Shown: piece by piece, positions 1 to 64,000 of the stretch
Layout: each line of letters opens with the position of its first letter
Position numbering within the stretch: the first letter of the stretch is position 1
From: Haloplanus natans DSM 17983
GTDB taxonomy: Archaea; Halobacteriota; Halobacteria; Halobacteriales; Haloferacaceae
Direction: 5' to 3'
DNA length: 64,000 nt
NCBI RefSeq assembly: GCF_000427685.1
Contig: NZ_ATYM01000003.1
Coordinates: 62,001 to 126,000 of the forward strand
Notes under the pieces: generated by a model
What the model saw: only the letters and a program-made list of their open reading frames with translations
What the model was told of the DNA's origin: nothing
The model's database searches: none
Position numbers and translations under genes: made by a program

Positions 1-749
1 ATCGGATTCGGGCCAGAAATCCGATCAGATCGGAGGGATTCAAGTTGCTCTCTAAACTCGTGGTTGAAATCAACACTCAGTCCTCCCTCATCTTCTGGAT
101 GCCCGATGGTGTCGACGAATTTCATCGGAAGAACTCCCCAGGGATGTTCGACGTGATCGATCTTATCCGCCTTCGTCAGCTCACGAAGATTGACTTGGTC
201 CCTGACGATCCCTGTCAAGAACAGATACGTGTCCTCATTTACGAACTCTAAGAGAGTCTCCTTCTCATTCTCATCGAGATTGAGAATGTCGACATCGTCG
301 AGGAGAATATATTTCCTTCCATGCCGGGGAGCGATGTGAGTGTAGAAGTAGTCTATCACCTGTTTCAGCCGCTCTATTCCCTCATTAGGTCGTTCTAGAT
401 GATATTGGGATTCCTCGAGAGGGAGATAGAGTATTTGACGCGGAGAGGTAGAAGAGACTATGTCGAATTCAGGGTCTTTTGGAGGAAATTCGGTAGTCCC
501 AATTAACGCTGCGATGAGCTGATACAGGAGCGTCGTCTTGCCAATTCCAGTTGACCCGTAGATTGGATAAACTAAGTTGTCGGTACCCTTTTTATCCTGT
601 TCGTGTACCGCTTCCAGAACCTTGTGGAAGTCTGAACGAGGAGTGAGGTTTGTAGCCTCCTCCAGATCTTGACCTACCCCCTCGCTCCACCATTCGTTAT
701 GACGCTCGGCGTCGGCGATGAAATCCTCGGCTCGGGATTCCTCAGTCAT
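1..749 (-). CDS. P-loop (AAA/STAND-like) ATPase, C-terminus cut by window edge
   Basis: An open frame runs from an ATG at 749 off the left edge without a stop (about 249 residues visible). A Walker A motif GSTGIGKTT is at residues 65-73 and a Walker B motif ILLDD at about 148-152, so it should bind and hydrolyse ATP. The segment before Walker A is acidic and has no recognised domain. The gene is divergent from the Argonaute gene, with 285 bp between the start codons that contain an inverted repeat, so co-regulation is likely. I do not know the exact family. It resembles archaeal single-domain ATPases that often carry a C-terminal effector, which would lie outside the window. Confidence 0.8.
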   Translation of the reverse strand, partial: MTEESRAEDFIADAERHNEWWSEGVGQDLEEATNLTPRSDFHKVLEAVHEQDKKGTDNLVYPIYGSTGIGKTTLLYQLIAALIGTTEFPPKDPEFDIVSSTSPRQILYLPLEESQYHLERPNEGIERLKQVIDYFYTHIAPRHGRKYILLDDVDILNLDENEKETLLEFVNEDTYLFLTGIVRDQVNLRELTKADKIDHVEHPWGVLPMKFVDTIGHPEDEGGLSVDFNHEFREQLESLRSDRISGPNP

Positions 750-842
750 GTTGTCTATACTTATCCGGCCAATCATAAGTATTACTCCATCCTGATGTCG
801 CTATCTGTGAGAGTACGCCATTCGCCTACGAGTACGCTGTGT

Positions 843-978
843 AAATAGCGTAGAATGGTAGAAATAAAATCACTGATTTTTGCGGATGGGACCGATCTGA
901 TGTGAATGTATCCGCGCAACTTCCCGGGAGAGAACAGAGTTGTCTGTATTCTATTTCTACTATTCTAGAAATAGCGTA
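843..978. promoter_or_regulatory. Inverted and direct repeats in the ATPase/Argonaute divergent promoter region
   Basis: TAGAATGGTAGAAATA at 851-866 is matched on the opposite strand by 952-967 (15 of 16 positions). The 10-mer AAATAGCGTA occurs twice in direct orientation, at 843-852 and 969-978. The arrangement lies between two divergent genes and upstream of an AT-rich TATA-like stretch (AAAGTTATTTG, about 996-1006) placed some 29 bp before the Argonaute ATG. This suggests a shared operator, but the binding protein is unknown. Confidence 0.5.
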
Positions 979-1034
979 ATCGAACTTCCACTAGTGAAAA
1001 GTTATTTGTCGGTGGTTGCCCATGTCGTTAGTAG

Positions 1035-3578
1035 ATGCCGACGCAGGCCGACATCGAGGATGGGGAACGAATCGACATCACGGTCCAGGTGGTGACTGAA
1101 CTGGACCGTCCATCGAGTAAGATGGCCAAGCGACTCAAGGTCCGCGACACCGCGGACAACGAGTTCCCACTCGCCATCTGGAAAAACAACGCGCTGAGTG
1201 ACTTCGCTTGGGAGTCGGGCCGCTGGTACGAACTCGAGAACGCTAGGGGAAACGAGTACCGTGGCAAGAAGAGTCTGAACGGGTCCTCACGACTACGCGC
1301 CGAAACCGTCGAACCCCCCGTGGATGACGATGAGGACAGCAGTGACTCAGAGAAGACGTCCGAGGGCCAGCTCTTTGACACGCTCCAGAACGGCCTTCCG
1401 TACCTCTCGCTTTTTCCATTCGACCGCGACTTCGAGACGCTGTCTGTCTACGAGTATCGCATTGAGGCCGACGACGCGTTCGAGGACAGTCCGATGGACG
1501 CGACGTACAATCTTGCAGCCTACCTTCGCTCGTCCAGTGACGCGGCCGTCACGCACGCAGGAGTGATGTCTCTCATCTCCACCGAGCCGTTGGAGACGTA
1601 CCTCCCGGACCCGTTCACCCTCACGGACGAGACTCGGGTCATCCTCCGAGCCAACGAGACGGCTGACAACGAGACGGTGGTTCGTCTCCTTCAGCAGCTG
1701 ATCAAGAAGAGCATCAACACCGACGAATACGAAACAGGGCGAGTGGATCGTATTCGCACTAAGGCTCCCATCATCAGTGGATCCGGGGGTCTCTTCGAGG
1801 CGTGCCTCGCATACCGAGTGGGTATCGAGGTGCTTCCATCCGGCGATGCCTACGTCGGAATCGAGGTCAGCCACCACGCCCGCAGCCAAGCGACTGTCGA
1901 CGAGTACATGGATCGAGTGAACGCGACGGTGGACGAACTCGTCGACACGCACGTCGAACACGACCCAGAAACGTACTCGACGCCCGGGAGCGGGCGACTG
2001 AAAGGCCTTACAGACCTTCGGTTCACAGACCCGATTCAGGACTTCGGTAATCAGTCGCTCGCGGACTGGTACGAGCGAAAAGACCGCGTCTCGGACGAGA
2101 TGCTGGAACAGCTCCGCTCGGAGAACCCGCGGCTCGTTGAGGTACAATACAATCCAAACGACGACGAAACAAGTGTCCACGTCCCCCAACTACTCCGGGT
2201 AGCCCCTCGAAAAGAAGTCGTCAAACAGCTGGCTCCGCGATTCCATCGAGAGTGGGACAGCCGCGCGAAGATGCTTCCCGACGAGCGATTCAAAAAGGCG
2301 ACAGAGTTCGTTGCTGGACTGGATGCGCTTCCGGCAGTCGATGCACAACTCGATCCGACACCCGTCGGGCCGAGTATCTCGTTCATGTCTACGGAAGTCG
2401 ACCGAACAGACAATCTTCGGTTCGGCAACGACCGAACCGCCGACCTCCCTGGTACCGGCCTGAGTCGGTACGGCGTCTATCGTCGTCCCTCCTCGTTCAG
2501 GCTCCACTATCTCGTCCCGGAACGGTACACGGACGAGTTCGGCGAATTCCGAACCCGGATAGAGAACCAACTCAAGGGCATCAATTGCTCGCCGGACGAA
2601 ACGTCCTACAGCGAGTATACGTTCGGTCGTGAGATCGAGTATAGTAACGCAGCTGCTGCCATCAGCGACGTCGACGTGGTCCTCGCCGCCGTCCCATCGC
2701 CGACAAACGAGTTCATCCAGAACGGAACCATCGACGACCCGTATGGGGAGTTCAAGAAGGCGCTCGGAAAGCAAACGATCCCGTCGCAGATGCTCCGAGT
2801 GGACAACCTCGACAACAAGTGGGTCGTCCGCAATACTGCGCTCGGTATCGTTGCCGGCGCTGGCGGCGTCCCTTGGCGCGTCGATCAGATGCCCGGTGAT
2901 GCCGACTGCTTCGTCGGCCTCGACGCGACCCGTGACCCGGACACTGGACAGTTCCTCGGTGCGAGCGCGAACGTCGTGCTCGCAGACGGGACCGTGTTCG
3001 TCTCGAAGACGCAATCCCTCCAGTCCGGGGAGACGTTCGACGAGGACGCCGTCGTCGACGTACTCAAAGACGTTCACAGGGAGTTCGTCCGGGTGGAAGG
3101 CGATACACCCAACAGTATCGTGGTCCACCGCGACGGTCGGCTGTTCGAAGATGTCAACGCCATCCTGACCCCGTTCGAAGGAACGGGAATAGATATCGAC
3201 ATCCTCGATATCCGAAAGAGCGGGGCCCCCCGTGCGGCGTTCCGGCGAGACGGCCAGTTCCGTGTCGATCACAAGGGTCGCATCTTCATCGCGCGGAATG
3301 ACGACTACGGATTCCTCACGACCACGGGTCGGCCTGAATTCGACGACAGCGATGGACTCGGGACACCGCGAACACTTCGCGTCGTTCGGCGAGCGGGTGA
3401 TACACCGATGCAGACGCTGCTGGAGCAGGTGTACTGGCTCAGTGAGAGTCACGTTGGGAGCGCCCAGCGGAGTACACGGCTCCCGATAACGACCTACTAC
3501 GCCGATCGATGTGCTGAGGCTGCACGGAAGGGATACCTCGTTAACGGCGAGATCATCAGAGGTGTCCCGTACATCTGA
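1035..3578 (+). CDS. Long prokaryotic Argonaute, NgAgo-type
   Basis: The 847-residue protein shares blocks with Natronobacterium gregoryi Argonaute: MPGDAD-(C/M)-F-(V/I)-G-(L/I)-D, IVxHRDG and STARLPITTxYAD-like C-terminal sequence (here STRLPITTYYAD). Residues about 1-95 form the OB-like N-terminal extension of NgAgo-type proteins, with N, PAZ-like, MID (about 540-620, containing YGEFKKALGKQTIPSQ) and PIWI regions following. The PIWI catalytic set looks complete: D630 (GLDATRD), E666 (SGETF), D700 (HRDG) and D824 (YYAD). Such proteins are guide-directed nucleases that act against invading DNA. Leaderless expression is likely. The next two genes follow in the same direction at about 50-bp spacing, suggesting an operon. 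Confidence 0.93.
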   Translation: MPTQADIEDGERIDITVQVVTELDRPSSKMAKRLKVRDTADNEFPLAIWKNNALSDFAWESGRWYELENARGNEYRGKKSLNGSSRLRAETVEPPVDDDEDSSDSEKTSEGQLFDTLQNGLPYLSLFPFDRDFETLSVYEYRIEADDAFEDSPMDATYNLAAYLRSSSDAAVTHAGVMSLISTEPLETYLPDPFTLTDETRVILRANETADNETVVRLLQQLIKKSINTDEYETGRVDRIRTKAPIISGSGGLFEACLAYRVGIEVLPSGDAYVGIEVSHHARSQATVDEYMDRVNATVDELVDTHVEHDPETYSTPGSGRLKGLTDLRFTDPIQDFGNQSLADWYERKDRVSDEMLEQLRSENPRLVEVQYNPNDDETSVHVPQLLRVAPRKEVVKQLAPRFHREWDSRAKMLPDERFKKATEFVAGLDALPAVDAQLDPTPVGPSISFMSTEVDRTDNLRFGNDRTADLPGTGLSRYGVYRRPSSFRLHYLVPERYTDEFGEFRTRIENQLKGINCSPDETSYSEYTFGREIEYSNAAAAISDVDVVLAAVPSPTNEFIQNGTIDDPYGEFKKALGKQTIPSQMLRVDNLDNKWVVRNTALGIVAGAGGVPWRVDQMPGDADCFVGLDATRDPDTGQFLGASANVVLADGTVFVSKTQSLQSGETFDEDAVVDVLKDVHREFVRVEGDTPNSIVVHRDGRLFEDVNAILTPFEGTGIDIDILDIRKSGAPRAAFRRDGQFRVDHKGRIFIARNDDYGFLTTTGRPEFDDSDGLGTPRTLRVVRRAGDTPMQTLLEQVYWLSESHVGSAQRSTRLPITTYYADRCAEAARKGYLVNGEIIRGVPYI

Positions 3579-3626
3579 CTACGTCCAGACAGACAACCAA
3601 TACGATAAAACAAGAATTCGATTCAA

Positions 3627-4208
3627 ATGGGAAACTTCGACGAACACTTCAACGCGGGGAAGGTCGCCGGACTACTTGCTGCCGTAGTCGGAGGACTCCT
3701 CGTTCTTGACCGCGGTGGGGGCATCGAAGAAGCAATCATCGTCGCTGCCGGTATTGGTGGCGTCCTCGTGGTGGGTTCGCTACTACCGGACATCGACCAT
3801 CAGGCGTCGAAACCACGACAAGCTGCTGGCAGTCTGGGGGTACTCACGGTTGTCGGGGGCGTTATCGGACTCGTAATTTTCGCACCGGACAGCGTCGCGC
3901 TACTCGGAGGAATTGTGAACTCTCTCGGAGTCGGTGGTAGTCCGTCGACCTTGGGTATCGGTGTTCTCGTGGTCGGCGCTGCCGTTCTTCTGGCCACCGG
4001 TGGTGACACGTTCGATTCGCTGACCACACATCGCGGATTCACGCATTCCCTGCCGTTTGTCGGCCTCGTTGGTCTCGGGGCCCTGGTCGCTAGCCAGCAG
4101 CTCGCCAACCTGGGCGGTATTTTCGGAGTCTTCCAGGGACAAAATGGTGTTTTAGTGGCTGTTGCAGCTGCTGCCGGGGTTCTCGTTCATCTCGTGGTGG
4201 ACAGCTAG
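3627..4208 (+). CDS. YdjM/DUF457-like membrane-bound metal-dependent hydrolase
   Basis: A 193-residue, very hydrophobic protein with about five membrane segments. The metal-binding signature of the YdjM (DUF457) family is present: LLPDIDH at 52-58, THRGFTHS at 134-141 and a final HxxxD at 188-192. The frame stops directly after VVDS, where family members normally continue with a short LTPxG-type tail, so the C-terminus may be truncated although the metal ligands remain. It sits 48 bp after Argonaute and 51 bp before the PLD/NTPase gene, suggesting membrane anchoring or an effector role in this cluster. Function is inferred from family only. Confidence 0.75.
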   Translation: MGNFDEHFNAGKVAGLLAAVVGGLLVLDRGGGIEEAIIVAAGIGGVLVVGSLLPDIDHQASKPRQAAGSLGVLTVVGGVIGLVIFAPDSVALLGGIVNSLGVGGSPSTLGIGVLVVGAAVLLATGGDTFDSLTTHRGFTHSLPFVGLVGLGALVASQQLANLGGIFGVFQGQNGVLVAVAAAAGVLVHLVVDS

Positions 4209-4259
4209 TTACACTACCGTGAATGATACCGTTCCACTGGAAACAGCGTACCAAATCAG

Positions 4260-6407
4260 ATGAAATTCGATATACCACTCAACACGGACGAAACAGACGG
4301 CAGCCACGTGGAGATCTTCAAGAGCTGGCGGTCGTTCTCGGATGTCTTCGAAGGTGCAAAGCGAATGCGCGTGGTCACCTACTGTGATTCGCCTGAGTTC
4401 ATCCTCGATCTCTTCGAGGACTTAGAGAACCTGGAACGGCTGGAGGTTGTGGTCGGCGATGTCGACGACTATCGCGAACGCCTCATTGATAAACCGGATC
4501 TCGCGGATCGACTTGAGCAACTACGTCGGGACGACAAACTGGTCATCTACCTCTGTGAGAACAAGGAGGTCCACTCGAAGCTCTATTTGATCGAATACTC
4601 GAATGAGGACCTGGCCGACGAGGAAGCCGGAGACGACGACCAGATGACTCTCGGCGGAGAAGCGACCACGGAGTCGGACCCGACAGACCAAGTCAGTGCA
4701 GCACCGGCAAAGGTCGTTATCGGGTCTCCGAACCTGTCCCGCAACGCTTGGTCGAATCAGACGAACGTCGGGGCCGTGTACGACACGACGATAGAGAGCG
4801 ACCTGTACGCACGGTTCGAAGACCTGTACCAAGACCACAGGGACTCCTACAACAAGGGTGGTCCTTTTCTGGAGGACCTCTCCGAGCAGCTTGAGCAGTC
4901 GGATGACGACCGCGAGGAGGTCATCAAACTGTATACGGAGGGGCGGGTCGGGACACAAGATGAGCTCGGAGAGGTACATGGCCGTCTCGCTGACCATATC
5001 GACGCTGAGGTAGAGGCGGTAGATCTCGCGCTCGATGGCGGGACTCCTTCCGAGGATGAATGCACTCAAGTAGCAGATGATGTCGAAGACACCGATGAGC
5101 CGACAGAGGACGGAGATCTAGGATTAGCTGACGCACCGCAAGACCGTATCACGCTGTCACTCAGGGGGTACGACGAGTCGACGGTGAGCACACTGTCTCA
5201 GATGACCGACTTCGACGCGACGGTGTCGAACGATACGTTGACCACAACCCCAGACGCGTTCCAGCGGTACGCCCAGCAGGTCTTCGACGTTCCGACGATG
5301 CACCTGAACGAGGATAGGGATCAGCTCAAGTTCCACTACGACGGCACGGTCTACCGCGTCACGCAACCACCGAAGAGTCCGGAGAAGGTAGACGAGGCAC
5401 TTGCGGAGATTGAGAACTACTTCGCGACCGTAGACGACTACGGGAATTCCAATAATGCCACGGCAGTCAAGGCACACATGTACGAAGCGCTCCTCTGGTT
5501 CTTCTGGGCGCCCTTCGCGAACCGTCAAGCAGCCTTCTACCGACAGCACGGCATCAACCTCGACAAAGCGCTCCCCTATCTCTACATTTTCGGAGAATCG
5601 AACGGTGGCAAAGGAACGTTCTGCCGCTTCGCCCTCTCACTAATCAGTGGAAACCGTGTGGAGGCTCCGGTCGACGCTGACGAGATTGGAAAACGGAAAG
5701 TCCGGAATCTCCGGTCGGCACACACGTCATTCCCCGTAGTTGTCGACGATATCACCAAGCAGAAAGTGAACTCATTAGACACACTCCGGAACTACTGGAG
5801 CGGATGGACTGGGGAATCCTCATATCCAATGTTTGCGTTCATCTCCAACGACAAACGGCCCGGTGAGTGGTTCCGGAACCGAGCTAAGATCCTCCGGTTC
5901 GACGTCAACTTCATGACTTCCCACCAGGGCGAGGCAGAGGTAAATCGCCTCATCGACACGGAGAATCCGATCTTCCAGTGGTTCGGGCACAAATATCTGA
6001 ACCGTGACCTCATACTGGGAGAGGATTCGGACGCACTCCGTGAGGTCAGAGAAGCGATGCTGGACCTTTACGAGTTTGCTGATCGGTCCGTACCGGACTA
6101 CTTCCCGACTGAGCCAGCCGAACAGGCATACGACACTGGTCGGGAGCGATGGCACAATCTTATCGATCGGGAAGACGTCGAAATTAGCAAAGACGGGGAC
6201 ACGCTTCAGGTGACGTTCACGGAATCGATGAACTTCGAGCTACACGAGTACAAGCGTGATCCGCCGATGACGGTTCGGATTGAAAAGCGAGGACTCGATT
6301 TGATTATCAAGACGCCGGACGAGTTCTTCGACTGGCTTGGTGAGACGACTACCGACGATCCACGCGAAGGATTCCTCTCACGCGCTCGTAACCTTCTGAG
6401 TCGGTAG
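4260..6407 (+). CDS. PLD-family nuclease fused to a P-loop NTPase/helicase-like domain
   Basis: In this 715-residue protein the N-terminal region (about 15-205) is a phospholipase-D-like nuclease domain with HxK (H105-K107 in EVHSKLYLIE) and GSPNLSRNAW at 155-164, the Asn-rich second half of the motif. Only one HxK copy is present, as in PLD nucleases that dimerise. An acidic linker (about 210-300) leads to a C-terminal NTPase with Walker A GESNGGKGT (445-453) and Walker B FPVVVDD (491-497), resembling viral/plasmid D5 or SF3-type helicases. The gene follows Argonaute and the membrane hydrolase in one direction. PLD nucleases are known neighbours of prokaryotic Argonautes, so a joint DNA-degrading role is plausible but unproven. 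Confidence 0.78.
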   Translation: MKFDIPLNTDETDGSHVEIFKSWRSFSDVFEGAKRMRVVTYCDSPEFILDLFEDLENLERLEVVVGDVDDYRERLIDKPDLADRLEQLRRDDKLVIYLCENKEVHSKLYLIEYSNEDLADEEAGDDDQMTLGGEATTESDPTDQVSAAPAKVVIGSPNLSRNAWSNQTNVGAVYDTTIESDLYARFEDLYQDHRDSYNKGGPFLEDLSEQLEQSDDDREEVIKLYTEGRVGTQDELGEVHGRLADHIDAEVEAVDLALDGGTPSEDECTQVADDVEDTDEPTEDGDLGLADAPQDRITLSLRGYDESTVSTLSQMTDFDATVSNDTLTTTPDAFQRYAQQVFDVPTMHLNEDRDQLKFHYDGTVYRVTQPPKSPEKVDEALAEIENYFATVDDYGNSNNATAVKAHMYEALLWFFWAPFANRQAAFYRQHGINLDKALPYLYIFGESNGGKGTFCRFALSLISGNRVEAPVDADEIGKRKVRNLRSAHTSFPVVVDDITKQKVNSLDTLRNYWSGWTGESSYPMFAFISNDKRPGEWFRNRAKILRFDVNFMTSHQGEAEVNRLIDTENPIFQWFGHKYLNRDLILGEDSDALREVREAMLDLYEFADRSVPDYFPTEPAEQAYDTGRERWHNLIDREDVEISKDGDTLQVTFTESMNFELHEYKRDPPMTVRIEKRGLDLIIKTPDEFFDWLGETTTDDPREGFLSRARNLLSR

Positions 6408-6439
6408 CTAGGAAACAGCCAATCACAATATACGATCAT

Positions 6440-6694
6440 ATGAATCGAGAATCGTCCGTGGAGCAGACAATCGAGTGGCTGAGGGATCGTCCCTACTACG
6501 AAGGCCAAATAACCTATCAAGAGCGAACAGCGGGGAACTCTGCCGAAACGTCACCAGTCGATATTGACCCTCGGTTGGCGAGCGCACTTTCGCGTCGCGA
6601 CATCAACGAACCGTTCCAACATCAAGCGGACGCAATCGAAGCCGTCCGTGACGGCGACCATGTCGTACTCGCTACTCCAACGAGGGTGTCATAG
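6440..6694 (+). pseudogene. N-terminal fragment of Hrq1-type DEAD/DEAH helicase, truncated by an insertion
   Basis: The first about 80 residues (IEWLRDRPYYEGQI..., FQHQADAIEAVRDGDHVVLATPT) match the N-terminus of haloarchaeal Hrq1/DUF1998-type helicases, up to the point where Walker A (ATPTxSGKT) should follow. The frame then enters a transposon inverted repeat and stops after RVS. No helicase sequence is seen beyond the insertion at 7015, so the remainder was deleted. It begins 32 bp after the PLD/NTPase gene and was probably the fourth gene of the Argonaute operon. Confidence 0.75.
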
Positions 6695-7014
6695 AAGAGT
6701 TCTCACACCGTGATCACGGTACTTCCTGGATTGTCTCCTCGTTCGTAGTTGGTGATAGCGACGACGAGGCGAAGGCACAGCGCGAGGAACACCTGAGCTC
6801 GTGCGTTGACGCGGCCTCGGGCGTGCCCGCCGGGGCGAACGCGTCGAACTCTTCGAGAAACTCTAAGCAGAGGTGCTCAAACAACGCCAGCGTCTCGGTC
6901 TTCGCGACATCGAACAACGTCTCTACCGAAGGATCGTCTTGCAGGGTCGCTGAACTCATTCCACCTCAGCGTTCATCCTGCTCTTTGGTGTGGTAACTGT
7001 TCTATGACACCCTC
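6682..7014 (-). mobile_element. 333-bp internally deleted DDE-transposase element (MITE-like)
   Basis: Near-perfect inverted ends of about 28 bp share GAGGGTGTCATAGAA, then AGTT and CACACC. Inside, the minus strand keeps the transposase N-terminus (MSSATLQDDPSVETLF..., from 6959) and, in another frame, its C-terminus (LCLRLVVAITNYERG... at about 6715-6805). The middle of the gene, with the catalytic residues, is missing. I recognise this as a haloarchaeal IS4/IS5-superfamily DDE transposase. No clear target duplication flanks it, which fits an adjacent deletion that removed the rest of the helicase gene. Confidence 0.75.
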
Positions 7015-7047
7015 ACTACGAACCTACACGATGATGTCCATCTCATT

Positions 7048-7587
7048 TTATGCACTTTCCGCCCCCCACTCCCGTGCTGCTTCTGCCAACAGTTCTGGCT
7101 GATGATAAGCAAGAATGAGTGCCAGCTCCCGGAGATCGGTCAGAGGAACGTCTCCATCGAGAATCTCATTAACCCCCTGCGAGCAGGCTGCCTCGAGATC
7201 AAGCACGCTTGATTGCAGGAAAAACGTCTTCTTCTCCGCTCGCCCGTCGTTCACGCCATCGCGTCCGAGTGCCCAGGCGTGGGGCTTTTCGTAAGTCTCG
7301 GGGACGAACTCACGGGCCAATCGCGCTGCGTCGATCTCCGTCTCGGATTCGACCTCGAGCATAACCCCGTCGTCTGAGCCGGCGGCCTCATCCGTTTCGC
7401 CCGTCCTACTGCGTGCACTGCTTGCTCCAGTGCTCCCGTTACTGTCCGACTCGGTACTCGTCATCGGCTTACTCTCTGCTTCCTGTACTTGTTCCGACCG
7501 GCCTTCCTCCGCCTCTTCGCTCTCCTCCTCGCTCGCGAAGAGGTCGTTCGGATCGTCACCGGCGCCGGATTCGAAGGATCCACCCAT
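7048..7587 (-). CDS. ParA-partner protein of a haloarchaeal partition locus
   Basis: A 179-residue acidic protein that begins one base after the parA stop codon, so the two are almost certainly co-translated. Residues 1-75 are low-complexity and acidic (Ser, Glu, Asp). The C-terminal 90 residues look folded, with helical segments (EIDAARLAREFVPETYEKPHAW; LRELALILAYHQPELLAEAAREW). No ParB/Spo0J domain is recognisable. By position it should be the site-binding or adaptor half of the partition system. The function is inferred from context only. Confidence 0.65.
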   Translation of the reverse strand: MGGSFESGAGDDPNDLFASEEESEEAEEGRSEQVQEAESKPMTSTESDSNGSTGASSARSRTGETDEAAGSDDGVMLEVESETEIDAARLAREFVPETYEKPHAWALGRDGVNDGRAEKKTFFLQSSVLDLEAACSQGVNEILDGDVPLTDLRELALILAYHQPELLAEAAREWGAESA

Positions 7588-7588
7588 C

Positions 7589-8560
7589 TCAGTTCACCCC
7601 CGCGGTCTGGTCGACCGCACCATCTGTGACGTCGGCGTCAGCGAACGGAATCTCGACATCTCCCCAGAAGTCGTCACCCGTGAACAGCTCCTCGCTGTCC
7701 CAAGCCTCTTCGGGGAGCGGGTTACCGAACGTCGCACAGATCGTCGCGACCAGTGTCCGGTACTTCGGCAGGATATTGCGCTCGGACTTCCGGATTCGGC
7801 TCCGGTGTTCGTTGAACAGCTGGAAGATGGAGACGTACTGCTCCTCGGCCGATTCGAACGCGCTCAGCGATTTGAAATAGACTGGTGCGTCGTACTCGTC
7901 GCACAGTTTCCGGGCGTAGTCTTTGTGATCGCCCTTGCGGGTATCGACCATCGTAGGGATGACGGCTGTGCGTCCGATGTTGATGTCCTGATTTTCGGCG
8001 AACCCTTGAGCGCTGTCGGCGACCCCGTCGATACTCTCGAATCCCGACCTGGTCGGCACGGCGGGGATGACCACGTTCCGGGTAGCGTATAGCGCCATGT
8101 AATATACGGTATCCGCCTTCGCGTTCGGGTCGATGATCACGACGTCGTACTCGCTCGGTACGTCGTTCTTTCGGAGGACCTCGAGAAGTCGTTCGTACCG
8201 GGGGTACTCCCAGTCGTCGGGTTTGGTCTGCCCGATGTAGTTCTCGTGGGAGTCGAGGAATTCGTCGACGCGATTGAGCCGCTTGTGCGACGGGAGGACG
8301 TCGACGTTCGGTTCCGCGGTCCGGATCAGGTCGGTGAAGTCGCCCTGGCCCTGCTCGACGAGGTGGAACGTCAGATCGTCGGCGTCCGGATTGCGCTTGT
8401 TGTCATCGACGCCGAGGTAGTTGCTCAGGCTTCCGTTTTGAGCGTCCATGTCGATCAGCAGCACACGCTGTCCGACTTCGGCGTGGGCTGCCGCGAGGTC
8501 TCGGGCGACCGTCGTCTTCCCCTGCCCGCCCGACTGATTGTAGACGGTATAGGCTTGCAT
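7589..8560 (-). CDS. parA: ParA/Soj-type plasmid partition ATPase
   Basis: This ParA-family P-loop protein has Walker A SGGQGKTT, LLIDMDAQNGSL (Walker A') and VVIIDPNAKADTV (switch region). The signature Lys of the deviant Walker A motif (KGGxGKT) is replaced by Ser, while the second Lys is kept. It should form ATP-dependent patches on DNA to segregate the replicon. I chose the internal ATG at 8560 (MQAYTVYNQSGG) because a TATA-like TTTATGA lies 28 bp upstream, giving leaderless expression. The longer in-frame start at 8587 is possible. The downstream partner gene is one base away. Confidence 0.88.
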   Translation of the reverse strand: MQAYTVYNQSGGQGKTTVARDLAAAHAEVGQRVLLIDMDAQNGSLSNYLGVDDNKRNPDADDLTFHLVEQGQGDFTDLIRTAEPNVDVLPSHKRLNRVDEFLDSHENYIGQTKPDDWEYPRYERLLEVLRKNDVPSEYDVVIIDPNAKADTVYYMALYATRNVVIPAVPTRSGFESIDGVADSAQGFAENQDINIGRTAVIPTMVDTRKGDHKDYARKLCDEYDAPVYFKSLSAFESAEEQYVSIFQLFNEHRSRIRKSERNILPKYRTLVATICATFGNPLPEEAWDSEELFTGDDFWGDVEIPFADADVTDGAVDQTAGVN

Positions 8561-8611
8561 GTCCGACCATTCAGCACAGTCACTCATAAAGTTCCGTCAG
8601 ACAAATCATTC

Positions 8612-8735
8612 TGCCTAACTACTTAGAATGATTAGTAAGAGTGGGTACTAAGACTGATTAGTCAGCCTGTTCGTTTACTCTTAGTCGTTAGTCTTAGCAT
8701 ACAGTCTTAGTACTTGGTCGGGTTGATTAGCACTT
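8612..8735. repeat. Cluster of GACTAA/TTAGTC repeats upstream of parA (candidate parS or operator)
   Basis: Within about 120 bp upstream of parA the motif TTAGTC/GACTAA or close variants recur at least six times, for example in TACTAAGACTGATTAGTCA (8646-8664), CTTAGTCGTTAGTCTTAG (8680-8697) and AGTCTTAGTAC (8703-8713). The core GACTGATTAGTC is nearly palindromic. Repeated short sites next to parA are typical of partition centromeres that also serve as operators. Confidence 0.55.
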
Positions 8736-8826
8736 ATATATGGTATGATGAGACAGTATGATCCAGCAGTCTGATCGGAAGAATCGGCATACGGAGGCCG
8801 ATTACCAACCAGCTCGAACTCGGTTT

Positions 8827-9291
8827 TCAGTCTGCCGGCGTGATGTCGACGGACGCCAGCGGGGTGTTATCGAGGTGCGGCCCGACCTCGCGTCTAGCGA
8901 TCTTTTCGGCGGTATCTGGATCCTCGGCATCGACTACGACCTCGAGGAACAGTCCGACGAGCGCGGTTTCTGAAACCAGTAGGAGTGCTTCAGATCCGGT
9001 GCCACAGCTGTGGCATCCGATCTGCTGGACACTGATATCGACGCTGCGCGTCCGTTCACCCGGCGCTCCAACACGTCTCCCGACCTCACTGACGGCGATG
9101 TTGATCGCGTCCTGTCCGGTTTCGGCTCCTCGGACGACCCAGCCGAAGGAGAGCACGACGGTATAACCGCCAGGAAAGCCATTCTCGGTAGTCGATTCGT
9201 GATCTCTCTCGTCGTCTCGGTCGTCCCCCTCACTCTGGTCGGTGGAGTTGAGGTTCCAGGCCGGGGCAGTTTTTGGACTTCGTTCGGCCAT
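8827..9291 (-). CDS. UPF0212/DUF555 family protein with N-terminal extension
   Basis: From residue about 42 (YTVVLSFGWVVRGAETGQDA) to the end the protein follows the archaeal DUF555 (UPF0212) pattern: YTVVL, a CxxC knuckle (CHSCG), TALVGLFLEVVV, and ARREVG..L.NTPL. Family members usually start just before YTVVL, and this copy carries an extra acidic 40-residue head. The start at 9291 is supported by a TATA-like ATACATAAT centred about 31 bp upstream. The family function is not established. Confidence 0.8.
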   Translation of the reverse strand: MAERSPKTAPAWNLNSTDQSEGDDRDDERDHESTTENGFPGGYTVVLSFGWVVRGAETGQDAINIAVSEVGRRVGAPGERTRSVDISVQQIGCHSCGTGSEALLLVSETALVGLFLEVVVDAEDPDTAEKIARREVGPHLDNTPLASVDITPAD

Positions 9292-9425
9292 GTCTGCTCA
9301 CATGGCAACTGAGTTGAATTATGTATCTCCCTAAACACTGTAACGAGTCGTGCAACGAAATTTTCCACAGTTGATCCCCTGCTCGTACTGCTTCTGAGCA
9401 CCGCTCGGACTCGTTCTGCTCTACG

Positions 9426-10577
9426 TTAGTTGTGAGTACTGCGGCCTTTCGCTTGCTTTACAGAAGGCGCATCGGGAGGATTTCCCTCAGCGTACTTTGT
9501 ATCGAAGAATGCTGTCGCCCACCTCACCACTGCTGAATCGGTCGATTCGAGTCCTGCTGCCGTTGCATCCGTCATCTCTGTTGTCGGTGCCGGGGCGAGA
9601 ATTACGCGCGTCTCATCACAGATTGCGAGGTGGACCGAGAGTGGGCCAGTGACGCACCGAATCGTTCCCCTCTGCCGTGTTGCCTCTTTTTCGACGTACG
9701 AGCCGAACTCCTGCAGGGCTTGCACGGTAGCGCTTCCCCCGGTGAACGCGGCTAAGACGGGTTCGGTGAAGACGACTCTCGCGTCAGTACCGCTGTTTTG
9801 GAATAATGGCCAATATGCGGCTACGAGAGCCGGGCTCGCGATCGTAGACATCCAACGGAAGATTTCGATATCCGTGTCGACACACTGGGTGAGCGCGCTA
9901 AGCACGTTGTGTGGTTGATCCGGTGCGTTCCGGATGACTCTCGCTCCATCGAAGGCCTCGATCGGGAGGGTATCGAGCGTCGACGGTAGCCACCGCAGGA
10001 CGTCCCGTTTCTCGAGTGCCTGGGTGATCACGCCACTGAATTTCGTATACGCGTCTAGGAGACGATGTCCTGCTCTCGTCAACTCGCACGCACCAGCCTG
10101 CTCACGGACGTATCCCCCGGACGTGAAGAGGTTGAGTATTCGATGGATCGTCGTTCGTGAGGGCCCGTTTTCTCGCGTCGCCGTTGTTGCGAGCGTCGCT
10201 TTTCGGGCTGGGGTGCGTTTGAGCGCTCGGAGAACCCACTGTTTGTGTGGTGACCGAGCGAGTTGGACGAGACCGTTGCTATCGGTTTCGTTGCAGAGGT
10301 CGTGGTAGGTCCGTCTCACGACCTCACCAGAACACGTAAGCGCGAGTCTTGCAGGCCCAGAACGAATTAATCCGGCTTCTTCGAGCGGCTCGCAGGCTCG
10401 ATATGCCGTTTGACGAGTTACGCTGATTCGGTCTGCGAGCTCTCGAACTGAGAGTTCCTCTTTGCGGAGCGCATCGAGCGTTCTGATACGGGTCGGGTCA
10501 GGTATTTTCTCCGGGGAGCAAATACCCGCTTTCCCCCGCGAGTCGAGGAGTGAACGGAGTAACTCGTCGGGGGTCAT
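9426..10577 (-). CDS. Two-winged-helix transcriptional regulator (FilR1/MrpA-like)
   Basis: This 383-residue protein has an N-terminal wHTH (about 28-75: LRKEELSVRELADRISVTRQ), a second wHTH (about 105-165: RTTIHRILNLFTSGGY) and a C-terminal sensor-like region (about 175-360) like the middle domain of methanogenesis regulatory protein FilR1. Haloarchaeal genomes carry many such paralogues. It is monocistronic and has no neighbouring target that can be recognised. Confidence 0.78.
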   Translation of the reverse strand: MTPDELLRSLLDSRGKAGICSPEKIPDPTRIRTLDALRKEELSVRELADRISVTRQTAYRACEPLEEAGLIRSGPARLALTCSGEVVRRTYHDLCNETDSNGLVQLARSPHKQWVLRALKRTPARKATLATTATRENGPSRTTIHRILNLFTSGGYVREQAGACELTRAGHRLLDAYTKFSGVITQALEKRDVLRWLPSTLDTLPIEAFDGARVIRNAPDQPHNVLSALTQCVDTDIEIFRWMSTIASPALVAAYWPLFQNSGTDARVVFTEPVLAAFTGGSATVQALQEFGSYVEKEATRQRGTIRCVTGPLSVHLAICDETRVILAPAPTTEMTDATAAGLESTDSAVVRWATAFFDTKYAEGNPPDAPSVKQAKGRSTHN

Positions 10578-10689
10578 CTTCGATCACTGCCTACGGAGAG
10601 GATGTGAGTGCGAATAGCCGTTGCGCCGAGAGCAGGTGAGACTACAGTGGGTTTCGTGGGCTTACCTACCGACAAGTCAACGGTGGCAT

Positions 10690-10845
10690 CTATTCCGGAA
10701 TTTCGTACCAGCAGAATTCGGTTGCGTCGCACTCGGGACAGGTTTCGACCTCGGGAGTAACCGTCATCCCACAGTGACGGCACTCGACTACAATAGTCGG
10801 CCCAGCATCACCGAGTAGTTGAGCGAGTACTGTCCGGATGCTCAT
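10690..10845 (-). CDS. Small zinc-ribbon protein
   Basis: A 51-residue protein (from MSIRTVLAQLL) with a zinc ribbon made of CRHCG and CPEC, ending FCWYEIPE. An upstream in-frame ATG at 10887 would add 14 residues. Similar short zinc ribbons are common in haloarchaea and have no assigned function. Confidence 0.6.
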   Translation of the reverse strand: MSIRTVLAQLLGDAGPTIVVECRHCGMTVTPEVETCPECDATEFCWYEIPE

Positions 10846-10977
10846 CGCCGGGATTCGAGTTGCGAGGGAGTTAGTTTTGGCGGACACTCAGGTACTAGTC
10901 CACACAAAGCTTACACCAGAAGATAGCTCTACGGCCAGTTGGAAGGGAAATTGTCACACGCTCCCTTCCCTCCCCTA

Positions 10978-11130
10978 ATGATCAACGATAGTCGGACACA
11001 TGGGCGATGCCCGATGTGTGATGAGATCATTTCTGCAGCACATATCTTAGTTGAATATAAGAAAAACAACGGAGCGACCGGTATCTGGGCGGAGTGTCTC
11101 CTCTGCGATGATGTCGTGAGTCCCGAGTGA
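10978..11130 (+). CDS. Small zinc-finger protein, paralogue of the gene at 63516
   Basis: A 50-residue protein from MINDSRT with CPMCD...AECLLCD and a C-terminal VSPE. The same layout (CPxC, then I...LI.Y...G....AEC..C...V.PE) recurs in the gene at 63516-63665, so both belong to one small haloarchaeal zinc-finger family (DUF7837-like by my recollection). A longer start at 10939 exists. Function unknown. Confidence 0.65.
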   Translation: MINDSRTHGRCPMCDEIISAAHILVEYKKNNGATGIWAECLLCDDVVSPE

Positions 11131-11196
11131 ATTCAGAATACGGTACGACAGCAGAGTCAAGTGTTCTGCTCTATTACGCCACCTAGAGGCCTACTA

Positions 11197-11619
11197 ATGG
11201 AAATCTCCGAAGAACTTGAATGTCTGTTTTCAGCTTCGATTGCGGAACAGGACGGCTCATATGTAATCCATATCCCAGAGCGCGAACTGCAATTGGGCGA
11301 TCTACAGCAAGGAGAAACATATCGCGTCGCACTCGTATCTTCCCCGACACAGAGCGAGCCAGAACAGAGCGAACAGGCCGAAACGAGATCACAGACCCAG
11401 CGCGAGTCACTGGAACCACCGGTCGAGGAAGGTGAGACTCGGGACGTTGAGATTGAAGATATCGGCGAACAGGGCGATGGCATCACTCGAGTTGAGCGTG
11501 GCTTCGTCGTGATCGTTCCCGATACGAAAGCGAGTGAGCGAGTCAAAATTGAGATTACCGATGTACGGCAGAATGTTGCTTTTGCCGAGGTTGTCGATCG
11601 CTTGAGTTACTACGAGTAA
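11197..11619 (+). CDS. TRAM domain protein
   Basis: A 140-residue protein from MEISEELECLFSASI. The C-terminal half (DVEIEDIGEQGDGITRVERGFVVIVP..., about 82-140) is a TRAM domain, an RNA-binding beta-barrel found alone in haloarchaea and fused to tRNA-modifying enzymes elsewhere. The N-terminal 50 residues resemble the extra domain seen in haloarchaeal TRAM proteins. The middle linker is rich in Glu, Gln and Ser. A role as an RNA chaperone is possible. An upstream in-frame start at 11161 is less likely. Confidence 0.82.
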   Translation: MEISEELECLFSASIAEQDGSYVIHIPERELQLGDLQQGETYRVALVSSPTQSEPEQSEQAETRSQTQRESLEPPVEEGETRDVEIEDIGEQGDGITRVERGFVVIVPDTKASERVKIEITDVRQNVAFAEVVDRLSYYE

Positions 11620-11963
11620 TTTCGTACTTTTCGCTACGATCAGCGGACGAGCTGGAACCCGCAGGTACTGACAGAATGGGCCTCCTGCTAGTTTTCTACG
11701 CAGAGTTCTATAACACGAGATGGGGTTGCTGAAACGCACTGCCAGGCCACCGGAATTGGTATAGCGACATATAGTTTATTCCTTGTGCGCATTAATCATC
11801 GTCCACAACCGTTGAGTTAACAGACTGTAGCGGTCTGGATATTCCCAAGTATTATAATACATATGACTAAAAGATTCTACTGACCAGGAATGGCCGACTC
11901 AGATCCACCCCGAACCGCAGCACAACGGCTTCTCCTTCCGCGAATCGATGGAGTCGTGATACC
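11620..11963. other. Intergenic region with a possible leader ORF
   Basis: No recognisable gene. A 25-codon reading frame (ATG 11890, stop TGA 11965-11967) overlaps the GTG start of the next gene in a GTGA arrangement, which could be translational coupling or coincidence. Confidence 0.3.
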
Positions 11964-13268
11964 GTGAATGACGACCTCGACGAGAGTACTTCTGTAGTTC
12001 AGAGTGACCCTGACGACATCTCGTGGACCCTGCTCGATCTCGATGAACTCATCGACACCTACTGGAACACCATCGCGCCGATGATGCGCGAGGACGGACT
12101 TGACCCCGAAGCGGACCGACCGACCCACGCGTGGCTGTCTGCCAACGGCTTCCGCGGGTTAGTCTATGCACTGCGAGAGTACCACGGTCGGACGTTCGGC
12201 GAGTTCTGGAGCAAAGACCTCGATCTCGAGAAACAAGCGGAGGGGTACGACTGGGGAACAGGTCACGAGCCGACCGTCGACCTGTTAGAGACGTACATCG
12301 AGAGCCGGCGTGAACGCGGAGAGTTGAGCGACTCTTCTGCTGATACGCTCCGCTACCGGATCGCGAAGTACGTCCGGGCCTATCGTGACGTCAACGACTC
12401 CGGTGATCTACTGGGGCCAGTCGCCCGTGATAGTGACGCTCCCGCATACGAGGCTACTGACGCCGCGTGGGCGGCGTTTGACCGACTCGACGGGGAATTG
12501 GCGCCGCGAACGATGCGCCGAATTCACGAGGCCGTCGACGACTGGTACGCGCATTTGATCCGACGCAAACGGGCAGCGGTCAACCCCGTCGCCGGCCTCG
12601 AAGACGAGTATCGGTGGAGCCGCCGAGTGAACGGCACCGACGAGAGTCCCTCGAACCCCGCGCTCGATCCTGCTCATGTCCGAGCGCTATACGAGACGGC
12701 CTCGACTGCGGGCGAGCGACTCCTCGTGGTGGCACTGTGTGGGTGGGGCCTCCGATCGGGCGAAGTGGCGGCCCTCCACCGTTCACAGCTCGTGCTGGAT
12801 CCGCCGGAGGCTGATGTCCCATACGTGAACTTCGAGGAGCGGAAGAACGGTCCCGGCCAAGTATCGATTCTCTTCGGTCGGGATGCGGCGATGGACCGAC
12901 TTGCTGAACTGGGTGAACGGAACTCGTGGAACGGTTATCTGTTTCCCTCTTTTCGTTCGTCCTCAGGCCACCGGACACGGCAGACGATCCTCAGCCGATT
13001 CGACGACCTCGCTGAGAGAGCTGGTCTTCCCGACGACATCGCCGGCACGAAGCCGGTGCCACAGATGGCCCGGCGATTCTGGTACGACGCGTACGCTTCC
13101 ACTCAGGAGGCCATTCTCGAGGAAGTCGGTGAAATTGCGGCCGAACAGGGGAGTGCAAGCGCCGAAGTCGTTCTTCAGGAGTATCTCTCCCCAGAGCGAC
13201 GGCGACGACTCCGTCGTGAATACATGCGTGAGCGTCTTGACGAAGCTTTCGGGGAGGTCTCGACGTGA
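11964..13268 (+). CDS. Tyrosine recombinase/integrase-like protein
   Basis: This 434-residue protein has the C-terminal layout of phage-type integrases: first Arg in GWGLRSGEVAALH (about 255-267), a Lys in EERKNGPGQVSI, VPQMARRFWYD where the usual HxxR reads QxxR, and a late Tyr in LQEYLSPERRRR. The N-terminal 230 residues would be the core-binding region (SSADTLRYRIAKYVRAYRDV). The start is a GTG. The missing His is a common tolerated change, but activity is uncertain. No attachment site or tRNA gene is seen beside it. Confidence 0.72.
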   Translation: MNDDLDESTSVVQSDPDDISWTLLDLDELIDTYWNTIAPMMREDGLDPEADRPTHAWLSANGFRGLVYALREYHGRTFGEFWSKDLDLEKQAEGYDWGTGHEPTVDLLETYIESRRERGELSDSSADTLRYRIAKYVRAYRDVNDSGDLLGPVARDSDAPAYEATDAAWAAFDRLDGELAPRTMRRIHEAVDDWYAHLIRRKRAAVNPVAGLEDEYRWSRRVNGTDESPSNPALDPAHVRALYETASTAGERLLVVALCGWGLRSGEVAALHRSQLVLDPPEADVPYVNFEERKNGPGQVSILFGRDAAMDRLAELGERNSWNGYLFPSFRSSSGHRTRQTILSRFDDLAERAGLPDDIAGTKPVPQMARRFWYDAYASTQEAILEEVGEIAAEQGSASAEVVLQEYLSPERRRRLRREYMRERLDEAFGEVST

Positions 13269-13304
13269 ATATCGCCGGCGAGCGTTGGTCCAGTCAGAGA
13301 GCGT

Positions 13305-14930
13305 TCAATCGAGGACGTATCGTCGATATCGTCTCCGCGAATACCAGTATGAGAGGGACGGAAGGGCCACAGTAGGAACAAGATAGAGAGTAAGCCCGCC
13401 GATTAGAATGCCTGTCACCACCAGATTGCCAGTGAGTCCGAACCACGTAATCCCGAGGCCGATGAGCGTTCCTCCGATCACGACGAACGAGTACCCGATG
13501 AGAACGAGTGTCGACGGAGCTACGGTCTTGGCACCCCAGAGCTCGCGTTCCTCGTAGATGGGATACGCACAGCCGAGTCCGAGGGCGAACAACGCAGCTA
13601 AGAGACTGAAGCCGATCCCAACGGTCGCGAACGTGATTCCGTAGAGTGGGCGTGTTCCAGCCATGATGCTGGCAAGCGGGACGAGGATGACAAATGGAAG
13701 TCCGGAAGCGAGCCCCGCGAGCATTCGTCCACGGAGAAACGTTTGCGGAGCAGTCTCGGTGAGAAGAACCAGTGGGAGTTGCGGGCGATCGCCACCGAGA
13801 GGATTCAGCCCGAATGTCGCTCCGGATAGATACACTCCAAACAGGACCCCCATTCCCGCGATGAGCAGCGGGAATCGCTCGCTGGAGGAACTTTGAAAGA
13901 AGGTACCAGCCATTGGCCCTACCAGGAAGACCAGCATGAGCAGGTGTGAGAACTCCTGTGGATGACGGACGGCCCGAAGGAGGTGTCCCCAGGCGATCCG
14001 TCCGGATTTCGTCCACGAGAACGGTTGCGGTGGTGAGAATCCACCAGTCGGCGCGGACGTTTGTGATGGTGCCGCTACCGAGTCACTTCGAACCGGTTCA
14101 TCAGTGAACCAGAGAGCTGTCGCTTGACGCTCAGCGACAGTCAAGCCGATCGGGATGAGTCCGATCCACATCACGAGGACGACTGCTGCCGTCGGCGTGA
14201 GTGGGGTTGAAATCGGTGTGCCAACGAACCCGAGTGCAAGATAGTCGACGAGTGGGGCGAGCGAGAGGAGAGACAGTGCAGTTTCGATCGAGAATGATCC
14301 GTTGACGAGATATCGTGCGACGACCTGTGAAAGGATAACTATACTGATGAGTGCGAGAACGCCGACCACTTTGAGGAGACGACGAACCGTCGGCAATCGA
14401 CGAAGGACGCGGAGGCCACCAATGCCCGTGGCGTAGCCCCAGATCGCCATACAACAGACCATCGGTAGTATCACGATGCCAGCAGTAACGACGAGGAGTG
14501 GGGAACCGAGGCCAACGGCGAACGTTCCGGTTATTGTGACGAGCGGAATTCCGAACCAGAGCAGTAGTCTTCCAACCTCCGCAGAGAGCAGACCGACGAC
14601 GATAGCTCGGGGATGCACGGTAGTGAGGAGCAGGTCTTCAGTGTCAACGCTCCCGAGGCGCTCCATCGTTCGTAACGCGGCGAGCAAGAAGATACCGAGG
14701 GGTAGAAGAGTCGCCGTTGGCTCGAAGTACGGAATCGTGGATACTGACCGAACACTCCTGCCGAGTACGTAGATGCCGGGGAGTAGAAAGAGAAGGTTGC
14801 CACCGAAAAATAGGAGAGCGATGGCGAGCCCGATGATTCGTCTGGTGTCACGGACATAGCGACGGACGCTCCGAACGAATTCTGCACGCCCGATACGACC
14901 ACCGTGGCGGAGGTCTTGGCGCAGACTCAT
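13305..14930 (-). CDS. ABC-2-type transporter permease
   Basis: A 541-residue membrane protein with roughly 12 hydrophobic segments in two clusters of six separated by a polar loop (about 275-305), as in fused-type export permeases. Its start overlaps the end of the ABC ATPase gene by 4 bp, so the two form an operon and presumably one complex. Cargo is unknown. Confidence 0.82.
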   Translation of the reverse strand: MSLRQDLRHGGRIGRAEFVRSVRRYVRDTRRIIGLAIALLFFGGNLLFLLPGIYVLGRSVRSVSTIPYFEPTATLLPLGIFLLAALRTMERLGSVDTEDLLLTTVHPRAIVVGLLSAEVGRLLLWFGIPLVTITGTFAVGLGSPLLVVTAGIVILPMVCCMAIWGYATGIGGLRVLRRLPTVRRLLKVVGVLALISIVILSQVVARYLVNGSFSIETALSLLSLAPLVDYLALGFVGTPISTPLTPTAAVVLVMWIGLIPIGLTVAERQATALWFTDEPVRSDSVAAPSQTSAPTGGFSPPQPFSWTKSGRIAWGHLLRAVRHPQEFSHLLMLVFLVGPMAGTFFQSSSSERFPLLIAGMGVLFGVYLSGATFGLNPLGGDRPQLPLVLLTETAPQTFLRGRMLAGLASGLPFVILVPLASIMAGTRPLYGITFATVGIGFSLLAALFALGLGCAYPIYEERELWGAKTVAPSTLVLIGYSFVVIGGTLIGLGITWFGLTGNLVVTGILIGGLTLYLVPTVALPSLSYWYSRRRYRRYVLD

Positions 14931-15712
14931 CCTTCTTCCTCGGTTGTCGCTCCGGTGGAGACATCGATGTCACTGGTGACTGCGAGGAAGGCATCTTCGA
15001 GCGTACTTCCGGCTCCGGTCTCGGCGCGCTCCTTGACTTCGTCCGGTGTCCCCTCAGCGACGAGGCGGCCCTCGAACAGGACACCGACGCTGTCGGCCAC
15101 CTCCTCGACGACCGGGAGGATGTGTGTCGAGAGGAAGACCGTCGTTCCGGTATCGGCGAACTCGGAAATCGACTGGCGGATGGTTCGTGCGGCCCGCGGG
15201 TCGAGGCCACTCGTCGGCTCGTCGAGAAAGAGGACATCGGGGTCGTGAAGCACGCTCTGAATGAACGCCGTTTTCTGTTCCATCCCCTTCGAGTAGGAAC
15301 TGATTCGTTTCCCGGCATCGTCGGCGAGTTCGAATCGATCGAGGTACGAATCGATCCGGTCCTGAGCAGTTTCCGAAGGAATGTCTCTCAGGTCGGCGAC
15401 GTACTCAAGTTGCTCGCGAGCACTGAATTCCTCGTACAGTGGCGGTGTCTCGGGGAGATAGCCTACGTGCGGAACGAGGGCACGGCGATCATCGACTGGG
15501 GTGTCGGAGATACGGGCCTCACCAGAGGTAGGTGTGGAAAGCCCGGTCAGGACTCGCATCGTCGTCGTCTTTCCGGCGCCGTTCGGACCGAGAAAGCCAT
15601 AGACCGTTCCGGTGGGGATGGTTAGCGAAACCCCATCGAGCGCCGTCTCAGCGCCATACGTCTTCTTCAGCTCGATCGCTTCGATGGCAACGTCGTCATT
15701 TGCGGAGGGCAT
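14927..15712 (-). CDS. ABC transporter ATP-binding protein
   Basis: A 261-residue ATPase with Walker A GPNGAGKTT (42-50), signature SYSKGMEQK (about 137-145), Walker B VLFLDEP followed by the D-loop SGLD, and a switch His in STHILPVVEE. This is the CcmA/NatA-type subfamily that energises ABC-2 exporters. The permease gene overlaps its 3' end by 4 bp. The substrate cannot be inferred. Confidence 0.92.
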   Translation of the reverse strand: MPSANDDVAIEAIELKKTYGAETALDGVSLTIPTGTVYGFLGPNGAGKTTTMRVLTGLSTPTSGEARISDTPVDDRRALVPHVGYLPETPPLYEEFSAREQLEYVADLRDIPSETAQDRIDSYLDRFELADDAGKRISSYSKGMEQKTAFIQSVLHDPDVLFLDEPTSGLDPRAARTIRQSISEFADTGTTVFLSTHILPVVEEVADSVGVLFEGRLVAEGTPDEVKERAETGAGSTLEDAFLAVTSDIDVSTGATTEEEG

Positions 15713-15739
15713 GGGGACTACAGAACAGTTCTGTGAAAT

Positions 15740-16002
15740 GATCCCTATACGTTTCGGACGCTGAATGGGGAGCTGTTTCGGCTGGGCATCGTCGTGCCCG
15801 AATCACAGTGGACGCGGTGTGCATTGGTCCACGAACTGGAAGATGGTTGGTTTATTGTTATTTATCGAAATATATCACGTAAGTAGTCAGTATTATACGT
15901 AATTGATTCGCGGCACGATACTCTGCGTGTTTGTCCATGGTTACCCCACGTAGACCTCTCCTCTCTTCGTGGGGTAACTCTTGGCCTCAGTTGGGTGAAC
16001 CA
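15740..16002. promoter_or_regulatory. Intergenic region with inverted repeat GTTACCCCACG/CGTGGGGTAAC
   Basis: Perfect 11-bp arms at 15940-15950 and 15968-15978 with a 17-bp spacer. The same site occurs at 51370-51410 and directly before the start codon of the DUF6788-like gene at 53822-53866. It lies 25 bp beyond the SWIM gene and about 230 bp upstream of the ABC operon. Nothing else is recognisable in the interval. Confidence 0.7.
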
Positions 16003-16524
16003 TCACAATTGGCTTGCTGGGCCGTGTTCGTCACCAAGGACCTCCTTGAGATCGAACGTTTCTCCCTCCTCGACCACGTCAGCAACATCACAGACGAATC
16101 GGAGTGCGTGGATCTCTGCTTCGAGGGTGGCGATTTGCTCTTCTCGCTCCCGAATCCCCGTCCTGAGTGTTGCCACAAAGTGAGTATCTGTCGCTTCTGA
16201 GGAAGGATGCGTCGGTAGTGCTGTCTCGGGTAGTCGTCCGTCGGGGCGGGGAATCCGGCCAGCGTCGAGTTCGAGTTGGACCCGCCGGACGTGTTTGCAG
16301 GGCGCAGGCGTATCGGGGTCCTGGTGATCGGGGCAGCTACATGTTTCGTCCAGCAGATCCACCTCGTAGGTATTTCCCGACGCTGAATCAACCTCGTAGC
16401 ACCCGCCCCAGTAAAGCAGTGCGATGTCCATGTCGTCCTCTCGTGCTCTCTCGGAGCGGGCATCATCCCGAACCTGTTGGTCGTCCTCGCTCTTCGAAGT
16501 TGTCGATGAATCGATAACAGACAT
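16003..16524 (-). CDS. SWIM zinc-finger protein
   Basis: A 173-residue protein with the SWIM signature CxCx(n)CxH: C62, C64, C76, H78 in CSCPDHQDPDTPAPCKH. A preceding beta-rich strand (GGCYEVDSASGNTYEV) matches haloarchaeal SWIM proteins. The C-terminal segment (about 115-155) is a predicted coiled coil (REREEQIATLEAEIHAL). SWIM domains bind DNA or protein partners. The role here is unknown. An internal Met at 32 is an alternative start. Confidence 0.78.
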   Translation of the reverse strand: MSVIDSSTTSKSEDDQQVRDDARSERAREDDMDIALLYWGGCYEVDSASGNTYEVDLLDETCSCPDHQDPDTPAPCKHVRRVQLELDAGRIPRPDGRLPETALPTHPSSEATDTHFVATLRTGIREREEQIATLEAEIHALRFVCDVADVVEEGETFDLKEVLGDEHGPASQL

Positions 16525-16785
16525 TCTGAGTTACCTGTCTGGAGCGATCAGTCGTCTGATCCGCCCACTACCCTGTTCGGGCTGATAAATTCCCACGTAG
16601 AAGGAAAGAGAGTACAGAGAGTAGCGGAATGAGAGCCGTCCTCTGGCGAGAATCCTCCTCTTGCGGACTACAATCCGAGATCTTGGACTCCATTCTGAGT
16701 CCACACTCTCGCTCCTAGTTTACGATAAGAGCATTCACTAAGAGTCACTAGTAAGATTCAGATAGGAGCCACTCTGGCCAGATGG
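16525..16785. other. Intergenic region; probable right end of the TnpB element
   Basis: No gene is recognised. The part next to 16786 should contain the right end and guide-RNA scaffold of the TnpB element, but I see no clear hairpin of the kind found at 39516-39538, in line with decay of this copy. Confidence 0.35.
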
Positions 16786-17949
16786 CTATCGCGCCTCTGA
16801 TCGAGTCGATACACTGCGAGTTTGTATGTTACCGGCGTCACCCACGGTTGATCTATCGCCCAAATAATCCGCGTGCAGCTCCCTTCCACACTTCAGGCCC
16901 TCAAACTCGTCACCGTCACGGTTGTCCTCGTGCGTGAACCCGCACTCGCCATGACTGCACCGCTGCGACGTGTACGCAGGGGCAACATCGTCCACGTCAA
17001 TACCGTATTCTTCGGCCTTGTATTCGACATGGCGTTGGAGTTCGCGGAACGACCACTGCTGGAACTTCGAGGCGTTCGAGATGCGTTCGCGGATATGTTT
17101 CAGATTCTCGAACGCAATCGCCGTGCAGTCGTTCTCCACGGCTTCCTGCACAATCGCTTTCGAGACGCGGTGGAGGTAGTCGGTGCTCCACCGGGCGAAC
17201 CGTGAGCCGATACTCTTGATGGTGAGATGCGCGGAACGAGTGCCTGTCTGTTGGAGGTTGCCGCGCCGACGTTCGTACTCGTCGCGGCGGTGGTTGAGGT
17301 AGTCTGCGTTTCCAAGGTAGGCTCCTGTGCTGGTGACGGCGAGAGAGCCGTCCACGTTCAAATCGACGCCGAGAACCACTCCGTTCTCGGTCGAATCGTC
17401 GCCAGAATCAGCCGATTCGACTTCGTTCTCGACAGCGACGTGGAGGTAGTACGTGCCGTCCCGCTTGTGGAGCGTCGCTTCCTTCTTTTCCCAGTCGTCC
17501 GTCCAATACTCCGCGAACGGCGTCCCCGCGTCGTCTTCGGGTGTGACGAACTGGGCGGTCACGCGGTCGCCCACGGTGGCGAGCGTAACGTGGTCGTCGT
17601 ACGTGATGGTCCGACCGTTGTACACAACGACACTCCCTCGAAACTCGGGCTTACTTGCTTTCTTGGCGTCGTCAAGGATGCGGTCTTTGCAGTTGCCGAG
17701 TGCGTCGGCGGCGAGGTTGCGGGCGGACTGGACGAGACTGGCTTGCAGACTGGTCTGCTCCCGAACCTCTGAGTACGTCTGTTCGTGGAGCGTGTTTTTG
17801 CTATCCGTTATTCGAGTGGGGTCGTCGTTCCATCCAGCGTCGGCGACGCGTTGGGCCGCTTGACGGAATTGCTCGAACGTCTCATCGAGAACGCTGTGTG
17901 CGTCCTCGGGAACGTCGAGCTTTATTTGGATGTTGCGGACGACCTCCAT
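16786..17949 (-). CDS. tnpB: IS200/IS605-type TnpB (RNA-guided nuclease), C-terminus degenerate
   Basis: A 387-residue TnpB with RuvC residues D196 (GVDLN), E281 (AFENL) and D361 (LHADY). The zinc ribbon is damaged: CSHGECGFTH has an altered first pair and EGLKCGRE has lost one Cys of the second pair. After HADY the expected NAxxNI segment is replaced by an unrelated 25-residue tail, so a frameshift or 3' rearrangement is likely. No TnpA is adjacent. TnpB proteins are guided by an RNA from the element's right end. This copy is probably inactive or impaired. Confidence 0.85.
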   Translation of the reverse strand: MEVVRNIQIKLDVPEDAHSVLDETFEQFRQAAQRVADAGWNDDPTRITDSKNTLHEQTYSEVREQTSLQASLVQSARNLAADALGNCKDRILDDAKKASKPEFRGSVVVYNGRTITYDDHVTLATVGDRVTAQFVTPEDDAGTPFAEYWTDDWEKKEATLHKRDGTYYLHVAVENEVESADSGDDSTENGVVLGVDLNVDGSLAVTSTGAYLGNADYLNHRRDEYERRRGNLQQTGTRSAHLTIKSIGSRFARWSTDYLHRVSKAIVQEAVENDCTAIAFENLKHIRERISNASKFQQWSFRELQRHVEYKAEEYGIDVDDVAPAYTSQRCSHGECGFTHEDNRDGDEFEGLKCGRELHADYLGDRSTVGDAGNIQTRSVSTRSEAR

Positions 17950-18085
17950 ACCTCATAAACATGCTTAGAGAGGTTGAAAGTATTTGTTTAGGCGTGGGGA
18001 GTCGGCCTTGCCATCGCGTGTGGTTTTGCCGTCGAGTGTCGGCTTCCTCCCCGACCTCAAGGGTCGGGTATCCGCCTCGCAATCT
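17950..18085 (-). mobile_element. Left end of the TnpB element at 16786-17949
   Basis: The segment CTTCCTCCCCGACCTCAAGG followed by GTCGGG and TCCGCCTCG (about 18042-18082) is shared with the left end of the TnpB element at 40776-40905, including a hairpin with GACC/GGTC arms. It marks the outer boundary of the IS200/IS605-type unit. Confidence 0.6.
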
Positions 18086-18374
18086 CTATGAAATCGAGTC
18101 GGATGCGATGTTCGATCGGTTCGATGGTCGGAGGTTCGTCGTTGACGTCGTAGCGGTGCTGCTGATCGGTCTTCGCGAGCGCTCCTGGCGGGAGCGAGAG
18201 CGGCGGAAGACTCCCCTTGCTGGAATGAATTCGTCGTGTTGTCATGGCCTCACTCCCCTGTGGGTGATGAATCGAGAACAAAACCGTACAGGGAGGCTCG
18301 GTCAGACGGCGCTGTTGAACTTCTCAATAGCTGATGGGTTCCGACGGTCCTGCTGAATACAGGGCGCAAGTGGG
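18086..18374. other. Gene-poor stretch
   Basis: Frames here are short or antisense and I recognise no protein. The part at about 18300-18370 could be an IS remnant, but I cannot name a family. Confidence 0.25.
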
Positions 18375-18662
18375 TCATTGATCATCAGTTGGAAGTGGAC
18401 GAAGTACGCCATACCAGAATCGGTAGCAAAGTCTTCCAAGACTATCGCCGAGTGCGAAATCATGGAACGTTGATTTCGATGTCTGTGAGCCTAATACCAC
18501 GCCGACGATAGCTAGCAATACCCCAAGCAATCCACGGTGTTTCCAGTTTGACCGAATCCCTCCCATGTCACGGTCACGCGCCCATGAACTGCCGATAGCG
18601 TATATTACACCAGCAACAAACAATTCTCTTCGCAACTGGATTCCTTCTTTCTGTGCAGTCAC
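18375..18662 (-). CDS. Hypothetical small membrane protein
   Basis: A 95-residue frame with two hydrophobic stretches (LFVAGVIYAIGSS and GLLGVLLAIVGVVLGS) separated by a charged loop. The composition fits a real small membrane protein, but I recognise no family. It could also be a remnant. Confidence 0.35.
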   Translation of the reverse strand: MTAQKEGIQLRRELFVAGVIYAIGSSWARDRDMGGIRSNWKHRGLLGVLLAIVGVVLGSQTSKSTFHDFALGDSLGRLCYRFWYGVLRPLPTDDQ

Positions 18663-18719
18663 GATCTAAGTCGAGTATGAACGGCAGTCTTTCGAGGGCA
18701 AGATACCCGAATGTACGCC

Positions 18720-19271
18720 TCAGTCATACTGATACTGTTCTATGTACTCGATACTGTCCCAGATACTGAGTACGCGGATGCGACCGTCGTAGTACGTGTT
18801 GTTGATTACTGCGGATATCGCTCGTTCAGCGTTCCGGTCGTCGATGAGAATCCCCACAGACTCATGCGCGGTTGACCCAAGGAGCAGTACGGCAGCTGCA
18901 GGGAGTTCTGAATCGGTCTTTCGCAGTTCGTCTGGATCCGTCTGCTCAACGTCTGCTAGTCGTTCGTGGACCCGGTCCATGACCTCTCCAGCACGCGGCC
19001 CGTCGTGAACACGGACGCCCGGCTGGACAGCGTCAAGGAGCGTAATCCACTCCGTCGTATCGGCACGGTCGACCCAGTCAATGCTGATGTATCCCTGTTG
19101 CTCCGAAACCTCTTCTACGACACCCTGAGTCAGATAGAGGTGGACGCCCTCTGATTTGACGTACTGAATAAAGATCTGATAGGCGTCACTCTCAGTCCCT
19201 CCGACGGTTCGGAGGAAGCTCGTATCGAGAACTAAAGCCGTCGGGAACGGCGACGGATGGGCCTCACTCAT
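18720..19271 (-). CDS. PIN-like nuclease, probable toxin of a TA-like pair
   Basis: A 183-residue protein with PIN-fold features: the first acidic residue in ALVLDTSFLRTVGG (about 12-25), a central acidic segment DSELPAAAVLLLGS, and ILIDDRNAERAI near the C-terminus. Such proteins cut RNA when freed from their partner. Its start overlaps the end of the HTH gene by 8 bp, the usual arrangement for co-translated regulator/toxin pairs. PIN membership is judged by pattern. Confidence 0.65.
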   Translation of the reverse strand: MSEAHPSPFPTALVLDTSFLRTVGGTESDAYQIFIQYVKSEGVHLYLTQGVVEEVSEQQGYISIDWVDRADTTEWITLLDAVQPGVRVHDGPRAGEVMDRVHERLADVEQTDPDELRKTDSELPAAAVLLLGSTAHESVGILIDDRNAERAISAVINNTYYDGRIRVLSIWDSIEYIEQYQYD

Positions 19272-19893
19272 CGGGGCGCTGGTACGGTCCCTGTTCGAGG
19301 GCCCGCTCGTGAACGTCCACCTCGAAGGCCACGTCGCTGAGCGTCGGGTCGAAGTTCTTCACGACGGCTAGGACCCGCCCGATCGCTTGCGTCACCGCGA
19401 TGGCCTCGACAGCGGGGACGCCGAGGTCGTCGGCAACACCACGACGGGTCGTCTCACCCTTTAGGTAGGTAATCGTGCCCATCACCGCCGGTGCAAGCGC
19501 CGCCTTCCCGTGGCGATCTACGTAGAGTTCGAGGTCGTCGTCGACGCTGGTTGCGCCGTAGACGGCGATGATGGCAGGCCCGAATTCGAGGGTGATCTCA
19601 TCGGTCCAATCGCCGCTCACCGGGTCGGCACGCCAGAGCGCTGACCCGTCCTCGTATTCGTCCAGTTCCTCCGCGACGCCCAACTCCGCCAGCATATTGG
19701 CGTACTTGTACGCGGTACTTTTTGAGAAGTCCTGACGCTCACGGGTTGCGGTAATCGTCGTCGGGGAGTTGATGAGGAGGTCCGCGTAGAAACGGGCGAG
19801 GTCGGGGGTACCGAGCAATTCCTGGATGACGAAAAACCGGTGGGCAGTGTGTCCCGCACCCGGTAGCTGAACAGAGGCTGATGCGTCCGACAT
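19264..19893 (-). CDS. HTH regulator/antitoxin-like partner of the PIN protein
   Basis: A 209-residue protein with an N-terminal winged-helix segment (residues about 25-75, TATRERQDFSKSTAYKYANMLAELGVAEEL) and a C-terminal half unique to a haloarchaeal family (YVDRHGKAALAPAVMGTITYLKGETTRRG). It precedes and overlaps the PIN gene. The promoter carries ACACCCCAAACG just upstream of a TATA box, identical in sequence and spacing to that of the HTH gene at 29963, so an autoregulatory operator is likely. Confidence 0.7.
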   Translation of the reverse strand: MSDASASVQLPGAGHTAHRFFVIQELLGTPDLARFYADLLINSPTTITATRERQDFSKSTAYKYANMLAELGVAEELDEYEDGSALWRADPVSGDWTDEITLEFGPAIIAVYGATSVDDDLELYVDRHGKAALAPAVMGTITYLKGETTRRGVADDLGVPAVEAIAVTQAIGRVLAVVKNFDPTLSDVAFEVDVHERALEQGPYQRPDE

Positions 19894-19922
19894 ATTCCAT
19901 AGTACGCGAACTATATACTAAG

Positions 19923-19934
19923 CGTTTGGGGTGT
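19923..19934 (-). promoter_or_regulatory. Operator-like 12-mer upstream of the HTH/PIN pair
   Basis: CGTTTGGGGTGT on the plus strand (ACACCCCAAACG in the direction of the gene) begins 30 bp before the start codon and abuts the TATA-like AGTATATAG. The same 12-mer occurs 31 bp before another HTH gene at 30353-30364. Confidence 0.55.
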
Positions 19935-20067
19935 AAATCAAGACGATGAGTCGGTGTGCAGGTAGACCTCCTCACCGTCATATAATTGTAAAGATAGATG
20001 GAATCAACTCTGTTAGAAGCGTTCTATTACACCCTCTACAGACAAGAGAGAATCAACAGCGTGGACG

Positions 20068-20994
20068 TTACACGGCGAGTTCGTCCAGCGCATCGCGATG
20101 GGTCCGAATAGTGACCACCGAGACGTTCGCAACGTCAGCGACGTCCGACTGGGTGAGCCACCGTCCGTCTTCGCGTCCGGCCTTGTACAGACAGGCTGCG
20201 GCGAACCCAGATGGTCGAACTCCCGTGGTTGCTCCGGTCGATTCGGATGCTTCCGCCAGCTGCCGAGCCCGCTGCCGGATCTGATCGGAGACGTCGAGCT
20301 CCGAGGCCAACCGCGGAACGAACGCACTCGGCGTCACGGGTTGGGCTGGCAGGCCAAGTTCCGTATTCAGCGTCGTGTATGCGTTCGTCACCCGCGATTG
20401 CTCGACGCGCGCCGACTCGGTGATGTCGTCTAGCGTTCGCGGCTGCCCGTTACACCGACACGCCCCGTAGACACTCGCGGTGGCCATCGCCTCGATCGAC
20501 CGGCCCTGCAGGAGGTCCTCGTTCTGAGCGCTGCGGAATAGCTGGCAGGCCTGGTCACGGATCGTCTCGGATAGTTCGAGCGCACTACTGATCCGGCGGA
20601 CTTCACTAAGCCCGTGTGCGAGGTTGCGTTCGGCTTTCGACTGAAATCGCCCACGGGTCTGTTCACGCCGCATTCGGAACAGACGGCGTCGCTTCTGTCC
20701 TGAGAGTTCGTTCCCGTTCGCATCGGTCCCGCGGCCGATCTCCGTCGACAACCCACGATCGTGCCGCGCCGCCGTCAACGGAGCGCCCGTGCGCTCCCGT
20801 TCGTCTTCGTCGAACCCTCGCCACTCTGGCCCGTGGTCGATCCGCTGCTCGTCAATGACCAGGCCACAGTCCTCGCAGACGGTTTCGACTGTGTTGGTGG
20901 TGACCCGGCCGTCGCACTCGGGACATTGGTTCGCACTCGATTCCGTTCGGACGTCTTCGTCAAAGCCAGTTTCGTAGATGTCTCCGGTTGCCAT
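20068..20994 (-). CDS. tfb: Transcription initiation factor IIB (TFB)
   Basis: A 308-residue TFB from MATGDIYETGFDEDV. The N-terminal zinc ribbon uses C24, C27, C40 and C43 (CPECDGR, CEDCGLV), followed by the B-finger region (EWRGFDEDERERTGAPLT) and two cyclin-like repeats (about 105-200 and 205-300). The protein recruits RNA polymerase to TBP-bound promoters. Haloarchaea encode several TFBs and a plasmid copy may redirect transcription of the replicon. A longer in-frame start at 21045 is unlikely because family members begin at MAT. Confidence 0.93.
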   Translation of the reverse strand: MATGDIYETGFDEDVRTESSANQCPECDGRVTTNTVETVCEDCGLVIDEQRIDHGPEWRGFDEDERERTGAPLTAARHDRGLSTEIGRGTDANGNELSGQKRRRLFRMRREQTRGRFQSKAERNLAHGLSEVRRISSALELSETIRDQACQLFRSAQNEDLLQGRSIEAMATASVYGACRCNGQPRTLDDITESARVEQSRVTNAYTTLNTELGLPAQPVTPSAFVPRLASELDVSDQIRQRARQLAEASESTGATTGVRPSGFAAACLYKAGREDGRWLTQSDVADVANVSVVTIRTHRDALDELAV

Positions 20995-21405
20995 CGTTCT
21001 CACCGTGTTCAAGGAACTCGCCCGTACAGCGAGCCCCTCACCCATTGAGGGGGTGAAAGACTCTGCGTAGGACTGTCACACCTACTTGGATTCGGCGGTT
21101 TGAATTACGCTGTTGTCGTCCTCTACAACCGAGTAGAGGCAGTCGATTCATCGAAACCGAGGAAATGCCCAGTGATTGGCATCGTGAACGGGCGACTCTG
21201 CCTGGAGATTTCTCTATAGACGAGGCCCTCTGCAAAATTCGGGAGCTGCCCGATCCTCAGTGAACTGATCGTATAATAAAATAGACACTTGGGAGGTCGT
21301 GGCTGCGCGCGCAGCGACCACAGGGAGCGAGCACGGAGCGGAGGGTGGGGCGGCGGGGCCTGGGCCGGTCCGGCGGACAATAAAAAAGAACGATACCGCG
21401 CTCGC
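20995..21405. other. Intergenic region between TFB and the OB-fold gene
   Basis: No gene is supported. 21040-21060 has a short hairpin (CCTCACCCATTGAGG). 21290-21380 is GC-rich with inverted repeats (GTCGTGGCTGCGCGCGCAGC) followed by AATAAAAAAG, which fits a structured terminator downstream of the OB-fold gene. Confidence 0.4.
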
Positions 21406-22308
21406 CTACTCGTCCCACCACCGACCGCGTTCTGGGAAGTGGATCGTCGTCCACCCGGTCACGGCTAGGGAGACACGTCCCTCGTACCAGTTCCGGGCTG
21501 CCTTGTGAATTCGAATCCGCTCGCCTTCCTTGACCCACGGGGCGTCCGATGCCTTCCAGATCGTCACGCGCGTCTTTCCGCTGTCGTCCGCGATGAGCCC
21601 CACTTGGGCGATACTCGGATGCGAAGGGTCCCACAACGTCTCGACACGCCCCTCAACGCTCACCTCCTTGCGGTCGATGTCTTCGAGTGTCTCGATTGGA
21701 ACGACCCGTCCCGGCGCCGTCTGCAACGCCTCGAACGTCCCGACGACCGCCGCCATCAGACTCTTGCCACTGGCCACGGCTTCGCCCAACCGTCGCCCGA
21801 TCATCGCGCGTGACCACCCGTCCAACTGCGCCGCTATGCGCTTCGCCTGCTTGTTTACCGCCGCCAACTCGTCTTGGTCGAGTCCCGCTCGGGGATCCGC
21901 CCGCTCCGGATCAGCCATCATCGGATTCGCGCTCGCCGCCCGCTTCTGGAACTGCTCACGCTGCTCAGCGCTTCGCTCCGCTACGACCTCACGCGTGCGC
22001 TGCTCCCGACCGTCCTGCGTTCCCAGCTCGGCCTGGGCACTGATGCGCTCCAGTTCTGCTTCCCGCGCCTGAATGCGCTCCTCCTGTTCGAGGGTGACGC
22101 CGTGAATCCGCTCGTTGCTCGTGTCCGCGATCCCGTCTGGGTGGTTCGCATCTACCTTTGCCTGCGTCTCCTGCTTGACTGTCGCCCGGAACTCCGGCGT
22201 CTCGTCGACGACCTCGAACCCATCCTCGTCGACCTCGAAGTCATCGTGTTTCTCGAAAGCCTGTTCATCGACCGAAACCTCATTACCGAAGACGTTCTTA
22301 CCCGACAT
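21406..22308 (-). CDS. OB-fold ssDNA-binding (RPA-like) protein
   Basis: A 300-residue protein. The N-terminal 120 residues are acidic and coiled (LEQEERIQAREAELERISAQAEL). The C-terminal part (about 195-300) is an OB-fold with EVSVEGRVETLWDPSHPSIAQVG, LIADDSGKTRVTIWK and GERIRIHKAARNWYEGRVSL, typical of haloarchaeal RPA-like DNA-binding proteins. It probably binds single-stranded DNA during replication or repair of the plasmid. The divergent flank carries GC-rich element A. Confidence 0.82.
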   Translation of the reverse strand: MSGKNVFGNEVSVDEQAFEKHDDFEVDEDGFEVVDETPEFRATVKQETQAKVDANHPDGIADTSNERIHGVTLEQEERIQAREAELERISAQAELGTQDGREQRTREVVAERSAEQREQFQKRAASANPMMADPERADPRAGLDQDELAAVNKQAKRIAAQLDGWSRAMIGRRLGEAVASGKSLMAAVVGTFEALQTAPGRVVPIETLEDIDRKEVSVEGRVETLWDPSHPSIAQVGLIADDSGKTRVTIWKASDAPWVKEGERIRIHKAARNWYEGRVSLAVTGWTTIHFPERGRWWDE

Positions 22309-22495
22309 TGGTCTTAGACCTGAAGGCGCTCACGCGCCCGACACCGCGATGCTCCTACATCGCGGTTTTCCGACGACAACGACCGACAGACTCGTCTGCG
22401 CGCTCTCGCTCGCGCCTTCGCGAGCGCCCTGTGGGCGCGAGCGAGAGCGCGCCTCAGGGAGGCCACCCAACCAGCACCGCGCGCCGACCCGCCCG

Positions 22496-22860
22496 GAGCG
22501 AGCGACCAGCGGAGAAAGCGTGGGGGGTGAGCAGCGACGCCGCGCAACCCCTCGCGCTTTCCCGCTGGCGTCGAGGGCACATGCACTTTAGCCCGGCAGT
22601 CCGCCCGCTACTGCAGGCAGACCGCCCGGAATGGTCGGTCGCGAGCGACGCGGAGGGCGGAACGCGGCGAGCGGGGCGGGCCGTATCGTACCACACCAAC
22701 CAGCCGATGAGTGTGCTTGCCCGACAACAACCCTCAGGTGGGACTGAAAGGGGCCGGGCGCTTGACGTGCCCCGACAACGCAAGCACCGCAGGAACGAGG
22801 CGCGCAGCGAGTCGCGGCCGGCGAGCGCACGGGGGCTTTCGAGGTAACCGCACCTGTCGC
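22496..22860 (+). ncRNA. GC-rich conserved element A, candidate structured RNA
   Basis: Three blocks are shared with element B (26404-26740): 22561-22596 (34 of 36 identical, containing GAGGGCACATGCA and TTTAGCCCGG), 22625-22656 (32 of 32, containing GGAATGGTCGGTCGCGAG) and 22656-22684 (29 of 29, containing GGCGGAACGCGGCGAGCGG). A fourth, looser block has GGTGGGACTGAAAGGGG (22737-22753). Between blocks 1 and 2 each copy forms a different hairpin (here GTCcGCC pairs with GGCaGAC). Conserved cores with variable helices point to a folded RNA. The transcribed strand is not certain. Long open frames here are a GC effect. Confidence 0.45.
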
Positions 22861-22958
22861 TAGAAGCTGTTTGTCCTTCCAGAGGACGTTTGGTGGGGGC
22901 TTCGGGGCTTCTCTGCGGCTACCCGAAACTTATGTCGGTCCCAGTAAGACCAAGCAGT

Positions 22959-23522
22959 ATGTCCTTACTGCCCTCCACTGACGATGTATCTGCGGAACAG
23001 GAGGGCGAGATTCAGGTACTTGGTGTTACTGAAGACGGGACGGCAGATGTCTTCGACGCACTCGCTTCGGACACTGCTCGGCTCGTGCTGACCGCGATTT
23101 ACGACGAGCCTGCGCCACCGTCTGCATTAGCGGATCGCCTCGATATGTCGGTGCAGAATGTTTCGTACCACCTCAACAATCTCGAAGACGCTGGCATCGT
23201 GCAGGTAGCTGATACGCGGTACTCCGAGAAGGGCAAAGAGATGAACGTGTATGCGCCAGCCGACGACCCGGTCGTTGTCTTCGTCGGCACGGAAACCCGC
23301 AAGACGGGATTTATTGATTTGCTCAAGCGACTCGTCGGCGCGTCTGCCCTGCTCCTCCTTGGATCGGTCCTGCTCTATATCTACCAAGGATTTGGTCTCG
23401 GTGCTGGCGGCGGTAGTGAATCAACCATTCGGGCACTGCTTGCAGTCCCCGGCTTTGAGTTCCTTCTCGGTGGACTGTTCATCCTTAGTCTGACCGTCAT
23501 CTGGTGGCGGTGGAATCAATAG
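22959..23522 (+). CDS. ArsR-type wHTH regulator with C-terminal membrane segments
   Basis: A 187-residue protein from MSLLPSTDDVSAEQEG. The wHTH (about 30-100) reads ASDTARLVLTAIYDEPAPPSALADRL and VQNVSYHLNNLEDAGIV. The C-terminus carries two hydrophobic helices (ASALLLLGSVLLYIYQGFGLG and LLGGLFILSLTVIWWRW), so it is a membrane-tethered regulator. The start at 22959 is favoured over 22890 because a TATA-like AACTTATG lies about 29 bp upstream. The next gene encodes a membrane protein. Confidence 0.75.
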   Translation: MSLLPSTDDVSAEQEGEIQVLGVTEDGTADVFDALASDTARLVLTAIYDEPAPPSALADRLDMSVQNVSYHLNNLEDAGIVQVADTRYSEKGKEMNVYAPADDPVVVFVGTETRKTGFIDLLKRLVGASALLLLGSVLLYIYQGFGLGAGGGSESTIRALLAVPGFEFLLGGLFILSLTVIWWRWNQ

Positions 23523-23628
23523 GTGGACTCCCAGTATCCGTCAAAATCAATTTTGAACCAAGCGGGGTGTTAAGCCTCGTCTCGGACAATGAACGAGTAT
23601 GACGGTCTCACCTGGGGTGGCGCGGTAA

Positions 23629-24228
23629 ATGGCACTGCCGACAGGGTTACTCCCCGTTCTCGCGTTCGTCATCACAATTGGAGTCTCAGTTCCAGTGGCC
23701 GTTACAACGCTTCTGGCCTCCCGAACGGGAACGCAGTCGATCAGGAGGGCGCTCCGACTGGCGCTTCTTGAGGCCAGTCTACTCTACCTCGTCGGCGTCG
23801 TCGTCGTTTGGGCAATCGCTGGGGGCGGATTGGACACGGAACTGTGGGAGATCCCGGCGACGCTCGTGGGCACGGGGATCGGCACGCTATTGATCTTGAC
23901 GGCGCTTCCGCTGGTGGTCGGGCAAAAGATCATCCACCACTGGCGGCAGATCGAGCCGGAAGCCGCACTCCGATACACGGTCGCTGGCTGGCCGACTGCG
24001 ATGCTCATCACCTTTGGAATCTTCATTGCGCCTGGCGGGCTCGCTCAGGGGACGCTCTTTGATATTGGCGGTCCCACGGTCTGTCTGGTAGGGTTCTGTG
24101 GAATCAGCCTCCTGTTGATGGGTGCATTCTTTTTAGAAGCACTCGTTGTCGTGGTCGGGCCGGGGTTGGTTGGTCTGATGCTTTCCGTCCGTGGGGAAGT
24201 GGGCGGAGGATCGCAACCGATTCGATGA
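23629..24228 (+). CDS. Hypothetical multi-pass membrane protein
   Basis: A 199-residue hydrophobic protein with five or six predicted membrane helices, for example LLPVLAFVITIGVSVPVAVTTLL, ASLLYLVGVVVVWAIAGGG and CLVGFCGISLLLMGAFFLEALVVVVGPGL in three parts. No family is recognised. It lies about 100 bp downstream of the membrane-tethered regulator and may be its target. Confidence 0.6.
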   Translation: MALPTGLLPVLAFVITIGVSVPVAVTTLLASRTGTQSIRRALRLALLEASLLYLVGVVVVWAIAGGGLDTELWEIPATLVGTGIGTLLILTALPLVVGQKIIHHWRQIEPEAALRYTVAGWPTAMLITFGIFIAPGGLAQGTLFDIGGPTVCLVGFCGISLLLMGAFFLEALVVVVGPGLVGLMLSVRGEVGGGSQPIR

Positions 24229-24475
24229 GAGTAATCGCAAACATGAGTCGAATGTGCTACGTCGGAACTGACGATGGGCGGATCTACGCAATCAGGATCC
24301 GCGAGTAGCAGTACACGCATGTCTGGCAAGAAACCCATCTACACCCCATAATCGCCGGGCAACCGCGTATCTGTTCGAAAAGCGAGCGACCAGCGGGTCG
24401 ACATCCACTCCATTCGTAGGAGCGTCCGCTCGCTAGCGTCAAGGACGCTACGGCGGCACCTCACGGGTCTGTGCG
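24229..24475. other. Intergenic region: protein remnant and right end of a TnpB element
   Basis: 24243-24308 encodes YVGTDDGRIYAI within a 21-codon frame, which resembles one blade of a PQQ-type beta-propeller and is probably a remnant. 24339-24475 should be the right end of the TnpB element that follows. It contains a hairpin with AGCGTCC/GGACGCT arms (about 24419-24447). Confidence 0.4.
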
Positions 24476-25717
24476 CTATTCGTTGGGTGTCACTATGGTT
24501 CCCTCGACGGGATGCCACTGGTGATCGTCCCACTGGAACCGCACGGGCCGTGCCGTCGGCCTGACTGTCGTGTTCGTCGCCTGCTCAAGCAGCGCTTTCG
24601 AAGCCACGAGATCAGCATGGCCCTCGAAGCCACACGGACAGGTCAGCGTCTCACGATGCCGGTGTGTTCGTTCCCGTTCGCCACACTCCGGACACGTCTG
24701 GGACGTCCACGCCTCGGAGATTGCTTCTACGTCGATACCAAACTCTTCACAGACAGATTCGAGTCGATCAATGCACTGTTGGTGAGCCCAGAACGACCGC
24801 GCCTTGAAGTTGGCTTCCACCGACCAGTACTCCCCAAGAACGCCGGTGAGATCGCCGTGATAGATGGTCGTCATACTAGCCGCGTCTAACCGTTCGACCA
24901 GATCCCTGAGGAGGGCGTTCACTGCGTGGTCGCGCCGCCGAGATCGCGTCCGGTAGAGGCGCTTGATTCGCTGACTGGTGTGTTGCTCGTCAGGGAGTTT
25001 CGCCTGGGCATCGGCGATTCGGTTGGTTGTCTCTCGAAACTGCTCGAACGGCGTCTGTCCATTGTACAGGTACTGCTCCCCGCTCGTTGTCGTACAGGCA
25101 ACGAGGACATTTGCACCGAGATCGAGAGCGGCGGCTTCGGAACCATTTGACTCACTCGTTTCGATCTCCTCGACGGTTGTCGACTGGTGGACACGGTACG
25201 TCTCTTCAACTGAATCGTATCTGATTTCGAGCCGGCCACTGTCTCCGCGCCACTTCGGATTGCCCCGAACTGGCAATCGGAGCCGTTCGTACATCCCGAA
25301 TCCGTACTCGTCTTTGAGATCCATTCCGATGCGAATCTCCAGTCGTGACCGCTCATTCCACCGAATGGTGTACGAATCGTCACGGATGTAGGTGTGGAGG
25401 TTTCGGCCCTCGTCTCGATTCCCCCAGTAGCCGGGGGGACTCGGATCGTACGCTGGATCGTCGAGAAGCTCGAAGAACGAGCGCCATGCCGTATCGTTCA
25501 CGCGAGCGATCTGTTGGGTTGTCGCTCCGCTCAGCACGTCGACGTACTCGTCGTAGTAGCCATCGCACTCCCAGACGCTTTCGCCGTCGAAGAACCGCTG
25601 TCGGCGGTCGTAGGTGAGCTGGTTCCAGAGGCTTGCTGAGGCATCCAGTACTCGCACGAGAATCTCTTCTGTCGTCTCAGATTGCGGAACGAGATCGAAC
25701 GTATTCGTTCGATTCAT
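24476..25717 (-). CDS. IS1341-type TnpB-like protein, divergent RuvC-II
   Basis: A 413-residue TnpB relative with RuvC-I D199 (ALDLGAN), zinc ribbon C342, C345, C360, C362 (CPECGERERTHRHRETLTCPCG) and RuvC-III D369 (GHADLVASK). At RuvC-II the usual Glu (xxExL) is replaced by HGDLTGVL (288-293), a feature I also associate with other haloarchaeal proteins of this branch. The N-terminal half differs from the other TnpBs in the window. It stands alone without TnpA. Nuclease activity is uncertain because of the Glu change. Confidence 0.8.
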   Translation of the reverse strand: MNRTNTFDLVPQSETTEEILVRVLDASASLWNQLTYDRRQRFFDGESVWECDGYYDEYVDVLSGATTQQIARVNDTAWRSFFELLDDPAYDPSPPGYWGNRDEGRNLHTYIRDDSYTIRWNERSRLEIRIGMDLKDEYGFGMYERLRLPVRGNPKWRGDSGRLEIRYDSVEETYRVHQSTTVEEIETSESNGSEAAALDLGANVLVACTTTSGEQYLYNGQTPFEQFRETTNRIADAQAKLPDEQHTSQRIKRLYRTRSRRRDHAVNALLRDLVERLDAASMTTIYHGDLTGVLGEYWSVEANFKARSFWAHQQCIDRLESVCEEFGIDVEAISEAWTSQTCPECGERERTHRHRETLTCPCGFEGHADLVASKALLEQATNTTVRPTARPVRFQWDDHQWHPVEGTIVTPNE

Positions 25718-25855
25718 GGCTCAGCATTCGATTGCGCTCCGGACACGCCTGCGCTGGGGTCAGTTGTCTGCACGATTCTCGGGCGACTGCTACTTAGGCT
25801 GAGGTGACAGTGCCATCTCATCGGGACTCCCTCTCTGGTGAAGGCTCGATTACGT

Positions 25856-26246
25856 CGCGCCTCCGCCCATCGTGGGCGCGAAAAACAACCACCAGAGGAG
25901 CGAAATCAGAGTCCCTCAGCGGTCGCTGTGCTCCCACATCCGCGGGACGTAGCCAAGATGTTCGATGTCGTCGGCGTAGTCACGAAGGAGGCCGACCAAG
26001 ACGACTTCAGGCACGCCGGCTTCGGCTTGTTCAACCAACCACTGTTCCAGTTCGTCTCCGGCCCGCTCAATGTCGGTGAGATCAACCGACATCCGGGCAG
26101 TCCTTCTTTGGGTGACGGTTCACCTGTCGCTGGTGGCGTTGGTCCATCAGGAATCACCTAGTTCTACGCAGGCACAACGGTTCGCGCCTGCACCCTTTAC
26201 AAGCGCAAAAAGAACCACCGGTGGCGTAATCAATTCAGAGGTGAGC
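25856..26246. repeat. Imperfect direct repeats flanking a small gene
   Basis: 25856-25915 and 26189-26246 are similar over about 58 bp: both start GCGCCT, contain AAAAA followed by AACCACC about 20 bp later, and end with AATCA..TCAGAG. They bracket the 58-residue gene at 25916-26092. They may be ends of a small mobile unit or duplicated flanks. Confidence 0.35.
25916..26092 (-). CDS. Small conserved-looking protein (58 residues)
   Basis: ATG at 26092 to TGA at 25916 encodes an acidic 58-residue protein (MSVDLTDIERAGDELEQWLV at the start, DYADDIEHLGYVPRMWEHSD at the end). The composition and helical pattern (ELEQWLVEQAEAGVPEVVLV) fit a real haloarchaeal gene. Function is unknown. Confidence 0.6.
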   Translation of the reverse strand: MSVDLTDIERAGDELEQWLVEQAEAGVPEVVLVGLLRDYADDIEHLGYVPRMWEHSDR

Positions 26247-26403
26247 CCATACCGATATGCCCGCTCGTGTCCGGCCCGATGTGCGGGTCCGTGTCCAGGG
26301 CGACTGTCGCCGAGAACGCGCGCCGCGGTGTGGCGCGCGACAGCGCAGGCGGCACCAAGCGCTGGAACGCGAAAGCCCGCAAGGGGCGCAACCGACGGGG
26401 ATA

Positions 26404-26740
26404 CCCGCTGGCGCCGAGGGCACATGCATTTTAGCCCGGAACGGGCGCGGGCGGTGCGGAGAGCGCCCGCACGCCCGGAATGGTCGGTCGCGAGCGACGC
26501 GGAGGTCCCGCGAGCGGAGCGAGCGGGACGCCGGTGAGCTTGCTCACCGGAAGGCGGAACGCGGCGAGCGGGGCGGGCCGTCACGTACACACCTGTCCAG
26601 CTGGCCGCGACACTCGGCGATCCAGCTACCGTCCTGGTGGACTCAGAAAGGGCGAGGCCGTCTCGGTCACCGGGAGAGCAGGCTCTTCCGAGCTAACGGG
26701 CGGCGCGCCGCCCGTGAACGGCCGAGGGCCTTCATCGTGT
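26404..26740 (+). ncRNA. GC-rich conserved element B, candidate structured RNA
   Basis: Second copy of the element at 22496. The conserved blocks are 26404-26439, 26474-26505 and 26553-26581. Compared with copy A it has a 47-bp insert at 26506-26552 made of two perfect hairpins (TCCCGC/GCGGGA and CCGGTGAGC/GCTCACCGG), exactly between blocks 2 and 3, and a longer helix between blocks 1 and 2 (GCGGGCG/CGCCCGC). Insertions that are whole stem-loops, with untouched cores, are what an RNA would tolerate. A later block has GGTGGACTCAGAAAGGG (26636-26652). Confidence 0.45.
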
Positions 26741-26827
26741 TTCTCACCCAGCAACCTCAGCTGAGTCAGTTATACTCGTTGCGAGATAGCGAAGTTATTT
26801 AAATATCGGTTCGTATCTACGCAACAG

Positions 26828-27751
26828 ATGCTTACCGAAGGCGAGGTTCGCGCGCTCACCGTCCTTCACGGTGAACAGACAGTCTCCGAATTTGCGACCC
26901 AGCTGGACCGCAGTCTCAGCTACACGTCTGAACTTGTCGATCGTCTCGAAGCGACCGGACTCGTCGAGACGCGTCGACAAGGGAAAACAAAGCAGATCCG
27001 GCCATCGGACGCGAAAGCACTCGAACTCCTCACAGACATCACCCAAGAGTATTCGCACATCGACTGGCCTGAACTGTTGTCGGGCGCGACGTTCCGCGTT
27101 CTCTACTATCTTGAAACACCGCAGGTCGCAATGGAGCTCGCACGCCGGGCCAACATTCACAGGAGCACCGTCCATCGCGCCCTCGATCCACTTCAGCATC
27201 GAGGGATCATCTACGAAACTGACGAGGATGCATATGTGCTGAACGAGGGATTCGAACAACTGAGTACGCTTGCTCGGGAACTCGTTCACCACGACCATCG
27301 CCAGACCGTCGAACAACACACCGACACCTACACGATTCTCTGGGAGTCACTCGACGAGTTCCTCGTCCAGACCGCAGATGAGATTACCGTCGAGGACTTC
27401 CTTTTGACGGGGCCAGAGCGTTTCCAGACCTACGACCTGCCCCTTCTGGCCCGCGACCGTCGGTACTATTTCCATTCAGAGACGATGAATGATCTCTCGC
27501 CGGCGATGCTGTGCTGTCATATGCTCGTAATCGATTCGGGCGCACGTACCCAGTCATACTGTCTGCTCCTGCTCAGCCACGTTGACGTCGACTGTGACGA
27601 ACTGCGTGACCAGGCCACAAAGTACGGCGTCGACGATCTCGTCGAGGACTTGCTCACGTATCTCGACACGAGTGGCGAGGAGCGGGCATCTCGACTTCCC
27701 GAGTGGGAGGAGTTCCAAGAATTGGCTGAGGACTACGGGGTGTCAGCATGA
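26828..27751 (+). CDS. Two-wHTH regulator paired with a nucleotidyltransferase
   Basis: A 307-residue protein with an N-terminal MarR/TrmB-like wHTH (about 1-65, QTVSEFATQLDRSLSYTSELVDRL), a second wHTH (about 85-140, ELARRANIHRSTVHRALDPL) and a C-terminal alpha/beta region without a name. A strong TATA-like TTATTTAAATAT lies about 30 bp before the start. Its stop overlaps the ATG of the nucleotidyltransferase gene (ATGA), so they are one unit. It is probably the antitoxin or repressor half of a TA-like pair. Confidence 0.75.
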   Translation: MLTEGEVRALTVLHGEQTVSEFATQLDRSLSYTSELVDRLEATGLVETRRQGKTKQIRPSDAKALELLTDITQEYSHIDWPELLSGATFRVLYYLETPQVAMELARRANIHRSTVHRALDPLQHRGIIYETDEDAYVLNEGFEQLSTLARELVHHDHRQTVEQHTDTYTILWESLDEFLVQTADEITVEDFLLTGPERFQTYDLPLLARDRRYYFHSETMNDLSPAMLCCHMLVIDSGARTQSYCLLLLSHVDVDCDELRDQATKYGVDDLVEDLLTYLDTSGEERASRLPEWEEFQELAEDYGVSA

Positions 27752-28560
27752 GGGCGCGATTCGACAGTTCGTACATTCGGTCGGAACTCGAGCGCATCGG
27801 CGAGCAGCTAGACGACCCGCTCACTGTCTTCTTGATCGGCGGTGGGGCAATGGCGTTCCAGGATCTCAAGACCACTACCAAGGATATCGATCTCATCGTC
27901 GCATCCGGTGATGACCTCGGGCAGCTCCAAGCAGTACTGCTCGAACTTGGTTACGATATCGTTCGGGAACCGGACGAAGAATACGAAGCGCTCGGTGCTC
28001 AGCGAATCCTCGAGAACGATGATGGGTGTCGAATCGACATCTTTCACCAGCAGGTTATCGATAAACTGGTTCTTTCTGACGGGATTCGGAAGCGCAGCGA
28101 GCGGTACCTCAACCCCAGCAACTTGGTGGTCGAACTCGTGAGTCCAGAGGACATCTTCCTATTCAAGGCGGTCGCCGGACGGGTGGACGATATCGAAGAT
28201 ATGTTTTCGCTGCTGCAGACTGACCTCGATTTCGACGTCGTCGAAGCAGAACTCGCCGCGCAGATCGACCTCTTGGACCAAGAGCTATTCGTGACATACG
28301 TGAACGAGGCGTTGGCCGATCTCACCGAGCAACACAACGTGAGGACACCCCTGCATGAGCCGGTCGCGGAGATTACAGAGCGCGTCTACGAGGAACTCGA
28401 GGTGCTTCACGCCCTCGACGAACCGAAATCTATGCCTGCCCTCCAGCAGGAACTCGATTACACCACGGTTGAATTACAGGATATCGTGAGTCGTCTCGAG
28501 GAGAAAGACGCAGTCAAGAAAACCGCTGATCGCATCGAGCGTCTTTCGACGACGATCTGA
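27748..28560 (+). CDS. Nucleotidyltransferase of the DUF6036/AbiEii-like type
   Basis: A 270-residue protein whose N-terminus has the minimal nucleotidyltransferase signature: GGGAMAFQDL (about 32-41) followed by TTKDIDLIV (43-51, the DxD pair) and a third acidic residue near CRIDIFHQQ (about 92). The rest is helical with a possible wHTH at the C-terminus (MPALQQELDYTTVELQDIVSRLEEK in part). Related enzymes modify tRNA or proteins as toxins. It overlaps the upstream HTH gene by 4 bp. Confidence 0.77.
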   Translation: MRARFDSSYIRSELERIGEQLDDPLTVFLIGGGAMAFQDLKTTTKDIDLIVASGDDLGQLQAVLLELGYDIVREPDEEYEALGAQRILENDDGCRIDIFHQQVIDKLVLSDGIRKRSERYLNPSNLVVELVSPEDIFLFKAVAGRVDDIEDMFSLLQTDLDFDVVEAELAAQIDLLDQELFVTYVNEALADLTEQHNVRTPLHEPVAEITERVYEELEVLHALDEPKSMPALQQELDYTTVELQDIVSRLEEKDAVKKTADRIERLSTTI

Positions 28561-28619
28561 CGGCGAGGGATACCGGAATCTGTGGCGTAATGCCAAGCGG
28601 TGCGGCTTATTGGATACTT

Positions 28620-28639
28620 TCCCTATCCATGGATAGGGA
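28620..28639. terminator. 20-bp perfect palindrome between converging genes
   Basis: TCCCTATCCATGGATAGGGA reads the same on both strands. It lies 60 bp after the nucleotidyltransferase stop and 10 bp after the end of the UPF0175 fragment on the other strand, so it may stop transcription from both sides. Confidence 0.45.
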
Positions 28640-28648
28640 GACTCCCCA

Positions 28649-28857
28649 TTAGTCGCGGTCAAGCGCGACGTCGACTTCGTCAACGAGGTCCTCCATAGAT
28701 TGTGACCCGAGCCGCAGTTCGATGCCGGCCTCCTGGAGAATCTCCTCCATCTCCCAGCGGATAACGCCGGTTCGCTCGGCGGCTTTGCCGAGCGAGATTT
28801 CACCGAGGACGTAAAGCCGATCGTAGTCGCAAACTCCTTGGTGTCGTCGACAGCGGT
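28649..28857 (-). pseudogene. UPF0175 antitoxin fragment
   Basis: The frame ending at 28649 encodes EISLGKAAERTGVIRWEMEE and LVDEVDVALDRD, the C-terminal half of haloarchaeal UPF0175 proteins. The N-terminal RHH-like half is missing and no start codon precedes the homology (a TAA lies upstream). The intact paralogue is at 31236-31526. Confidence 0.6.
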
Positions 28858-29119
28858 GTTATAGCGATCAGTACCTATACGATCTACGTGTACGAACGCG
28901 GAGCAAACACGTTACTGTGACTCTGGTATTCGTCGTCCGCTACGTTACCGGTGGCTGAGCTCCAAGTGTTATTCTTGGTTGAGGTGATCATCAATTCTTC
29001 CCAGAGCTGGGACGGTCTCGGGCGATACATACACAGGTGCCGGTCGTGCGGTCTACTTCGCGGATGTAGCCCTATATGGTTGGGAGATGCGAAGCGATTG
29101 CGGGTGTTTGGGCCTCCTT
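28858..29119. other. Intergenic region
   Basis: I see no supported gene, repeat or hairpin here. Confidence 0.3.
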
Positions 29120-29449
29120 TCAGCCGTCTTGATCGCGGTTCAACTCCCGAAGGGTCCAGACAGCCGTCGTGCCGATCCGAACACCATCGAAATTGCGTAT
29201 ATCGAGGTTGACCGTGGCTGTCCGAAACGGATAGTGCTCAACGAGGACGCGATGGATGACGGTCCGGACGGCGTCTTCACCATATTGATCGACGACAGCT
29301 GCCATGGCTTCGTCGAAATGTGCGTTGTGGTGGTCCTCACGCGGTTTCCGTGCTCGATCAAGGACGAGTGTGATCACGTCGTCGACCGATGCATGGGCTG
29401 GATTCTCCGTCCGTTCCCGAACGTCGTAGAGCGCGTCGGTCTCGGTCAT
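29120..29449 (-). CDS. Hypothetical protein downstream of an RHH gene
   Basis: A 109-residue acidic protein (MTETDALYDVRERTENPAHA at the start) with helical stretches and no recognised family. It lies 27 bp downstream of the RHH protein gene in the same direction. By position it could be a toxin or an effector controlled by the RHH protein, but nothing in the sequence proves this. Confidence 0.6.
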   Translation of the reverse strand: MTETDALYDVRERTENPAHASVDDVITLVLDRARKPREDHHNAHFDEAMAAVVDQYGEDAVRTVIHRVLVEHYPFRTATVNLDIRNFDGVRIGTTAVWTLRELNRDQDG

Positions 29450-29476
29450 GGGTAGTACCTATCCACTGTCGACGTT

Positions 29477-29809
29477 TCACGCGTCGGACCCGTACACCTG
29501 CTCGGACGTCTCCTCTCGTGCTTCTTCGACGGCTCGTTCGAGGTCGTCTGCATCGACTTTCTCGCCGAGTGCTGTAAGCTCGGCGGCGATCTCACTAGCA
29601 GACTCGTGGCTCTGTTCAGCTTCAGCGAGCAGCTGCTCCAGCCGGAGCGCGGCGATCGCTGTATTGTCATTAAGCTCGCGGAGATGGGCGCGGCAGGCCT
29701 CTTTGATGAACTCGCTCTTGTTGGTGTAGATCCCCGTTTCATCGTGGAACCGCTCGATCTCGGTGTCGAGTTCGACTGGAAACTTGACGCTGACACTCGC
29801 GTATTTCAT
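29477..29809 (-). CDS. Ribbon-helix-helix (CopG-like) DNA-binding protein
   Basis: A 110-residue protein whose N-terminus KYASVSVKFPVELDTEIERF followed by TNKSEFIKEACRAHL is a ribbon-helix-helix fold (about 1-45). The C-terminal part is a helical, acidic, coiled region. Typical role: antitoxin or autorepressor. A 16-bp palindrome starts 4 bp before the start codon and is its likely operator. It forms an operon with the next gene. Confidence 0.75.
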   Translation of the reverse strand: MKYASVSVKFPVELDTEIERFHDETGIYTNKSEFIKEACRAHLRELNDNTAIAALRLEQLLAEAEQSHESASEIAAELTALGEKVDADDLERAVEEAREETSEQVYGSDA

Positions 29810-29812
29810 TAT

Positions 29813-29828
29813 AGTACCATCGTACTAC
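29813..29828. promoter_or_regulatory. Palindromic operator of the RHH gene
   Basis: TAGTACCATCGTACTA has 6-bp arms TAGTAC/GTACTA around CATC and sits immediately upstream of the RHH start codon (29809), where a bound repressor would block a leaderless transcript. Confidence 0.5.
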
Positions 29829-29880
29829 GAGTATTTGAATACTGGCTGCCCGTGCGGGGAGGTTTTCAGGACGATATGTA

Positions 29881-29966
29881 GTCGATCAACTGGCTGGTCA
29901 CATCCTTGGTGCGATCGTCGACGAGAGAGGTCAGGTAGTGCTCGGCAAGTCCTCGAACGCAGTCAC
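29881..29966 (-). pseudogene. Remnant of a toxin gene behind the HTH gene
   Basis: A GTG overlapping the HTH stop codon (GTGA) opens a frame VTAFE that stops after 11 codons. The opening resembles that of haloarchaeal PemK/MazF-like toxins. Another frame then reads AEHYLTSLVDDRTKDVTSQL to a stop at 29879-29881. An internal deletion with a frameshift is the simplest reading. The toxin assignment is tentative. Confidence 0.35.
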
Positions 29967-30322
29967 TGTACGTCCTCCATCTCGTCGGTCTGGAGGTCTT
30001 CGAGAGGTGCCTCACCGTATTGTTCGTCTGCCGTCTCGTAGTGTCGGTGGAGCTGGTAGGCAGATTGAAGCCGTTCCTCATCGTCCGTGATCGCCCAGTA
30101 CGGGCGCTTGTGCCGCACGAGACCGCGTTCCTTCAATCGCGAGAGAATCGCACCAACGGCATCTGTATCCAGCCCGAGTTGTTCGGCGATCGTTGCCGCC
30201 TTCCACGCCCGGTCGTCATTCTTGTCGAGGAACAGCACGATTCGCTCGGTATCATTCCGCTCCTCGAATTCGTCGGCGTCAGCGTTCTCGAACTCGTCGA
30301 TATCGATGGTACCGCTCGACAT
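29963..30322 (-). CDS. MarR-like wHTH protein, probable antitoxin/repressor
   Basis: A 119-residue protein with an acidic N-terminus (about 1-25) and a wHTH (about 40-95: KAATIAEQLGLDTDAVGAIL, SRLKERGLVRHKRPYWAI). The promoter holds two copies of AACACCCC flanking a TATA box. The downstream frame begins with a GTGA overlap and is broken, so the regulator appears to have outlived its toxin. Confidence 0.7.
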   Translation of the reverse strand: MSSGTIDIDEFENADADEFEERNDTERIVLFLDKNDDRAWKAATIAEQLGLDTDAVGAILSRLKERGLVRHKRPYWAITDDEERLQSAYQLHRHYETADEQYGEAPLEDLQTDEMEDVQ

Positions 30323-30330
30323 AACCTAGT

Positions 30331-30367
30331 GTTGGGGGTGTTGGAATATAGCCGTTTGGGGTGTTGG
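30331..30367 (-). promoter_or_regulatory. Promoter with AACACCCC direct repeats
   Basis: In the direction of the HTH gene the order is CCAACACCCCAAACG, TATA-like CTATATT, then CCAACACCCC. The upstream copy includes the 12-mer also found at 19923-19934. The layout suggests a repressor clamping the TATA box. Confidence 0.5.
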
Positions 30368-30444
30368 CTACCGTGGATGGGGTGGTTCCTTCTTGCGCTC
30401 AGATACATCCCTGGCGGGACGTGCTGCCGACTATGAGTCACTGA

Positions 30445-30981
30445 TCACTCCAGTTTAACTTCACATTGCGTAACAGTAGCCCGAATTTCGTTTGGATCGA
30501 ATTCCGGATTACTGCCTGTGGGCGGGGCTGTCTGCGCTGGATAGGGGACGATCCACTCGTCATTGCCTGACGGACGGACTGCTGTGACGAAGCATTCGAG
30601 ATAGTCCCCTACTGTGAGTTGATGGGCGTCGAAGAAGGAGGGCGGGATCGGAAGTGTCCCGGCAACCTCCTCGACGAGGTCGACTGGTTCTTCGTGACGA
30701 TGCTGTTCTGTCACTTCCTCCGGTGGAAAGTCCGCATACGGTTCGATTGCGGCGGAGCCGTAGGGCTCATACAGCTCCCATTCGACTTTTTCTCCGATCG
30801 CACAAGTGCGATCACCAGTGTCGTTGACTGTTTTGACGACGATCAACCGCACCCGGTTCGGTGGGACGGCTTCATCTCGTGGGACGATCGGCAGGTTGTA
30901 GTCGATTCCCAGTCGCTTCCAGAAGCAAATGTGCGGCGCATCTGGCGCCCCACGAATCCGTTCAAGGACATGGTAGCCCAT
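30445..30981 (-). CDS. Hypothetical protein
   Basis: A 178-residue acidic protein of unknown family. The C-terminal half has AGTLPIPPSFFDAHQLTVGD followed by YLECFVTAVRP, which looks like a small beta domain. Start at 30981. No operon partner is close enough to suggest a role. Confidence 0.6.
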   Translation of the reverse strand: MGYHVLERIRGAPDAPHICFWKRLGIDYNLPIVPRDEAVPPNRVRLIVVKTVNDTGDRTCAIGEKVEWELYEPYGSAAIEPYADFPPEEVTEQHRHEEPVDLVEEVAGTLPIPPSFFDAHQLTVGDYLECFVTAVRPSGNDEWIVPYPAQTAPPTGSNPEFDPNEIRATVTQCEVKLE

Positions 30982-31079
30982 ATCCGTCGATTCGCAGGTC
31001 TCGGTGTTAGTCGATGGGGCTGGTGGGTTGTACGGTATCTGGGTATCCCTCTACGAGAGTCGGGGTTGAGAAAGGCATT

Positions 31080-31123
31080 TATTAACCAACAAGCGCGAAT
31101 AATCGAGCATCTGTTGGTTAATA
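31080..31123. promoter_or_regulatory. Inverted-repeat site TATTAACCAACA/TGTTGGTTAATA
   Basis: Perfect 12-bp arms at 31080-31091 and 31112-31123 with a 20-bp spacer. The same type of site recurs at 32232-32278. The arm resembles the half-sites of the two DUF6788-linked repeat families (TCTTACCAAACA and AGTTACCCCACA), identical at 7 of 12 columns in all three. Confidence 0.6.
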
Positions 31124-31235
31124 TTCATCTCGTATCCTCTGACTTCCTTCAGTGGCCGTGGACGGGCTTCACCACACAGGAGCCTTCCCAGGAAGCACCG
31201 AAGCGTTTGTACACATTGCAAATGAAGTAAACGGT

Positions 31236-31526
31236 ATGGGGACGATCTCGATACGCGTTCCCGACGAGCTGGAAGCCGAACTCGAGGCATATCTCGAGGA
31301 GGAAAAGCTCGAGCGGAGCACGGCCGTTCGGAAACTTCTCTCCAAGGGGCTCGAAGAGTGGCGTCGCGAACAGGCACTCGATCAGCTTGCGGCCGGATCC
31401 ATCACATTCAGCAAGGCGGCTGAGCTGGCCGGGATGTCGGTCTGGGATTTCGCCCAGCTCGCCAAAGAACGTGATATCACCTGGGTAGCGGACGACCATC
31501 TCGACGCAGATCTTGAGGCGTTGTGA
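31236..31526 (+). CDS. UPF0175 family antitoxin
   Basis: A 96-residue protein. The N-terminus SIRVPDELEAELEAYLEEEK with STAVRKLLSKGLEEW is RHH-like. The C-terminal half (ITFSKAAELAGMSVWDFAQLAKERDI) is the UPF0175 helix-turn-helix. I place the start at 31236 (MGTISIRV), since the extra N-terminal residues from 31152 are not family-like. UPF0175 proteins are antitoxins of DUF3368 PIN toxins. Here the toxin gene that follows is reduced to its last 46 codons. Confidence 0.82.
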   Translation: MGTISIRVPDELEAELEAYLEEEKLERSTAVRKLLSKGLEEWRREQALDQLAAGSITFSKAAELAGMSVWDFAQLAKERDITWVADDHLDADLEAL

Positions 31527-31532
31527 ATGTGA

Positions 31533-31673
31533 ATGTTGAAACTCGCTAGCGAGGGAACGCTCAGTGTCGACGATGCCCGAACCGTAATTGATGCGATTAT
31601 CGACGAGGGCAGGTACTGCGCTCCCGATGTCTACGCGAAGATCATCCAGAAACTCGACTCGCTGGCAGACTGA
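31533..31673 (+). pseudogene. C-terminal remnant of a DUF3368-type PIN toxin
   Basis: Six bases after the UPF0175 stop an ATG opens a 46-codon frame (LASEGTLSVDDARTVIDAII and CAPDVYAKIIQKLDSLAD) that matches the extreme C-terminus of DUF3368 PIN proteins. The PIN catalytic region is absent, so the toxin was removed by a deletion. Confidence 0.6.
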
Positions 31674-32231
31674 TCTGCCCCCGCTGCAGCACAGAGGGAA
31701 CAATCCATAGCGAGAGTCCGTTCTTTTTTCGGTCTGTTCGCGTGCCATCACGAATGTAACACTAGTCTGACACCATCCACTCGACTATATGTGGACTTTC
31801 GCCTCGCTACCACTGCAACTGACCGAATCTGTGACCTCCTCCTCGTCGTAAACGGCGAGGCTTCCCACGGCACCGCACCGCTGGGTTGGGATATTTGCTG
31901 GTTTGTAGTCCGGTCGGCATGACGGGGGTACTGGCGGGGCCACACCGCCGTTACTCCTATCCCGGTAGGGGACTCGGAGTTATCTTGAACTGAGACACCA
32001 CAGCGGTTCGAGATGGTGTCTCGAACGTTCTGGGCCTCAGAGTCCCGATATTGTGCATTTGGATGGGCGGTGTGGCCGCCTCGGTGTATATCATACTACG
32101 ATACGATCTAATTTAAATATCCGTATTGCCGCTGAACGTGGTTTGTGTCGGCGCTGTCGGATTCACGCCCGTCGTAAACGACGGGATTCTCTCCTTGTAG
32201 AAAGATAGCACGTCGGTGACTTTCCCGAGTG
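31674..32231. other. Gene-poor stretch with IS-like hairpins
   Basis: No gene is supported. Two similar hairpins, CCTCGTCGTAAACGGCGAGG (31841-31860) and CCCGTCGTAAACGACGGG (32168-32185), share CGTCGTAAACG and may be the two ends of a non-coding IS605-like unit of about 345 bp. An inverted repeat GAGACACCA/TGGTGTCTC lies at about 31991-32023. Confidence 0.4.
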
Positions 32232-32278
32232 TGTTAACCAACGTCACGAATTCATGACCTACATTTTGTTGGTTAATA
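32232..32278. promoter_or_regulatory. Second TTAACCAAC-type inverted-repeat site
   Basis: Arms TGTTAACCAACG (32232-32243) and TGTTGGTTAATA (32267-32278), with two mismatches between arms and a 23-bp spacer. It overlaps the 3' end of the ArsR-like gene. No DUF6788-like gene accompanies this site family in the window. Confidence 0.55.
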
Positions 32279-32746
32279 TCTGGAGCACCATCTTGGTAGA
32301 TGAACGACTGGAGTAGTCGCTGGAGACCGACGACAAGAATGTCCTCTGGCAGCTTGCGAATAGGCGTCGTTGAACTCCCGTTCACGGCGCATCAGCTCTT
32401 CGACACCGTGCTCAAGAATACCCCGCCCCATTGCTGTCGGCCGATAGTACGTGTAGAAGCCCTGGCTATCAGCAGTCCGTCGCTGGCGCTTGTCGACGAG
32501 CCCGACGTCGACCAGTTCGTCGAGGTGGTAGTGGAAATTGTGGGATTCGACATCGACCGCGGCCTTGAGATCGGCAGCACTCAGTTCATCGTTAGCGACG
32601 AGCGTGCGGAGGATCCGAAACCGCGTCGGGTGGCCGATCGCCTGTTGCATCGCGAGGTACTCCTCGAGCGTCAGCCCGCTCTCTTCGGGAAGCGGCGGGT
32701 CCGGCTGACGAACCTCCTCTGTTGGCTGGCGATCGGTTTCGAACAT
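32273..32746 (-). CDS. ArsR-type wHTH regulator
   Basis: A 157-residue protein from MFETDRQ. The wHTH (about 25-100) reads LAMQQAIGHPTRFRILRTLV, ELSAADLKAAVDVESHNFHY and HLDELVDVGLV. The last about 27 residues (AARGHSCRRSPATTPVVH) are Arg/Pro-rich and unlike the rest. The alternative frame over that stretch looks more protein-like (LPEDILVVGLQRLLQSF), so a frameshift near 32360 may have changed the C-terminus. Confidence 0.72.
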   Translation of the reverse strand: MFETDRQPTEEVRQPDPPLPEESGLTLEEYLAMQQAIGHPTRFRILRTLVANDELSAADLKAAVDVESHNFHYHLDELVDVGLVDKRQRRTADSQGFYTYYRPTAMGRGILEHGVEELMRREREFNDAYSQAARGHSCRRSPATTPVVHLPRWCSRY

Positions 32747-32839
32747 CTGGAGGTGGCCCAATCCGGATATGGTATGGCCATATACTTAGTCATTCTCGAC
32801 TACGCTCTTGTGAAGCAGATTATATGCGGAACAGGCGCA

Positions 32840-33330
32840 ATACCACGGCCTTCAGGCCGTGGATACGCGCCGTCACTTAGTGACACGTTCCACCGACAAT
32901 TGCAGAGCCGAGTTTCTAATCCATACGTTCAAGTGGCAAAAACCGCTATACCGTGGTACGGTCAGGTCGGAACGGAGCGGATTCCGAACGACCTTCGGAG
33001 GCGGCCAGCCCGCCATCCAATGAGACAATATCCGGAACGCCGACGTGGTGAACGCGAATCCCAGACAGGTTCGTCTTGTGCCCCGTCGGTCGAGCAAGCT
33101 TCAAGATACCTCCGAGTCCGGCGACGTGTCAGCGACTCCCTGCTGGCACAAACAACAGATGGGAGTCAACGACGCCGAGGATAGGAGTACCAGCCGCTTG
33201 GCACGGCTAGACAGCCACCGACCACGACGACTGGGTTAGACGCGGACTCCCGTGAAGTGGCGGCGTCTATGGTTGCAGACCTGAAACTCCCACCGCTCGG
33301 GATTCCTCCGCGTGAACGCGGAGGAGGATG
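32840..33330 (+). mobile_element. Degraded IS200/IS605-type element without an intact ORF
   Basis: A perfect hairpin CCACGGCCTTCAGGCCGTGG (32843-32862) and a second CCTCCGCGTGAACGCGGAGG (33305-33324), followed by GAGGATGTCAA, are typical ends of haloarchaeal IS605/IS1341 elements. The interval between them holds only broken frames. Confidence 0.5.
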
Positions 33331-33665
33331 TCAATGGTGAGGCCTCTCCGGACTGAGTGAACTCGGTCGATCGCTTCTTTCAACCTGTCTTGCTCCCGCT
33401 CTGGTGAGTCCGACCGTCGTGCAGAGCTACAACAAAATCGCCCGACAGCTCGCCACCAACAATGATTCTGTGAGAATCCTGCTACTAAGCCCCTGGGTGC
33501 GTGAATAGGTCACAGGGGTTGGCAGAGACCGCTTGTGTAGCAATGCTTCGAGCACGCAACCAATGACTGGTCCCACTGCCGTGAAAGAACGAAGAAAACT
33601 GTGCCATAGAGCACGCATAGGTGTCTCTTCGATTCACGCACGCACAACCCCAACGGAGGCGTTCC
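33331..33665 (+). other. Upstream region of the IS110 transposase
   Basis: No gene. In IS110-family elements the non-coding end beside the transposase encodes a bridge RNA with target- and donor-binding loops. This stretch is the natural place for it, but I cannot delimit loops or element ends by eye. Confidence 0.3.
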
Positions 33666-34658
33666 ATGTACCTCGGGATTGATACCCACAAACACTACTC
33701 GCAAGTTGCCGTCGTGGACGACGACGGCAACTTGCAAGACGAGATTCGCCTGCAAAACGAGGACCTTGCTACTCTTGCTCAGGAGTACGCTGGTGGCGAA
33801 GCAGCCATCAAAGCATCGGGGACGTACCGCCCGATCTACGAGATGCTCGACGAGCATCTCGATGTCACACTGGTGAACCCAGCGAAAACACGGATCATCG
33901 CCGATGCAACAGTCAAGACGGATCGCGTCGATGCGAAGAGACTCGCGCACATGCTCCGGGCGGATATGCTCGCGGAAAGCTACGTTCCTCCGGACGAGAT
34001 CCGCGAACTGCGGGATCTCGTCCGGACCCGTAAGTCGCTCATCGAAGAACGAACAGCGGAGAAAAACCGCGTGCGAGCCGTTCTTACACGGACAAACAAC
34101 ACCTACGACAGCGAGTTGTTCGGTCCAACCGGGCGAGAGTTCCTCGCGGAACTCTCGTTGAGTGAAGCTGACCGAACGATAGTTGAGGCCCATCTCTCCG
34201 TGATTGAAGAACTCACTGAGCAGATCGAAGAGATCGAGGACCTCATCGAGATGAAGGTCCTCGAATATAGCGAGACGCAACTGTTGCTGTCGATTCCTGG
34301 CGTTGGAAACTTCACGAGTGCGGTGATTGTCGCTGAACTCGGAGAGATCGATCGGTTTGACCGCCACGAAGAGGTCGTGAGCTACGCCGGATTAGATCCG
34401 ACGGTTCACCAATCTGGTGAGACAGAAGTGCGCGGGAGTATCAGCAAAGAGGGCCCAGCGGTGTTGCGCTGGGCCCTCGTTCAGGCTGCGACAAACGCTG
34501 TTCGCTACGACGAGTATCTTGGGAACTTCTATACTCGACTCAAAGAGCGGAAAAATCACAAGATTGCGATTGTCGCAACAGCTCGGAAACTGCTCGTGTC
34601 AGTCTTCTATATGCTGACACGCAAGGAAACCTACAACCCACCGGAGGTGAGTGCCTGA
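33666..34658 (+). CDS. IS110-family transposase (DEDD recombinase)
   Basis: A 330-residue protein from MYLGIDTHKH. The N-terminal RuvC-like DEDD domain shows D6 (GIDTHK), TDRVDAKRLAHML (acidic residue around 85-88) and a helical linker. The C-terminal Tnp_IS110 domain has SIPGVGNFTSAVIVAEL, SYAGLDP, SGETEVRGSISKEG and a conserved Ser-containing helix. IS110 enzymes recombine DNA guided by a bridge RNA. Length is normal, so the element may be active. The extra 15 residues from the ATG at 33621 are not family-like. Confidence 0.9.
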   Translation: MYLGIDTHKHYSQVAVVDDDGNLQDEIRLQNEDLATLAQEYAGGEAAIKASGTYRPIYEMLDEHLDVTLVNPAKTRIIADATVKTDRVDAKRLAHMLRADMLAESYVPPDEIRELRDLVRTRKSLIEERTAEKNRVRAVLTRTNNTYDSELFGPTGREFLAELSLSEADRTIVEAHLSVIEELTEQIEEIEDLIEMKVLEYSETQLLLSIPGVGNFTSAVIVAELGEIDRFDRHEEVVSYAGLDPTVHQSGETEVRGSISKEGPAVLRWALVQAATNAVRYDEYLGNFYTRLKERKNHKIAIVATARKLLVSVFYMLTRKETYNPPEVSA

Positions 34659-34681
34659 GCGACCGGACCGGTCGCTCAGGC
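34653..34681. terminator. Perfect 14-bp stem overlapping the IS110 stop codon
   Basis: GCCTGAGCGACCGG and CCGGTCGCTCAGGC are separated by one base. The stem includes the transposase stop codon and could end transcription or protect the 3' end. Confidence 0.5.
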
Positions 34682-34863
34682 ATCCGGGCACGCATCCCGG
34701 AGTAGCGACAGCTCTCTCGATGAAGATGTCCTCCGCCAGTGGAATTTCGACCAGCCGAGACAAGCGACGTAAAGCGATTATACGCTCTCTCAACCAACTG
34801 GACCGTGCCACCCGAAGTATTAATAATTCGTATCAGGTAATTTCGGACGCAGGATTCTCATAG

Positions 34864-35380
34864 GTGTTCTACGCAAGAACGTACGGGATATACCTGCATC
34901 GTGCCGCCAACGAGATCGTGGCTGAAGCCGTCGAACACGACTGTTCGCATATCGTGTTCGGGGACCTGACCGACATTCGTGAGACTATGCCAGAGGCATC
35001 GTGGCACCATCTGTGGACGTTCCGCCGCCTCTACGAGTACGTCGAAGACTAAGCCAGAGAACAAGGCGTCAAAGCCCGTGCAAGTGGGCCCACGGAACAC
35101 GTCAAAACGGTGTTCGACCTGGGGTTTGCTCACGACGACACCGCCACGGCGAGGATTTCGAATGTCAGGATTGCGGCTACCAGAACCACGCCAAATACAA
35201 TGCTTCCAAGAACCTCGGTGTTCAGTCTCTTCGGTGTCAGCAAAACGCAGACGACGGAGGCGCACCCGTAGACGTGCGCTTGAATCGCGGGACGCTGAAC
35301 GTGAGTGAAGAGTTCGACCTTCCTGCCTCATTCGAGGCGTAGAACGGGAGTCCACGCGAAAGCCCTACCCTCAACGAGCG
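34864..35380 (+). pseudogene. 5'-truncated, frameshifted TnpB with conserved right end
   Basis: 34864-35052 encodes [20 protein letters not shown] followed by the RuvC-II region ([10 protein letters not shown], where the intact copy has VFEDSTHIRE). After a stop at 35050 the homology continues in other frames to [15 protein letters not shown] and PASFEA (35263-35342). Compared with the intact TnpB at 39558-40775 it lacks the first about 255 residues and most of the zinc ribbon. The right end GAACGGGAGTCCACGCGAAA is conserved, then a different hairpin (CTACCCT/AGGGTAG, about 35365-35415) follows. Confidence 0.75.
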
Positions 35381-35420
35381 AGTGGGGCCATTGCCCCCGA
35401 GCGAAGTAGGGTAGAGTAGT

Positions 35421-35765
35421 TTACTCACCGGCTGCGTTCAGCGCACTGTTCAACTCGAAAAGCTCCTGAACGGCATCGCTCTTGGCGACTTGATACCGGC
35501 GGGGTGACGAGTTCGCTACTTCCTCGACGATCTCGGTTTCTACCAGAAGGTCGATGTACTTGCTCACTGTCTGCCGGGTAACGCCAGCATGATCCGCGAG
35601 CTCCGTCTTGGTGAACTCTCGGCCCGGGGGGAGCGTGAGAATGGCGTCGATGAGGATTGGGACACTCTCGTGCTGAAAGAGATACAAGACACCGCTCGGA
35701 TTCTCCAGGCGGGCCTCCTTGGTGTCCTTCTCCGCTGCTGGGTGTTTCTGAGGTGATTCGCTCAT
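35421..35765 (-). CDS. wHTH DNA-binding protein
   Basis: A 114-residue protein with an acidic N-terminus and a winged helix (about 32-100): VPILIDAILTLPPGREFTKT, ELADHAGVTRQTVSKYIDLL, VETEIVEEV. It belongs to the small haloarchaeal HTH group often acting as local repressors. It is divergent from the gene at 35860, with a 16-bp palindrome in between that may be its operator. Confidence 0.72.
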   Translation of the reverse strand: MSESPQKHPAAEKDTKEARLENPSGVLYLFQHESVPILIDAILTLPPGREFTKTELADHAGVTRQTVSKYIDLLVETEIVEEVANSSPRRYQVAKSDAVQELFELNSALNAAGE

Positions 35766-35808
35766 ACTGTTGGTTTACCGGTGATAACACATAACTGTTG
35801 TCCCGGGC

Positions 35809-35824
35809 GTTAATGCGCATTAAC
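35809..35824. promoter_or_regulatory. 16-bp perfect palindrome between divergent genes
   Basis: GTTAATGCGCATTAAC lies 44 bp before the wHTH start and 36 bp before the start of the gene at 35860, next to the TATA-like TCTTATCAAAG. It is a likely operator for both. Confidence 0.55.
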
Positions 35825-35859
35825 ACACTCTTATCAAAGAGGCATAGAAAGAGGGGAAT

Positions 35860-36177
35860 ATGCGTAAGCCGTCGGTGAAATGTGCGCTCCTCGCAGCAAT
35901 GATAGCCGAGCATCGGTGGGGCTCGCCTATCGTTGAAGAGAACCTCCTCTCTATTGCTGCTATCGAGACGAGTGACTACCCCACCGCCAGCGACGTCTTC
36001 GACGAGCTGCGGTCCAAGCCCTACATCACGAATCAAGGGAACCGAGGAATCGAACTCGACAACAGCGAGTTCGGTCACCTAGCCGATGTCCTCTACCACG
36101 AGTGCGACTGGGAACCGTTTGAGATCAAAAGCCGCCTGAAACACTACGAGGGCTGGGAAACCCACGACTGGGCGTGA
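35860..36177 (+). CDS. Hypothetical haloarchaeal protein
   Basis: A 105-residue protein (MRKPSVKCALLAAMIAEHRW at the start, LKHYEGWETHDWA at the end) with an alpha/beta pattern and no recognised motif. Normal composition for a haloarchaeal gene. It is divergently transcribed from a wHTH gene with a palindrome between, which is the only clue to regulation. Confidence 0.62.
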   Translation: MRKPSVKCALLAAMIAEHRWGSPIVEENLLSIAAIETSDYPTASDVFDELRSKPYITNQGNRGIELDNSEFGHLADVLYHECDWEPFEIKSRLKHYEGWETHDWA

Positions 36178-36375
36178 CCGTGTTCAGACTTACGTAGGCA
36201 GATCGTACCCCCTCGTTTGAGTTCCCGGTGGGGCGACTATAGCCCAACTGCGCGTGATCTACAATGCCGATCATAACAGTCAGTTTCACATTACGAAAAG
36301 GCGGCTGCAGCCCGTGGTCTGTTGCGGAGCTGTCGGCTTCCTCTCCGGCTCGAAACCGCTGACCCATTCCTCGAC

Positions 36376-36825
36376 TTACTCGGTTGCTTGTCCCGGACGT
36401 GGCGCTTGTGCATACTTATCGATCTCGGGCGTGGTGTCCAGCCGCGTATACATATCCTGTAACGCCGCTTCAGCTCGCAAGAGGCCCGCCTCCGATAGCA
36501 ACGCTCGTCCCTCCTCTGTCAGCCCGTAGAAGCGCCAGGGAAGATCTCGTTGTCGACGGTCGTCGGGAAGCATCCGTTCCTCGACGATACCGTCCTCGAT
36601 CAAGATCTCGAGATGCTCGCGGATCGTACTCTGGCTCTTGCTTGGGTTCACGTAGCTGAGTTCCTTGAGCGAGGGTAACTGCTTCGGATGGGATAGGATA
36701 TTCTGAATCAAAACGAAGCGGGTCTCCTGGGTGACGGTGTTGAGACGCTGGCGCTGAGTTTCAACGGTACTGTCTATCCCGGAGAGCGTCCGTGGCGTAT
36801 CCGAGTTCGAGGGATCAGATGGCAT
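36376..36825 (-). CDS. wHTH transcriptional regulator
   Basis: A 149-residue protein with a winged helix at about 30-110: RFVLIQNILSHPKQLPSLKE, LSYVNPSKSQSTIREHLEIL, IEDGIVEERM and the wing YGLTEEGRALL. The C-terminal helix (EAALQDMYTRLDTT) may dimerise. This MarR/ArsR-like type is abundant on haloarchaeal plasmids. Target unknown. Confidence 0.72.
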   Translation of the reverse strand: MPSDPSNSDTPRTLSGIDSTVETQRQRLNTVTQETRFVLIQNILSHPKQLPSLKELSYVNPSKSQSTIREHLEILIEDGIVEERMLPDDRRQRDLPWRFYGLTEEGRALLSEAGLLRAEAALQDMYTRLDTTPEIDKYAQAPRPGQATE

Positions 36826-36939
36826 AGTAGGCGTTCATAATCATAGGCCGACCGTCGATTCACCCCAAGCTATGGCCGCTTGAACATTAACTACTTTGGC
36901 GAGCACCAAATTGGTATAGACCGAGCCGAAGAGAGACGA

Positions 36940-37278
36940 TCATTCCGTGACCGCTCCTTTGTACTCCCAGTCGAGACTATCCCCTTGTCGGCGGACGATG
37001 TACTTGTAGGGGCCATGGAGCTCGCCAGATTGGCACTTGCAGTTGTCTTTGCCACAGCTGACTTTCTTGATCACCACAGTCCCCCCGCTCGATTCTTCGA
37101 CGGCTTCGATCGTCTCGCCTTCGCCGGCGTCGATATCTTCGGCAGCGACGTCCTGGCGGTACTCGAGGAGATCGTCGATCCAGTCCCGGAGGGTGCGTAA
37201 GTCTGCGTCGTCTTGCTTCGGGACGCCCTCAGCGAGATACTGCGGGAGCGAATCGGGAGCCGGTGGTCGAGGGGTCAT
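36940..37278 (-). CDS. DUF6788-like protein of replication module 1
   Basis: A 112-residue protein from MTPRPPAPDSLPQYLAEG. The N-terminal helical region aligns with that of the gene at 53447 (PPAPxxLPxYLxE, then a helical stretch). The C-terminus has a Cys cluster SCGKDNCKCQ followed by GPYKYIVRRQGDSLDWEYKG, the DUF6788 pattern. The start at 37278 is preceded after 2 bp by the inverted repeat TCTTACCAAACA (37281-37326) with an AT-rich TATA-like centre, so the protein probably represses itself. The same repeat occurs twice more around the neighbouring Orc1/Cdc6 gene. The role (DNA binding at these sites) is inferred. Confidence 0.75.
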   Translation of the reverse strand: MTPRPPAPDSLPQYLAEGVPKQDDADLRTLRDWIDDLLEYRQDVAAEDIDAGEGETIEAVEESSGGTVVIKKVSCGKDNCKCQSGELHGPYKYIVRRQGDSLDWEYKGAVTE

Positions 37279-37280
37279 TG

Positions 37281-37326
37281 TCTTACCAAACAACACGGAT
37301 TACTAGAGAATAAATGTTTGGTAAGA
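37281..37326. promoter_or_regulatory. Inverted repeat TCTTACCAAACA at the DUF6788-like start (module 1)
   Basis: Perfect 12-bp arms at 37281-37292 and 37315-37326 with a 22-bp AT-rich spacer that contains the likely TATA box (ATTTATTC in gene direction). Related sites lie at 39379-39423 and 41973-42019. Confidence 0.7.
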
Positions 37327-37957
37327 TTTGAGAGCAACCCTCCAGCATTTCCGGAGCAATCACTATCGAGAGTCGCTGAATCGGCTGATTGTCGAGAATT
37401 CAGTAGCTCGGGAGGTTTGGTATCCACCCTTCCGCCAGTTCCGGATCTTTACGTTTCCATGATACTAGAGACACCAGATTAGATTCATAAAATAGTGGGG
37501 TGATCCTCAGAAGAGTATAGCAAATCAGCATGTTCGACGAAAATTGCTGAAACGGTGGTGGGTGTGACCGCTCGAACCAACCACGATGATCGAAGGAGGA
37601 GTTCGGGACATAGAAACCAGACCGGGCCGCGATTGAGACTACCACGGGATGTGGTAGGAAGACAGAGACACACCACTCTTGCAAGTGAAGCCCAGAATTC
37701 GAGACAGGGGACAAAGTAGTACAGAGAAGCAGTTGCGGGGATACAAACGTCGGTACCAGCACAAAGAGAGCCTCTAGGACGTGAATTCTTACAACACCAC
37801 CACCCAGATATGTCAGCGCTTTAGTTGAAATTGTGGACTGTTGCTCTAGTCACTACTACTAGTCTAGTGCTTCACTTGTAAGAGTGGTGTGTCTGTGTTC
37901 TTCACTTGAAACAGATGTAGGGGTGGTTTTATATAGGAGACGTGGGAAAGCGGTGAC
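37327..37957. other. Origin region 1, left side, with Orc1/Cdc6 repeats
   Basis: No gene. Three origin-type repeats flank the initiator gene on this side: 37667-37690 (CACACCACTCTTGCAAGTGA core), 37870-37893 (opposite orientation, CTTCACTTGTAAGAGTGGTG) and a weaker one at 37900-37920. The intervening DNA at 37480-37860 is AT-richer than its surroundings and could be the unwinding region. Confidence 0.7.
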
Positions 37958-39184
37958 ATGCGTCGATTCGAGCGGAAGCAGAACATCTTCCGCAACAAAG
38001 ACGCCCTTGGAGAATCCTACCAACCCGACCAAATCGAGGAGCGAGATGAGGAGATCGAGGAGTATATGGACGCCCTCCAACCCGTCGTTGACGGTTGGGA
38101 ACCGAACAACATTTTCCTCTACGGGAATACCGGCGTCGGGAAGACCGCCGTCACCGACTATCTTCTCGACAGACTCCAGGACGATGTCGCTGACTACGAT
38201 GACGTTGACCTGTCGGTTATATCGGTGAATTGCAAGACACTGAATTCCTCTTATCAAGTCGCCGTAGAACTCGTGAACAAGCTTCGTCCTGCTGGCGGTG
38301 AAATCAGTTCTACTGGTTATCCCCAACAAACTGTCTTCAAGAAACTGTACGGGGAACTCGAGGCAATCGGTGGGACGATTCTGATCGTCTTGGACGAGGT
38401 CGACTCGATTGGTGATCGAGACGAATTGCTGTACGAACTTCCACGAGCTCGGGCGAACAACAACCTCGACTCGACGAAAGTCGGTGTAATCGGAATCAGT
38501 AACGACTTCAAATTCCGCGATCAGCTGGATCCTCGCGTTCAAGACACACTCTGTGAACGGGAACTGCAGTTCCCACCATATGATGCGCCTGAGCTGGAGA
38601 ACATTCTCGAGTCCCGTGCCGAAATCGCAATCGCCGAGGGTGCCGTTGAGCAGGGTGTGTTGAACTTCTGTGCGGCTCTCGCTGCTCGCGACAGTGGAAG
38701 TGCCCGACAAGCGCTTGACCTCCTTCGATTAGCGGGCGAGATTGCGGAAAATCGCGAAGCGGACCTCATCGAGCGTGACCACGTTGAGGCAGCACGATCT
38801 CGTCTGGAACAGGAACGTGTGGAGGAAGGAATGCGAGAACTGACGACGCACGGGCGTCTCGCACTGTTAGCCGTTATCTCGAAAGCCGCCAAGGACGAGA
38901 CGCCATCCCGAACGCGGGAGATCTACGAGGAATACACCGCACTCTGTGATTCCTCTGGGACCGACTCGCTCGCCCAACGATCCGTGCATAATCATCTGTC
39001 CGATCTTCGGATGCTCGGGATTCTGTCGGCCTACGAGAACCGGAGCGGTTCTCGTGGGAACTACTACAGCTATGAACTGGACGTTCCGTTCACAAGTGCG
39101 ATTGAAGCGATGTCCGACGTTCTGCGGTTAGAAAGCGAAATAGAGACGATCCGAGAAATCGCGTCGATGAACAACGTCGCATAG
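37958..39184 (+). CDS. orc1/cdc6: Orc1/Cdc6 replication initiator 1
   Basis: A 408-residue AAA+ initiator with Walker A GNTGVGKT (56-63), Walker B ILIVLDEVD (141-149), sensor 1 region VGVIGISNDFKFRDQLDPRV, sensor 2 SGSARQALDLLRLAGEIA and a C-terminal winged helix (about 310-400). It should bind the flanking repeats and load the MCM helicase. Repeats of one type lie on both sides, the last beginning at its stop codon, so gene and origin form one unit. The repeats differ from those beside the second Orc1/Cdc6, which predicts separate specificities. Confidence 0.95.
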   Translation: MRRFERKQNIFRNKDALGESYQPDQIEERDEEIEEYMDALQPVVDGWEPNNIFLYGNTGVGKTAVTDYLLDRLQDDVADYDDVDLSVISVNCKTLNSSYQVAVELVNKLRPAGGEISSTGYPQQTVFKKLYGELEAIGGTILIVLDEVDSIGDRDELLYELPRARANNNLDSTKVGVIGISNDFKFRDQLDPRVQDTLCERELQFPPYDAPELENILESRAEIAIAEGAVEQGVLNFCAALAARDSGSARQALDLLRLAGEIAENREADLIERDHVEAARSRLEQERVEEGMRELTTHGRLALLAVISKAAKDETPSRTREIYEEYTALCDSSGTDSLAQRSVHNHLSDLRMLGILSAYENRSGSRGNYYSYELDVPFTSAIEAMSDVLRLESEIETIREIASMNNVA

Positions 39185-39315
39185 ACACACCACTCTTGCA
39201 AGTGAAGTCGCTGCTGTCGAGTGATTTTGCCTGTTCACTTGCAATAGTGGTGTGGTCAGTTCTGACTGTGTTCACTCGCAGCTGTGGTGTGCTTCACTTG
39301 TAACCGTGGTGTGTG
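39184..39315. repeat. Origin region 1, right side: four Orc1/Cdc6 repeats
   Basis: 39184-39207 is an exact 24-bp copy of the repeat at 37667-37690. Three more in the opposite orientation follow at 39232-39257 (TTCACTTGCAATAGTGGTGT), 39269-39291 and 39292-39315 (CTTCACTTGTAACCGTGGTG). Confidence 0.8.
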
Positions 39316-39378
39316 TCTTTGGGATGATCAGTGCTGGTGATTTTGTTCCGTCAGAAGGTAATGTCACTTGATTCAGGC

Positions 39379-39423
39379 TCTTACCTAACATCGGTGGAAT
39401 ACCTATACATCTGTTTGGTAAGA
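39379..39423. promoter_or_regulatory. Module-1 inverted repeat, second site
   Basis: Arms TCTTACCTAACA (39379-39390) and TGTTTGGTAAGA (39412-39423), one mismatch, 21-bp spacer. It lies between the origin repeats and the TnpB element and is not at a gene start. Confidence 0.65.
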
Positions 39424-39515
39424 TACAAAGACATAGCGACAGAGGTGTTTATCCGCAACATCGTCGAAAAAAGGATGATCACGACATCAGCGCGTTACCG
39501 ATCTGCCTGTAAATT

Positions 39516-39557
39516 GCCTCGGGGTCAAGCCCCGAGGCTTTCGCGTGGACTCCCGTT
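39516..39557 (-). mobile_element. Right end of the intact TnpB element
   Basis: In the element's direction the right end reads GAACGGGAGTCCACGCGAAA and then a strong hairpin GCCTCGGGG/CCCCGAGGC (39516-39538), which should be the 3' scaffold of the TnpB guide RNA. Sequence outward of 39516 would supply the guide. Confidence 0.6.
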
Positions 39558-40775
39558 CTATGCCTCAACCGAAGCAGGGGGCACGTACTCCCCACTCACG
39601 TTCAACGTCCCGCGATTCAAGCGCACATCTACGGGTGCGCCTCCGTCGCCTGCGTTTTGCCGACGTCGGAGATACTGTAAACCGATGTTTTTCGCAGCGT
39701 TGTAGTCGGCGTGGTTCTCATACCCGCACTGCTGACACTTGAACGACTCCTCGTTCCGGTTATCGTCGTGGGTAAACCCACACGTCGAACACCGATTCGA
39801 CGTGTTACGCGGGTCTACCTGTACAGCTTCGACGCTGTGTTCTTTGGCCTTGTATTCAACGTACTCGTAGAGGCGTCGAAACGCCCAGATGTGTTGCCAC
39901 GTCGCTTCAGGAATGTTCTCTCGGATGTGGGTCGAATCCTCGAACACAATATGCGAGCAGCTGTTCTCAACGGCCTCTTCGATAAGTTCGTTCGCCACCG
40001 TGTGCAAGTATATTTCGAAGCGTCCGTACTCTTTCTGTCCAACGCTCTCGATGTTCTCGTGGGCATACCGAGAGTCACACTGCTGAAGCGACCCACGACG
40101 CTTCTCGTATTCTCTGCGCCAGTGGTTGAACTCGTCTGCCGACCAGAACCGCCCAGTCGAAGCGACGGCAAGGTTGTTGACGCCTAAATCCACACCAAGG
40201 ACTGTTCTGTGCTTGGATTCGGATTTAGACGATTCCTCGTCTGCTTCGACTTTCCGCATCGAGGCGTGGAGGTACCAGTCACCATCGCGGTACTGCAAGT
40301 GCGCCATCCGAAACTCGAAGGCCTCGTCAGAAACGTACTTCGTGGGTGGTGTCTCCGAGCCGTCAGGGAGGATGTAGTCGCACTCAATGCGCCCGTCTAC
40401 GGTTGAAAGGGAAACATGATCTCGGTGGAACGTCGCACTCCGCTTGTCGTAAACTGCGCTGTCTGCCGAAAAGTGTGGTTTCGACGTGTTCTCACCACGT
40501 TTGAGGCGTTCGACGCCACTTTTGACGGCTTCAACCGCTCTACGAATCCCTTTCTGAACGAGGTTGGCGGTAAGGTCGGTTTCGTCGCGGAGTTGGTCAT
40601 AGAGGGCGTGTTCGGCTTTGGCTTTCGAGGTGACGTGGTATCCGTCGTCGCCGTGCCAGCACCACTCCGATGCGGTGTTGGCGCAGTGTTTGAACTGCTC
40701 GACCGTCTCTCGAAGAGAGGCGTCCGCCCCTTCGGGAGTGTCGAGTTTGATGACGGCGGTACGGCGGTACTCCAC
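39558..40775 (-). CDS. tnpB: Intact TnpB (RNA-guided nuclease)
   Basis: A 405-residue TnpB with all expected features: RuvC-I D196 (GVDLGVN), RuvC-II E279 (VFEDST), zinc ribbon C329, C332, C347, C350, and RuvC-III D357 in NHADYNAAKNIG. The C-terminal tail ([12 protein letters not shown] type) is shared with the pseudogene at 34864. There is no TnpA, so it is a stand-alone or trans-mobilised element. Its left end has run into the gene at 40876 and supplies that gene's last codons. Confidence 0.92.
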   Translation of the reverse strand: MEYRRTAVIKLDTPEGADASLRETVEQFKHCANTASEWCWHGDDGYHVTSKAKAEHALYDQLRDETDLTANLVQKGIRRAVEAVKSGVERLKRGENTSKPHFSADSAVYDKRSATFHRDHVSLSTVDGRIECDYILPDGSETPPTKYVSDEAFEFRMAHLQYRDGDWYLHASMRKVEADEESSKSESKHRTVLGVDLGVNNLAVASTGRFWSADEFNHWRREYEKRRGSLQQCDSRYAHENIESVGQKEYGRFEIYLHTVANELIEEAVENSCSHIVFEDSTHIRENIPEATWQHIWAFRRLYEYVEYKAKEHSVEAVQVDPRNTSNRCSTCGFTHDDNRNEESFKCQQCGYENHADYNAAKNIGLQYLRRRQNAGDGGAPVDVRLNRGTLNVSGEYVPPASVEA

Positions 40776-40905
40776 TGTATTTTCACATATACGGGCGAAG
40801 TTACTTATACGTCGGGGAGTCGTCCCGCCATCGTAGCGTGGTTTGTGTCATCGGGTGTCAGCTTCCTCCCCGACCTCAAGGGTCGGGGCATCCGCCTCGT
40901 CCCGC
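40776..40905 (-). mobile_element. Left end of the intact TnpB element
   Basis: Shares CTTCCTCCCCGACCTCAAGG, GTCGGG and TCCGCCTCG with the left end at 17950-18085, including the GACC/GGTC hairpin. It marks the element boundary near 40905. Confidence 0.65.
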
Positions 40906-41877
40906 CTGTGAATCGGCATAGAATTCTTTTGCTGAATCGAAGCCGGTGAAATCCTCAATCCGCGCTTCGAGAGCTTCAATTTCGTCGCGCAGTTCCGCAG
41001 CTTCCTCACTCTCACTCGCTGCCAGCTGCTCTTTGAGCCCTTGCAGGCGCGTCTCTTTCACGTCTTCGTCAACCTCGGATTTCCGGACGTAGGCCCGCTC
41101 GTCAACGTCGTAGACGTCCTCCTCCCGAAGATTGGTCACGTCGAGAGCGTCATTGACCTTGTCCGGCTCAATACCGAGGACCCGCTCGCGATCGATGCCC
41201 GCGTCCTCGAGGACAGCGAGAACCTCCTCGTCGTCTTTCAGTGACTTCGAACGCCGGCTCGTGCGCTGGATCGAGCCGTACTGAGCGTGTACCGGCTGGC
41301 CGTGTTGTACCCGGTCGAGTAAGACGTCCGCGACGTCTTGTCGGAGATCATCCGCGCCACGCTGAACGTCCGACAGCAGCGTATAGAGGTCGATGAGTCC
41401 ATCCGTCTCGAGATCCGCCATCGCGGTGGGATCGTGGCGTTCTAGGGCGTCGATCAGCAGGAGCGCATCCGCATAAACATCGATGTCGGGTTCGGCTCTG
41501 TCTGTCTGCTCCGATGGCTCGTCGTTGAGACCGTGTGTTGTGGTCGGAGCGTCGGTTTCGCGGAGCACGCCGGCGTCTACATCGATCTCGATGCGAGGAT
41601 GGAGCGTGAGGACGGCCGCGTACGGCTCGGCGTCCGGTGGGAGCCGATCAAGGTCGAAGCCACCGGCTGTATCTTGGAGCCGTCGATAGAGCGTTTCGAA
41701 CTGCTCACGCTGGAGTGGTTGGGAATCGCCCGACTCCAGGAATTCGATGATGATGCGGTGCTCTTGGGTATCGGTGATGTGAAATCGCGTGTCCGAGAGT
41801 GGCGTGACGAGGGTGGCAGTTGAGGCGAGTTCCTCGGCTTCTTCGAGAAGGGTATGCCACCTCGCACTGTACGTCAT
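40876..41877 (-). CDS. Hypothetical acidic protein with IS-derived C-terminus
   Basis: About 333 residues from MTYSARWHTLLEEAEELAS. An N-terminal domain (1-110) with ITDTQEHRIIIEFLESGD is followed by a helical middle (DADALLLIDALERHDP type) and a C-terminal coiled coil (KEQLAASESEEAAELRDEIE). I do not recognise a family. The last residues (QAGRGGCPDP) are encoded by the TnpB left end, whose CCTTGAGG supplies the stop, so the native C-terminus is lost. An inverted-repeat site lies about 100 bp upstream of the start. Confidence 0.7.
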   Translation of the reverse strand: MTYSARWHTLLEEAEELASTATLVTPLSDTRFHITDTQEHRIIIEFLESGDSQPLQREQFETLYRRLQDTAGGFDLDRLPPDAEPYAAVLTLHPRIEIDVDAGVLRETDAPTTTHGLNDEPSEQTDRAEPDIDVYADALLLIDALERHDPTAMADLETDGLIDLYTLLSDVQRGADDLRQDVADVLLDRVQHGQPVHAQYGSIQRTSRRSKSLKDDEEVLAVLEDAGIDRERVLGIEPDKVNDALDVTNLREEDVYDVDERAYVRKSEVDEDVKETRLQGLKEQLAASESEEAAELRDEIEALEARIEDFTGFDSAKEFYADSQAGRGGCPDP

Positions 41878-41972
41878 ATCCCTCATATGATTCTGAGGCC
41901 ACAAAACTCCGTGTCTTCTTCGGAACCGTTGGTATGACTGACGAGTGGACTGCAGCTCTGTATGGATACTTA

Positions 41973-42019
41973 TCTTACCAAATTATACATTCGACATTCT
42001 AAGACTCTGTTTGGTAAGA
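41973..42019. promoter_or_regulatory. Module-1 inverted repeat, third site
   Basis: Arms TCTTACCAAATT (41973-41984) and TGTTTGGTAAGA (42008-42019) with a 23-bp AT-rich spacer, between two minus-strand genes. Confidence 0.65.
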
Positions 42020-42098
42020 AAGCGACACAACGGAACAAGCACGGTCATCTGTGGGTGTTCAGGAGTCTCTGGATCTCCAGTCTTGCTCTTGGAGCAGT

Positions 42099-42674
42099 CT
42101 ACTCGAAGGCATCTCGGAAACCCTCTGGAAGCAACGAGCCCGGTTTCTGCGCGTGAAAGGCGACGTTCTCGCGAGCTTGATTGATGTGCTTCTGGACGCT
42201 CTCGTCGTTGTGGTTCTCGGCCAGCGTCTCTAGCTCAGCCAGCATCGTCTGTAGTTCGTCCTCAGCGCCGATCAGTTCAGCTGCGACTGCCAATTCCTTG
42301 AGGCCCTTGGCTGCGGCGCGTCGCACCCGTCCATCGTCGTCGACGAGCGCGTCGAGGTAGAACTCGCGAAGTCGGTGACGATGCGTCGCGATCTCATCGA
42401 GCGTCCAGTCGTCCGGTAATACTGCGTCGGTGCGATCAGCTCCGACCGTTCGAAACGCAAGCCCCGGATACAGGGCGGCCGCAAAGCGAACGACAGACTT
42501 ACGCTGATAGCCATTGTCACTCGCGTAGAGGTCACGACACCGCTCGAAGCAGTCATCGAACAGGGCCGCTCGCTCTTCAAGTTCCATGTCGTCGACAGAG
42601 TCGATTGCACGGTTCACGCGGTCGGTGTCACCCGAAGACAGCGCAGCGGCGAACGCGTCGGGTGTTTGATCCAT
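42099..42674 (-). CDS. HEAT-repeat-like hypothetical protein
   Basis: A 191-residue, almost entirely helical protein from MDQTPDAFAAALSSGD. Pairs of helices such as DDWTLDEIATHRHRLREFYL and DGRVRRAAAKGLKELAVAAE resemble HEAT/Armadillo repeats, suggesting a scaffold that binds protein or nucleic acid. The longer frame from 42782 has an unlikely basic head. No partner is evident. Confidence 0.62.
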   Translation of the reverse strand: MDQTPDAFAAALSSGDTDRVNRAIDSVDDMELEERAALFDDCFERCRDLYASDNGYQRKSVVRFAAALYPGLAFRTVGADRTDAVLPDDWTLDEIATHRHRLREFYLDALVDDDGRVRRAAAKGLKELAVAAELIGAEDELQTMLAELETLAENHNDESVQKHINQARENVAFHAQKPGSLLPEGFRDAFE

Positions 42675-42844
42675 GGTCGTCCGTTTGCTGGCGACCTGTG
42701 TAACTCCTCGGACTACGAGGTGCAGCGGATACGGCAGTGCCTGTGGGCGTGAAATCCATCGTCGCTGATGAGAACTATACACGTCGGTTGTTTAGCCGTC
42801 ACGGCGTCCGGATATACTTGTACAAACGAGTAGTAGCGGCTACT

Positions 42845-43141
42845 ATGACGGACGACGAAGCGCCGGTGTAGCAGTGTACGCTGGATACGGCGCTGGATCT
42901 CCCGAAGGCGCTTGAGGCAGCTGCGATCGAGTATCTCGATGTCGACGAGCATCGGACGATCGTGATCTACCAGAGTGCCATTCTTATGATCACGGCTACT
43001 GAAGGCCAGACAACGGCCGCACGGGCGTTCGATGTTGCACTCTGGGAGCCGCCAGTAGAGGATTTCGATCGTGACCCTGTCGACCTTCTCACGACGTTCA
43101 TCGACGAACTTGTAGCAACGACAGGCGCGTCTCGCCGGTGA
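42845..43141 (+). pseudogene. Hypothetical gene with an in-frame amber codon at codon 9
   Basis: From ATG 42845 the frame reads MTDDEAPV, then TAG at 42869-42871, then stays open for 89 codons (LDTALDLPKALEAAAIEYLD, VDLLTTFIDELVATTG) to a TGA at 43139. The composition is that of a normal haloarchaeal gene. No good start follows the stop. A nonsense mutation is the simplest reading. Its end overlaps by 3 bp the neighbourhood of the converging gene at 43142. Confidence 0.5.
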
Positions 43142-43681
43142 TCAGTCCTTCTTGAGCGGCGTGGGAATCCCGCCTGCAGTAAAGCGAGCGACCGCTCCAC
43201 ATCTTGTACACTCGTCGACGAACGCACAGACTCGAAGTGGGGTTTCTACCTCACGAATGCCACTGCACACGGAGCACTCGAACGTGGTACGATACCGGAC
43301 TGACGGACGGTGGTGTTGTCGCCGTGGGTGTGGGTTTGACGCTGCTGTCGACGTCGATGTGTCCTCTCGGGGTGTCTCGGACTGGTCGTGATCGAGCTGC
43401 CAGGCCGAATCGGGAAGCGTTTCGAAAATGCGATTTGGCTTACTGACGCCTCCATCGAGAACACCAGGCTCGGCTGGCTCGCGTGCGTCGTCTGATCGGG
43501 ATCCATCAACTGAGCTACTGTTGACGTGTGACGCATCTCGGTGACCCAGAGGATCCGTCTGTGCCCACGCACCGAGTTCGACGGCCTCTGCCTCCTCGTA
43601 GAGCACGCCGTCGATGGCAGCCGCCAGTTCGGCGAGTGGCTCGGAAATCTCGGACTCCCCGTGTTCGCTCTTCTGTAGCAC
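43142..43681 (-). CDS. Zinc-ribbon protein, N-terminus replaced by an IS end
   Basis: A 179-residue frame with a C-terminal zinc ribbon (CSVCSGIREVETPLRVCAF, then CTRCG). The first codons (VLQKSE) lie inside the terminal repeat of the IS1595 element at 43667, so the native 5' end is lost. The middle is low-complexity (Ser, Pro, Asp). Function unknown. Probably not expressed normally. Confidence 0.55.
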   Translation of the reverse strand: MLQKSEHGESEISEPLAELAAAIDGVLYEEAEAVELGAWAQTDPLGHRDASHVNSSSVDGSRSDDAREPAEPGVLDGGVSKPNRIFETLPDSAWQLDHDQSETPREDTSTSTAASNPHPRRQHHRPSVRYRTTFECSVCSGIREVETPLRVCAFVDECTRCGAVARFTAGGIPTPLKKD

Positions 43682-44665
43682 ATTGTTGATTTCAGAGAGT
43701 GGCTTTGACGGCGTGTTTGAGCGCTTTTCGTCCGGGTTTGCGGTAGAGTTCTCGTCTGAGTTGGAACGCTCGGAGATACTGTGTGAGGCGATCTTTTGAG
43801 ATGCCTCGATGCGGCGAGAGCCACCGTCGCGCCAGCGACGCGTGGCTCTCGCAGGTGTTCACGTGGACCTCCTCGTCGGCGTACTCACCGTCTCCGTGAA
43901 CGACGTATTCGCGGTCGAATTTCTCGTCTTCAATAAGCGGATCGTACGCACGAAATCCGTCGGTATAGACAGTGAGAGGCTCCTGCTGGCGGTCAGCCAG
44001 CAGGAGCCGGATCGTCGATTCGTCTGCGGATTTCACCGGCACAACGTACCGTTGCTCGGTGCCGCGATCCACGAGGACGAACACGGGTGGTTTGTCTTGA
44101 TCATACGTTCCGCGTCCACGTCGTGAGAGGCCGCGAGAGCGCGACCAGCGGTCGCGCTCGCGGCCTTTCAAGCCGGCAGAGACGTAGAACTCGTCAATTT
44201 CAACCGGGCCACGGAGATCGAGTGACGGCGCGTCGAGCGCTTCGGTGAAGCGCTCGACACGCCTGTGGATCGTTTTGTAGGTGACATCGATTTCGCACTG
44301 TAGTTGCCTGAGACTGGTGTTAAACCGCAAAAACGCGTAGATCGAGAACAACCATCTGCGGAGTGCGATCTTCGAGTGAGCGAAGATTGTGCCGGTCTTA
44401 TCGTTGAACGTGCGGTCGCAATCCTTACAGAGATACCGCTGAAAGTGCCCGTAGCTGCCGTTTCTGACCGTTCGGTCAGAACGGCAGCGAGGACAGGAAA
44501 CGCCGTCACGCCAGCGAACCTGCTGTAACAGGTCCGCTGCGACCGATTCCGACCCAAACGCATCTAGCGGAATCATCCGTGTCGGACACCGCTGACGCGG
44601 TGTCTTTGTCCTCTTCGACACGACAGCGACAGCTCGCCAGTATCAACAATCTCCTACAGAAGAGC
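43667..44665 (-). mobile_element. IS1595-family element, copy 1
   Basis: Inverted ends GCTCTTCTGTAGCACATTGT (from 43667) and the complement of CAATCTCCTACAGAAGAGC (to 44665) bound a 999-bp unit with one transposase gene. It directly adjoins copy 2, with only 9 bp (GTCCGATAC) between. Confidence 0.75.
43692..44621 (-). CDS. IS1595-family transposase
   Basis: A 309-residue DDE transposase. The N-terminal zinc ribbon is CPRCRSD...CKDCDRTFNDKTGT (about 44-85), followed by an HTH (about 100-135) and the DDE domain with EIDEFYVSAGLKGRERD, YTDGFRAY and HVNTCESHASLARRWL, as in the IS1595 (ISH4-like) group. It looks intact. Confidence 0.88.
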   Translation of the reverse strand: MSKRTKTPRQRCPTRMIPLDAFGSESVAADLLQQVRWRDGVSCPRCRSDRTVRNGSYGHFQRYLCKDCDRTFNDKTGTIFAHSKIALRRWLFSIYAFLRFNTSLRQLQCEIDVTYKTIHRRVERFTEALDAPSLDLRGPVEIDEFYVSAGLKGRERDRWSRSRGLSRRGRGTYDQDKPPVFVLVDRGTEQRYVVPVKSADESTIRLLLADRQQEPLTVYTDGFRAYDPLIEDEKFDREYVVHGDGEYADEEVHVNTCESHASLARRWLSPHRGISKDRLTQYLRAFQLRRELYRKPGRKALKHAVKATL

Positions 44666-44878
44666 GTCCGATACGCTCTTGTGAAGCACGTTGTTGATTT
44701 TCAGAGGGCGGCGTCGATAGCATGTTTGAGCGCGTCGTCACCTGGTTTTCTGTAGAGTTCGCAGCGGAGCTGAAAGGCTCTGAGATACGGCGTTAGCTTG
44801 TCTTTTGACACTCCTCGGTGGGGCGAGAGCCACCGTCGCATCAGCGACGCGTGGCTCTCGCAGGTGTTGACGTGAACG

Positions 44879-45818
44879 GGCTGTGTTGAATCACTAGACG
44901 GCGTCGGGATAGGTCGCTAAATCGAAGGAGTTGAAGCGGGAGACTCCAGTTGTCTATGACCCAAATCTCCCGCTTCACTAGCGAAGTCGTCCCGATTTCT
45001 CAAAGAGTTACTGGCGATGGAGACGAATCCGCCGCCCCAGAAGGTGGCGGCGGATTCGCCGACTATGCCCCCGTTTCCCTCCACTGTCTACGGATTTACC
45101 TCGACACGTCCTACCGAATGACGATTGACCTGCCCAAAGAGATGCCACAAATAACCGGGGAGATCGGCCTCAGCGCGGCCGATCTCCCCTCTCCATCCAC
45201 GTTGTGTAAAGCGTTCGACCGAATCAGTATGAGCGTCTGCCGAGTGCTGCTGCGCCAGTCGGCGCAGCTGCACGACCCCTCGAAACACGGCGCGATCGAC
45301 GCGACATTCTACGAACGCTCAACAGCGAGCCGCCACTACTGCCAGCGAATCAGCTACCGCGTACAGAAGCTGAAAGTCACGAAACTCGTCGATACAGAGA
45401 CGCAAGCAGTCCTTGACGTACACTGCTCAACGACTCGGGAAGGAAGCGACGCAGACCTCGCCGAGCAGATCGCCCGCCGGAACGCGGGCGATCTGCGGTC
45501 TCTTGCCGCCGACAAGGGATACGACAAGCAATCGCTCCGCGAGTCCCTTCATGACCTTGGGATTCACCCGCTCATCAAACATCGTATCTTCGCACCCTAC
45601 GACCACGTGCACAACGCCAGAATCGACGAACAGCGCTACAATCAGCGCTCTATGACCGAGACCGTGAACTCGGCTGTGAAGCGCTCGCTCGGCTTCGCCG
45701 TGCGAGCGCGTTCGTGGTTCCGTGAGTTCCGAGAAATCGCCCTGATGTGTGCGGTCTACAACATCAAACGCTTCGTGAAACAGTGAATTCGAACGCAGTA
45801 TGGCGATTCAACACAGCC
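44879..45818 (+). mobile_element. IS5-family (ISH1-like) element with perfect 8-bp target duplication
   Basis: Terminal repeats GGCTGTGTTGAATC at both ends. CGTGAACG is duplicated at 44871-44878 and 45819-45826. The 940-bp unit carries one transposase gene and lies inside IS1595 copy 2, so it is the youngest of the three insertions. Confidence 0.88.
44950..45786 (+). CDS. IS5-family transposase
   Basis: A 278-residue DDE transposase: first Asp in HGAIDATFYERS (about 113-124), second in SLAADKGYDKQSL, and the final Glu in MTETVNSAVKRSLG. The length and layout are those of haloarchaeal IS5 (ISH1-type) enzymes. The frame is complete. Confidence 0.88.
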   Translation: MSMTQISRFTSEVVPISQRVTGDGDESAAPEGGGGFADYAPVSLHCLRIYLDTSYRMTIDLPKEMPQITGEIGLSAADLPSPSTLCKAFDRISMSVCRVLLRQSAQLHDPSKHGAIDATFYERSTASRHYCQRISYRVQKLKVTKLVDTETQAVLDVHCSTTREGSDADLAEQIARRNAGDLRSLAADKGYDKQSLRESLHDLGIHPLIKHRIFAPYDHVHNARIDEQRYNQRSMTETVNSAVKRSLGFAVRARSWFREFREIALMCAVYNIKRFVKQ

Positions 45819-46615
45819 CGTGAACGTCACCGTCAGCGTATTCTCCGTCGCCGTGGACGACGTATTCACGGGTGAATGCGTCGTCGTCTTCTAGCGGGTC
45901 GTACGCTCGAAATCCGTCCGTATAGACGGTCAACGACTCCTCGTCGTGGTCAGCAAGCAGGAGTCGAATGGTCGATTCGTCGGCGGATTTCGCTGGCACG
46001 ACGTAGCGCTCGTCCGAGCCACGATCGACCAGCCTGAACACCGGCGGTTTGTCGCCGTTGTACGAGCCTCGTCCGCGTGTAGACAAACCACGCGAGCGCG
46101 ACTCTTGATCGCGCTCGCGGCCTTTGAGACCGGCAGACACGTACACTTCGTCGATTTCGACCGGTCCAGACAGCGTGATCGAAGGCGCGTCGAGCGCTCT
46201 GGCGAAGCGCTCGACGCGCCGTCTCACCGTTCTGTACGAAAGATCGAGCTCCGCCTCGATCTGGCGAATGCTCGTGCTGAACCGTAAGAAGATGTAGATC
46301 GTGAAGTACCACTCTTTCAGCGAGAGCTTTGAGTGAGCGAAGATCGTGCCGGTCTTGTCGTTGAACGTCCGGCCGCAATTCTTACACAGATACCGCTGAT
46401 ACTCCCGATAGCTGCCGTTTCTGACCGTCAGGTCAGAACGGCAGCGGGGGCACTCGACGCCATCACGCCAGCGAACCTGCTGCAACAGGTCCGCTGCAGC
46501 CGATTCCGACACGAACCGGCTTATTGGGAACATATCGGGCACCGCTGGCGCGGTGCCCTTGCCCTCTTCGACTTTCAGCCACAGCTCTCGCGATCAACAA
46601 TCTACTTCGCAAGAG

Positions 46616-47450
46616 CGAATCCGATAAGCAGCCAACGTGGTGTCCCGGTTGCGGTGACTTCGGCACGATGAACGGGATGATGAAAGCGCTAGCGAATACC
46701 GGGAACGACCCGGACAACACGTTCATCGTCGCGGGGATCGGCTGTTCCGGGAAGATCGGGACTTATATGCACAGCTACGCGCTCCACGGTGTTCACGGCC
46801 GCGCACTCCCAGTGGGTATCGGGGCGAAGCTGGCGAATCCGAACCTCGAAGTGATGGTCGCTGGCGGCGACGGAGATGGCTACTCGATTGGCGCTGGCCA
46901 TTTCATCCACGCCGTCCGCCGCAACGTCGACATAACATATATATTGATGGACAACTGAATCTACGGCCTCACGAAGGGACAAGCCTCGCCGACCTCGCGT
47001 GAGGACTTCGAAACCTCGACGACGCCCGAGGGGCCGAAACAGCCGCCGGTCAACCCACTCGCGCTCGCACTGGCTGCCGGGGGGACGTTCATTGCGCAGT
47101 CGTTCTCGTCGGACGCACAGCGCCACAACGAGATCGTTCAGAGAGCCGTCGAACACGACGGCTTCGGCTTCGTCAACGTCTACAGCCACTGTGTGACGTT
47201 CAACGACGTCGATACCTACGACTACTTCCGAGATACGATTGTCGATCTCGCCGAGACTGACCACGATCCGACGGATTACGACGACGCTACGGACGCAATT
47301 ATGGACGGCGATAAAGAGTACCAGGGTGTAATCTATCAGGACGAGCACTCGGTTGCCTACGAAGAGCGTGAAGGGCTCTCAGAGAATATGGCTGTCATAC
47401 CCGACGGAGCGCCGGACGATGCAACGGATCTCGTTCGGGAGTTCTACTGA
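46616..47450 (+). pseudogene. korB: 2-oxoacid:ferredoxin oxidoreductase beta subunit, truncated and with an in-frame stop
   Basis: SDKQPTWCPGCGDFGTMNGM, the TPP site GGDGDGYSIGAGHF and DNxIYGLTKGQASPTS identify the beta subunit of pyruvate/2-oxoglutarate:ferredoxin oxidoreductase. A TGA (46956-46958) stands where the family has Arg or Gln, after which the same frame stays open to 47450 with full homology. The first codons are replaced by the IS1595 end. No alpha subunit is nearby. It is a decayed extra copy, not the working enzyme. Confidence 0.88.
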
Positions 47451-47455
47451 TACCT

Positions 47456-47605
47456 ATGCCTGATTGCGCTACCTGTGGCGGACATATTTCTGCTCAGTTC
47501 GCACGAGTTTTCGGCGACAAAGACGGCGTCGTTCTCGCGTGCCCGTCCTGCTCGCCTAATGCTGGTATTGGAAAAGAAATACAGCAGCGAGCTGATAATA
47601 TATAG
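47456..47605 (+). CDS. Small zinc-finger protein (DUF7563-like)
   Basis: A 49-residue protein MPDCATCGGHISAQFARVFG, then VLACPSCSPNAG. Two CxxC pairs about 24 residues apart fit the small haloarchaeal single-zinc proteins of the DUF7563 type. It starts 5 bp after the korB-like stop. Function unknown. Confidence 0.6.
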   Translation: MPDCATCGGHISAQFARVFGDKDGVVLACPSCSPNAGIGKEIQQRADNI

Positions 47606-47740
47606 GATTCTCTCTCTCCCAGGCCCTAACCCAATTGTATTGATGTCCGTGGACGGGCCGAGTCGTACAATTATTAGTATGTACCTTCGTTTATTGATTG
47701 AGTATACCACGACTACGATTACCACTCATCAAGATCGTAT
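47606..47740. other. Short AT-rich intergenic region
   Basis: No gene. AT-rich with several TATA-like stretches, probably the promoter region of the histidine kinase. Confidence 0.3.
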
Positions 47741-49195
47741 ATGAGCAGTAATGGCAAACCCAATCAATAGAGGTATCGTGCTCTGTTTGAGAACAGTCGT
47801 GATGCGCTGTTGTTGTTCGACCGTGATGGGTATTTTGACTGCAATACACGCGCAGTCGAACTCTTCGGCCTCAATTCAAAGGAAGAGGCGCTCACGTATA
47901 CGCCGTGGGACCTTGCACCGCAAACCCAACCTGATGGCGCCAACTCGAAAGAGGTCGCACAGACACACATCGAGACGGCATTTCAACAGGGCGGCGCGTT
48001 CTTCGAATACACCCATCAGACCGTAGGGGGGACGACATTTCCAGCCGAGGTGAAGTTGACCCGGTTTGAAGATGACGGCCGGCCAGTCCTGCACTCCCTC
48101 GTCAGAGACATCACCGAGCGGAAAGAACGAGAACGCGAACTCACAGAAAGCGAGGCCAAATACCGGAACCTCTTCGAGAGCACCCAGGACGCTCTCATGT
48201 TACTGGACAGGCAGGGATTCTTTGATTGCAATGAACAGACCTTGGACCTATTCGGCATCGAGTCTGTAGATACGTTTGCTGAGTATACTCCGTGGGATCT
48301 TGCACCGCCAACGCAACCGGACGGGAGAGACTCGGAGGAAGCAGCCCAAGAGCACATCGAGACCGCTTTCGAGACGGGGACCGCCTTTTTCGAGTGGGTA
48401 CATCGACGCCCCGACGGGACTGAGTTCCCCGCAGAGGTCAAGCTCAGCCGATTCGATCATCGTGGGGAACCACGTTTGCACGCATTAGTCCGGAACATCT
48501 CTGATCGGAAAGGCTACGAACGAGAGATACGAGAACAACGCGATAATCTCGAAATCCTGAATCAGGTGCTTCGCCACGACATCCGCAACGACATTCAGTT
48601 GATAATGGCATATGCAGAGTTGGCTGCCGACCAATCGGGGTCCGGCTCTATTCGAGAACACCTAAATATTGTCCTAGAAAACGCAGAACACGCTGTCGAG
48701 ATTACGACGACTGCTCGACAAATGGCGAAAGTGATGCTCTCAGACACTGAAAATATCGCTCCGACTCCTCTTGGCCCGTCGCTTTCCAGCGCAGTCGAAG
48801 AAGTACAGAATACCTACCCGGACGCCGTGGTCACGCCTACTGCGGCCGTGCCGGAGACACCAGTTCAGGCAAACGATATGCTCGAGGCGGTCTTTCGCAA
48901 TCTTCTGAAGAACGCGATCCAGCACAACGACAAGGAGGTCCCAGAGGTGGATATCTCGGCAGGTGAACGGACGGACTCTGTCCTGGTTCAGATTGCGGAT
49001 AACGGACCGGGAATCGCGGATACAGAGAAGGAGACCATCTTTGGGAAGGGGGAAACGGGCCTCGACAGCTCCGGCACCGGGCTCGGCTTGTATCTGGTCA
49101 AGACGCTCGTAGAATCTTACGGCGGGGTAATCGAGATAGATGACAACGAGCCTGTCGGGGCGGTTTTCAGCGTCACAGTTCCGAAAGCGGGCTAA
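47741..49195 (+). pseudogene. PAS-PAS histidine kinase with early in-frame amber
   Basis: From ATG 47741 the frame is MSSNGKPNQ, TAG (47768-47770), then RYRALFENSRDALLLFDRDG and onward without a break for 474 codons. Two PAS domains (about 10-120 and 130-245) precede the HisKA-like H-box LRHDIRNDIQ, N-box NLLKNAIQHN, G1 DNGPGI and G2 GTGLGLYLV. It would sense a signal and phosphorylate a response regulator. The amber removes normal initiation unless translation restarts at a TTG near 47810, so the first PAS domain would be shortened. Confidence 0.75.
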
Positions 49196-49200
49196 CCGCT

Positions 49201-49299
49201 ATGCATGACACGATGACGGAGAAGGAACGGATCGAAATGTATCAAACGTGGGCCGAGTATCGAGAAAACCTCCGTACCGGAACGAAACCTAACGAGTGA
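49201..49299 (+). CDS. Possible 32-residue protein after the kinase
   Basis: ATG 49201, 5 bp after the kinase stop, opens a charged 32-residue frame (MHDTMTEKERIEMYQTWAEY at the start). Spacing suggests translational coupling. No family is known to me. Confidence 0.35.
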   Translation: MHDTMTEKERIEMYQTWAEYRENLRTGTKPNE

Positions 49300-49342
49300 C
49301 TCTCACCCTACATTTTTCTCAGCGGTAGTTCTTGGGTGACGT

Positions 49343-50251
49343 ATGGATTTGGATCGGGCGCGTGGTGTCCTCCTTTGGCTAGCGTGTGGAGATGCGCTTG
49401 GCCGGCCAGTCGAGTTTACATCTGCGTCGGAGATCAGTGCTGAACATAGACGGCTCGACGAGATGGTCGGGCATGGCACGTGGAACCAGCCAGCCGGGAC
49501 GATTACAGACGACACCGAACAAGCGCTGTGCCTCGCCCGAAGTCTAGTAGAACACGAACCGTTCGATCCGACGGATATCGCAGAGCGGTTCGTCGCGTGG
49601 TACGACAGCGGGCCGTTCGATATCGGGCGCATGACGATGCGGTCGCTCAGCCGCCTCAAACACGGTGACCAATGGGACGAGGCAGGCCAGCACGTCTGGG
49701 AGCAGAGCCGAGAAGGTCAGAACGCAGGCAACGGGAGCGTGATGCGGTGTCCACCACTCGCCATCCCATACGCGAATGACTGGGGCCGACTCGTCGAGGT
49801 AAGTCGGCAGTCCTCACAGATCACGCACGCTGACTCACGATGTACTGATGACTGTGCGATCCTGAATCTCACAGTGGCTGGCCTCCTTGACGATGCGGAT
49901 ACGCCGTTGCAGGACGCGCTTGACTACGTCGGTGCGGACGCGCCTGATGAGCTTGCGACGGCACTCCGACCGCTTGCCCGTGGCGACTCGCCCGATACGT
50001 TGGAGACATCGGGCTACGTTGTGCATTCGCTGCAGACAGCACTCCACGATGGCCTTGTCGTGGACAGTGCCGAGGACGCGATTGTGACGGCGGTGAATCG
50101 TGGCGGTGATACGGATACGATTGGGGCAATTGCAGGGACAGTCGCTGGGGCGCGGTTTGGGGCGTTACAGCTTCCGGATCGATGGCTGGGTGCTATCGAC
50201 GAGACCGACGAACTCGAAACGCTAACCGAGCGACTCGTGGAGGTGGCGTGA
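49343..50251 (+). CDS. ADP-ribosylglycohydrolase (DraG/ARH family)
   Basis: A 302-residue protein with the binuclear metal signatures of ADP-ribosylglycohydrolases: GTITDDTEQAL (52-62) at the N-terminus and NRGGDTDTIGAIAGTVAGA near the C-terminus (about 250). A central GQNAGNGSVMRCPPLAIPY fits the substrate pocket. It removes ADP-ribose from proteins or nucleic acids. No ADP-ribosyltransferase is visible here, so the partner or phage-derived target is unknown. Confidence 0.88.
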   Translation: MDLDRARGVLLWLACGDALGRPVEFTSASEISAEHRRLDEMVGHGTWNQPAGTITDDTEQALCLARSLVEHEPFDPTDIAERFVAWYDSGPFDIGRMTMRSLSRLKHGDQWDEAGQHVWEQSREGQNAGNGSVMRCPPLAIPYANDWGRLVEVSRQSSQITHADSRCTDDCAILNLTVAGLLDDADTPLQDALDYVGADAPDELATALRPLARGDSPDTLETSGYVVHSLQTALHDGLVVDSAEDAIVTAVNRGGDTDTIGAIAGTVAGARFGALQLPDRWLGAIDETDELETLTERLVEVA

Positions 50252-50429
50252 TGTACGTGTTGGTGTCTTGAATGAGACGTGTGGGTCGAGTCAGCATCGG
50301 CGGCGGGTCGGGACTCCATACAAACCGAGTCTAACCGGCCCAGATTGTTTGGGTGAACTATAGCCACGAGAGACCAGTATTGAGCTCTTCGAGGAAGGAT
50401 GGACGGATCTCCACAGTGGGTGGGAGGGA

Positions 50430-51258
50430 AAGTTGTTCGCCTTCCCAGTCAGAAATCAACGCGTTCGCTTGGGAGATTCTGCTGACGGTGAAACAACGGC
50501 TGGAAGTGGGCGGCTGGCGCGTCGTCCACGGCATCGTCGACTTCAGATGGGTGACGTCGGACCCCGACGTCGGCGACGAGGACCGCGCGGACCTCGAGAC
50601 GCTCACAATGGAGATCACGGAACGCATCGAGATTCGGCTCGAACACGAAGCCTACTATGACTGGGTGGCGTTCGTCCCACAGCGTCATAGCGACGCCGGC
50701 GCGTTGACGAAGCACTTCGGGAAGGTCGCCGACGAAGACGAGTTCAAGATCAGAGGCATCGAAGCTCGACAGCGCTCGACGCCGCCGTTCATCGAGGCCG
50801 TCCAGCGGAACTGTCTCGAACGGTTCGACGCGACCCGGTCGCCGGACGCAGTGCTTGATTGTCTCCAGGATGCCATCGAGCGGCTCCACGCTGGAACGGT
50901 GCCTGTTGCGGAACTCGTCGAACGGAATCGTATCTCCAAGCCGCTCGAAGGGTACACACAGAACACGCAAAACGTGGCGGCGCTGAAGCGGGCTCGCGAT
51001 CACGACCTCGCTGTCCATCCCGGACAGGACATCGAGTACGTGGTCGTCGACGACGAGAAATCCCCACGAGACCGGGTCGCGTTGGCTCACGAGGAGATCG
51101 AGTCGTATGATCCGTCGTACTACGAGACGCAACTCGTCAGAGCTGTCGAAAGTATCCTGTCTCCGCTGGGTTGGGATAGAATAGATATAAAACGGGATCT
51201 AACGGGCGACCGCCAGTCCGATCTGGATGAATATAATTCGACGCGGAGTAGTAGCTAA
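50430..51258 (+). pseudogene. C-terminal fragment of a family-B DNA polymerase
   Basis: From VKQRLEVGGWRVVHGIVDFR through DWVAFVPQRHSDAGALTKHF, KIRGIEARQRSTPPFIEAVQ and LVERNRISKPLEGYTQNTQN the frame matches the palm end and thumb of haloarchaeal PolB enzymes. The catalytic YGDTDS motif appears only as HGIVDF and everything N-terminal of it (exonuclease, fingers) is missing. The ORF can be extended to an ATG at 50353, but the added head is not polymerase-like. It is a relic beside origin 2. Confidence 0.75.
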
Positions 51259-51369
51259 TCCGTTGGCAACCATGACCGAAGAGGGCTGATTAGGTCCTTA
51301 GTGGCGAAGAGAATCCACTGATACACTCTGGACGAGGGGTGACATATTCAGCGTATCACAAAATAGAAA

Positions 51370-51410
51370 GTTACCCCACACTCGCACAGCTATTATTTTT
51401 GTGGGGTAAC
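51370..51410. promoter_or_regulatory. Module-2 inverted repeat GTTACCCCACA, origin-side site
   Basis: Perfect 11-bp arms at 51370-51380 and 51400-51410 with a 19-bp spacer, 31 bp before the first origin-2 repeat and not at a gene start. Confidence 0.7.
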
Positions 51411-51440
51411 TGCACTAGTCACCAGCTAACTGATATATGT

Positions 51441-51515
51441 CACACACCGGGTTTCCGGTGAAGTGGATAACTAGCCAACTAGTTTCCCGATCGCTTCACC
51501 GGAAACCCGGTGTGC
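51441..51515. repeat. Origin region 2, left side: two Orc1/Cdc6 repeats
   Basis: CACACCGGGTTTCCGGTGAA at 51443-51462 and its complement TTCACCGGAAACCCGGTGTG at 51495-51514 face each other. They lie just downstream of the Orc1/Cdc6-2 gene. Confidence 0.8.
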
Positions 51516-51574
51516 GTCGGCGCCACCAACAGACGTAACGTGGATCGGGAACGGTATCGAGAGGTTTCTGTAGC

Positions 51575-52789
51575 TCACTCGATCGTATCAGCCAGGACAT
51601 CTTTGACGACTGCAGGGTCTTCGAGCAACGTGTGTTCCGTATAGCTTCCTTCAGCACTCCCGCCGCTATGGCGCGATTGCTCGACGATATCCAGAAACGC
51701 GTGTTCTTTCAGGAGATCGCGAACCCGACGAAGCGAAAGCGAGTCGGAGCCTTCCTGTCGGCAGATCTGCTCGTAGAGATCGTAGACTCGAGTCGTACGG
51801 AAGCCCTGATTGTCGGGCGTAGTCTCATCTTCACGGGCATTGATCGACAGCATCGTCAGTGCCTGCAGCACGTACCGTGAGTGCGGTGTCGAGCCACGAA
51901 TCAACTCCCTGAATCGGTCGGTTTCGGCGCGTTCGCGGGCCTGTGTCACGAACTCTTCGCGAACGGTCTCGGCTTCGGTCGATTGGGCTATCTCACCGGC
52001 ATAGCGCAGGATGTCGATGGCCTTACGGGCGTCACCATGTTCACGAGCGGCGAGCGCCGCGGCCCGTGGAATAACACCATCGTCCAGTACGCCATCACGG
52101 AACGCATCGCTTCGAGCGACCATGATCTCGTTGAGTTGAGAGGCGTCGTAGGGCGGAAAGACGAACTCGCGTTCGCAGAGGCTCGATTTGACCCGTTCGT
52201 CCATCCGATCCTTGTACTTGATCTTGTTACTGACACCGATCACGCCGATCTTACACGACTCGAGTTTCCCGGCCTCGCCGGCTCGCGAGAGTTGCATCAA
52301 AATATCGTCGTCTTCCAGTTTATCGATCTCGTCGAGCATGATCAACACAACGTCGTATTCGGCATCGAGGATCTTCCACAGCCGTTTGTAGTAGGTGGCG
52401 GTGCTGATGCCCTTGTCCGGAATATAGATGTCCGTCTCATCAGTGTTGACACTGCTCGCAATCGTCTGTACTGCCTGCGTTTCGGTTCCATCCTGCGCAC
52501 AGTCGACGTAAGCGTGGGCCGCGCTGACACCTTCCTCGTCGGCAGTCTGGACGAGTCGGCGAGACACGTATTTGGCACAGAGCGATTTTCCCGTGCCAGT
52601 CTTGCCGTAGATGAGGACATTACTCGGAGACTGACCGAAAATACCGGGATTGACGGCGTTCGCGAGCTGACCGATTTCCTCGCCCCGGCCGACGATCCGT
52701 CCCTCCTCGGGGAGGTGATTAATTTCGAGTAGCTCTTTATCCACGAAGATCGGATCCTCCCGAATGAATAGATCGTCGGATTTGGACAT
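51575..52789 (-). CDS. orc1/cdc6: Orc1/Cdc6 replication initiator 2
   Basis: A 404-residue AAA+ initiator: Walker A GKTGTGKS (62-69), Walker B VVLIMLDEID (147-156), sensor 1 KIGVIGVSNKIKYKDRMDERV, sensor 2 HGDARKAIDILRYAGEIAQ and a C-terminal winged helix (about 305-395). Origin repeats of a second type flank it, two downstream and five upstream. It differs widely from initiator 1 and should serve its own origin, which suggests a fused or multi-origin replicon. Confidence 0.95.
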   Translation of the reverse strand: MSKSDDLFIREDPIFVDKELLEINHLPEEGRIVGRGEEIGQLANAVNPGIFGQSPSNVLIYGKTGTGKSLCAKYVSRRLVQTADEEGVSAAHAYVDCAQDGTETQAVQTIASSVNTDETDIYIPDKGISTATYYKRLWKILDAEYDVVLIMLDEIDKLEDDDILMQLSRAGEAGKLESCKIGVIGVSNKIKYKDRMDERVKSSLCEREFVFPPYDASQLNEIMVARSDAFRDGVLDDGVIPRAAALAAREHGDARKAIDILRYAGEIAQSTEAETVREEFVTQARERAETDRFRELIRGSTPHSRYVLQALTMLSINAREDETTPDNQGFRTTRVYDLYEQICRQEGSDSLSLRRVRDLLKEHAFLDIVEQSRHSGGSAEGSYTEHTLLEDPAVVKDVLADTIE

Positions 52790-52796
52790 TCGTTAT

Positions 52797-53424
52797 ACAC
52801 CACGTTTCTGGTGAAATAACTTGAGGTTTTCCCCTACACACGCACACCACGTTTCCGGTGAAACTGGGTGAGAGCGCGTCTACACTGCACGTGAAACGGG
52901 GGTTGTCGTCCACGAGAAAAGAGGTCGAAGCGAGGAAGATACGCATGCGCGGCCTCACGAGAGCGAACCTGACGAGAACCTGATTACGGGAATCCACCCT
53001 CGATAGGGGCGGTTCGACTGAATCAAGTAGAACACCGAAGCGACGACCTTCGCTTCGTTCTTTGGTCAGCGATGGAGTCACTGGAAGGTAAGCACGGATA
53101 GATAATAAACCCTCGTCAGACATATGATGTAAATCTGAACGATCTCGTTCCAGTATCTCTCGGTGTCGGTTTCATCGGAAACACGGTGTGTTCACAACGG
53201 GGTTCGTCATCAGTACTCCGTGGATTCGCATGACTTATCGGCTGTATCCCGCGTTCGTGGTTCTCTGATCCGTCGGCAGAGTCGTGAGCTGTGCTGCGAT
53301 TCATATCCTCCCTGTCGACTGGAGTCACATTTCACCGGAAACCCGGTGTGTGTGTGCGGAGTTTTGCGAGTTGACTCAACCAATCAGTCCGTGACTAGTC
53401 TCGATTCACCGGAAACCCGGTGTG
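52797..53424. repeat. Origin region 2, right side: five Orc1/Cdc6 repeats
   Basis: Repeats at 52797-52815 (ACACCACGTTTCTGGTGAA), 52843-52863, 53170-53190 (TTTCATCGGAAACACGGTGT), 53330-53352 and 53405-53424 (TTCACCGGAAACCCGGTGTG). No gene is supported between 52790 and 53446, so this is the likely start site of replication 2. Confidence 0.8.
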
Positions 53425-53446
53425 TCTTCACGAGGCGATACTGAAG

Positions 53447-53824
53447 TCACTCTCGCGGATTCACAGGAGCGATATATTCGTTTTTCCAGGAATCGCCCTC
53501 CCTCCATTGAAAATAGTAATAACGATATCCCGGCTTTGTCTCCTTCACCGTGATGTACGCTCCACTCGTCGGGACACCTTCATAATCCTCTGGATTCGTC
53601 GAGATCTCGCGCTCGTTTAGCTCTTCGAGTTCTTCCTCATCGACTTCGTCCTCTGCTCGTCGACGCTCGAGTTCTTCTTGTCGCTGTCGACGTTTCCCTT
53701 CCGCCAGATCAGCCGCGTACGTCGCGACTGCTTCCAGCCGTTCTAGGGATTGGTTCTCGAGTGGTTCGCGAAGATACTTCGGCAACTCCGGTGCGGGCGG
53801 TTTCTCCGGGATGTCCTCGGCCAT
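53447..53824 (-). CDS. DUF6788-like protein of replication module 2
   Basis: A 125-residue protein from MAEDIPEKPPAPELPKYLRE. It is homologous to the gene at 36940 in its N-terminal PPAPxLPxYL region and its C-terminal GYRYYYFQWREGDSWKNEYI, but has lost the Cys cluster and has a longer charged coiled coil in the middle (EELERRRAEDEVDEEELEEL). The start codon lies 2 bp from the inverted repeat GTTACCCCACAA, whose spacer contains the likely TATA box, so self-repression is expected. Two more copies of the repeat lie at 51370 and 15940. Confidence 0.72.
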   Translation of the reverse strand: MAEDIPEKPPAPELPKYLREPLENQSLERLEAVATYAADLAEGKRRQRQEELERRRAEDEVDEEELEELNEREISTNPEDYEGVPTSGAYITVKETKPGYRYYYFQWREGDSWKNEYIAPVNPRE

Positions 53825-53825
53825 A

Positions 53826-53866
53826 GTTACCCCACAACGAACTGTCATATGAATTTGTGGGGTAAC
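53826..53866. promoter_or_regulatory. Module-2 inverted repeat at the DUF6788-like start
   Basis: Perfect 12-bp arms GTTACCCCACAA (53826-53837) and TTGTGGGGTAAC (53855-53866), 17-bp spacer with an AT-rich ATTCATATG. Confidence 0.72.
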
Positions 53867-54002
53867 TTCGAGATTCGACGATGTCCACTCCCCGTTATCG
53901 ATGTGTAAACTACGGCATTACTCCGTGTTCCGGCTGATTCCTCGATTTTAGATATTCGACGAACATGGATGGAATCCCGAATCGGCAATAACACTCGTTG
54001 AG

Positions 54003-55388
54003 CTATTCGATGATATCGCTCGGTGTGAACAACGAGAGATCGTCTCGTTCGGCAGCAGTACTGCGAAGCCCGTCGGAGAACCCGGAGCGACAGAAACAGC
54101 AGTAGTAATACGTCGGCTCTTCACCGCCACCCGGCGACCACTGGACCTCCTGGGTGGTCCGTTCGAGATCAGCGAGATCGCCTTCGGTCATCTGCCGTGT
54201 CGTGTATTTGCACTCGCCGGCGACGAGTGTCCCGTCGCTTCCGAGTCCGACGACGTCGAGTTCGTGATTGCGATGCCACCAGTAGCCCATCCCTTGGTAC
54301 GTCTTCGGGAGTAGCGACGGGAGGGCGTTCTGACAGACGATCTCGAACATCGGCCCCATGTAGTCCGTGAACGTCGGCTCGACGAGTTCCTCGTAGGCCG
54401 CGTCACCGAGCTGGACGAGCTTCCCGGTCTGTCCGTAGACGTAGCGGAACCAGAATCGAAAGAGCGGTTCCTTCAATCGATACCGACTCTTGCGCGTCGC
54501 GTTCGGGTTCGCCGTGACTGGGATGTCCCGCTCGACGAGCCGTAGCCGACGGAGTTTCGAGAGATACGACCCCAGGCTGTTCGAGTCGACGCCGGCGAAG
54601 CTGGCGATTTCGCTGGTTTCGCGATTCCCGGTGGCGATCGCCCGGAGAATCGTGTAGTAGGTCTGTGGCTCGCGGATGCCGAACTCGGTCCGCAACAGGA
54701 ACTCCGGTTCATTGTGCAGGACGCCGTGTTCCGAGAGGATGCGTGCCTGGATGTTCTCAGCGAGCGTCGCGGACGGATCGAGCGCACGGAGGTAGTACGG
54801 CGTCCCCCCGAAGACGCCCCACGACTGGATCGTCGTGTCCGGGTCGTCCCCCGGATAGAACTGCCTTGCGTCGTCGATCGACAGTGGCGGGAGATCGACC
54901 GCGCCCGTTCGTCGCCCGTACAGCGGACTGCCGCCACCGAGGACCTTCTCCTCCATGACGCTGATCGACGAGCCGACGAGGACGAGTGTCATGCTCGTGT
55001 CTTCGAGCTGGGTGTCCCAGACGCGCTGGATCTTCGAGGGTAGTGCCTCGTTGGACTGGACGACGTACGGGAACTCGTCGAGGACGACGACCGCGTCCTG
55101 TCGTCCCAGCGCACGCAGGAGTGCCTCCCAGTCGCGCTGGATGTCCTCGAGGAGGGGGAACGTCTCGCTGGCAGTCGTAACGAAATCGGCGAGTTGTACC
55201 TCAGGGGTTTCCTCGGTCGCCTGCCAGTAGACGGCATCGTCGATATCGGCTGTCGCCTCACGAACGAGGGCGCTCTTTCCGAGTCGGCGCCGCCCGTAGA
55301 TGACGAGCAGTTCAGCTTGCTCACTCTGGAATGCTTTCCGAAGTGTCTCGAGTTCGTCCGCTCGATTGACGAACCGTCGCTGTGTCAT
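54003..55388 (-). CDS. Archaeal STAND-type ATPase with DUF234 nuclease-like domain
   Basis: A 461-residue protein with Walker A GRRRLGKS (32-39), Walker B VVVLDEFPYV (about 100), a wHTH (about 255-300, RETSEIASFAGVDSNSLGSY) and a C-terminal DUF234 region with a PD-(D/E)XK-like core HELDVVGLGSDGTLVAGECK. This is the archaeal MNS-clade ATPase family, thought to act in defence or as selfish modules. It stands alone, so a role in plasmid stability or defence is inferred only. Confidence 0.87.
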   Translation of the reverse strand: MTQRRFVNRADELETLRKAFQSEQAELLVIYGRRRLGKSALVREATADIDDAVYWQATEETPEVQLADFVTTASETFPLLEDIQRDWEALLRALGRQDAVVVLDEFPYVVQSNEALPSKIQRVWDTQLEDTSMTLVLVGSSISVMEEKVLGGGSPLYGRRTGAVDLPPLSIDDARQFYPGDDPDTTIQSWGVFGGTPYYLRALDPSATLAENIQARILSEHGVLHNEPEFLLRTEFGIREPQTYYTILRAIATGNRETSEIASFAGVDSNSLGSYLSKLRRLRLVERDIPVTANPNATRKSRYRLKEPLFRFWFRYVYGQTGKLVQLGDAAYEELVEPTFTDYMGPMFEIVCQNALPSLLPKTYQGMGYWWHRNHELDVVGLGSDGTLVAGECKYTTRQMTEGDLADLERTTQEVQWSPGGGEEPTYYYCCFCRSGFSDGLRSTAAERDDLSLFTPSDIIE

Positions 55389-55577
55389 ACCTCCGCTTCT
55401 GTACGCGAGAGAATAATACTGGCGATTATCTAAACCACGATTTTGTTAATCGTGATTTTGTTCCTGTCTGTGCCGACAACGAACTGCTACAGCATTGAGA
55501 TTCGATACAGCGGTACTCAGTCGGTTCAAGTGGTTCGCTTTTCGACGAAATGCTTACCACCGAATTGGATAGTTCGT
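55389..55577. other. Intergenic region
   Basis: Contains the promoter side of the ATPase gene (AT-rich 55430-55460, with TTTTGTTAATCGTGATTTTG). No gene is recognised. Confidence 0.3.
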
Positions 55578-56000
55578 CTATGTGGAGCCGTCACGGAACC
55601 GCTCTAATGGGACATCGGAGACTTCGTCGTAGTCGTCGTCACCGTCGATCAAGAGCGTCGCCTCGACCTCTTCAGCGGTCGCCAGTGCAAAGGAGTCACC
55701 GAGCGCCGGGTTGTCCCTAAGGGTGTTCTCTGAGGCCTCCTGCTATGAGCCAGCGACCTCCACGGTCTCGATTCCGATATCGGTGAGCCAGTCGAGATAC
55801 TCGTCAGCGGTGGTTCGGTCGTACTTCCGGGCGATAGTGTAGCGGATTTCGGCGAGGTTCACGCAGCTGGCGTAGCCGGCGGTGTCCTCGACGGCTACTG
55901 CGTCGAGATACTCCTCAACCACGTCGCTCCCGGGTTCATCATCAGCGTGTGCGATCAGCGGCTCAGCGTCAAAGACGACGCTGTCAGGGACCACGATCAC
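55578..56000 (-). pseudogene. vapC: VapC-type PIN toxin with in-frame amber
   Basis: Residues 1-85 (VVFDAEPLIAHADDEPGSDV, SCVNLAEIRYTIARKY) form the first part of a VapC PIN domain with its first acidic residue D11 and NLAE. A TAG at 55743-55745 follows VAGS, then the same frame continues with NPALGDSFALATAEEVEATL (third acidic position) and ends at 55578. Family members run through this point. The toxin should therefore be truncated. The partner antitoxin gene lies upstream with its stop 14 bp away. Confidence 0.75.
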
Positions 56001-56014
56001 TCCTCCGAGGGGAA

Positions 56015-56290
56015 CTACGCGTCACGTTCCTCTCGATCCTGTTCGCGCTTCTCTTGGAGGATCTCGGTTGCGGGTCTGTCGGTGGACGCTTCGCTGCGGG
56101 CGGCAAAGCCGCGTATCTCATCCGGCGAGCGGACGTGTTCGACGATCACCTCGTCGCCCTCTGTCTCCCGGAACAGCACCTTTCCGGGAGCCTCGATCCC
56201 GAGCTTCTCGCGGAACCGCTTCGGAATGGTCGCCTGACCGTGCTTGGTGACAGCAACGACTTCCTTTTCAGAGTTATTCCGGACGGTCAC
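56015..56290 (-). CDS. AbrB-type antitoxin (VapB-like)
   Basis: A swapped-hairpin AbrB/SpoVT domain: EVVAVTKHGQATIPKRFREK, LGIEAPGKVLFRE, then a toxin-binding tail (SPDEIRGFAARSEASTDRPA). It pairs with the VapC gene downstream. The start is uncertain: the GTG at 56290 gives VTVRNNSEKEVVAV, but the codons before EVVAV belong to a beta-helix protein fused in frame, so the native start is probably lost. Confidence 0.7.
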   Translation of the reverse strand: MTVRNNSEKEVVAVTKHGQATIPKRFREKLGIEAPGKVLFRETEGDEVIVEHVRSPDEIRGFAARSEASTDRPATEILQEKREQDREERDA

Positions 56291-56478
56291 GTCCTCAAGA
56301 GTGACGTTCTCGGCCCCGACCTGCACGCCGTCCCTCCCGCTCCCGCTCTGGGTGAGGTTCCGAACGACCGAGTGGTCCGCCTCGATTTTGACTCCGGTTC
56401 TCGCGTTGTTCCGAACCGTGGCATGTCGGATCGTCGCCGTGGAGTCGACCTGAACACAGTTAATTGTTATCAGACAGA
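56291..56478 (-). pseudogene. Beta-helix (PbH1/NosD-like) fragment fused to the antitoxin frame
   Basis: In frame with the AbrB gene lie ATIRHATVRNNARTGVKIEA and GVQVGAENVTLEDVTVRNN, two coils of a right-handed parallel beta-helix as in surface NosD-like proteins. There is no start codon and an AT-rich junction sits at 56460-56490. It is a rearrangement product. Confidence 0.55.
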
Positions 56479-56516
56479 AAATTTAAAAAAGTTTTGCAAT
56501 CGATTCTGACTACGTC

Positions 56517-56868
56517 TTGTCGTCGGGACGCACGTTCGCCAGCCGCATCGCGTTGCCCGTCACCGCGAGGCTCATGCCCATGTCGCCAATGACGACGGCG
56601 CGGACGACGCTCACGAGGCCAAGTGGCGCGCCCGCTGCGAGGACAGGCTTCACGCCCAGCGACCATTCACGCCCAGCGACGACCAGACGTTCGTCTTGAT
56701 AACGCGGCTGGCCCGACGCGAGAGGTGACGAGGTACGGAAACCGAGTGAGGTCGTCACCCATCAGCGCCACGTCCGGCGTCTCGATGGCGGTGTCGGTGT
56801 CCGCAGCGCCCATGGCGACGCCCACCGTCGCCGCCGCGAGCGCGGGGGCGTCGTTGACGCCCCACTAT
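56517..56868 (-). pseudogene. C-terminal fragment of a heavy-metal P-type ATPase
   Basis: [20 protein letters not shown] (the hinge motif of P1B ATPases), [24 protein letters not shown] and GDMGMSLAVTGNAMRLANV follow in order but in different frames. A tandem duplication around CGCTGGGCGTGAA (56655-56685) causes one frameshift. The N-terminal pump domains are missing. Confidence 0.75.
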
Positions 56869-56950
56869 GATGCCGTATTCGTTGAGAATCTTAACATCAG
56901 AGGGATGCTCGAATCCCCTGAGAACGCGCGTAACAAAGCCAAAGTCGGGA
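56865..56950 (+). pseudogene. tnpB: TnpB RuvC-II fragment
   Basis: [20 protein letters not shown] followed by NARNKAKVG is the RuvC-II neighbourhood of a third TnpB lineage, about 28 residues long, cut on the left by the P-type ATPase remnant and on the right by an IS6 element. Confidence 0.6.
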
Positions 56951-57571
56951 CCCTGTTCAGATTAGTTGATGCCATGCGAAGGCGAACGATTGAAACCACT
57001 CGCTTACAGTTTCCAACCTGGCATCGCTAAAACAATTCGAGAAACTAGTAGTTCCACGTTCCATCTTATAATAATATGTTTGACACTGTTCAGATTTCCG
57101 TGGGGTTCGTGTCTGAAATCGAGGCCGTGGCGACGGCACGCGTCGTTCAGTAGTGTCGTGCTATTGACAAGAAACACGGCGTCGTCAACGCCGTGTTTCT
57201 CACGCAATTCTCAAAAAACGAGTAGGCGGTGACGTTCGTTCTGGTCGGTTCGAGCTTTGCATGGTGTAATCTGTTCGTTTCTGAATCGACCGCGGCGTAC
57301 AGCCAATACTGCTCGTCGTTGAGTCGGATCACCGTCTCATCAACCGCACCGTGATCCAGATTCTGACTCTCTTCGGGCTGTAGATCGGCGTTGTGCACCC
57401 AGTTGTGAACGGTGAATCGTGCCCTCTCAACACCAAATATTTCAAGAATAGAGATAGTATCCGAAAGTGATAGTCTAACAAGATAGAGCTGAATACCGAG
57501 CTTTATCAACAATTACAGTGTTGTCTCTCGTTCCACAAAGTCTACTTCGATCCAGCCGATACATCCGTTGA
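56950..57571 (-). pseudogene. IS6-family (ISH14/15-like) transposase, decayed
   Basis: Pieces in successive frames match an IS6-type transposase: GWIEVDFVERETTL, a TAA stop, then LIKLGIQLYLVRLSLSDTIS, DETVIRLNDEQYWLYAAVDS (first DDE Asp), REKHGVDDAVFLVN, GLDFRHEPHGNLNSVKH and RGTTSFSNCFSDARLETVSE. At least two frameshifts and one nonsense codon. A GTTCAGATTAGTTG end sequence lies at about 56959. Confidence 0.72.
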
Positions 57572-57981
57572 AGCTAGCGTTTTCAGGAATGAACAACGTA
57601 GAAAGCGCTACGCCTCATCTTCAATCCGTATCTGAACACGAGCAGCGACCGAACCGAGTGTTTAAGATGTTCTATAACGGACTAAGCGCCAACCGAGGCG
57701 ATAAATTTGCCCGACCTCAACGAGATAGCATCGGAATTAGCCCTCTCGTCGTGGAAGGCGCCCCTTTCATTAGACGGACGGGATGCAGGGCACAAACGGG
57801 AACTCCGTCCTCCCGTCTTTACGACGAGGAAGAAGAGCAATACTAGCGTGGCACTGCCAGCATTCCCTCGGGAATGTTGACCGGTAACTCTCCCAAATGA
57901 GCCGGCCCCCGCTCGTGGGAAACCCCGCGGTTTAGGATGGTGAGGATATCACCCGGGTGCATACACAGACACTAACACCAA
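57572..57981. other. Gene-poor stretch with possible TnpB tail remnant
   Basis: An open frame at 57568-57846 ends with VVEGAPFIRRTGCRAQTGTP and RLYDEEEEQY, which resembles the tail of some haloarchaeal IS605-type proteins more than a free gene. No promoter or start is convincing. Confidence 0.3.
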
Positions 57982-58050
57982 TTGATGGCTCCTACAGGCC
58001 AAGAAGTAGACAACACTGACAATCTCCGTGCGAATCATCGGTTCGCACCC

Positions 58051-59403
58051 ATGCGTCGCGAGCGGTGCCGACGGCTCGATGCGACGGCGTCCACCCGGAG
58101 CCCACGTGTTCGACGCATTATGATTGCGGCCGCACTCGCTGTCCTCGTCGCGACTGCTGGCTGCGGGCAGATCCTGAACAAGCCAGAATCGGCCGCCGTG
58201 GCCGGGAACAGCGACCCGATCGAAGCGACCGGGACGCCGTCCACTGCGACGGCTACCTTCACATCTGCCGCGGCTGGTGATAACGACGGACTTGCCCCTG
58301 ACCGCGAACGGCAACTCGGCACGAATCCACACATAGCTGATACCGATGGAGACGGACTCGACGACGGCGCCGAACTAGCAAACGGCACGGACCCGCTGGT
58401 TGCGGACTCGGACGCCGATGGACTCGCCGACGGCGCCGAGCTGGCAAACGGCACGGACCCCTTGGCGAACGACACCGACGGCGATGGCCTTCTTGACGCG
58501 GCCGAAGTGGCGAACGCTACCGACCCGACGGTTGCTGACACGGACGCTGACGGGCTATCTGACGGACGCGAACGTGAACTAGGGCTGAATGCAACCGCTG
58601 CCGACACGGACGGTGATGGACTCACCGATGCCACGGAGGTCAATGGTCCGACCGACCCCACATCGAACGATACCGATACTGACGGGCTCGCGGACGGTCG
58701 AGAACTCGCTCTCGGAACCGATCCGACAGCTCCAGACACCGACGGTGACGCGCTGCTTGATGGATGGGAAGTGGCGAACCGGACCCCAGATGGCGTTCCC
58801 CTCCGGCAGGCTGATCCCCTTCATAAGGACCTCTACGTGATGGTCTCGCGCTCTGCCGACGCGTGGGCCTTTCGGGAGGAAGAGCGCACGCAGATTCGTG
58901 GCGTGTTCATGAAGATGTCCGTCTCGAACCCCGATGGCGACAGTGGTATTACCGTTCACTTCGCTGAGGGATCGCGACTCCAGATCCGGAAGCCATTCAA
59001 TGATAAGGGGCACGCCAGGCGGGCGCTCAGACAGAACTCCACCGAGTCGGTCATCGGCCCGCGAGCCGGCGTCTACCACCACGTGGTGCTCATGCGCATC
59101 ACCGAACACGCTGACTTCGATACGTACGCCGCGACCCCGGGCCGACGCCTCTTGATTGACGAGGACGAACGGTCGTTCAACGGTGGCTCTCTCTCTTACC
59201 GTGATCGGCTGATCGTGCGTGGCCTGGTCCAGAATATCGCCGGTAAACCCAACAAGACCTACCAACATCCGGATAAAAGTCGATTCACCACGCAGGGATG
59301 GACGGCCTACGAGCCCGATGACTTACGTGCGAACGAGTACCTTCCGTCTCACATTTCAGAAAAACTCAGTCGCGACGGATTCGCGACTACCGCAAACGAC
59401 TAG
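58051..59403 (+). CDS. Secreted lipoprotein with calcium-binding TSP3-type repeats
   Basis: A signal segment SPRVRRIMIAAALAVLVATAGC with a lipobox before the Cys and an RR pair suggests Tat export and lipid anchoring. Residues about 80-240 hold six to seven DTDGDGLxDxxE(L/V)xxGTDP repeats, the thrombospondin type 3/EF-hand-like calcium-binding unit. The C-terminal 190 residues (DPLHKDLYVMVSRSADAWAF, MRITEHADFDTYAATPGRRL) form an unnamed, zincin-like-looking domain. I chose the ATG at 58051. One at 57982 would add 23 residues before the signal. It faces the large surface protein gene. Confidence 0.78.
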   Translation: MRRERCRRLDATASTRSPRVRRIMIAAALAVLVATAGCGQILNKPESAAVAGNSDPIEATGTPSTATATFTSAAAGDNDGLAPDRERQLGTNPHIADTDGDGLDDGAELANGTDPLVADSDADGLADGAELANGTDPLANDTDGDGLLDAAEVANATDPTVADTDADGLSDGRERELGLNATAADTDGDGLTDATEVNGPTDPTSNDTDTDGLADGRELALGTDPTAPDTDGDALLDGWEVANRTPDGVPLRQADPLHKDLYVMVSRSADAWAFREEERTQIRGVFMKMSVSNPDGDSGITVHFAEGSRLQIRKPFNDKGHARRALRQNSTESVIGPRAGVYHHVVLMRITEHADFDTYAATPGRRLLIDEDERSFNGGSLSYRDRLIVRGLVQNIAGKPNKTYQHPDKSRFTTQGWTAYEPDDLRANEYLPSHISEKLSRDGFATTAND

Positions 59404-59551
59404 TGGGCCCGTCGCGGCCGTCAGCGTCTCGCCGCCCACGTACACGGGCCCGTCAACATGGACGTAGTCTCCCGGCGATGCTCTTGCGGTGAGTGATTCC
59501 CGCGACTTTAGGCGCGGGAGGAGATCAAACTGAACCCGGGCGACACGGTGA
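59404..59551. other. Convergent intergenic region with protein and IS remnants
   Basis: On the minus strand 59404-59480 encodes PGDYVHVDGPVYVGGETLTA, a fragment of another secreted protein. A hairpin TCCCGCG/CGCGGGA (59498-59519) followed by GGAGATCAA resembles IS605 ends. Confidence 0.4.
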
Positions 59552-62500
59552 CTACCGGCGTCGATACAGTAGTGCTCCCCCAGCCGTTATGACCGCTAAA
59601 ACGAGCACACCAAGAAGGAGTGGAGCCACCCCGGCGGGTTCGGACTGGCTTGGCGCGACTGCTGTCGGTGACGACTGTGAGGCAGCCGTCGGTTGGGGAG
59701 TGGTATCGTCGGATTCTGCTGTCGACTTCGTCGCGTCCGACTCGCGGTCGTCCGGAACTGGGCTCACCGTCTCTGATGCCGGCGTCGGCGGCGTTGCTGG
59801 AGCATCTGTGGCAGTCGCTGTCGGCTCCTCACCGGTGTCGCTACCGACGCCATCATCGTCCTCAACAGAGTCATCCGGCGCGGTCTCATCATCCGTTTCC
59901 GGAGGGTTATCCGATGAAGATCCGGAGTCGCCGTCGGTCGTCTCTTCGGGGGAGTCTCCGTCGTGGGAGGTAGATGATTCATTGCCACTCGTCGATTTAC
60001 CCACCGCAAATACCGACAGCCCTGGTGAGCGAGCTTCGAATCGCTCACTCCCGCCTGTCGGACCAAGGTACGTCGTTTCGAGTGCGGTCCATGCCCCGTC
60101 GTGATAGCGATAGAGTACGATCGACTCAGGTGTCGAGACGGTGTCGGCAACGATCGTGAATTCGAAGATGACATGATTGATCGCGTCCTCGGGGACGGAC
60201 TCGTTGATCCAGAGGTACGCCGACGCGCCCTCTAGCGTGGGGGCCGACCCCGAAGTCGGCGATACAGTTACCTCGGCTTCGACAGTTACATTCCGCGTCG
60301 CTGAGAGGCGCAACTGCGTCAACTCCGTCTCTGTGTCCGGATGGGTCGTCCCATTCATTCCTTCGAGAGAGACATTTAATGGCTTCGTCGGTGTCACTTG
60401 ACGCTCGATAATAGTTGTCTCACTGGTTTCCGTGATCGTTGGTTGCCCTCCGATGTCCGTTTCGGAGGTGACAGTTACGTCCGCACTGTCGGTGACGATG
60501 GGAGCCGAACTCGTCGTTGTTCCATCCGACCGGAGCGGCTCGCCGACCGTTCCGTCATCGACACGATGGAGTCGTGCAACGAGCGTTCGGTTCGTCCGAA
60601 GCGCAGCCACCTCGTCGGCAGACGACCGCTGTTGGTCGAGCGTGACGGTCACGTTCGTCTGTCGTCCGGGCCCAAGTGTCACCGAACGACCAATACGGGC
60701 ACCGATGTCGGCCGTGCTATCGTCCGGAGACGCATCGGTATAGATGACGACGGCGTAGGCCCCACCGGTGTACGTGGTACTCTCGACGACGACGGTGGTG
60801 GTGCCGTTCGCGACCCGACGGTCGCCGAACCGCAGCGCTGCCATGGGTGTCGCATCACTCGGTGTGGGATCCACCGCGGCTGCACGCTTGGCGGAGTCGA
60901 GATAGGTTCCCTCGCCGGAGAGCGCAACGTCGAGCACAGCGTCAGTAAACGCTGGCGTCCCCGGCGTCAGTCCAGCGGACCGGGCCTGTTGGCGGGCCTC
61001 TGCTCGCGTCTCCAGATCGAGGTCGGCCACCGTCGCTCGCTCGCTCGGATACTCGGGGTCATAGAACGTCTGTGGGCTGTCTCCACCATCGTAGTCGAAC
61101 AGCGATGTCGGTCCAGTCACGCGATAGACTGTCCGGTACAGCCCGTACAGCGTCTCAAACGGCACAGGCCTCTGGAGGGCCGTCCCGTTCGGGTACGCGA
61201 TATCGTCACGAGCGTTGCCATTCGGACTCCCGAGGAGACCATCCACGTCGGCCCTACGGCTCCCATCCAGCGTGAGGGCTGCATCAACCCGCGTTGCCCA
61301 GACATCGACAGTGAGGCGTTCGGGCGCAGTCGTGTCTGCCCTTTCTGACGCCGTGTAAGCAATGGTATAGGTCCGGCCATTCGAGTCGCGAGTAATACGC
61401 CCCGATCCAATGCGTACCGACTCACCGGCGGCAAGCGAGCGTGCTGTGCCGTTCACGGTCAGTACCTCATCGTCTCGCGCGTCGATCGTGACGACGCGAC
61501 CGTCGAGGCGCGTGGCCACGGCCGACACCACGCTGACCGGCGCGCCCGGGACAGGGCGCAGGCGAGCTTGGACCGCCCGCGAGCCGGTCGGGTCCTTGGC
61601 GAGGACGAACTCGCCGGCCGCCTGAAAGTCGTAGCTCACGCCGTCGAAGGTCGTGAAGTGGCCGTGTCCGGTGGCCGCCGCCGTCGCGTTGGCGTCGATT
61701 GGGAGAGCACTCCCTTCAGCGATCCGTTCGACCACAACGTCGTCGAGTTGCGTGGTAAACTCGCCGCTGCGAACGGTGACAGCCGACGGTGCGCTCTCGT
61801 CGTGCCGGGCAGCACGCGTGGTCGTCCCGCGTGACTCACCGTTGATCTCGTACGTGATCGTCACCATCCCGTCGCTGTGCGTGTACTCGACCGTCACATT
61901 GTTCCACGCCCCGACGCGGTACGCCCCGAGATCCATACCGCTCCCGGTGACCATCCCGCTGGGCCGAAACGTGAGCAGTCTCAGGCCGTCGCCGGCCGTC
62001 CCGTCATCGGTCGCCGTCCGCAGCTCGATCGCTGCATTGTACGCGTGACAGCCGACCTGTCCGTTCGTGGTCGGTCGGATGCTGAACGAGAGTTCGGTCG
62101 TTCGTGCGTCCGTCTTCGCCCCTGTGTCCGTCCCCGCCTCGCTCTCTCTTATCGAGCGCTCCGCAACGGCTTCCTGACAGCCGCCCGCCGAGCCACTCAC
62201 TTCGAAGGCGCGATCGCCGCTGGCGGCTGGGGCGTCGACGACTCGCTGCGTGCCGTTCCCTGTAGCAGTCCAGTTCGCCGGGGAGCCGTTGACTGGCGTG
62301 GATTCGAAGCCAGTGTCGAGTACTGTCTCCGTGGTCGTTGCAGCATCCGCCTCAACGTCGAGCGTTCGAGTGGCGTTGACTTGCGCTCCCGTGCCCGTGA
62401 CGACTGTTACCGTCGTCGCGTATCGTCCCGGTGTACGATACGTATGCCTCGTGGTCGGGACGGACGTGGTTACGTCGGTCGTCCCGTCTCCGTCGACGTC

Positions 62501-63316
62501 CCACTGATACGCCCGGATCGTGCCGTCGAACGCGGCTAGCTCCGCTTCGAACGTGACTGGCTCGCCGGGCGTTGGCGACGACGGTGAGGTGGTGTACGCC
62601 GATACCGTCGGCGGTGCGTTGCTAGCCTCGACGCTGACGGTCGCTCGGTCCCGCGCGTCCCCGTCCGAGACGACCACCTCGAAGACGTACGTTCCCGCTT
62701 CGGGCAGCGACACAGAGAGGCTGGCCGATGACGATCGATTGAGAGACGCGTTTGCTGGACCGCGTATCTGCCGCCACTCGTAGGAGCGGTCGTCGGGGGT
62801 GTCGGCGTCGCCGGTGACGACCGCAACGAGCTGGAGCGTCCCGCCTACGTTGACCGAATCGTTTTCCGGAGCGATGGTCACGGCCGGCGCCGATGACTCG
62901 CTCAGCTGATACAGATCCACCACGTCATCGAAATCCAGCAAACCGTTCCGATTGAAGTCGTACTGTGCGGCGTTGTCCGTGACTACCGGCCGATCGAAAT
63001 TAGCAAACAGCAGCGTCGAATCCTCGTAATCGATCCGTCCGTTGGCGTTGAGGTCTTCGAACAGCCCATCACGGTCGGGATCAGTCGGGGGCGAGCTAGC
63101 TGTCGGGAGCGGCGGTGGTGACTCGGCTACTGGTTGCACCGCTGTTGTTCTGCCCTCCGGTGTCACCGGCGCGTCGTTCCCGGCGGCAGGTACAGCCCGG
63201 TCAGCCGCGGCGACGGGCATCAGCCACGGAGTCAGTACACCGAACCCGACCCATAATAAAATGCACAGCAATAGACCGACGCTCCGCAGTGTTGACTGTC
63301 CGGACGGGTGAGCCAT
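59552..63316 (-). CDS. Large surface-anchored protein: dockerin, PKD, VWD and PGF-pre-PGF-like domains
   Basis: A 1254-residue secreted protein. Signal/transmembrane start (about 10-37), a dockerin-like pair of calcium loops (DPDRDGLFEDLNANGRIDYE at 79-98 and DFNRNGLLDFDD at 120-131), two PKD/Ig-like domains (about 143-325), a lamin-G-like region (about 335-530), a VWD-type region starting GHGHFTTFDGVSYDFQAAGE (about 555-800), and a beta domain like the PGF-pre-PGF module (about 1020-1125). A Ser/Thr/Asp-rich stalk (1130-1225) leads to a C-terminal helix LLLGVLVLAVITAGGALLY plus RRR. It is probably an adhesin or S-layer-associated protein, possibly binding the calcium-rich lipoprotein encoded opposite. 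Confidence 0.85.
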   Translation of the reverse strand: MAHPSGQSTLRSVGLLLCILLWVGFGVLTPWLMPVAAADRAVPAAGNDAPVTPEGRTTAVQPVAESPPPLPTASSPPTDPDRDGLFEDLNANGRIDYEDSTLLFANFDRPVVTDNAAQYDFNRNGLLDFDDVVDLYQLSESSAPAVTIAPENDSVNVGGTLQLVAVVTGDADTPDDRSYEWRQIRGPANASLNRSSSASLSVSLPEAGTYVFEVVVSDGDARDRATVSVEASNAPPTVSAYTTSPSSPTPGEPVTFEAELAAFDGTIRAYQWDVDGDGTTDVTTSVPTTRHTYRTPGRYATTVTVVTGTGAQVNATRTLDVEADAATTTETVLDTGFESTPVNGSPANWTATGNGTQRVVDAPAASGDRAFEVSGSAGGCQEAVAERSIRESEAGTDTGAKTDARTTELSFSIRPTTNGQVGCHAYNAAIELRTATDDGTAGDGLRLLTFRPSGMVTGSGMDLGAYRVGAWNNVTVEYTHSDGMVTITYEINGESRGTTTRAARHDESAPSAVTVRSGEFTTQLDDVVVERIAEGSALPIDANATAAATGHGHFTTFDGVSYDFQAAGEFVLAKDPTGSRAVQARLRPVPGAPVSVVSAVATRLDGRVVTIDARDDEVLTVNGTARSLAAGESVRIGSGRITRDSNGRTYTIAYTASERADTTAPERLTVDVWATRVDAALTLDGSRRADVDGLLGSPNGNARDDIAYPNGTALQRPVPFETLYGLYRTVYRVTGPTSLFDYDGGDSPQTFYDPEYPSERATVADLDLETRAEARQQARSAGLTPGTPAFTDAVLDVALSGEGTYLDSAKRAAAVDPTPSDATPMAALRFGDRRVANGTTTVVVESTTYTGGAYAVVIYTDASPDDSTADIGARIGRSVTLGPGRQTNVTVTLDQQRSSADEVAALRTNRTLVARLHRVDDGTVGEPLRSDGTTTSSAPIVTDSADVTVTSETDIGGQPTITETSETTIIERQVTPTKPLNVSLEGMNGTTHPDTETELTQLRLSATRNVTVEAEVTVSPTSGSAPTLEGASAYLWINESVPEDAINHVIFEFTIVADTVSTPESIVLYRYHDGAWTALETTYLGPTGGSERFEARSPGLSVFAVGKSTSGNESSTSHDGDSPEETTDGDSGSSSDNPPETDDETAPDDSVEDDDGVGSDTGEEPTATATDAPATPPTPASETVSPVPDDRESDATKSTAESDDTTPQPTAASQSSPTAVAPSQSEPAGVAPLLLGVLVLAVITAGGALLYRRR

Positions 63317-63515
63317 GATCCTGCTTCCCTGCCGAACTCATTTGAACGATGATATTTTTGATATGTATATTTCGGGTCGCGTACTGGCCAGAACATAGCC
63401 GTACGTGGACGGACGGCGGATACACGGCCTTAGCGCTTCATACAGGCCCCAGCAAATTTTATATTACCTGACCTGTTCTATTTTCGTGTACACGTCGAAG
63501 CCCACCTCGCCCAGT
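63317..63515. promoter_or_regulatory. Divergent promoter region
   Basis: AT-rich 63345-63370 serves the surface protein gene. ATTTTATATTACC at 63456-63468 is a TATA-like box for the small zinc-finger gene. Confidence 0.4.
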
Positions 63516-63665
63516 ATGTCCGACTCTACTTCATCGCTTGGCGTCTGCCCGCGCTGTGGCTCACCTATCCCTCACGGCGCAGTGCTCATTACGTACGAAG
63601 TCGACGGAGCGATGCGCCTCTTCGCAGAGTGCACTGATTGTGGTGAGCCCGTCCGTCCAGAGTAA
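63516..63665 (+). CDS. Small zinc-finger protein, paralogue of the gene at 10978
   Basis: A 49-residue protein MSDSTSSLGVCPRCGSPIPH to ECTDCGEPVRPE, with two CxxC pairs. It follows the same pattern as the 10978 gene. The ATG at 63516 is chosen over the longer frame from 63405 because the paralogue starts at the same place relative to CPxC. Confidence 0.62.
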   Translation: MSDSTSSLGVCPRCGSPIPHGAVLITYEVDGAMRLFAECTDCGEPVRPE

Positions 63666-63887
63666 GGGTCCACAGGGCGTTGCCTCAGGCTGGCTGTCGC
63701 CACCAGCACCTCGGGCCATTACATGTAACGCCCACCAGCGCCGACCGCGTCGGCACCCGTGCTGTGACGCGTCTAAAGCTGTCAAGGGAATCGCAACGCT
63801 CCCGCGGCACGGTCATGGCTATCGGTACCTGTGGCGAATCGCCCTCTCGACGTCGCGACGCCCTCGTTACAGGCACAGCCGACTGTC
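63666..63887. other. Intergenic region
   Basis: No supported gene. Short overlapping frames only. Confidence 0.3.
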
Positions 63888-64000
63888 CTACGATTCGATC
63901 GAGCGCCACTCGCCGCCGGTATCGGCTTTCCCTTCGACCTTGGCTTTCATGAGCCCCGTCTCCGCCCTGTGGAGGCCGACAACGTAATCGAAGTGCGTCC
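63888..64000 (-). CDS. Partial protein running off the right edge
   Basis: An open frame enters from the right edge and stops at 63888 (HFDYVVGLHRAETGLMKAKV, then GGEWRSIES). It has normal coding character and is probably the C-terminus of a haloarchaeal protein. Too short to name. Confidence 0.45.
   Translation of the reverse strand, partial: THFDYVVGLHRAETGLMKAKVEGKADTGGEWRSIES

Follow-up and report, generated by a model that had tools for sequence, protein, structure and literature searches.

Two-part inverted sites at gene boundaries of haloarchaeal plasmids and viruses: predicted partners of a diversified small-protein family that includes DUF6788

Two modules of a haloarchaeal contig, each combining a gene for a small protein, an orc1/cdc6 gene and pairs of short inverted repeats, raise the question of what the repeats are for and whether they belong to the protein encoded beside them. 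Both modules lie in the 64,000-bp stretch analysed here (the window; positions 62001-126000 of contig C1, which is 429,065 bp long in a genome of 3.8 Mb), and their features are collected in Table 1. The first-pass annotation of the window had placed three pairs of the module-2 type, designated class A here, at the right positions. All three pairs were real; however, the pair at 15940 ends in ...CACG, so that the three have only GTTACCCCAC in common and the shared part is shorter than had been given. Six half-sites with at most one mismatch were present in the window against 0.5 expected, a number that was reached in none of 100 shuffles. The pattern GTTACCCCAC...GTGGGGTAAC with a spacer of 16-24 occurred 12 times in the source genome and in 42 of the 392 haloarchaeal genomes of the order. 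The control pattern, read backwards, was found neither in the source genome nor in any of the 392, and gave 0 matches across the whole-genome scans. Single class A sites off C1 were identified at C5:1646-1687 and C7:1351257-1351298 (C7 being the 3.27-Mb main contig), and a family gene was not found beside either of them.

Table 1. Features of the two modules and further sites in the window
Feature	Position in window	Strand	Remarks
Class B solo site TTAACCAACA...TGTTGGTTAA	31082..31121 (C1:93082-93121)	.	
Class B solo site	32234..32276 (C1:94234-94276)	.	at gene end
Class A solo site	15940..15978	.	24 bp past stop of SWIM-like protein gene
Module-1 family gene, DUF6788 class D1	36940..37278	-	likely start ATG 37278; listed ORF start GTG 37296
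Class D1 site CTTACCAAAC/GTTTGGTAAG (also written CTTACCAAACA/TGTTTGGTAAG)	37282..37325	.	abuts module-1 gene start
orc1/cdc6 no. 1, module-1 partner	37958..39184	+	
Class D1 solo site, variant, one arm CTTACCTAAC	39380..39422	.	~195 bp past orc1/cdc6 no. 1 stop
Class D1 solo site, variant	41974..42018	.	intergenic
Class A solo site	51370..51410	.	convergent gap, DNA polymerase B-like gene / orc1/cdc6 no. 2
Inverted ORB-like pair CACACCGGGTTTCCGGTGAAG	51443..51514	.	beside orc1/cdc6 no. 2; differs from the sites of the family
orc1/cdc6 no. 2, module-2 partner	51575..52789	-	Pfam Cdc6_lid, Cdc6_C
Class A family gene, module 2	53447..53824	-	125 aa from conserved ATG at 53824
Class A site GTTACCCCACA-19-TGTGGGGTAAC	53826..53866	.	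abuts module-2 start codon

The pair at 53826 had been described as lying two bases from the start of the module-2 gene. It does adjoin the start, with a gap of one base to the ATG that is conserved in relatives; a longer ORF start at 53848 falls inside the site. The spacer of this pair contains an AT-rich stretch at the expected place of a TATA box. A scan of 84,980 genomes returned relatives of the module-2 protein at 29 loci, two of which were left out of the comparison of sites (L029, cut off, and L039, a different fusion). Identical 10-bp arms stood at the conserved ATG in 24 of the 27 testable relatives, and arms differing by one base were present in three (L021, L034 and L040), the spacer being 21-23. 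Class A copies that are 87-90% identical occur at C1:37566 and C1:414992, and the alignment of the relatives showed a near-invariant C-terminal block, SGAYITVKETKPGYRYYYWQWRDGDSWKNEYIAPVNP. At 5656-6144 of the excluded Halohasta litorea locus L039, the C-terminal sheet of the family is joined to an HNH endonuclease, and the 11-kb locus lacks a class A site. DNA-binding domains are often fused to HNH endonucleases, as the family's sheet is here.

The structural model of the module-2 protein (mean pLDDT 88) comprised N-terminal helices (residues 16-23, 27-59, which is long, and 63-71) and a C-terminal three-stranded beta sheet (strands 90-97, 100-109 and 112-120). The model of the module-1 protein alone was of low confidence (pLDDT 41) and was not used. 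Foldseek searches of the PDB and of viral models, with VIA-align on the Foldseek candidates, gave nothing significant for the fold. A P4-like integrase arm-binding chain stood at rank 12 with E 2.0 and a TM score <0.3; as this match is not significant, reading of DNA by the beta sheet is proposed by analogy.

Both genes had been called DUF6788-like. The module-1 protein matches DUF6788 (PF20586; 35.6 bits against a cut-off of 27.2), whereas the module-2 protein was unmatched by this model even at E up to 10, and its comparison with Pfam and NCBIfam gave nothing of note. A ParB or KorB domain was absent from both proteins in the same two collections. A direct search of one protein with the other gave 27% identity at an E of only 0.36, and iterated profiles established the two as homologous (4.5e-21), which bears out the description of the module-2 gene as a diverged paralogue. 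The iterated profile unites class A, a commoner class B (~108 aa) and the module-1 protein; class A is reached only by this route. A profile built from the class A alignment found relatives in 87 of 146 haloarchaeal genomes, and the DUF6788 search brought in further members of the family.

To find the arms, the best inverted repeat around each start was taken, with no motif imposed. Each subfamily had one arm type: TTACCCCACA in class A, TTAACCAACA in class B, TTACCAAACA with the variants TTACCTAACA in D1, TTATGTAACA in D2 and TTGTGCAACA in D3. The arms TTGTGTAACA, TTATCAAACA, CTAACCAACA and CTAACCCACA were seen in single or few cases. In nearly all of ~170 modules the site either adjoins the gene start or lies a short way upstream of it, so the matching layout with differing arms that had been noted for the two modules of the window is common to almost the whole set. 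On a protein tree of 174 modules with 11 arm labels, 12 changes of arm were counted (minimum 10), compared with 87 after shuffling; the tree was a quick one with many forks unresolved, and the nesting of the changes within clades leaves about a dozen independent events, not 174, behind this covariation. The covariation is very strong across haloarchaea and supports the earlier suggestion that protein and site sequence coevolve, as judged from the sequences.

Class-B sites were present in 67/67 genomes with a class-B gene (628 sites) and in 12/79 genomes without one (23 sites; p = 1e-29), where the gene was called at a profile E of ≤1e-11, two class-A-only genomes and one CTAACCAACA type were left out, and the threshold and exclusions were chosen after the subfamilies had been seen. 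The partnership of site and protein is near certain. The first-pass annotation had expected the arm to vary with the N-terminal region of the protein, and this was not supported. Columns conserved within and different between the five large classes made up 10 of the 85 positions before residue 86 and 16 of the 40 from residue 86 on, and this concentration in the C-terminal sheet leads us to place specificity there. What had been observed in the window is a real and general phenomenon that extends far beyond it.

The genomic position of the sites was analysed in six replicons, or large parts of them, which were read with our own gene caller (on one annotated plasmid, it reproduced 17/17 stops and 16/17 starts). 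Sites were intergenic in 64 of 65 cases, compared with 17.7% of positions at which 41 bp fit between genes; 12 of the 65 stood at a start and 52 were solo. Among the solo sites, 27 lay ≤45 bp after a stop against 7.8 expected (reached in 0/1000 simulations), and the excess persisted when promoters were kept free and only gaps ≤400 bp were used (23 against 12.8). Eighteen solo sites lay 60-105 bp before a start, against 6.7 expected. Convergent and divergent gaps were considered as favoured places and neither was enriched; the preference is for positions just past stop codons. A solo site in a convergent gap has no adjacent promoter to act on, which counts against regulation by the protein at such places; the class A site at 51370 is 111 bp from the end of the DNA polymerase B-like gene and 164 bp from that of orc1/cdc6 no. 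2. Genes for orc1/cdc6, DNA polymerase B-like and HTH proteins were recurring neighbours of solo sites, and from one plasmid to another sites recur next to the same genes. The DNA polymerase B-like gene of the window (50353-51258, 301 aa) seems shorter than the 721-aa relatives that stand beside sites in other plasmids. An ADP-ribosylglycohydrolase gene (49343-50251) adjoins the plasmid replication region.

At the family's own genes, the right arm of class A sites ends ~1 base 5' of the ATG, with an AT-rich stretch near -33 to -20, and class-B sites end ~14 bases upstream of the start. The virus phiH1 allowed a comparison with annotated transcripts. The phiH1_250 gene (PhiH1_250) encodes a member of the DUF6788 family (3e-37), and four sites of its type, with 0 controls, were identified in the phiH1 genome (MK002701.1) at 31632-31677, 34079-34124, 38207-38252 and 53523-53568. 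The first of these holds the annotated start of transcript T8 (31672), which precedes PhiH1_245-250, and has TTTAATA in its spacer; the left arm is therefore outside the transcript, and the core promoter lies between the two arms. The other three lie 36, 9 and 18 bp behind stops. One phiH1 site, 36 bp behind repR, is ~50 bp upstream of the annotated start of T7 (parA). Of the three sites in the virus ChaoS9, one abuts the family gene gp49, one overlaps the end of orc1 and one that of a CxxC gene.

Taken together, we think it probable that the family consists of self-regulating, replicon-wide DNA-binding proteins of diversified specificity, and that each pair is a predicted two-part binding site for the small protein of the neighbouring gene. 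Carriers of the family, Pfam DUF6788 included, are haloarchaeal plasmids and viruses such as phiH1 and ChaoS9. The protein may dimerise through its N-terminal helices, and each C-terminal sheet would then read one arm of 10-11 bp, a site being formed by two inverted arms ~19-26 bp apart. As the arms at the own gene bracket the TATA region and the transcription start, bound protein should shut its own promoter. Such repression is likely, and the annotation of T8 as constitutive in the phiH1 record counts against it. Acting as a regulator or organiser of the whole replicon, the same protein would also occupy the remaining intergenic sites, most of which closely follow a stop and many of which precede the next gene by 60-105 bp. 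With recognition surface and arms having diverged together (at least eight classes), different backbones could coexist in one cell or replicon without cross-talk.

The proximity of orc1 offers another reading, namely that binding of the protein at origin sites limits Orc1-dependent initiation, so that replicons of the same class exclude each other. An orc1 gene was found within 3 kb of at least 84 of 129 family genes (class A 17/29, class B 48/60, DUF6788 19/40), which are lower bounds given flanks of 3-6 kb and few query proteins; the D2 class of DUF6788 is often away from orc1. In both modules of the window the orc1 gene is also followed by a site, and coexisting modules differ in predicted specificity. 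As a general rule the site behind orc1 failed: among 98 orc1 genes on site-holding stretches, a site stood within 400 bp behind in only 16 and within 400 bp before in three. Most sites are remote from any origin, being dispersed over whole replicons and mostly post-stop, and three class A modules with proteins 87-90% identical share one contig. In the published case of Haloarcula hispanica, origin incompatibility was tied to the Cdc6-dependent oriC2 itself, with an ORB-rich region as negative control (PMC3936714). A role of protein and site in incompatibility or replication control is rather unlikely, and incompatibility would be one possible consequence of protein-site coevolution.

The dispersal of multiple palindromic, mostly non-promoter sites over low-copy replicons would also suit a partition system with parS-like sites and the protein as their centromere-binding factor, and in phiH1 and ChaoS9 the family gene lies within ~2 kb of parA. 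ParA, however, was found within 3 kb of only 14 of 129 family genes (class A 3/29, class B 4/60, DUF6788 7/40), again lower bounds for the same reason. In pCBA1232-02 and pCBA1113-02 the ParA genes directly precede a gene of their own, with no site nearby. We consider partition as the function of the family improbable. The position of about half of the solo sites, ≤45 bp past a stop codon, might suggest RNA hairpins acting as transcription terminators or 3'-end elements. This is very unlikely, as the left arm at gene-start sites is upstream of transcription (phiH1 T8), and neither the sequence nor the length of the loops is constrained, whereas the arms are fixed and track the protein class. 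Short inverted repeats scattered on plasmids could also be recombination sites or the termini of small mobile elements, but the spacers within a replicon are unrelated and of varying length, which shows that the pairs are not copies of an element, and positions repeat beside the same genes across plasmids, which leaves this reading with hardly any credibility.

A replicon-wide regulator of the preferred kind might also act beyond the element that encodes it. Exact class A or B sites were identified in 54 stretches of IMG/VR contigs; in many of the viral contigs concerned (loci L296-L349) these are exact class-B sites, the majority of them intergenic. A family gene was present in only 2 of the 33 site-bearing virus records searched, which tells against the preferred reading, and its absence from the other 31 is not firm because many records are fragments. 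No relatives of the module-1 protein were found in viral contigs by tblastn. The many viruses with sites and without the gene could be sensed or repressed by the protein of a resident plasmid, or could exploit that protein. In a wider and tentative proposal, which we hold to be rather unlikely as a whole, the sites would mark replicon identity: a diversifying family of beta-sheet DNA-binding proteins at gene boundaries, each member having a two-part site to itself, would keep mosaic backbones orthogonal and also act between elements. On C1, five family genes of three classes each lie within ~2 kb of orc1/cdc6, and five of the six orc1/cdc6 genes are accompanied by a family gene. The contig looks like a mosaic of several fused plasmid backbones, and the co-residence of classes A, B and D1, each with its own sites, fits orthogonal specificities.

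The literature search found no paper naming DUF6788; the haloarchaeal and halovirus literature searched contained nothing on this protein or its sites. Papers listed as containing the class A or B arm sequence were unrelated. A domain of unknown function, carried on a large share of haloarchaeal plasmids, gains here a proposed partner and a role that can be tested, and archaeal plasmid biology a candidate replicon-wide regulator. The natural series of protein-site pairs might serve to work out a recognition code. The analysis also locates an overlooked gene and four sites in the genome of phiH1, one of the classic model viruses of archaeal gene regulation.

Several known systems bear comparison. 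PF20586 includes the module-1 protein, and its members likewise have a two-part site abutting the gene start; class A, unlike module 1, is outside the Pfam model. Origin control by ORB and Orc1 in haloarchaea (PMC3936714) is alike in neighbourhood, inverted repeats and replicon-specific recognition; however, ORBs are bound by Orc1/Cdc6, whereas the class A arm has a different sequence and is dispersed. The L region of phiH1 (PhiH1_245-250, transcript T8) contains a family member, in a virus with four sites, and the consulted passages of the phiH1 genome paper (PMC6210493) mention neither the sites nor a role for phiH1_250. The three-stranded beta-sheet domains of integrase arm-binding and AP2 proteins have a similar secondary structure, at the insignificant match level given above. 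KorB of plasmid RK2, acting with KorA, is plasmid-encoded and self-regulated and has many sites at gene boundaries; it belongs to the ParB family of HTH proteins, has ParA as its neighbour and partner, and binds short single palindromes. The present family differs in its protein, in arms ~19-26 bp apart, in mostly having no ParA neighbour and in its archaeal host. What the two have in common is a site at the own promoter together with further, like sites at the boundaries of genes throughout the plasmid, and the comparison is one of layout, not of homology.
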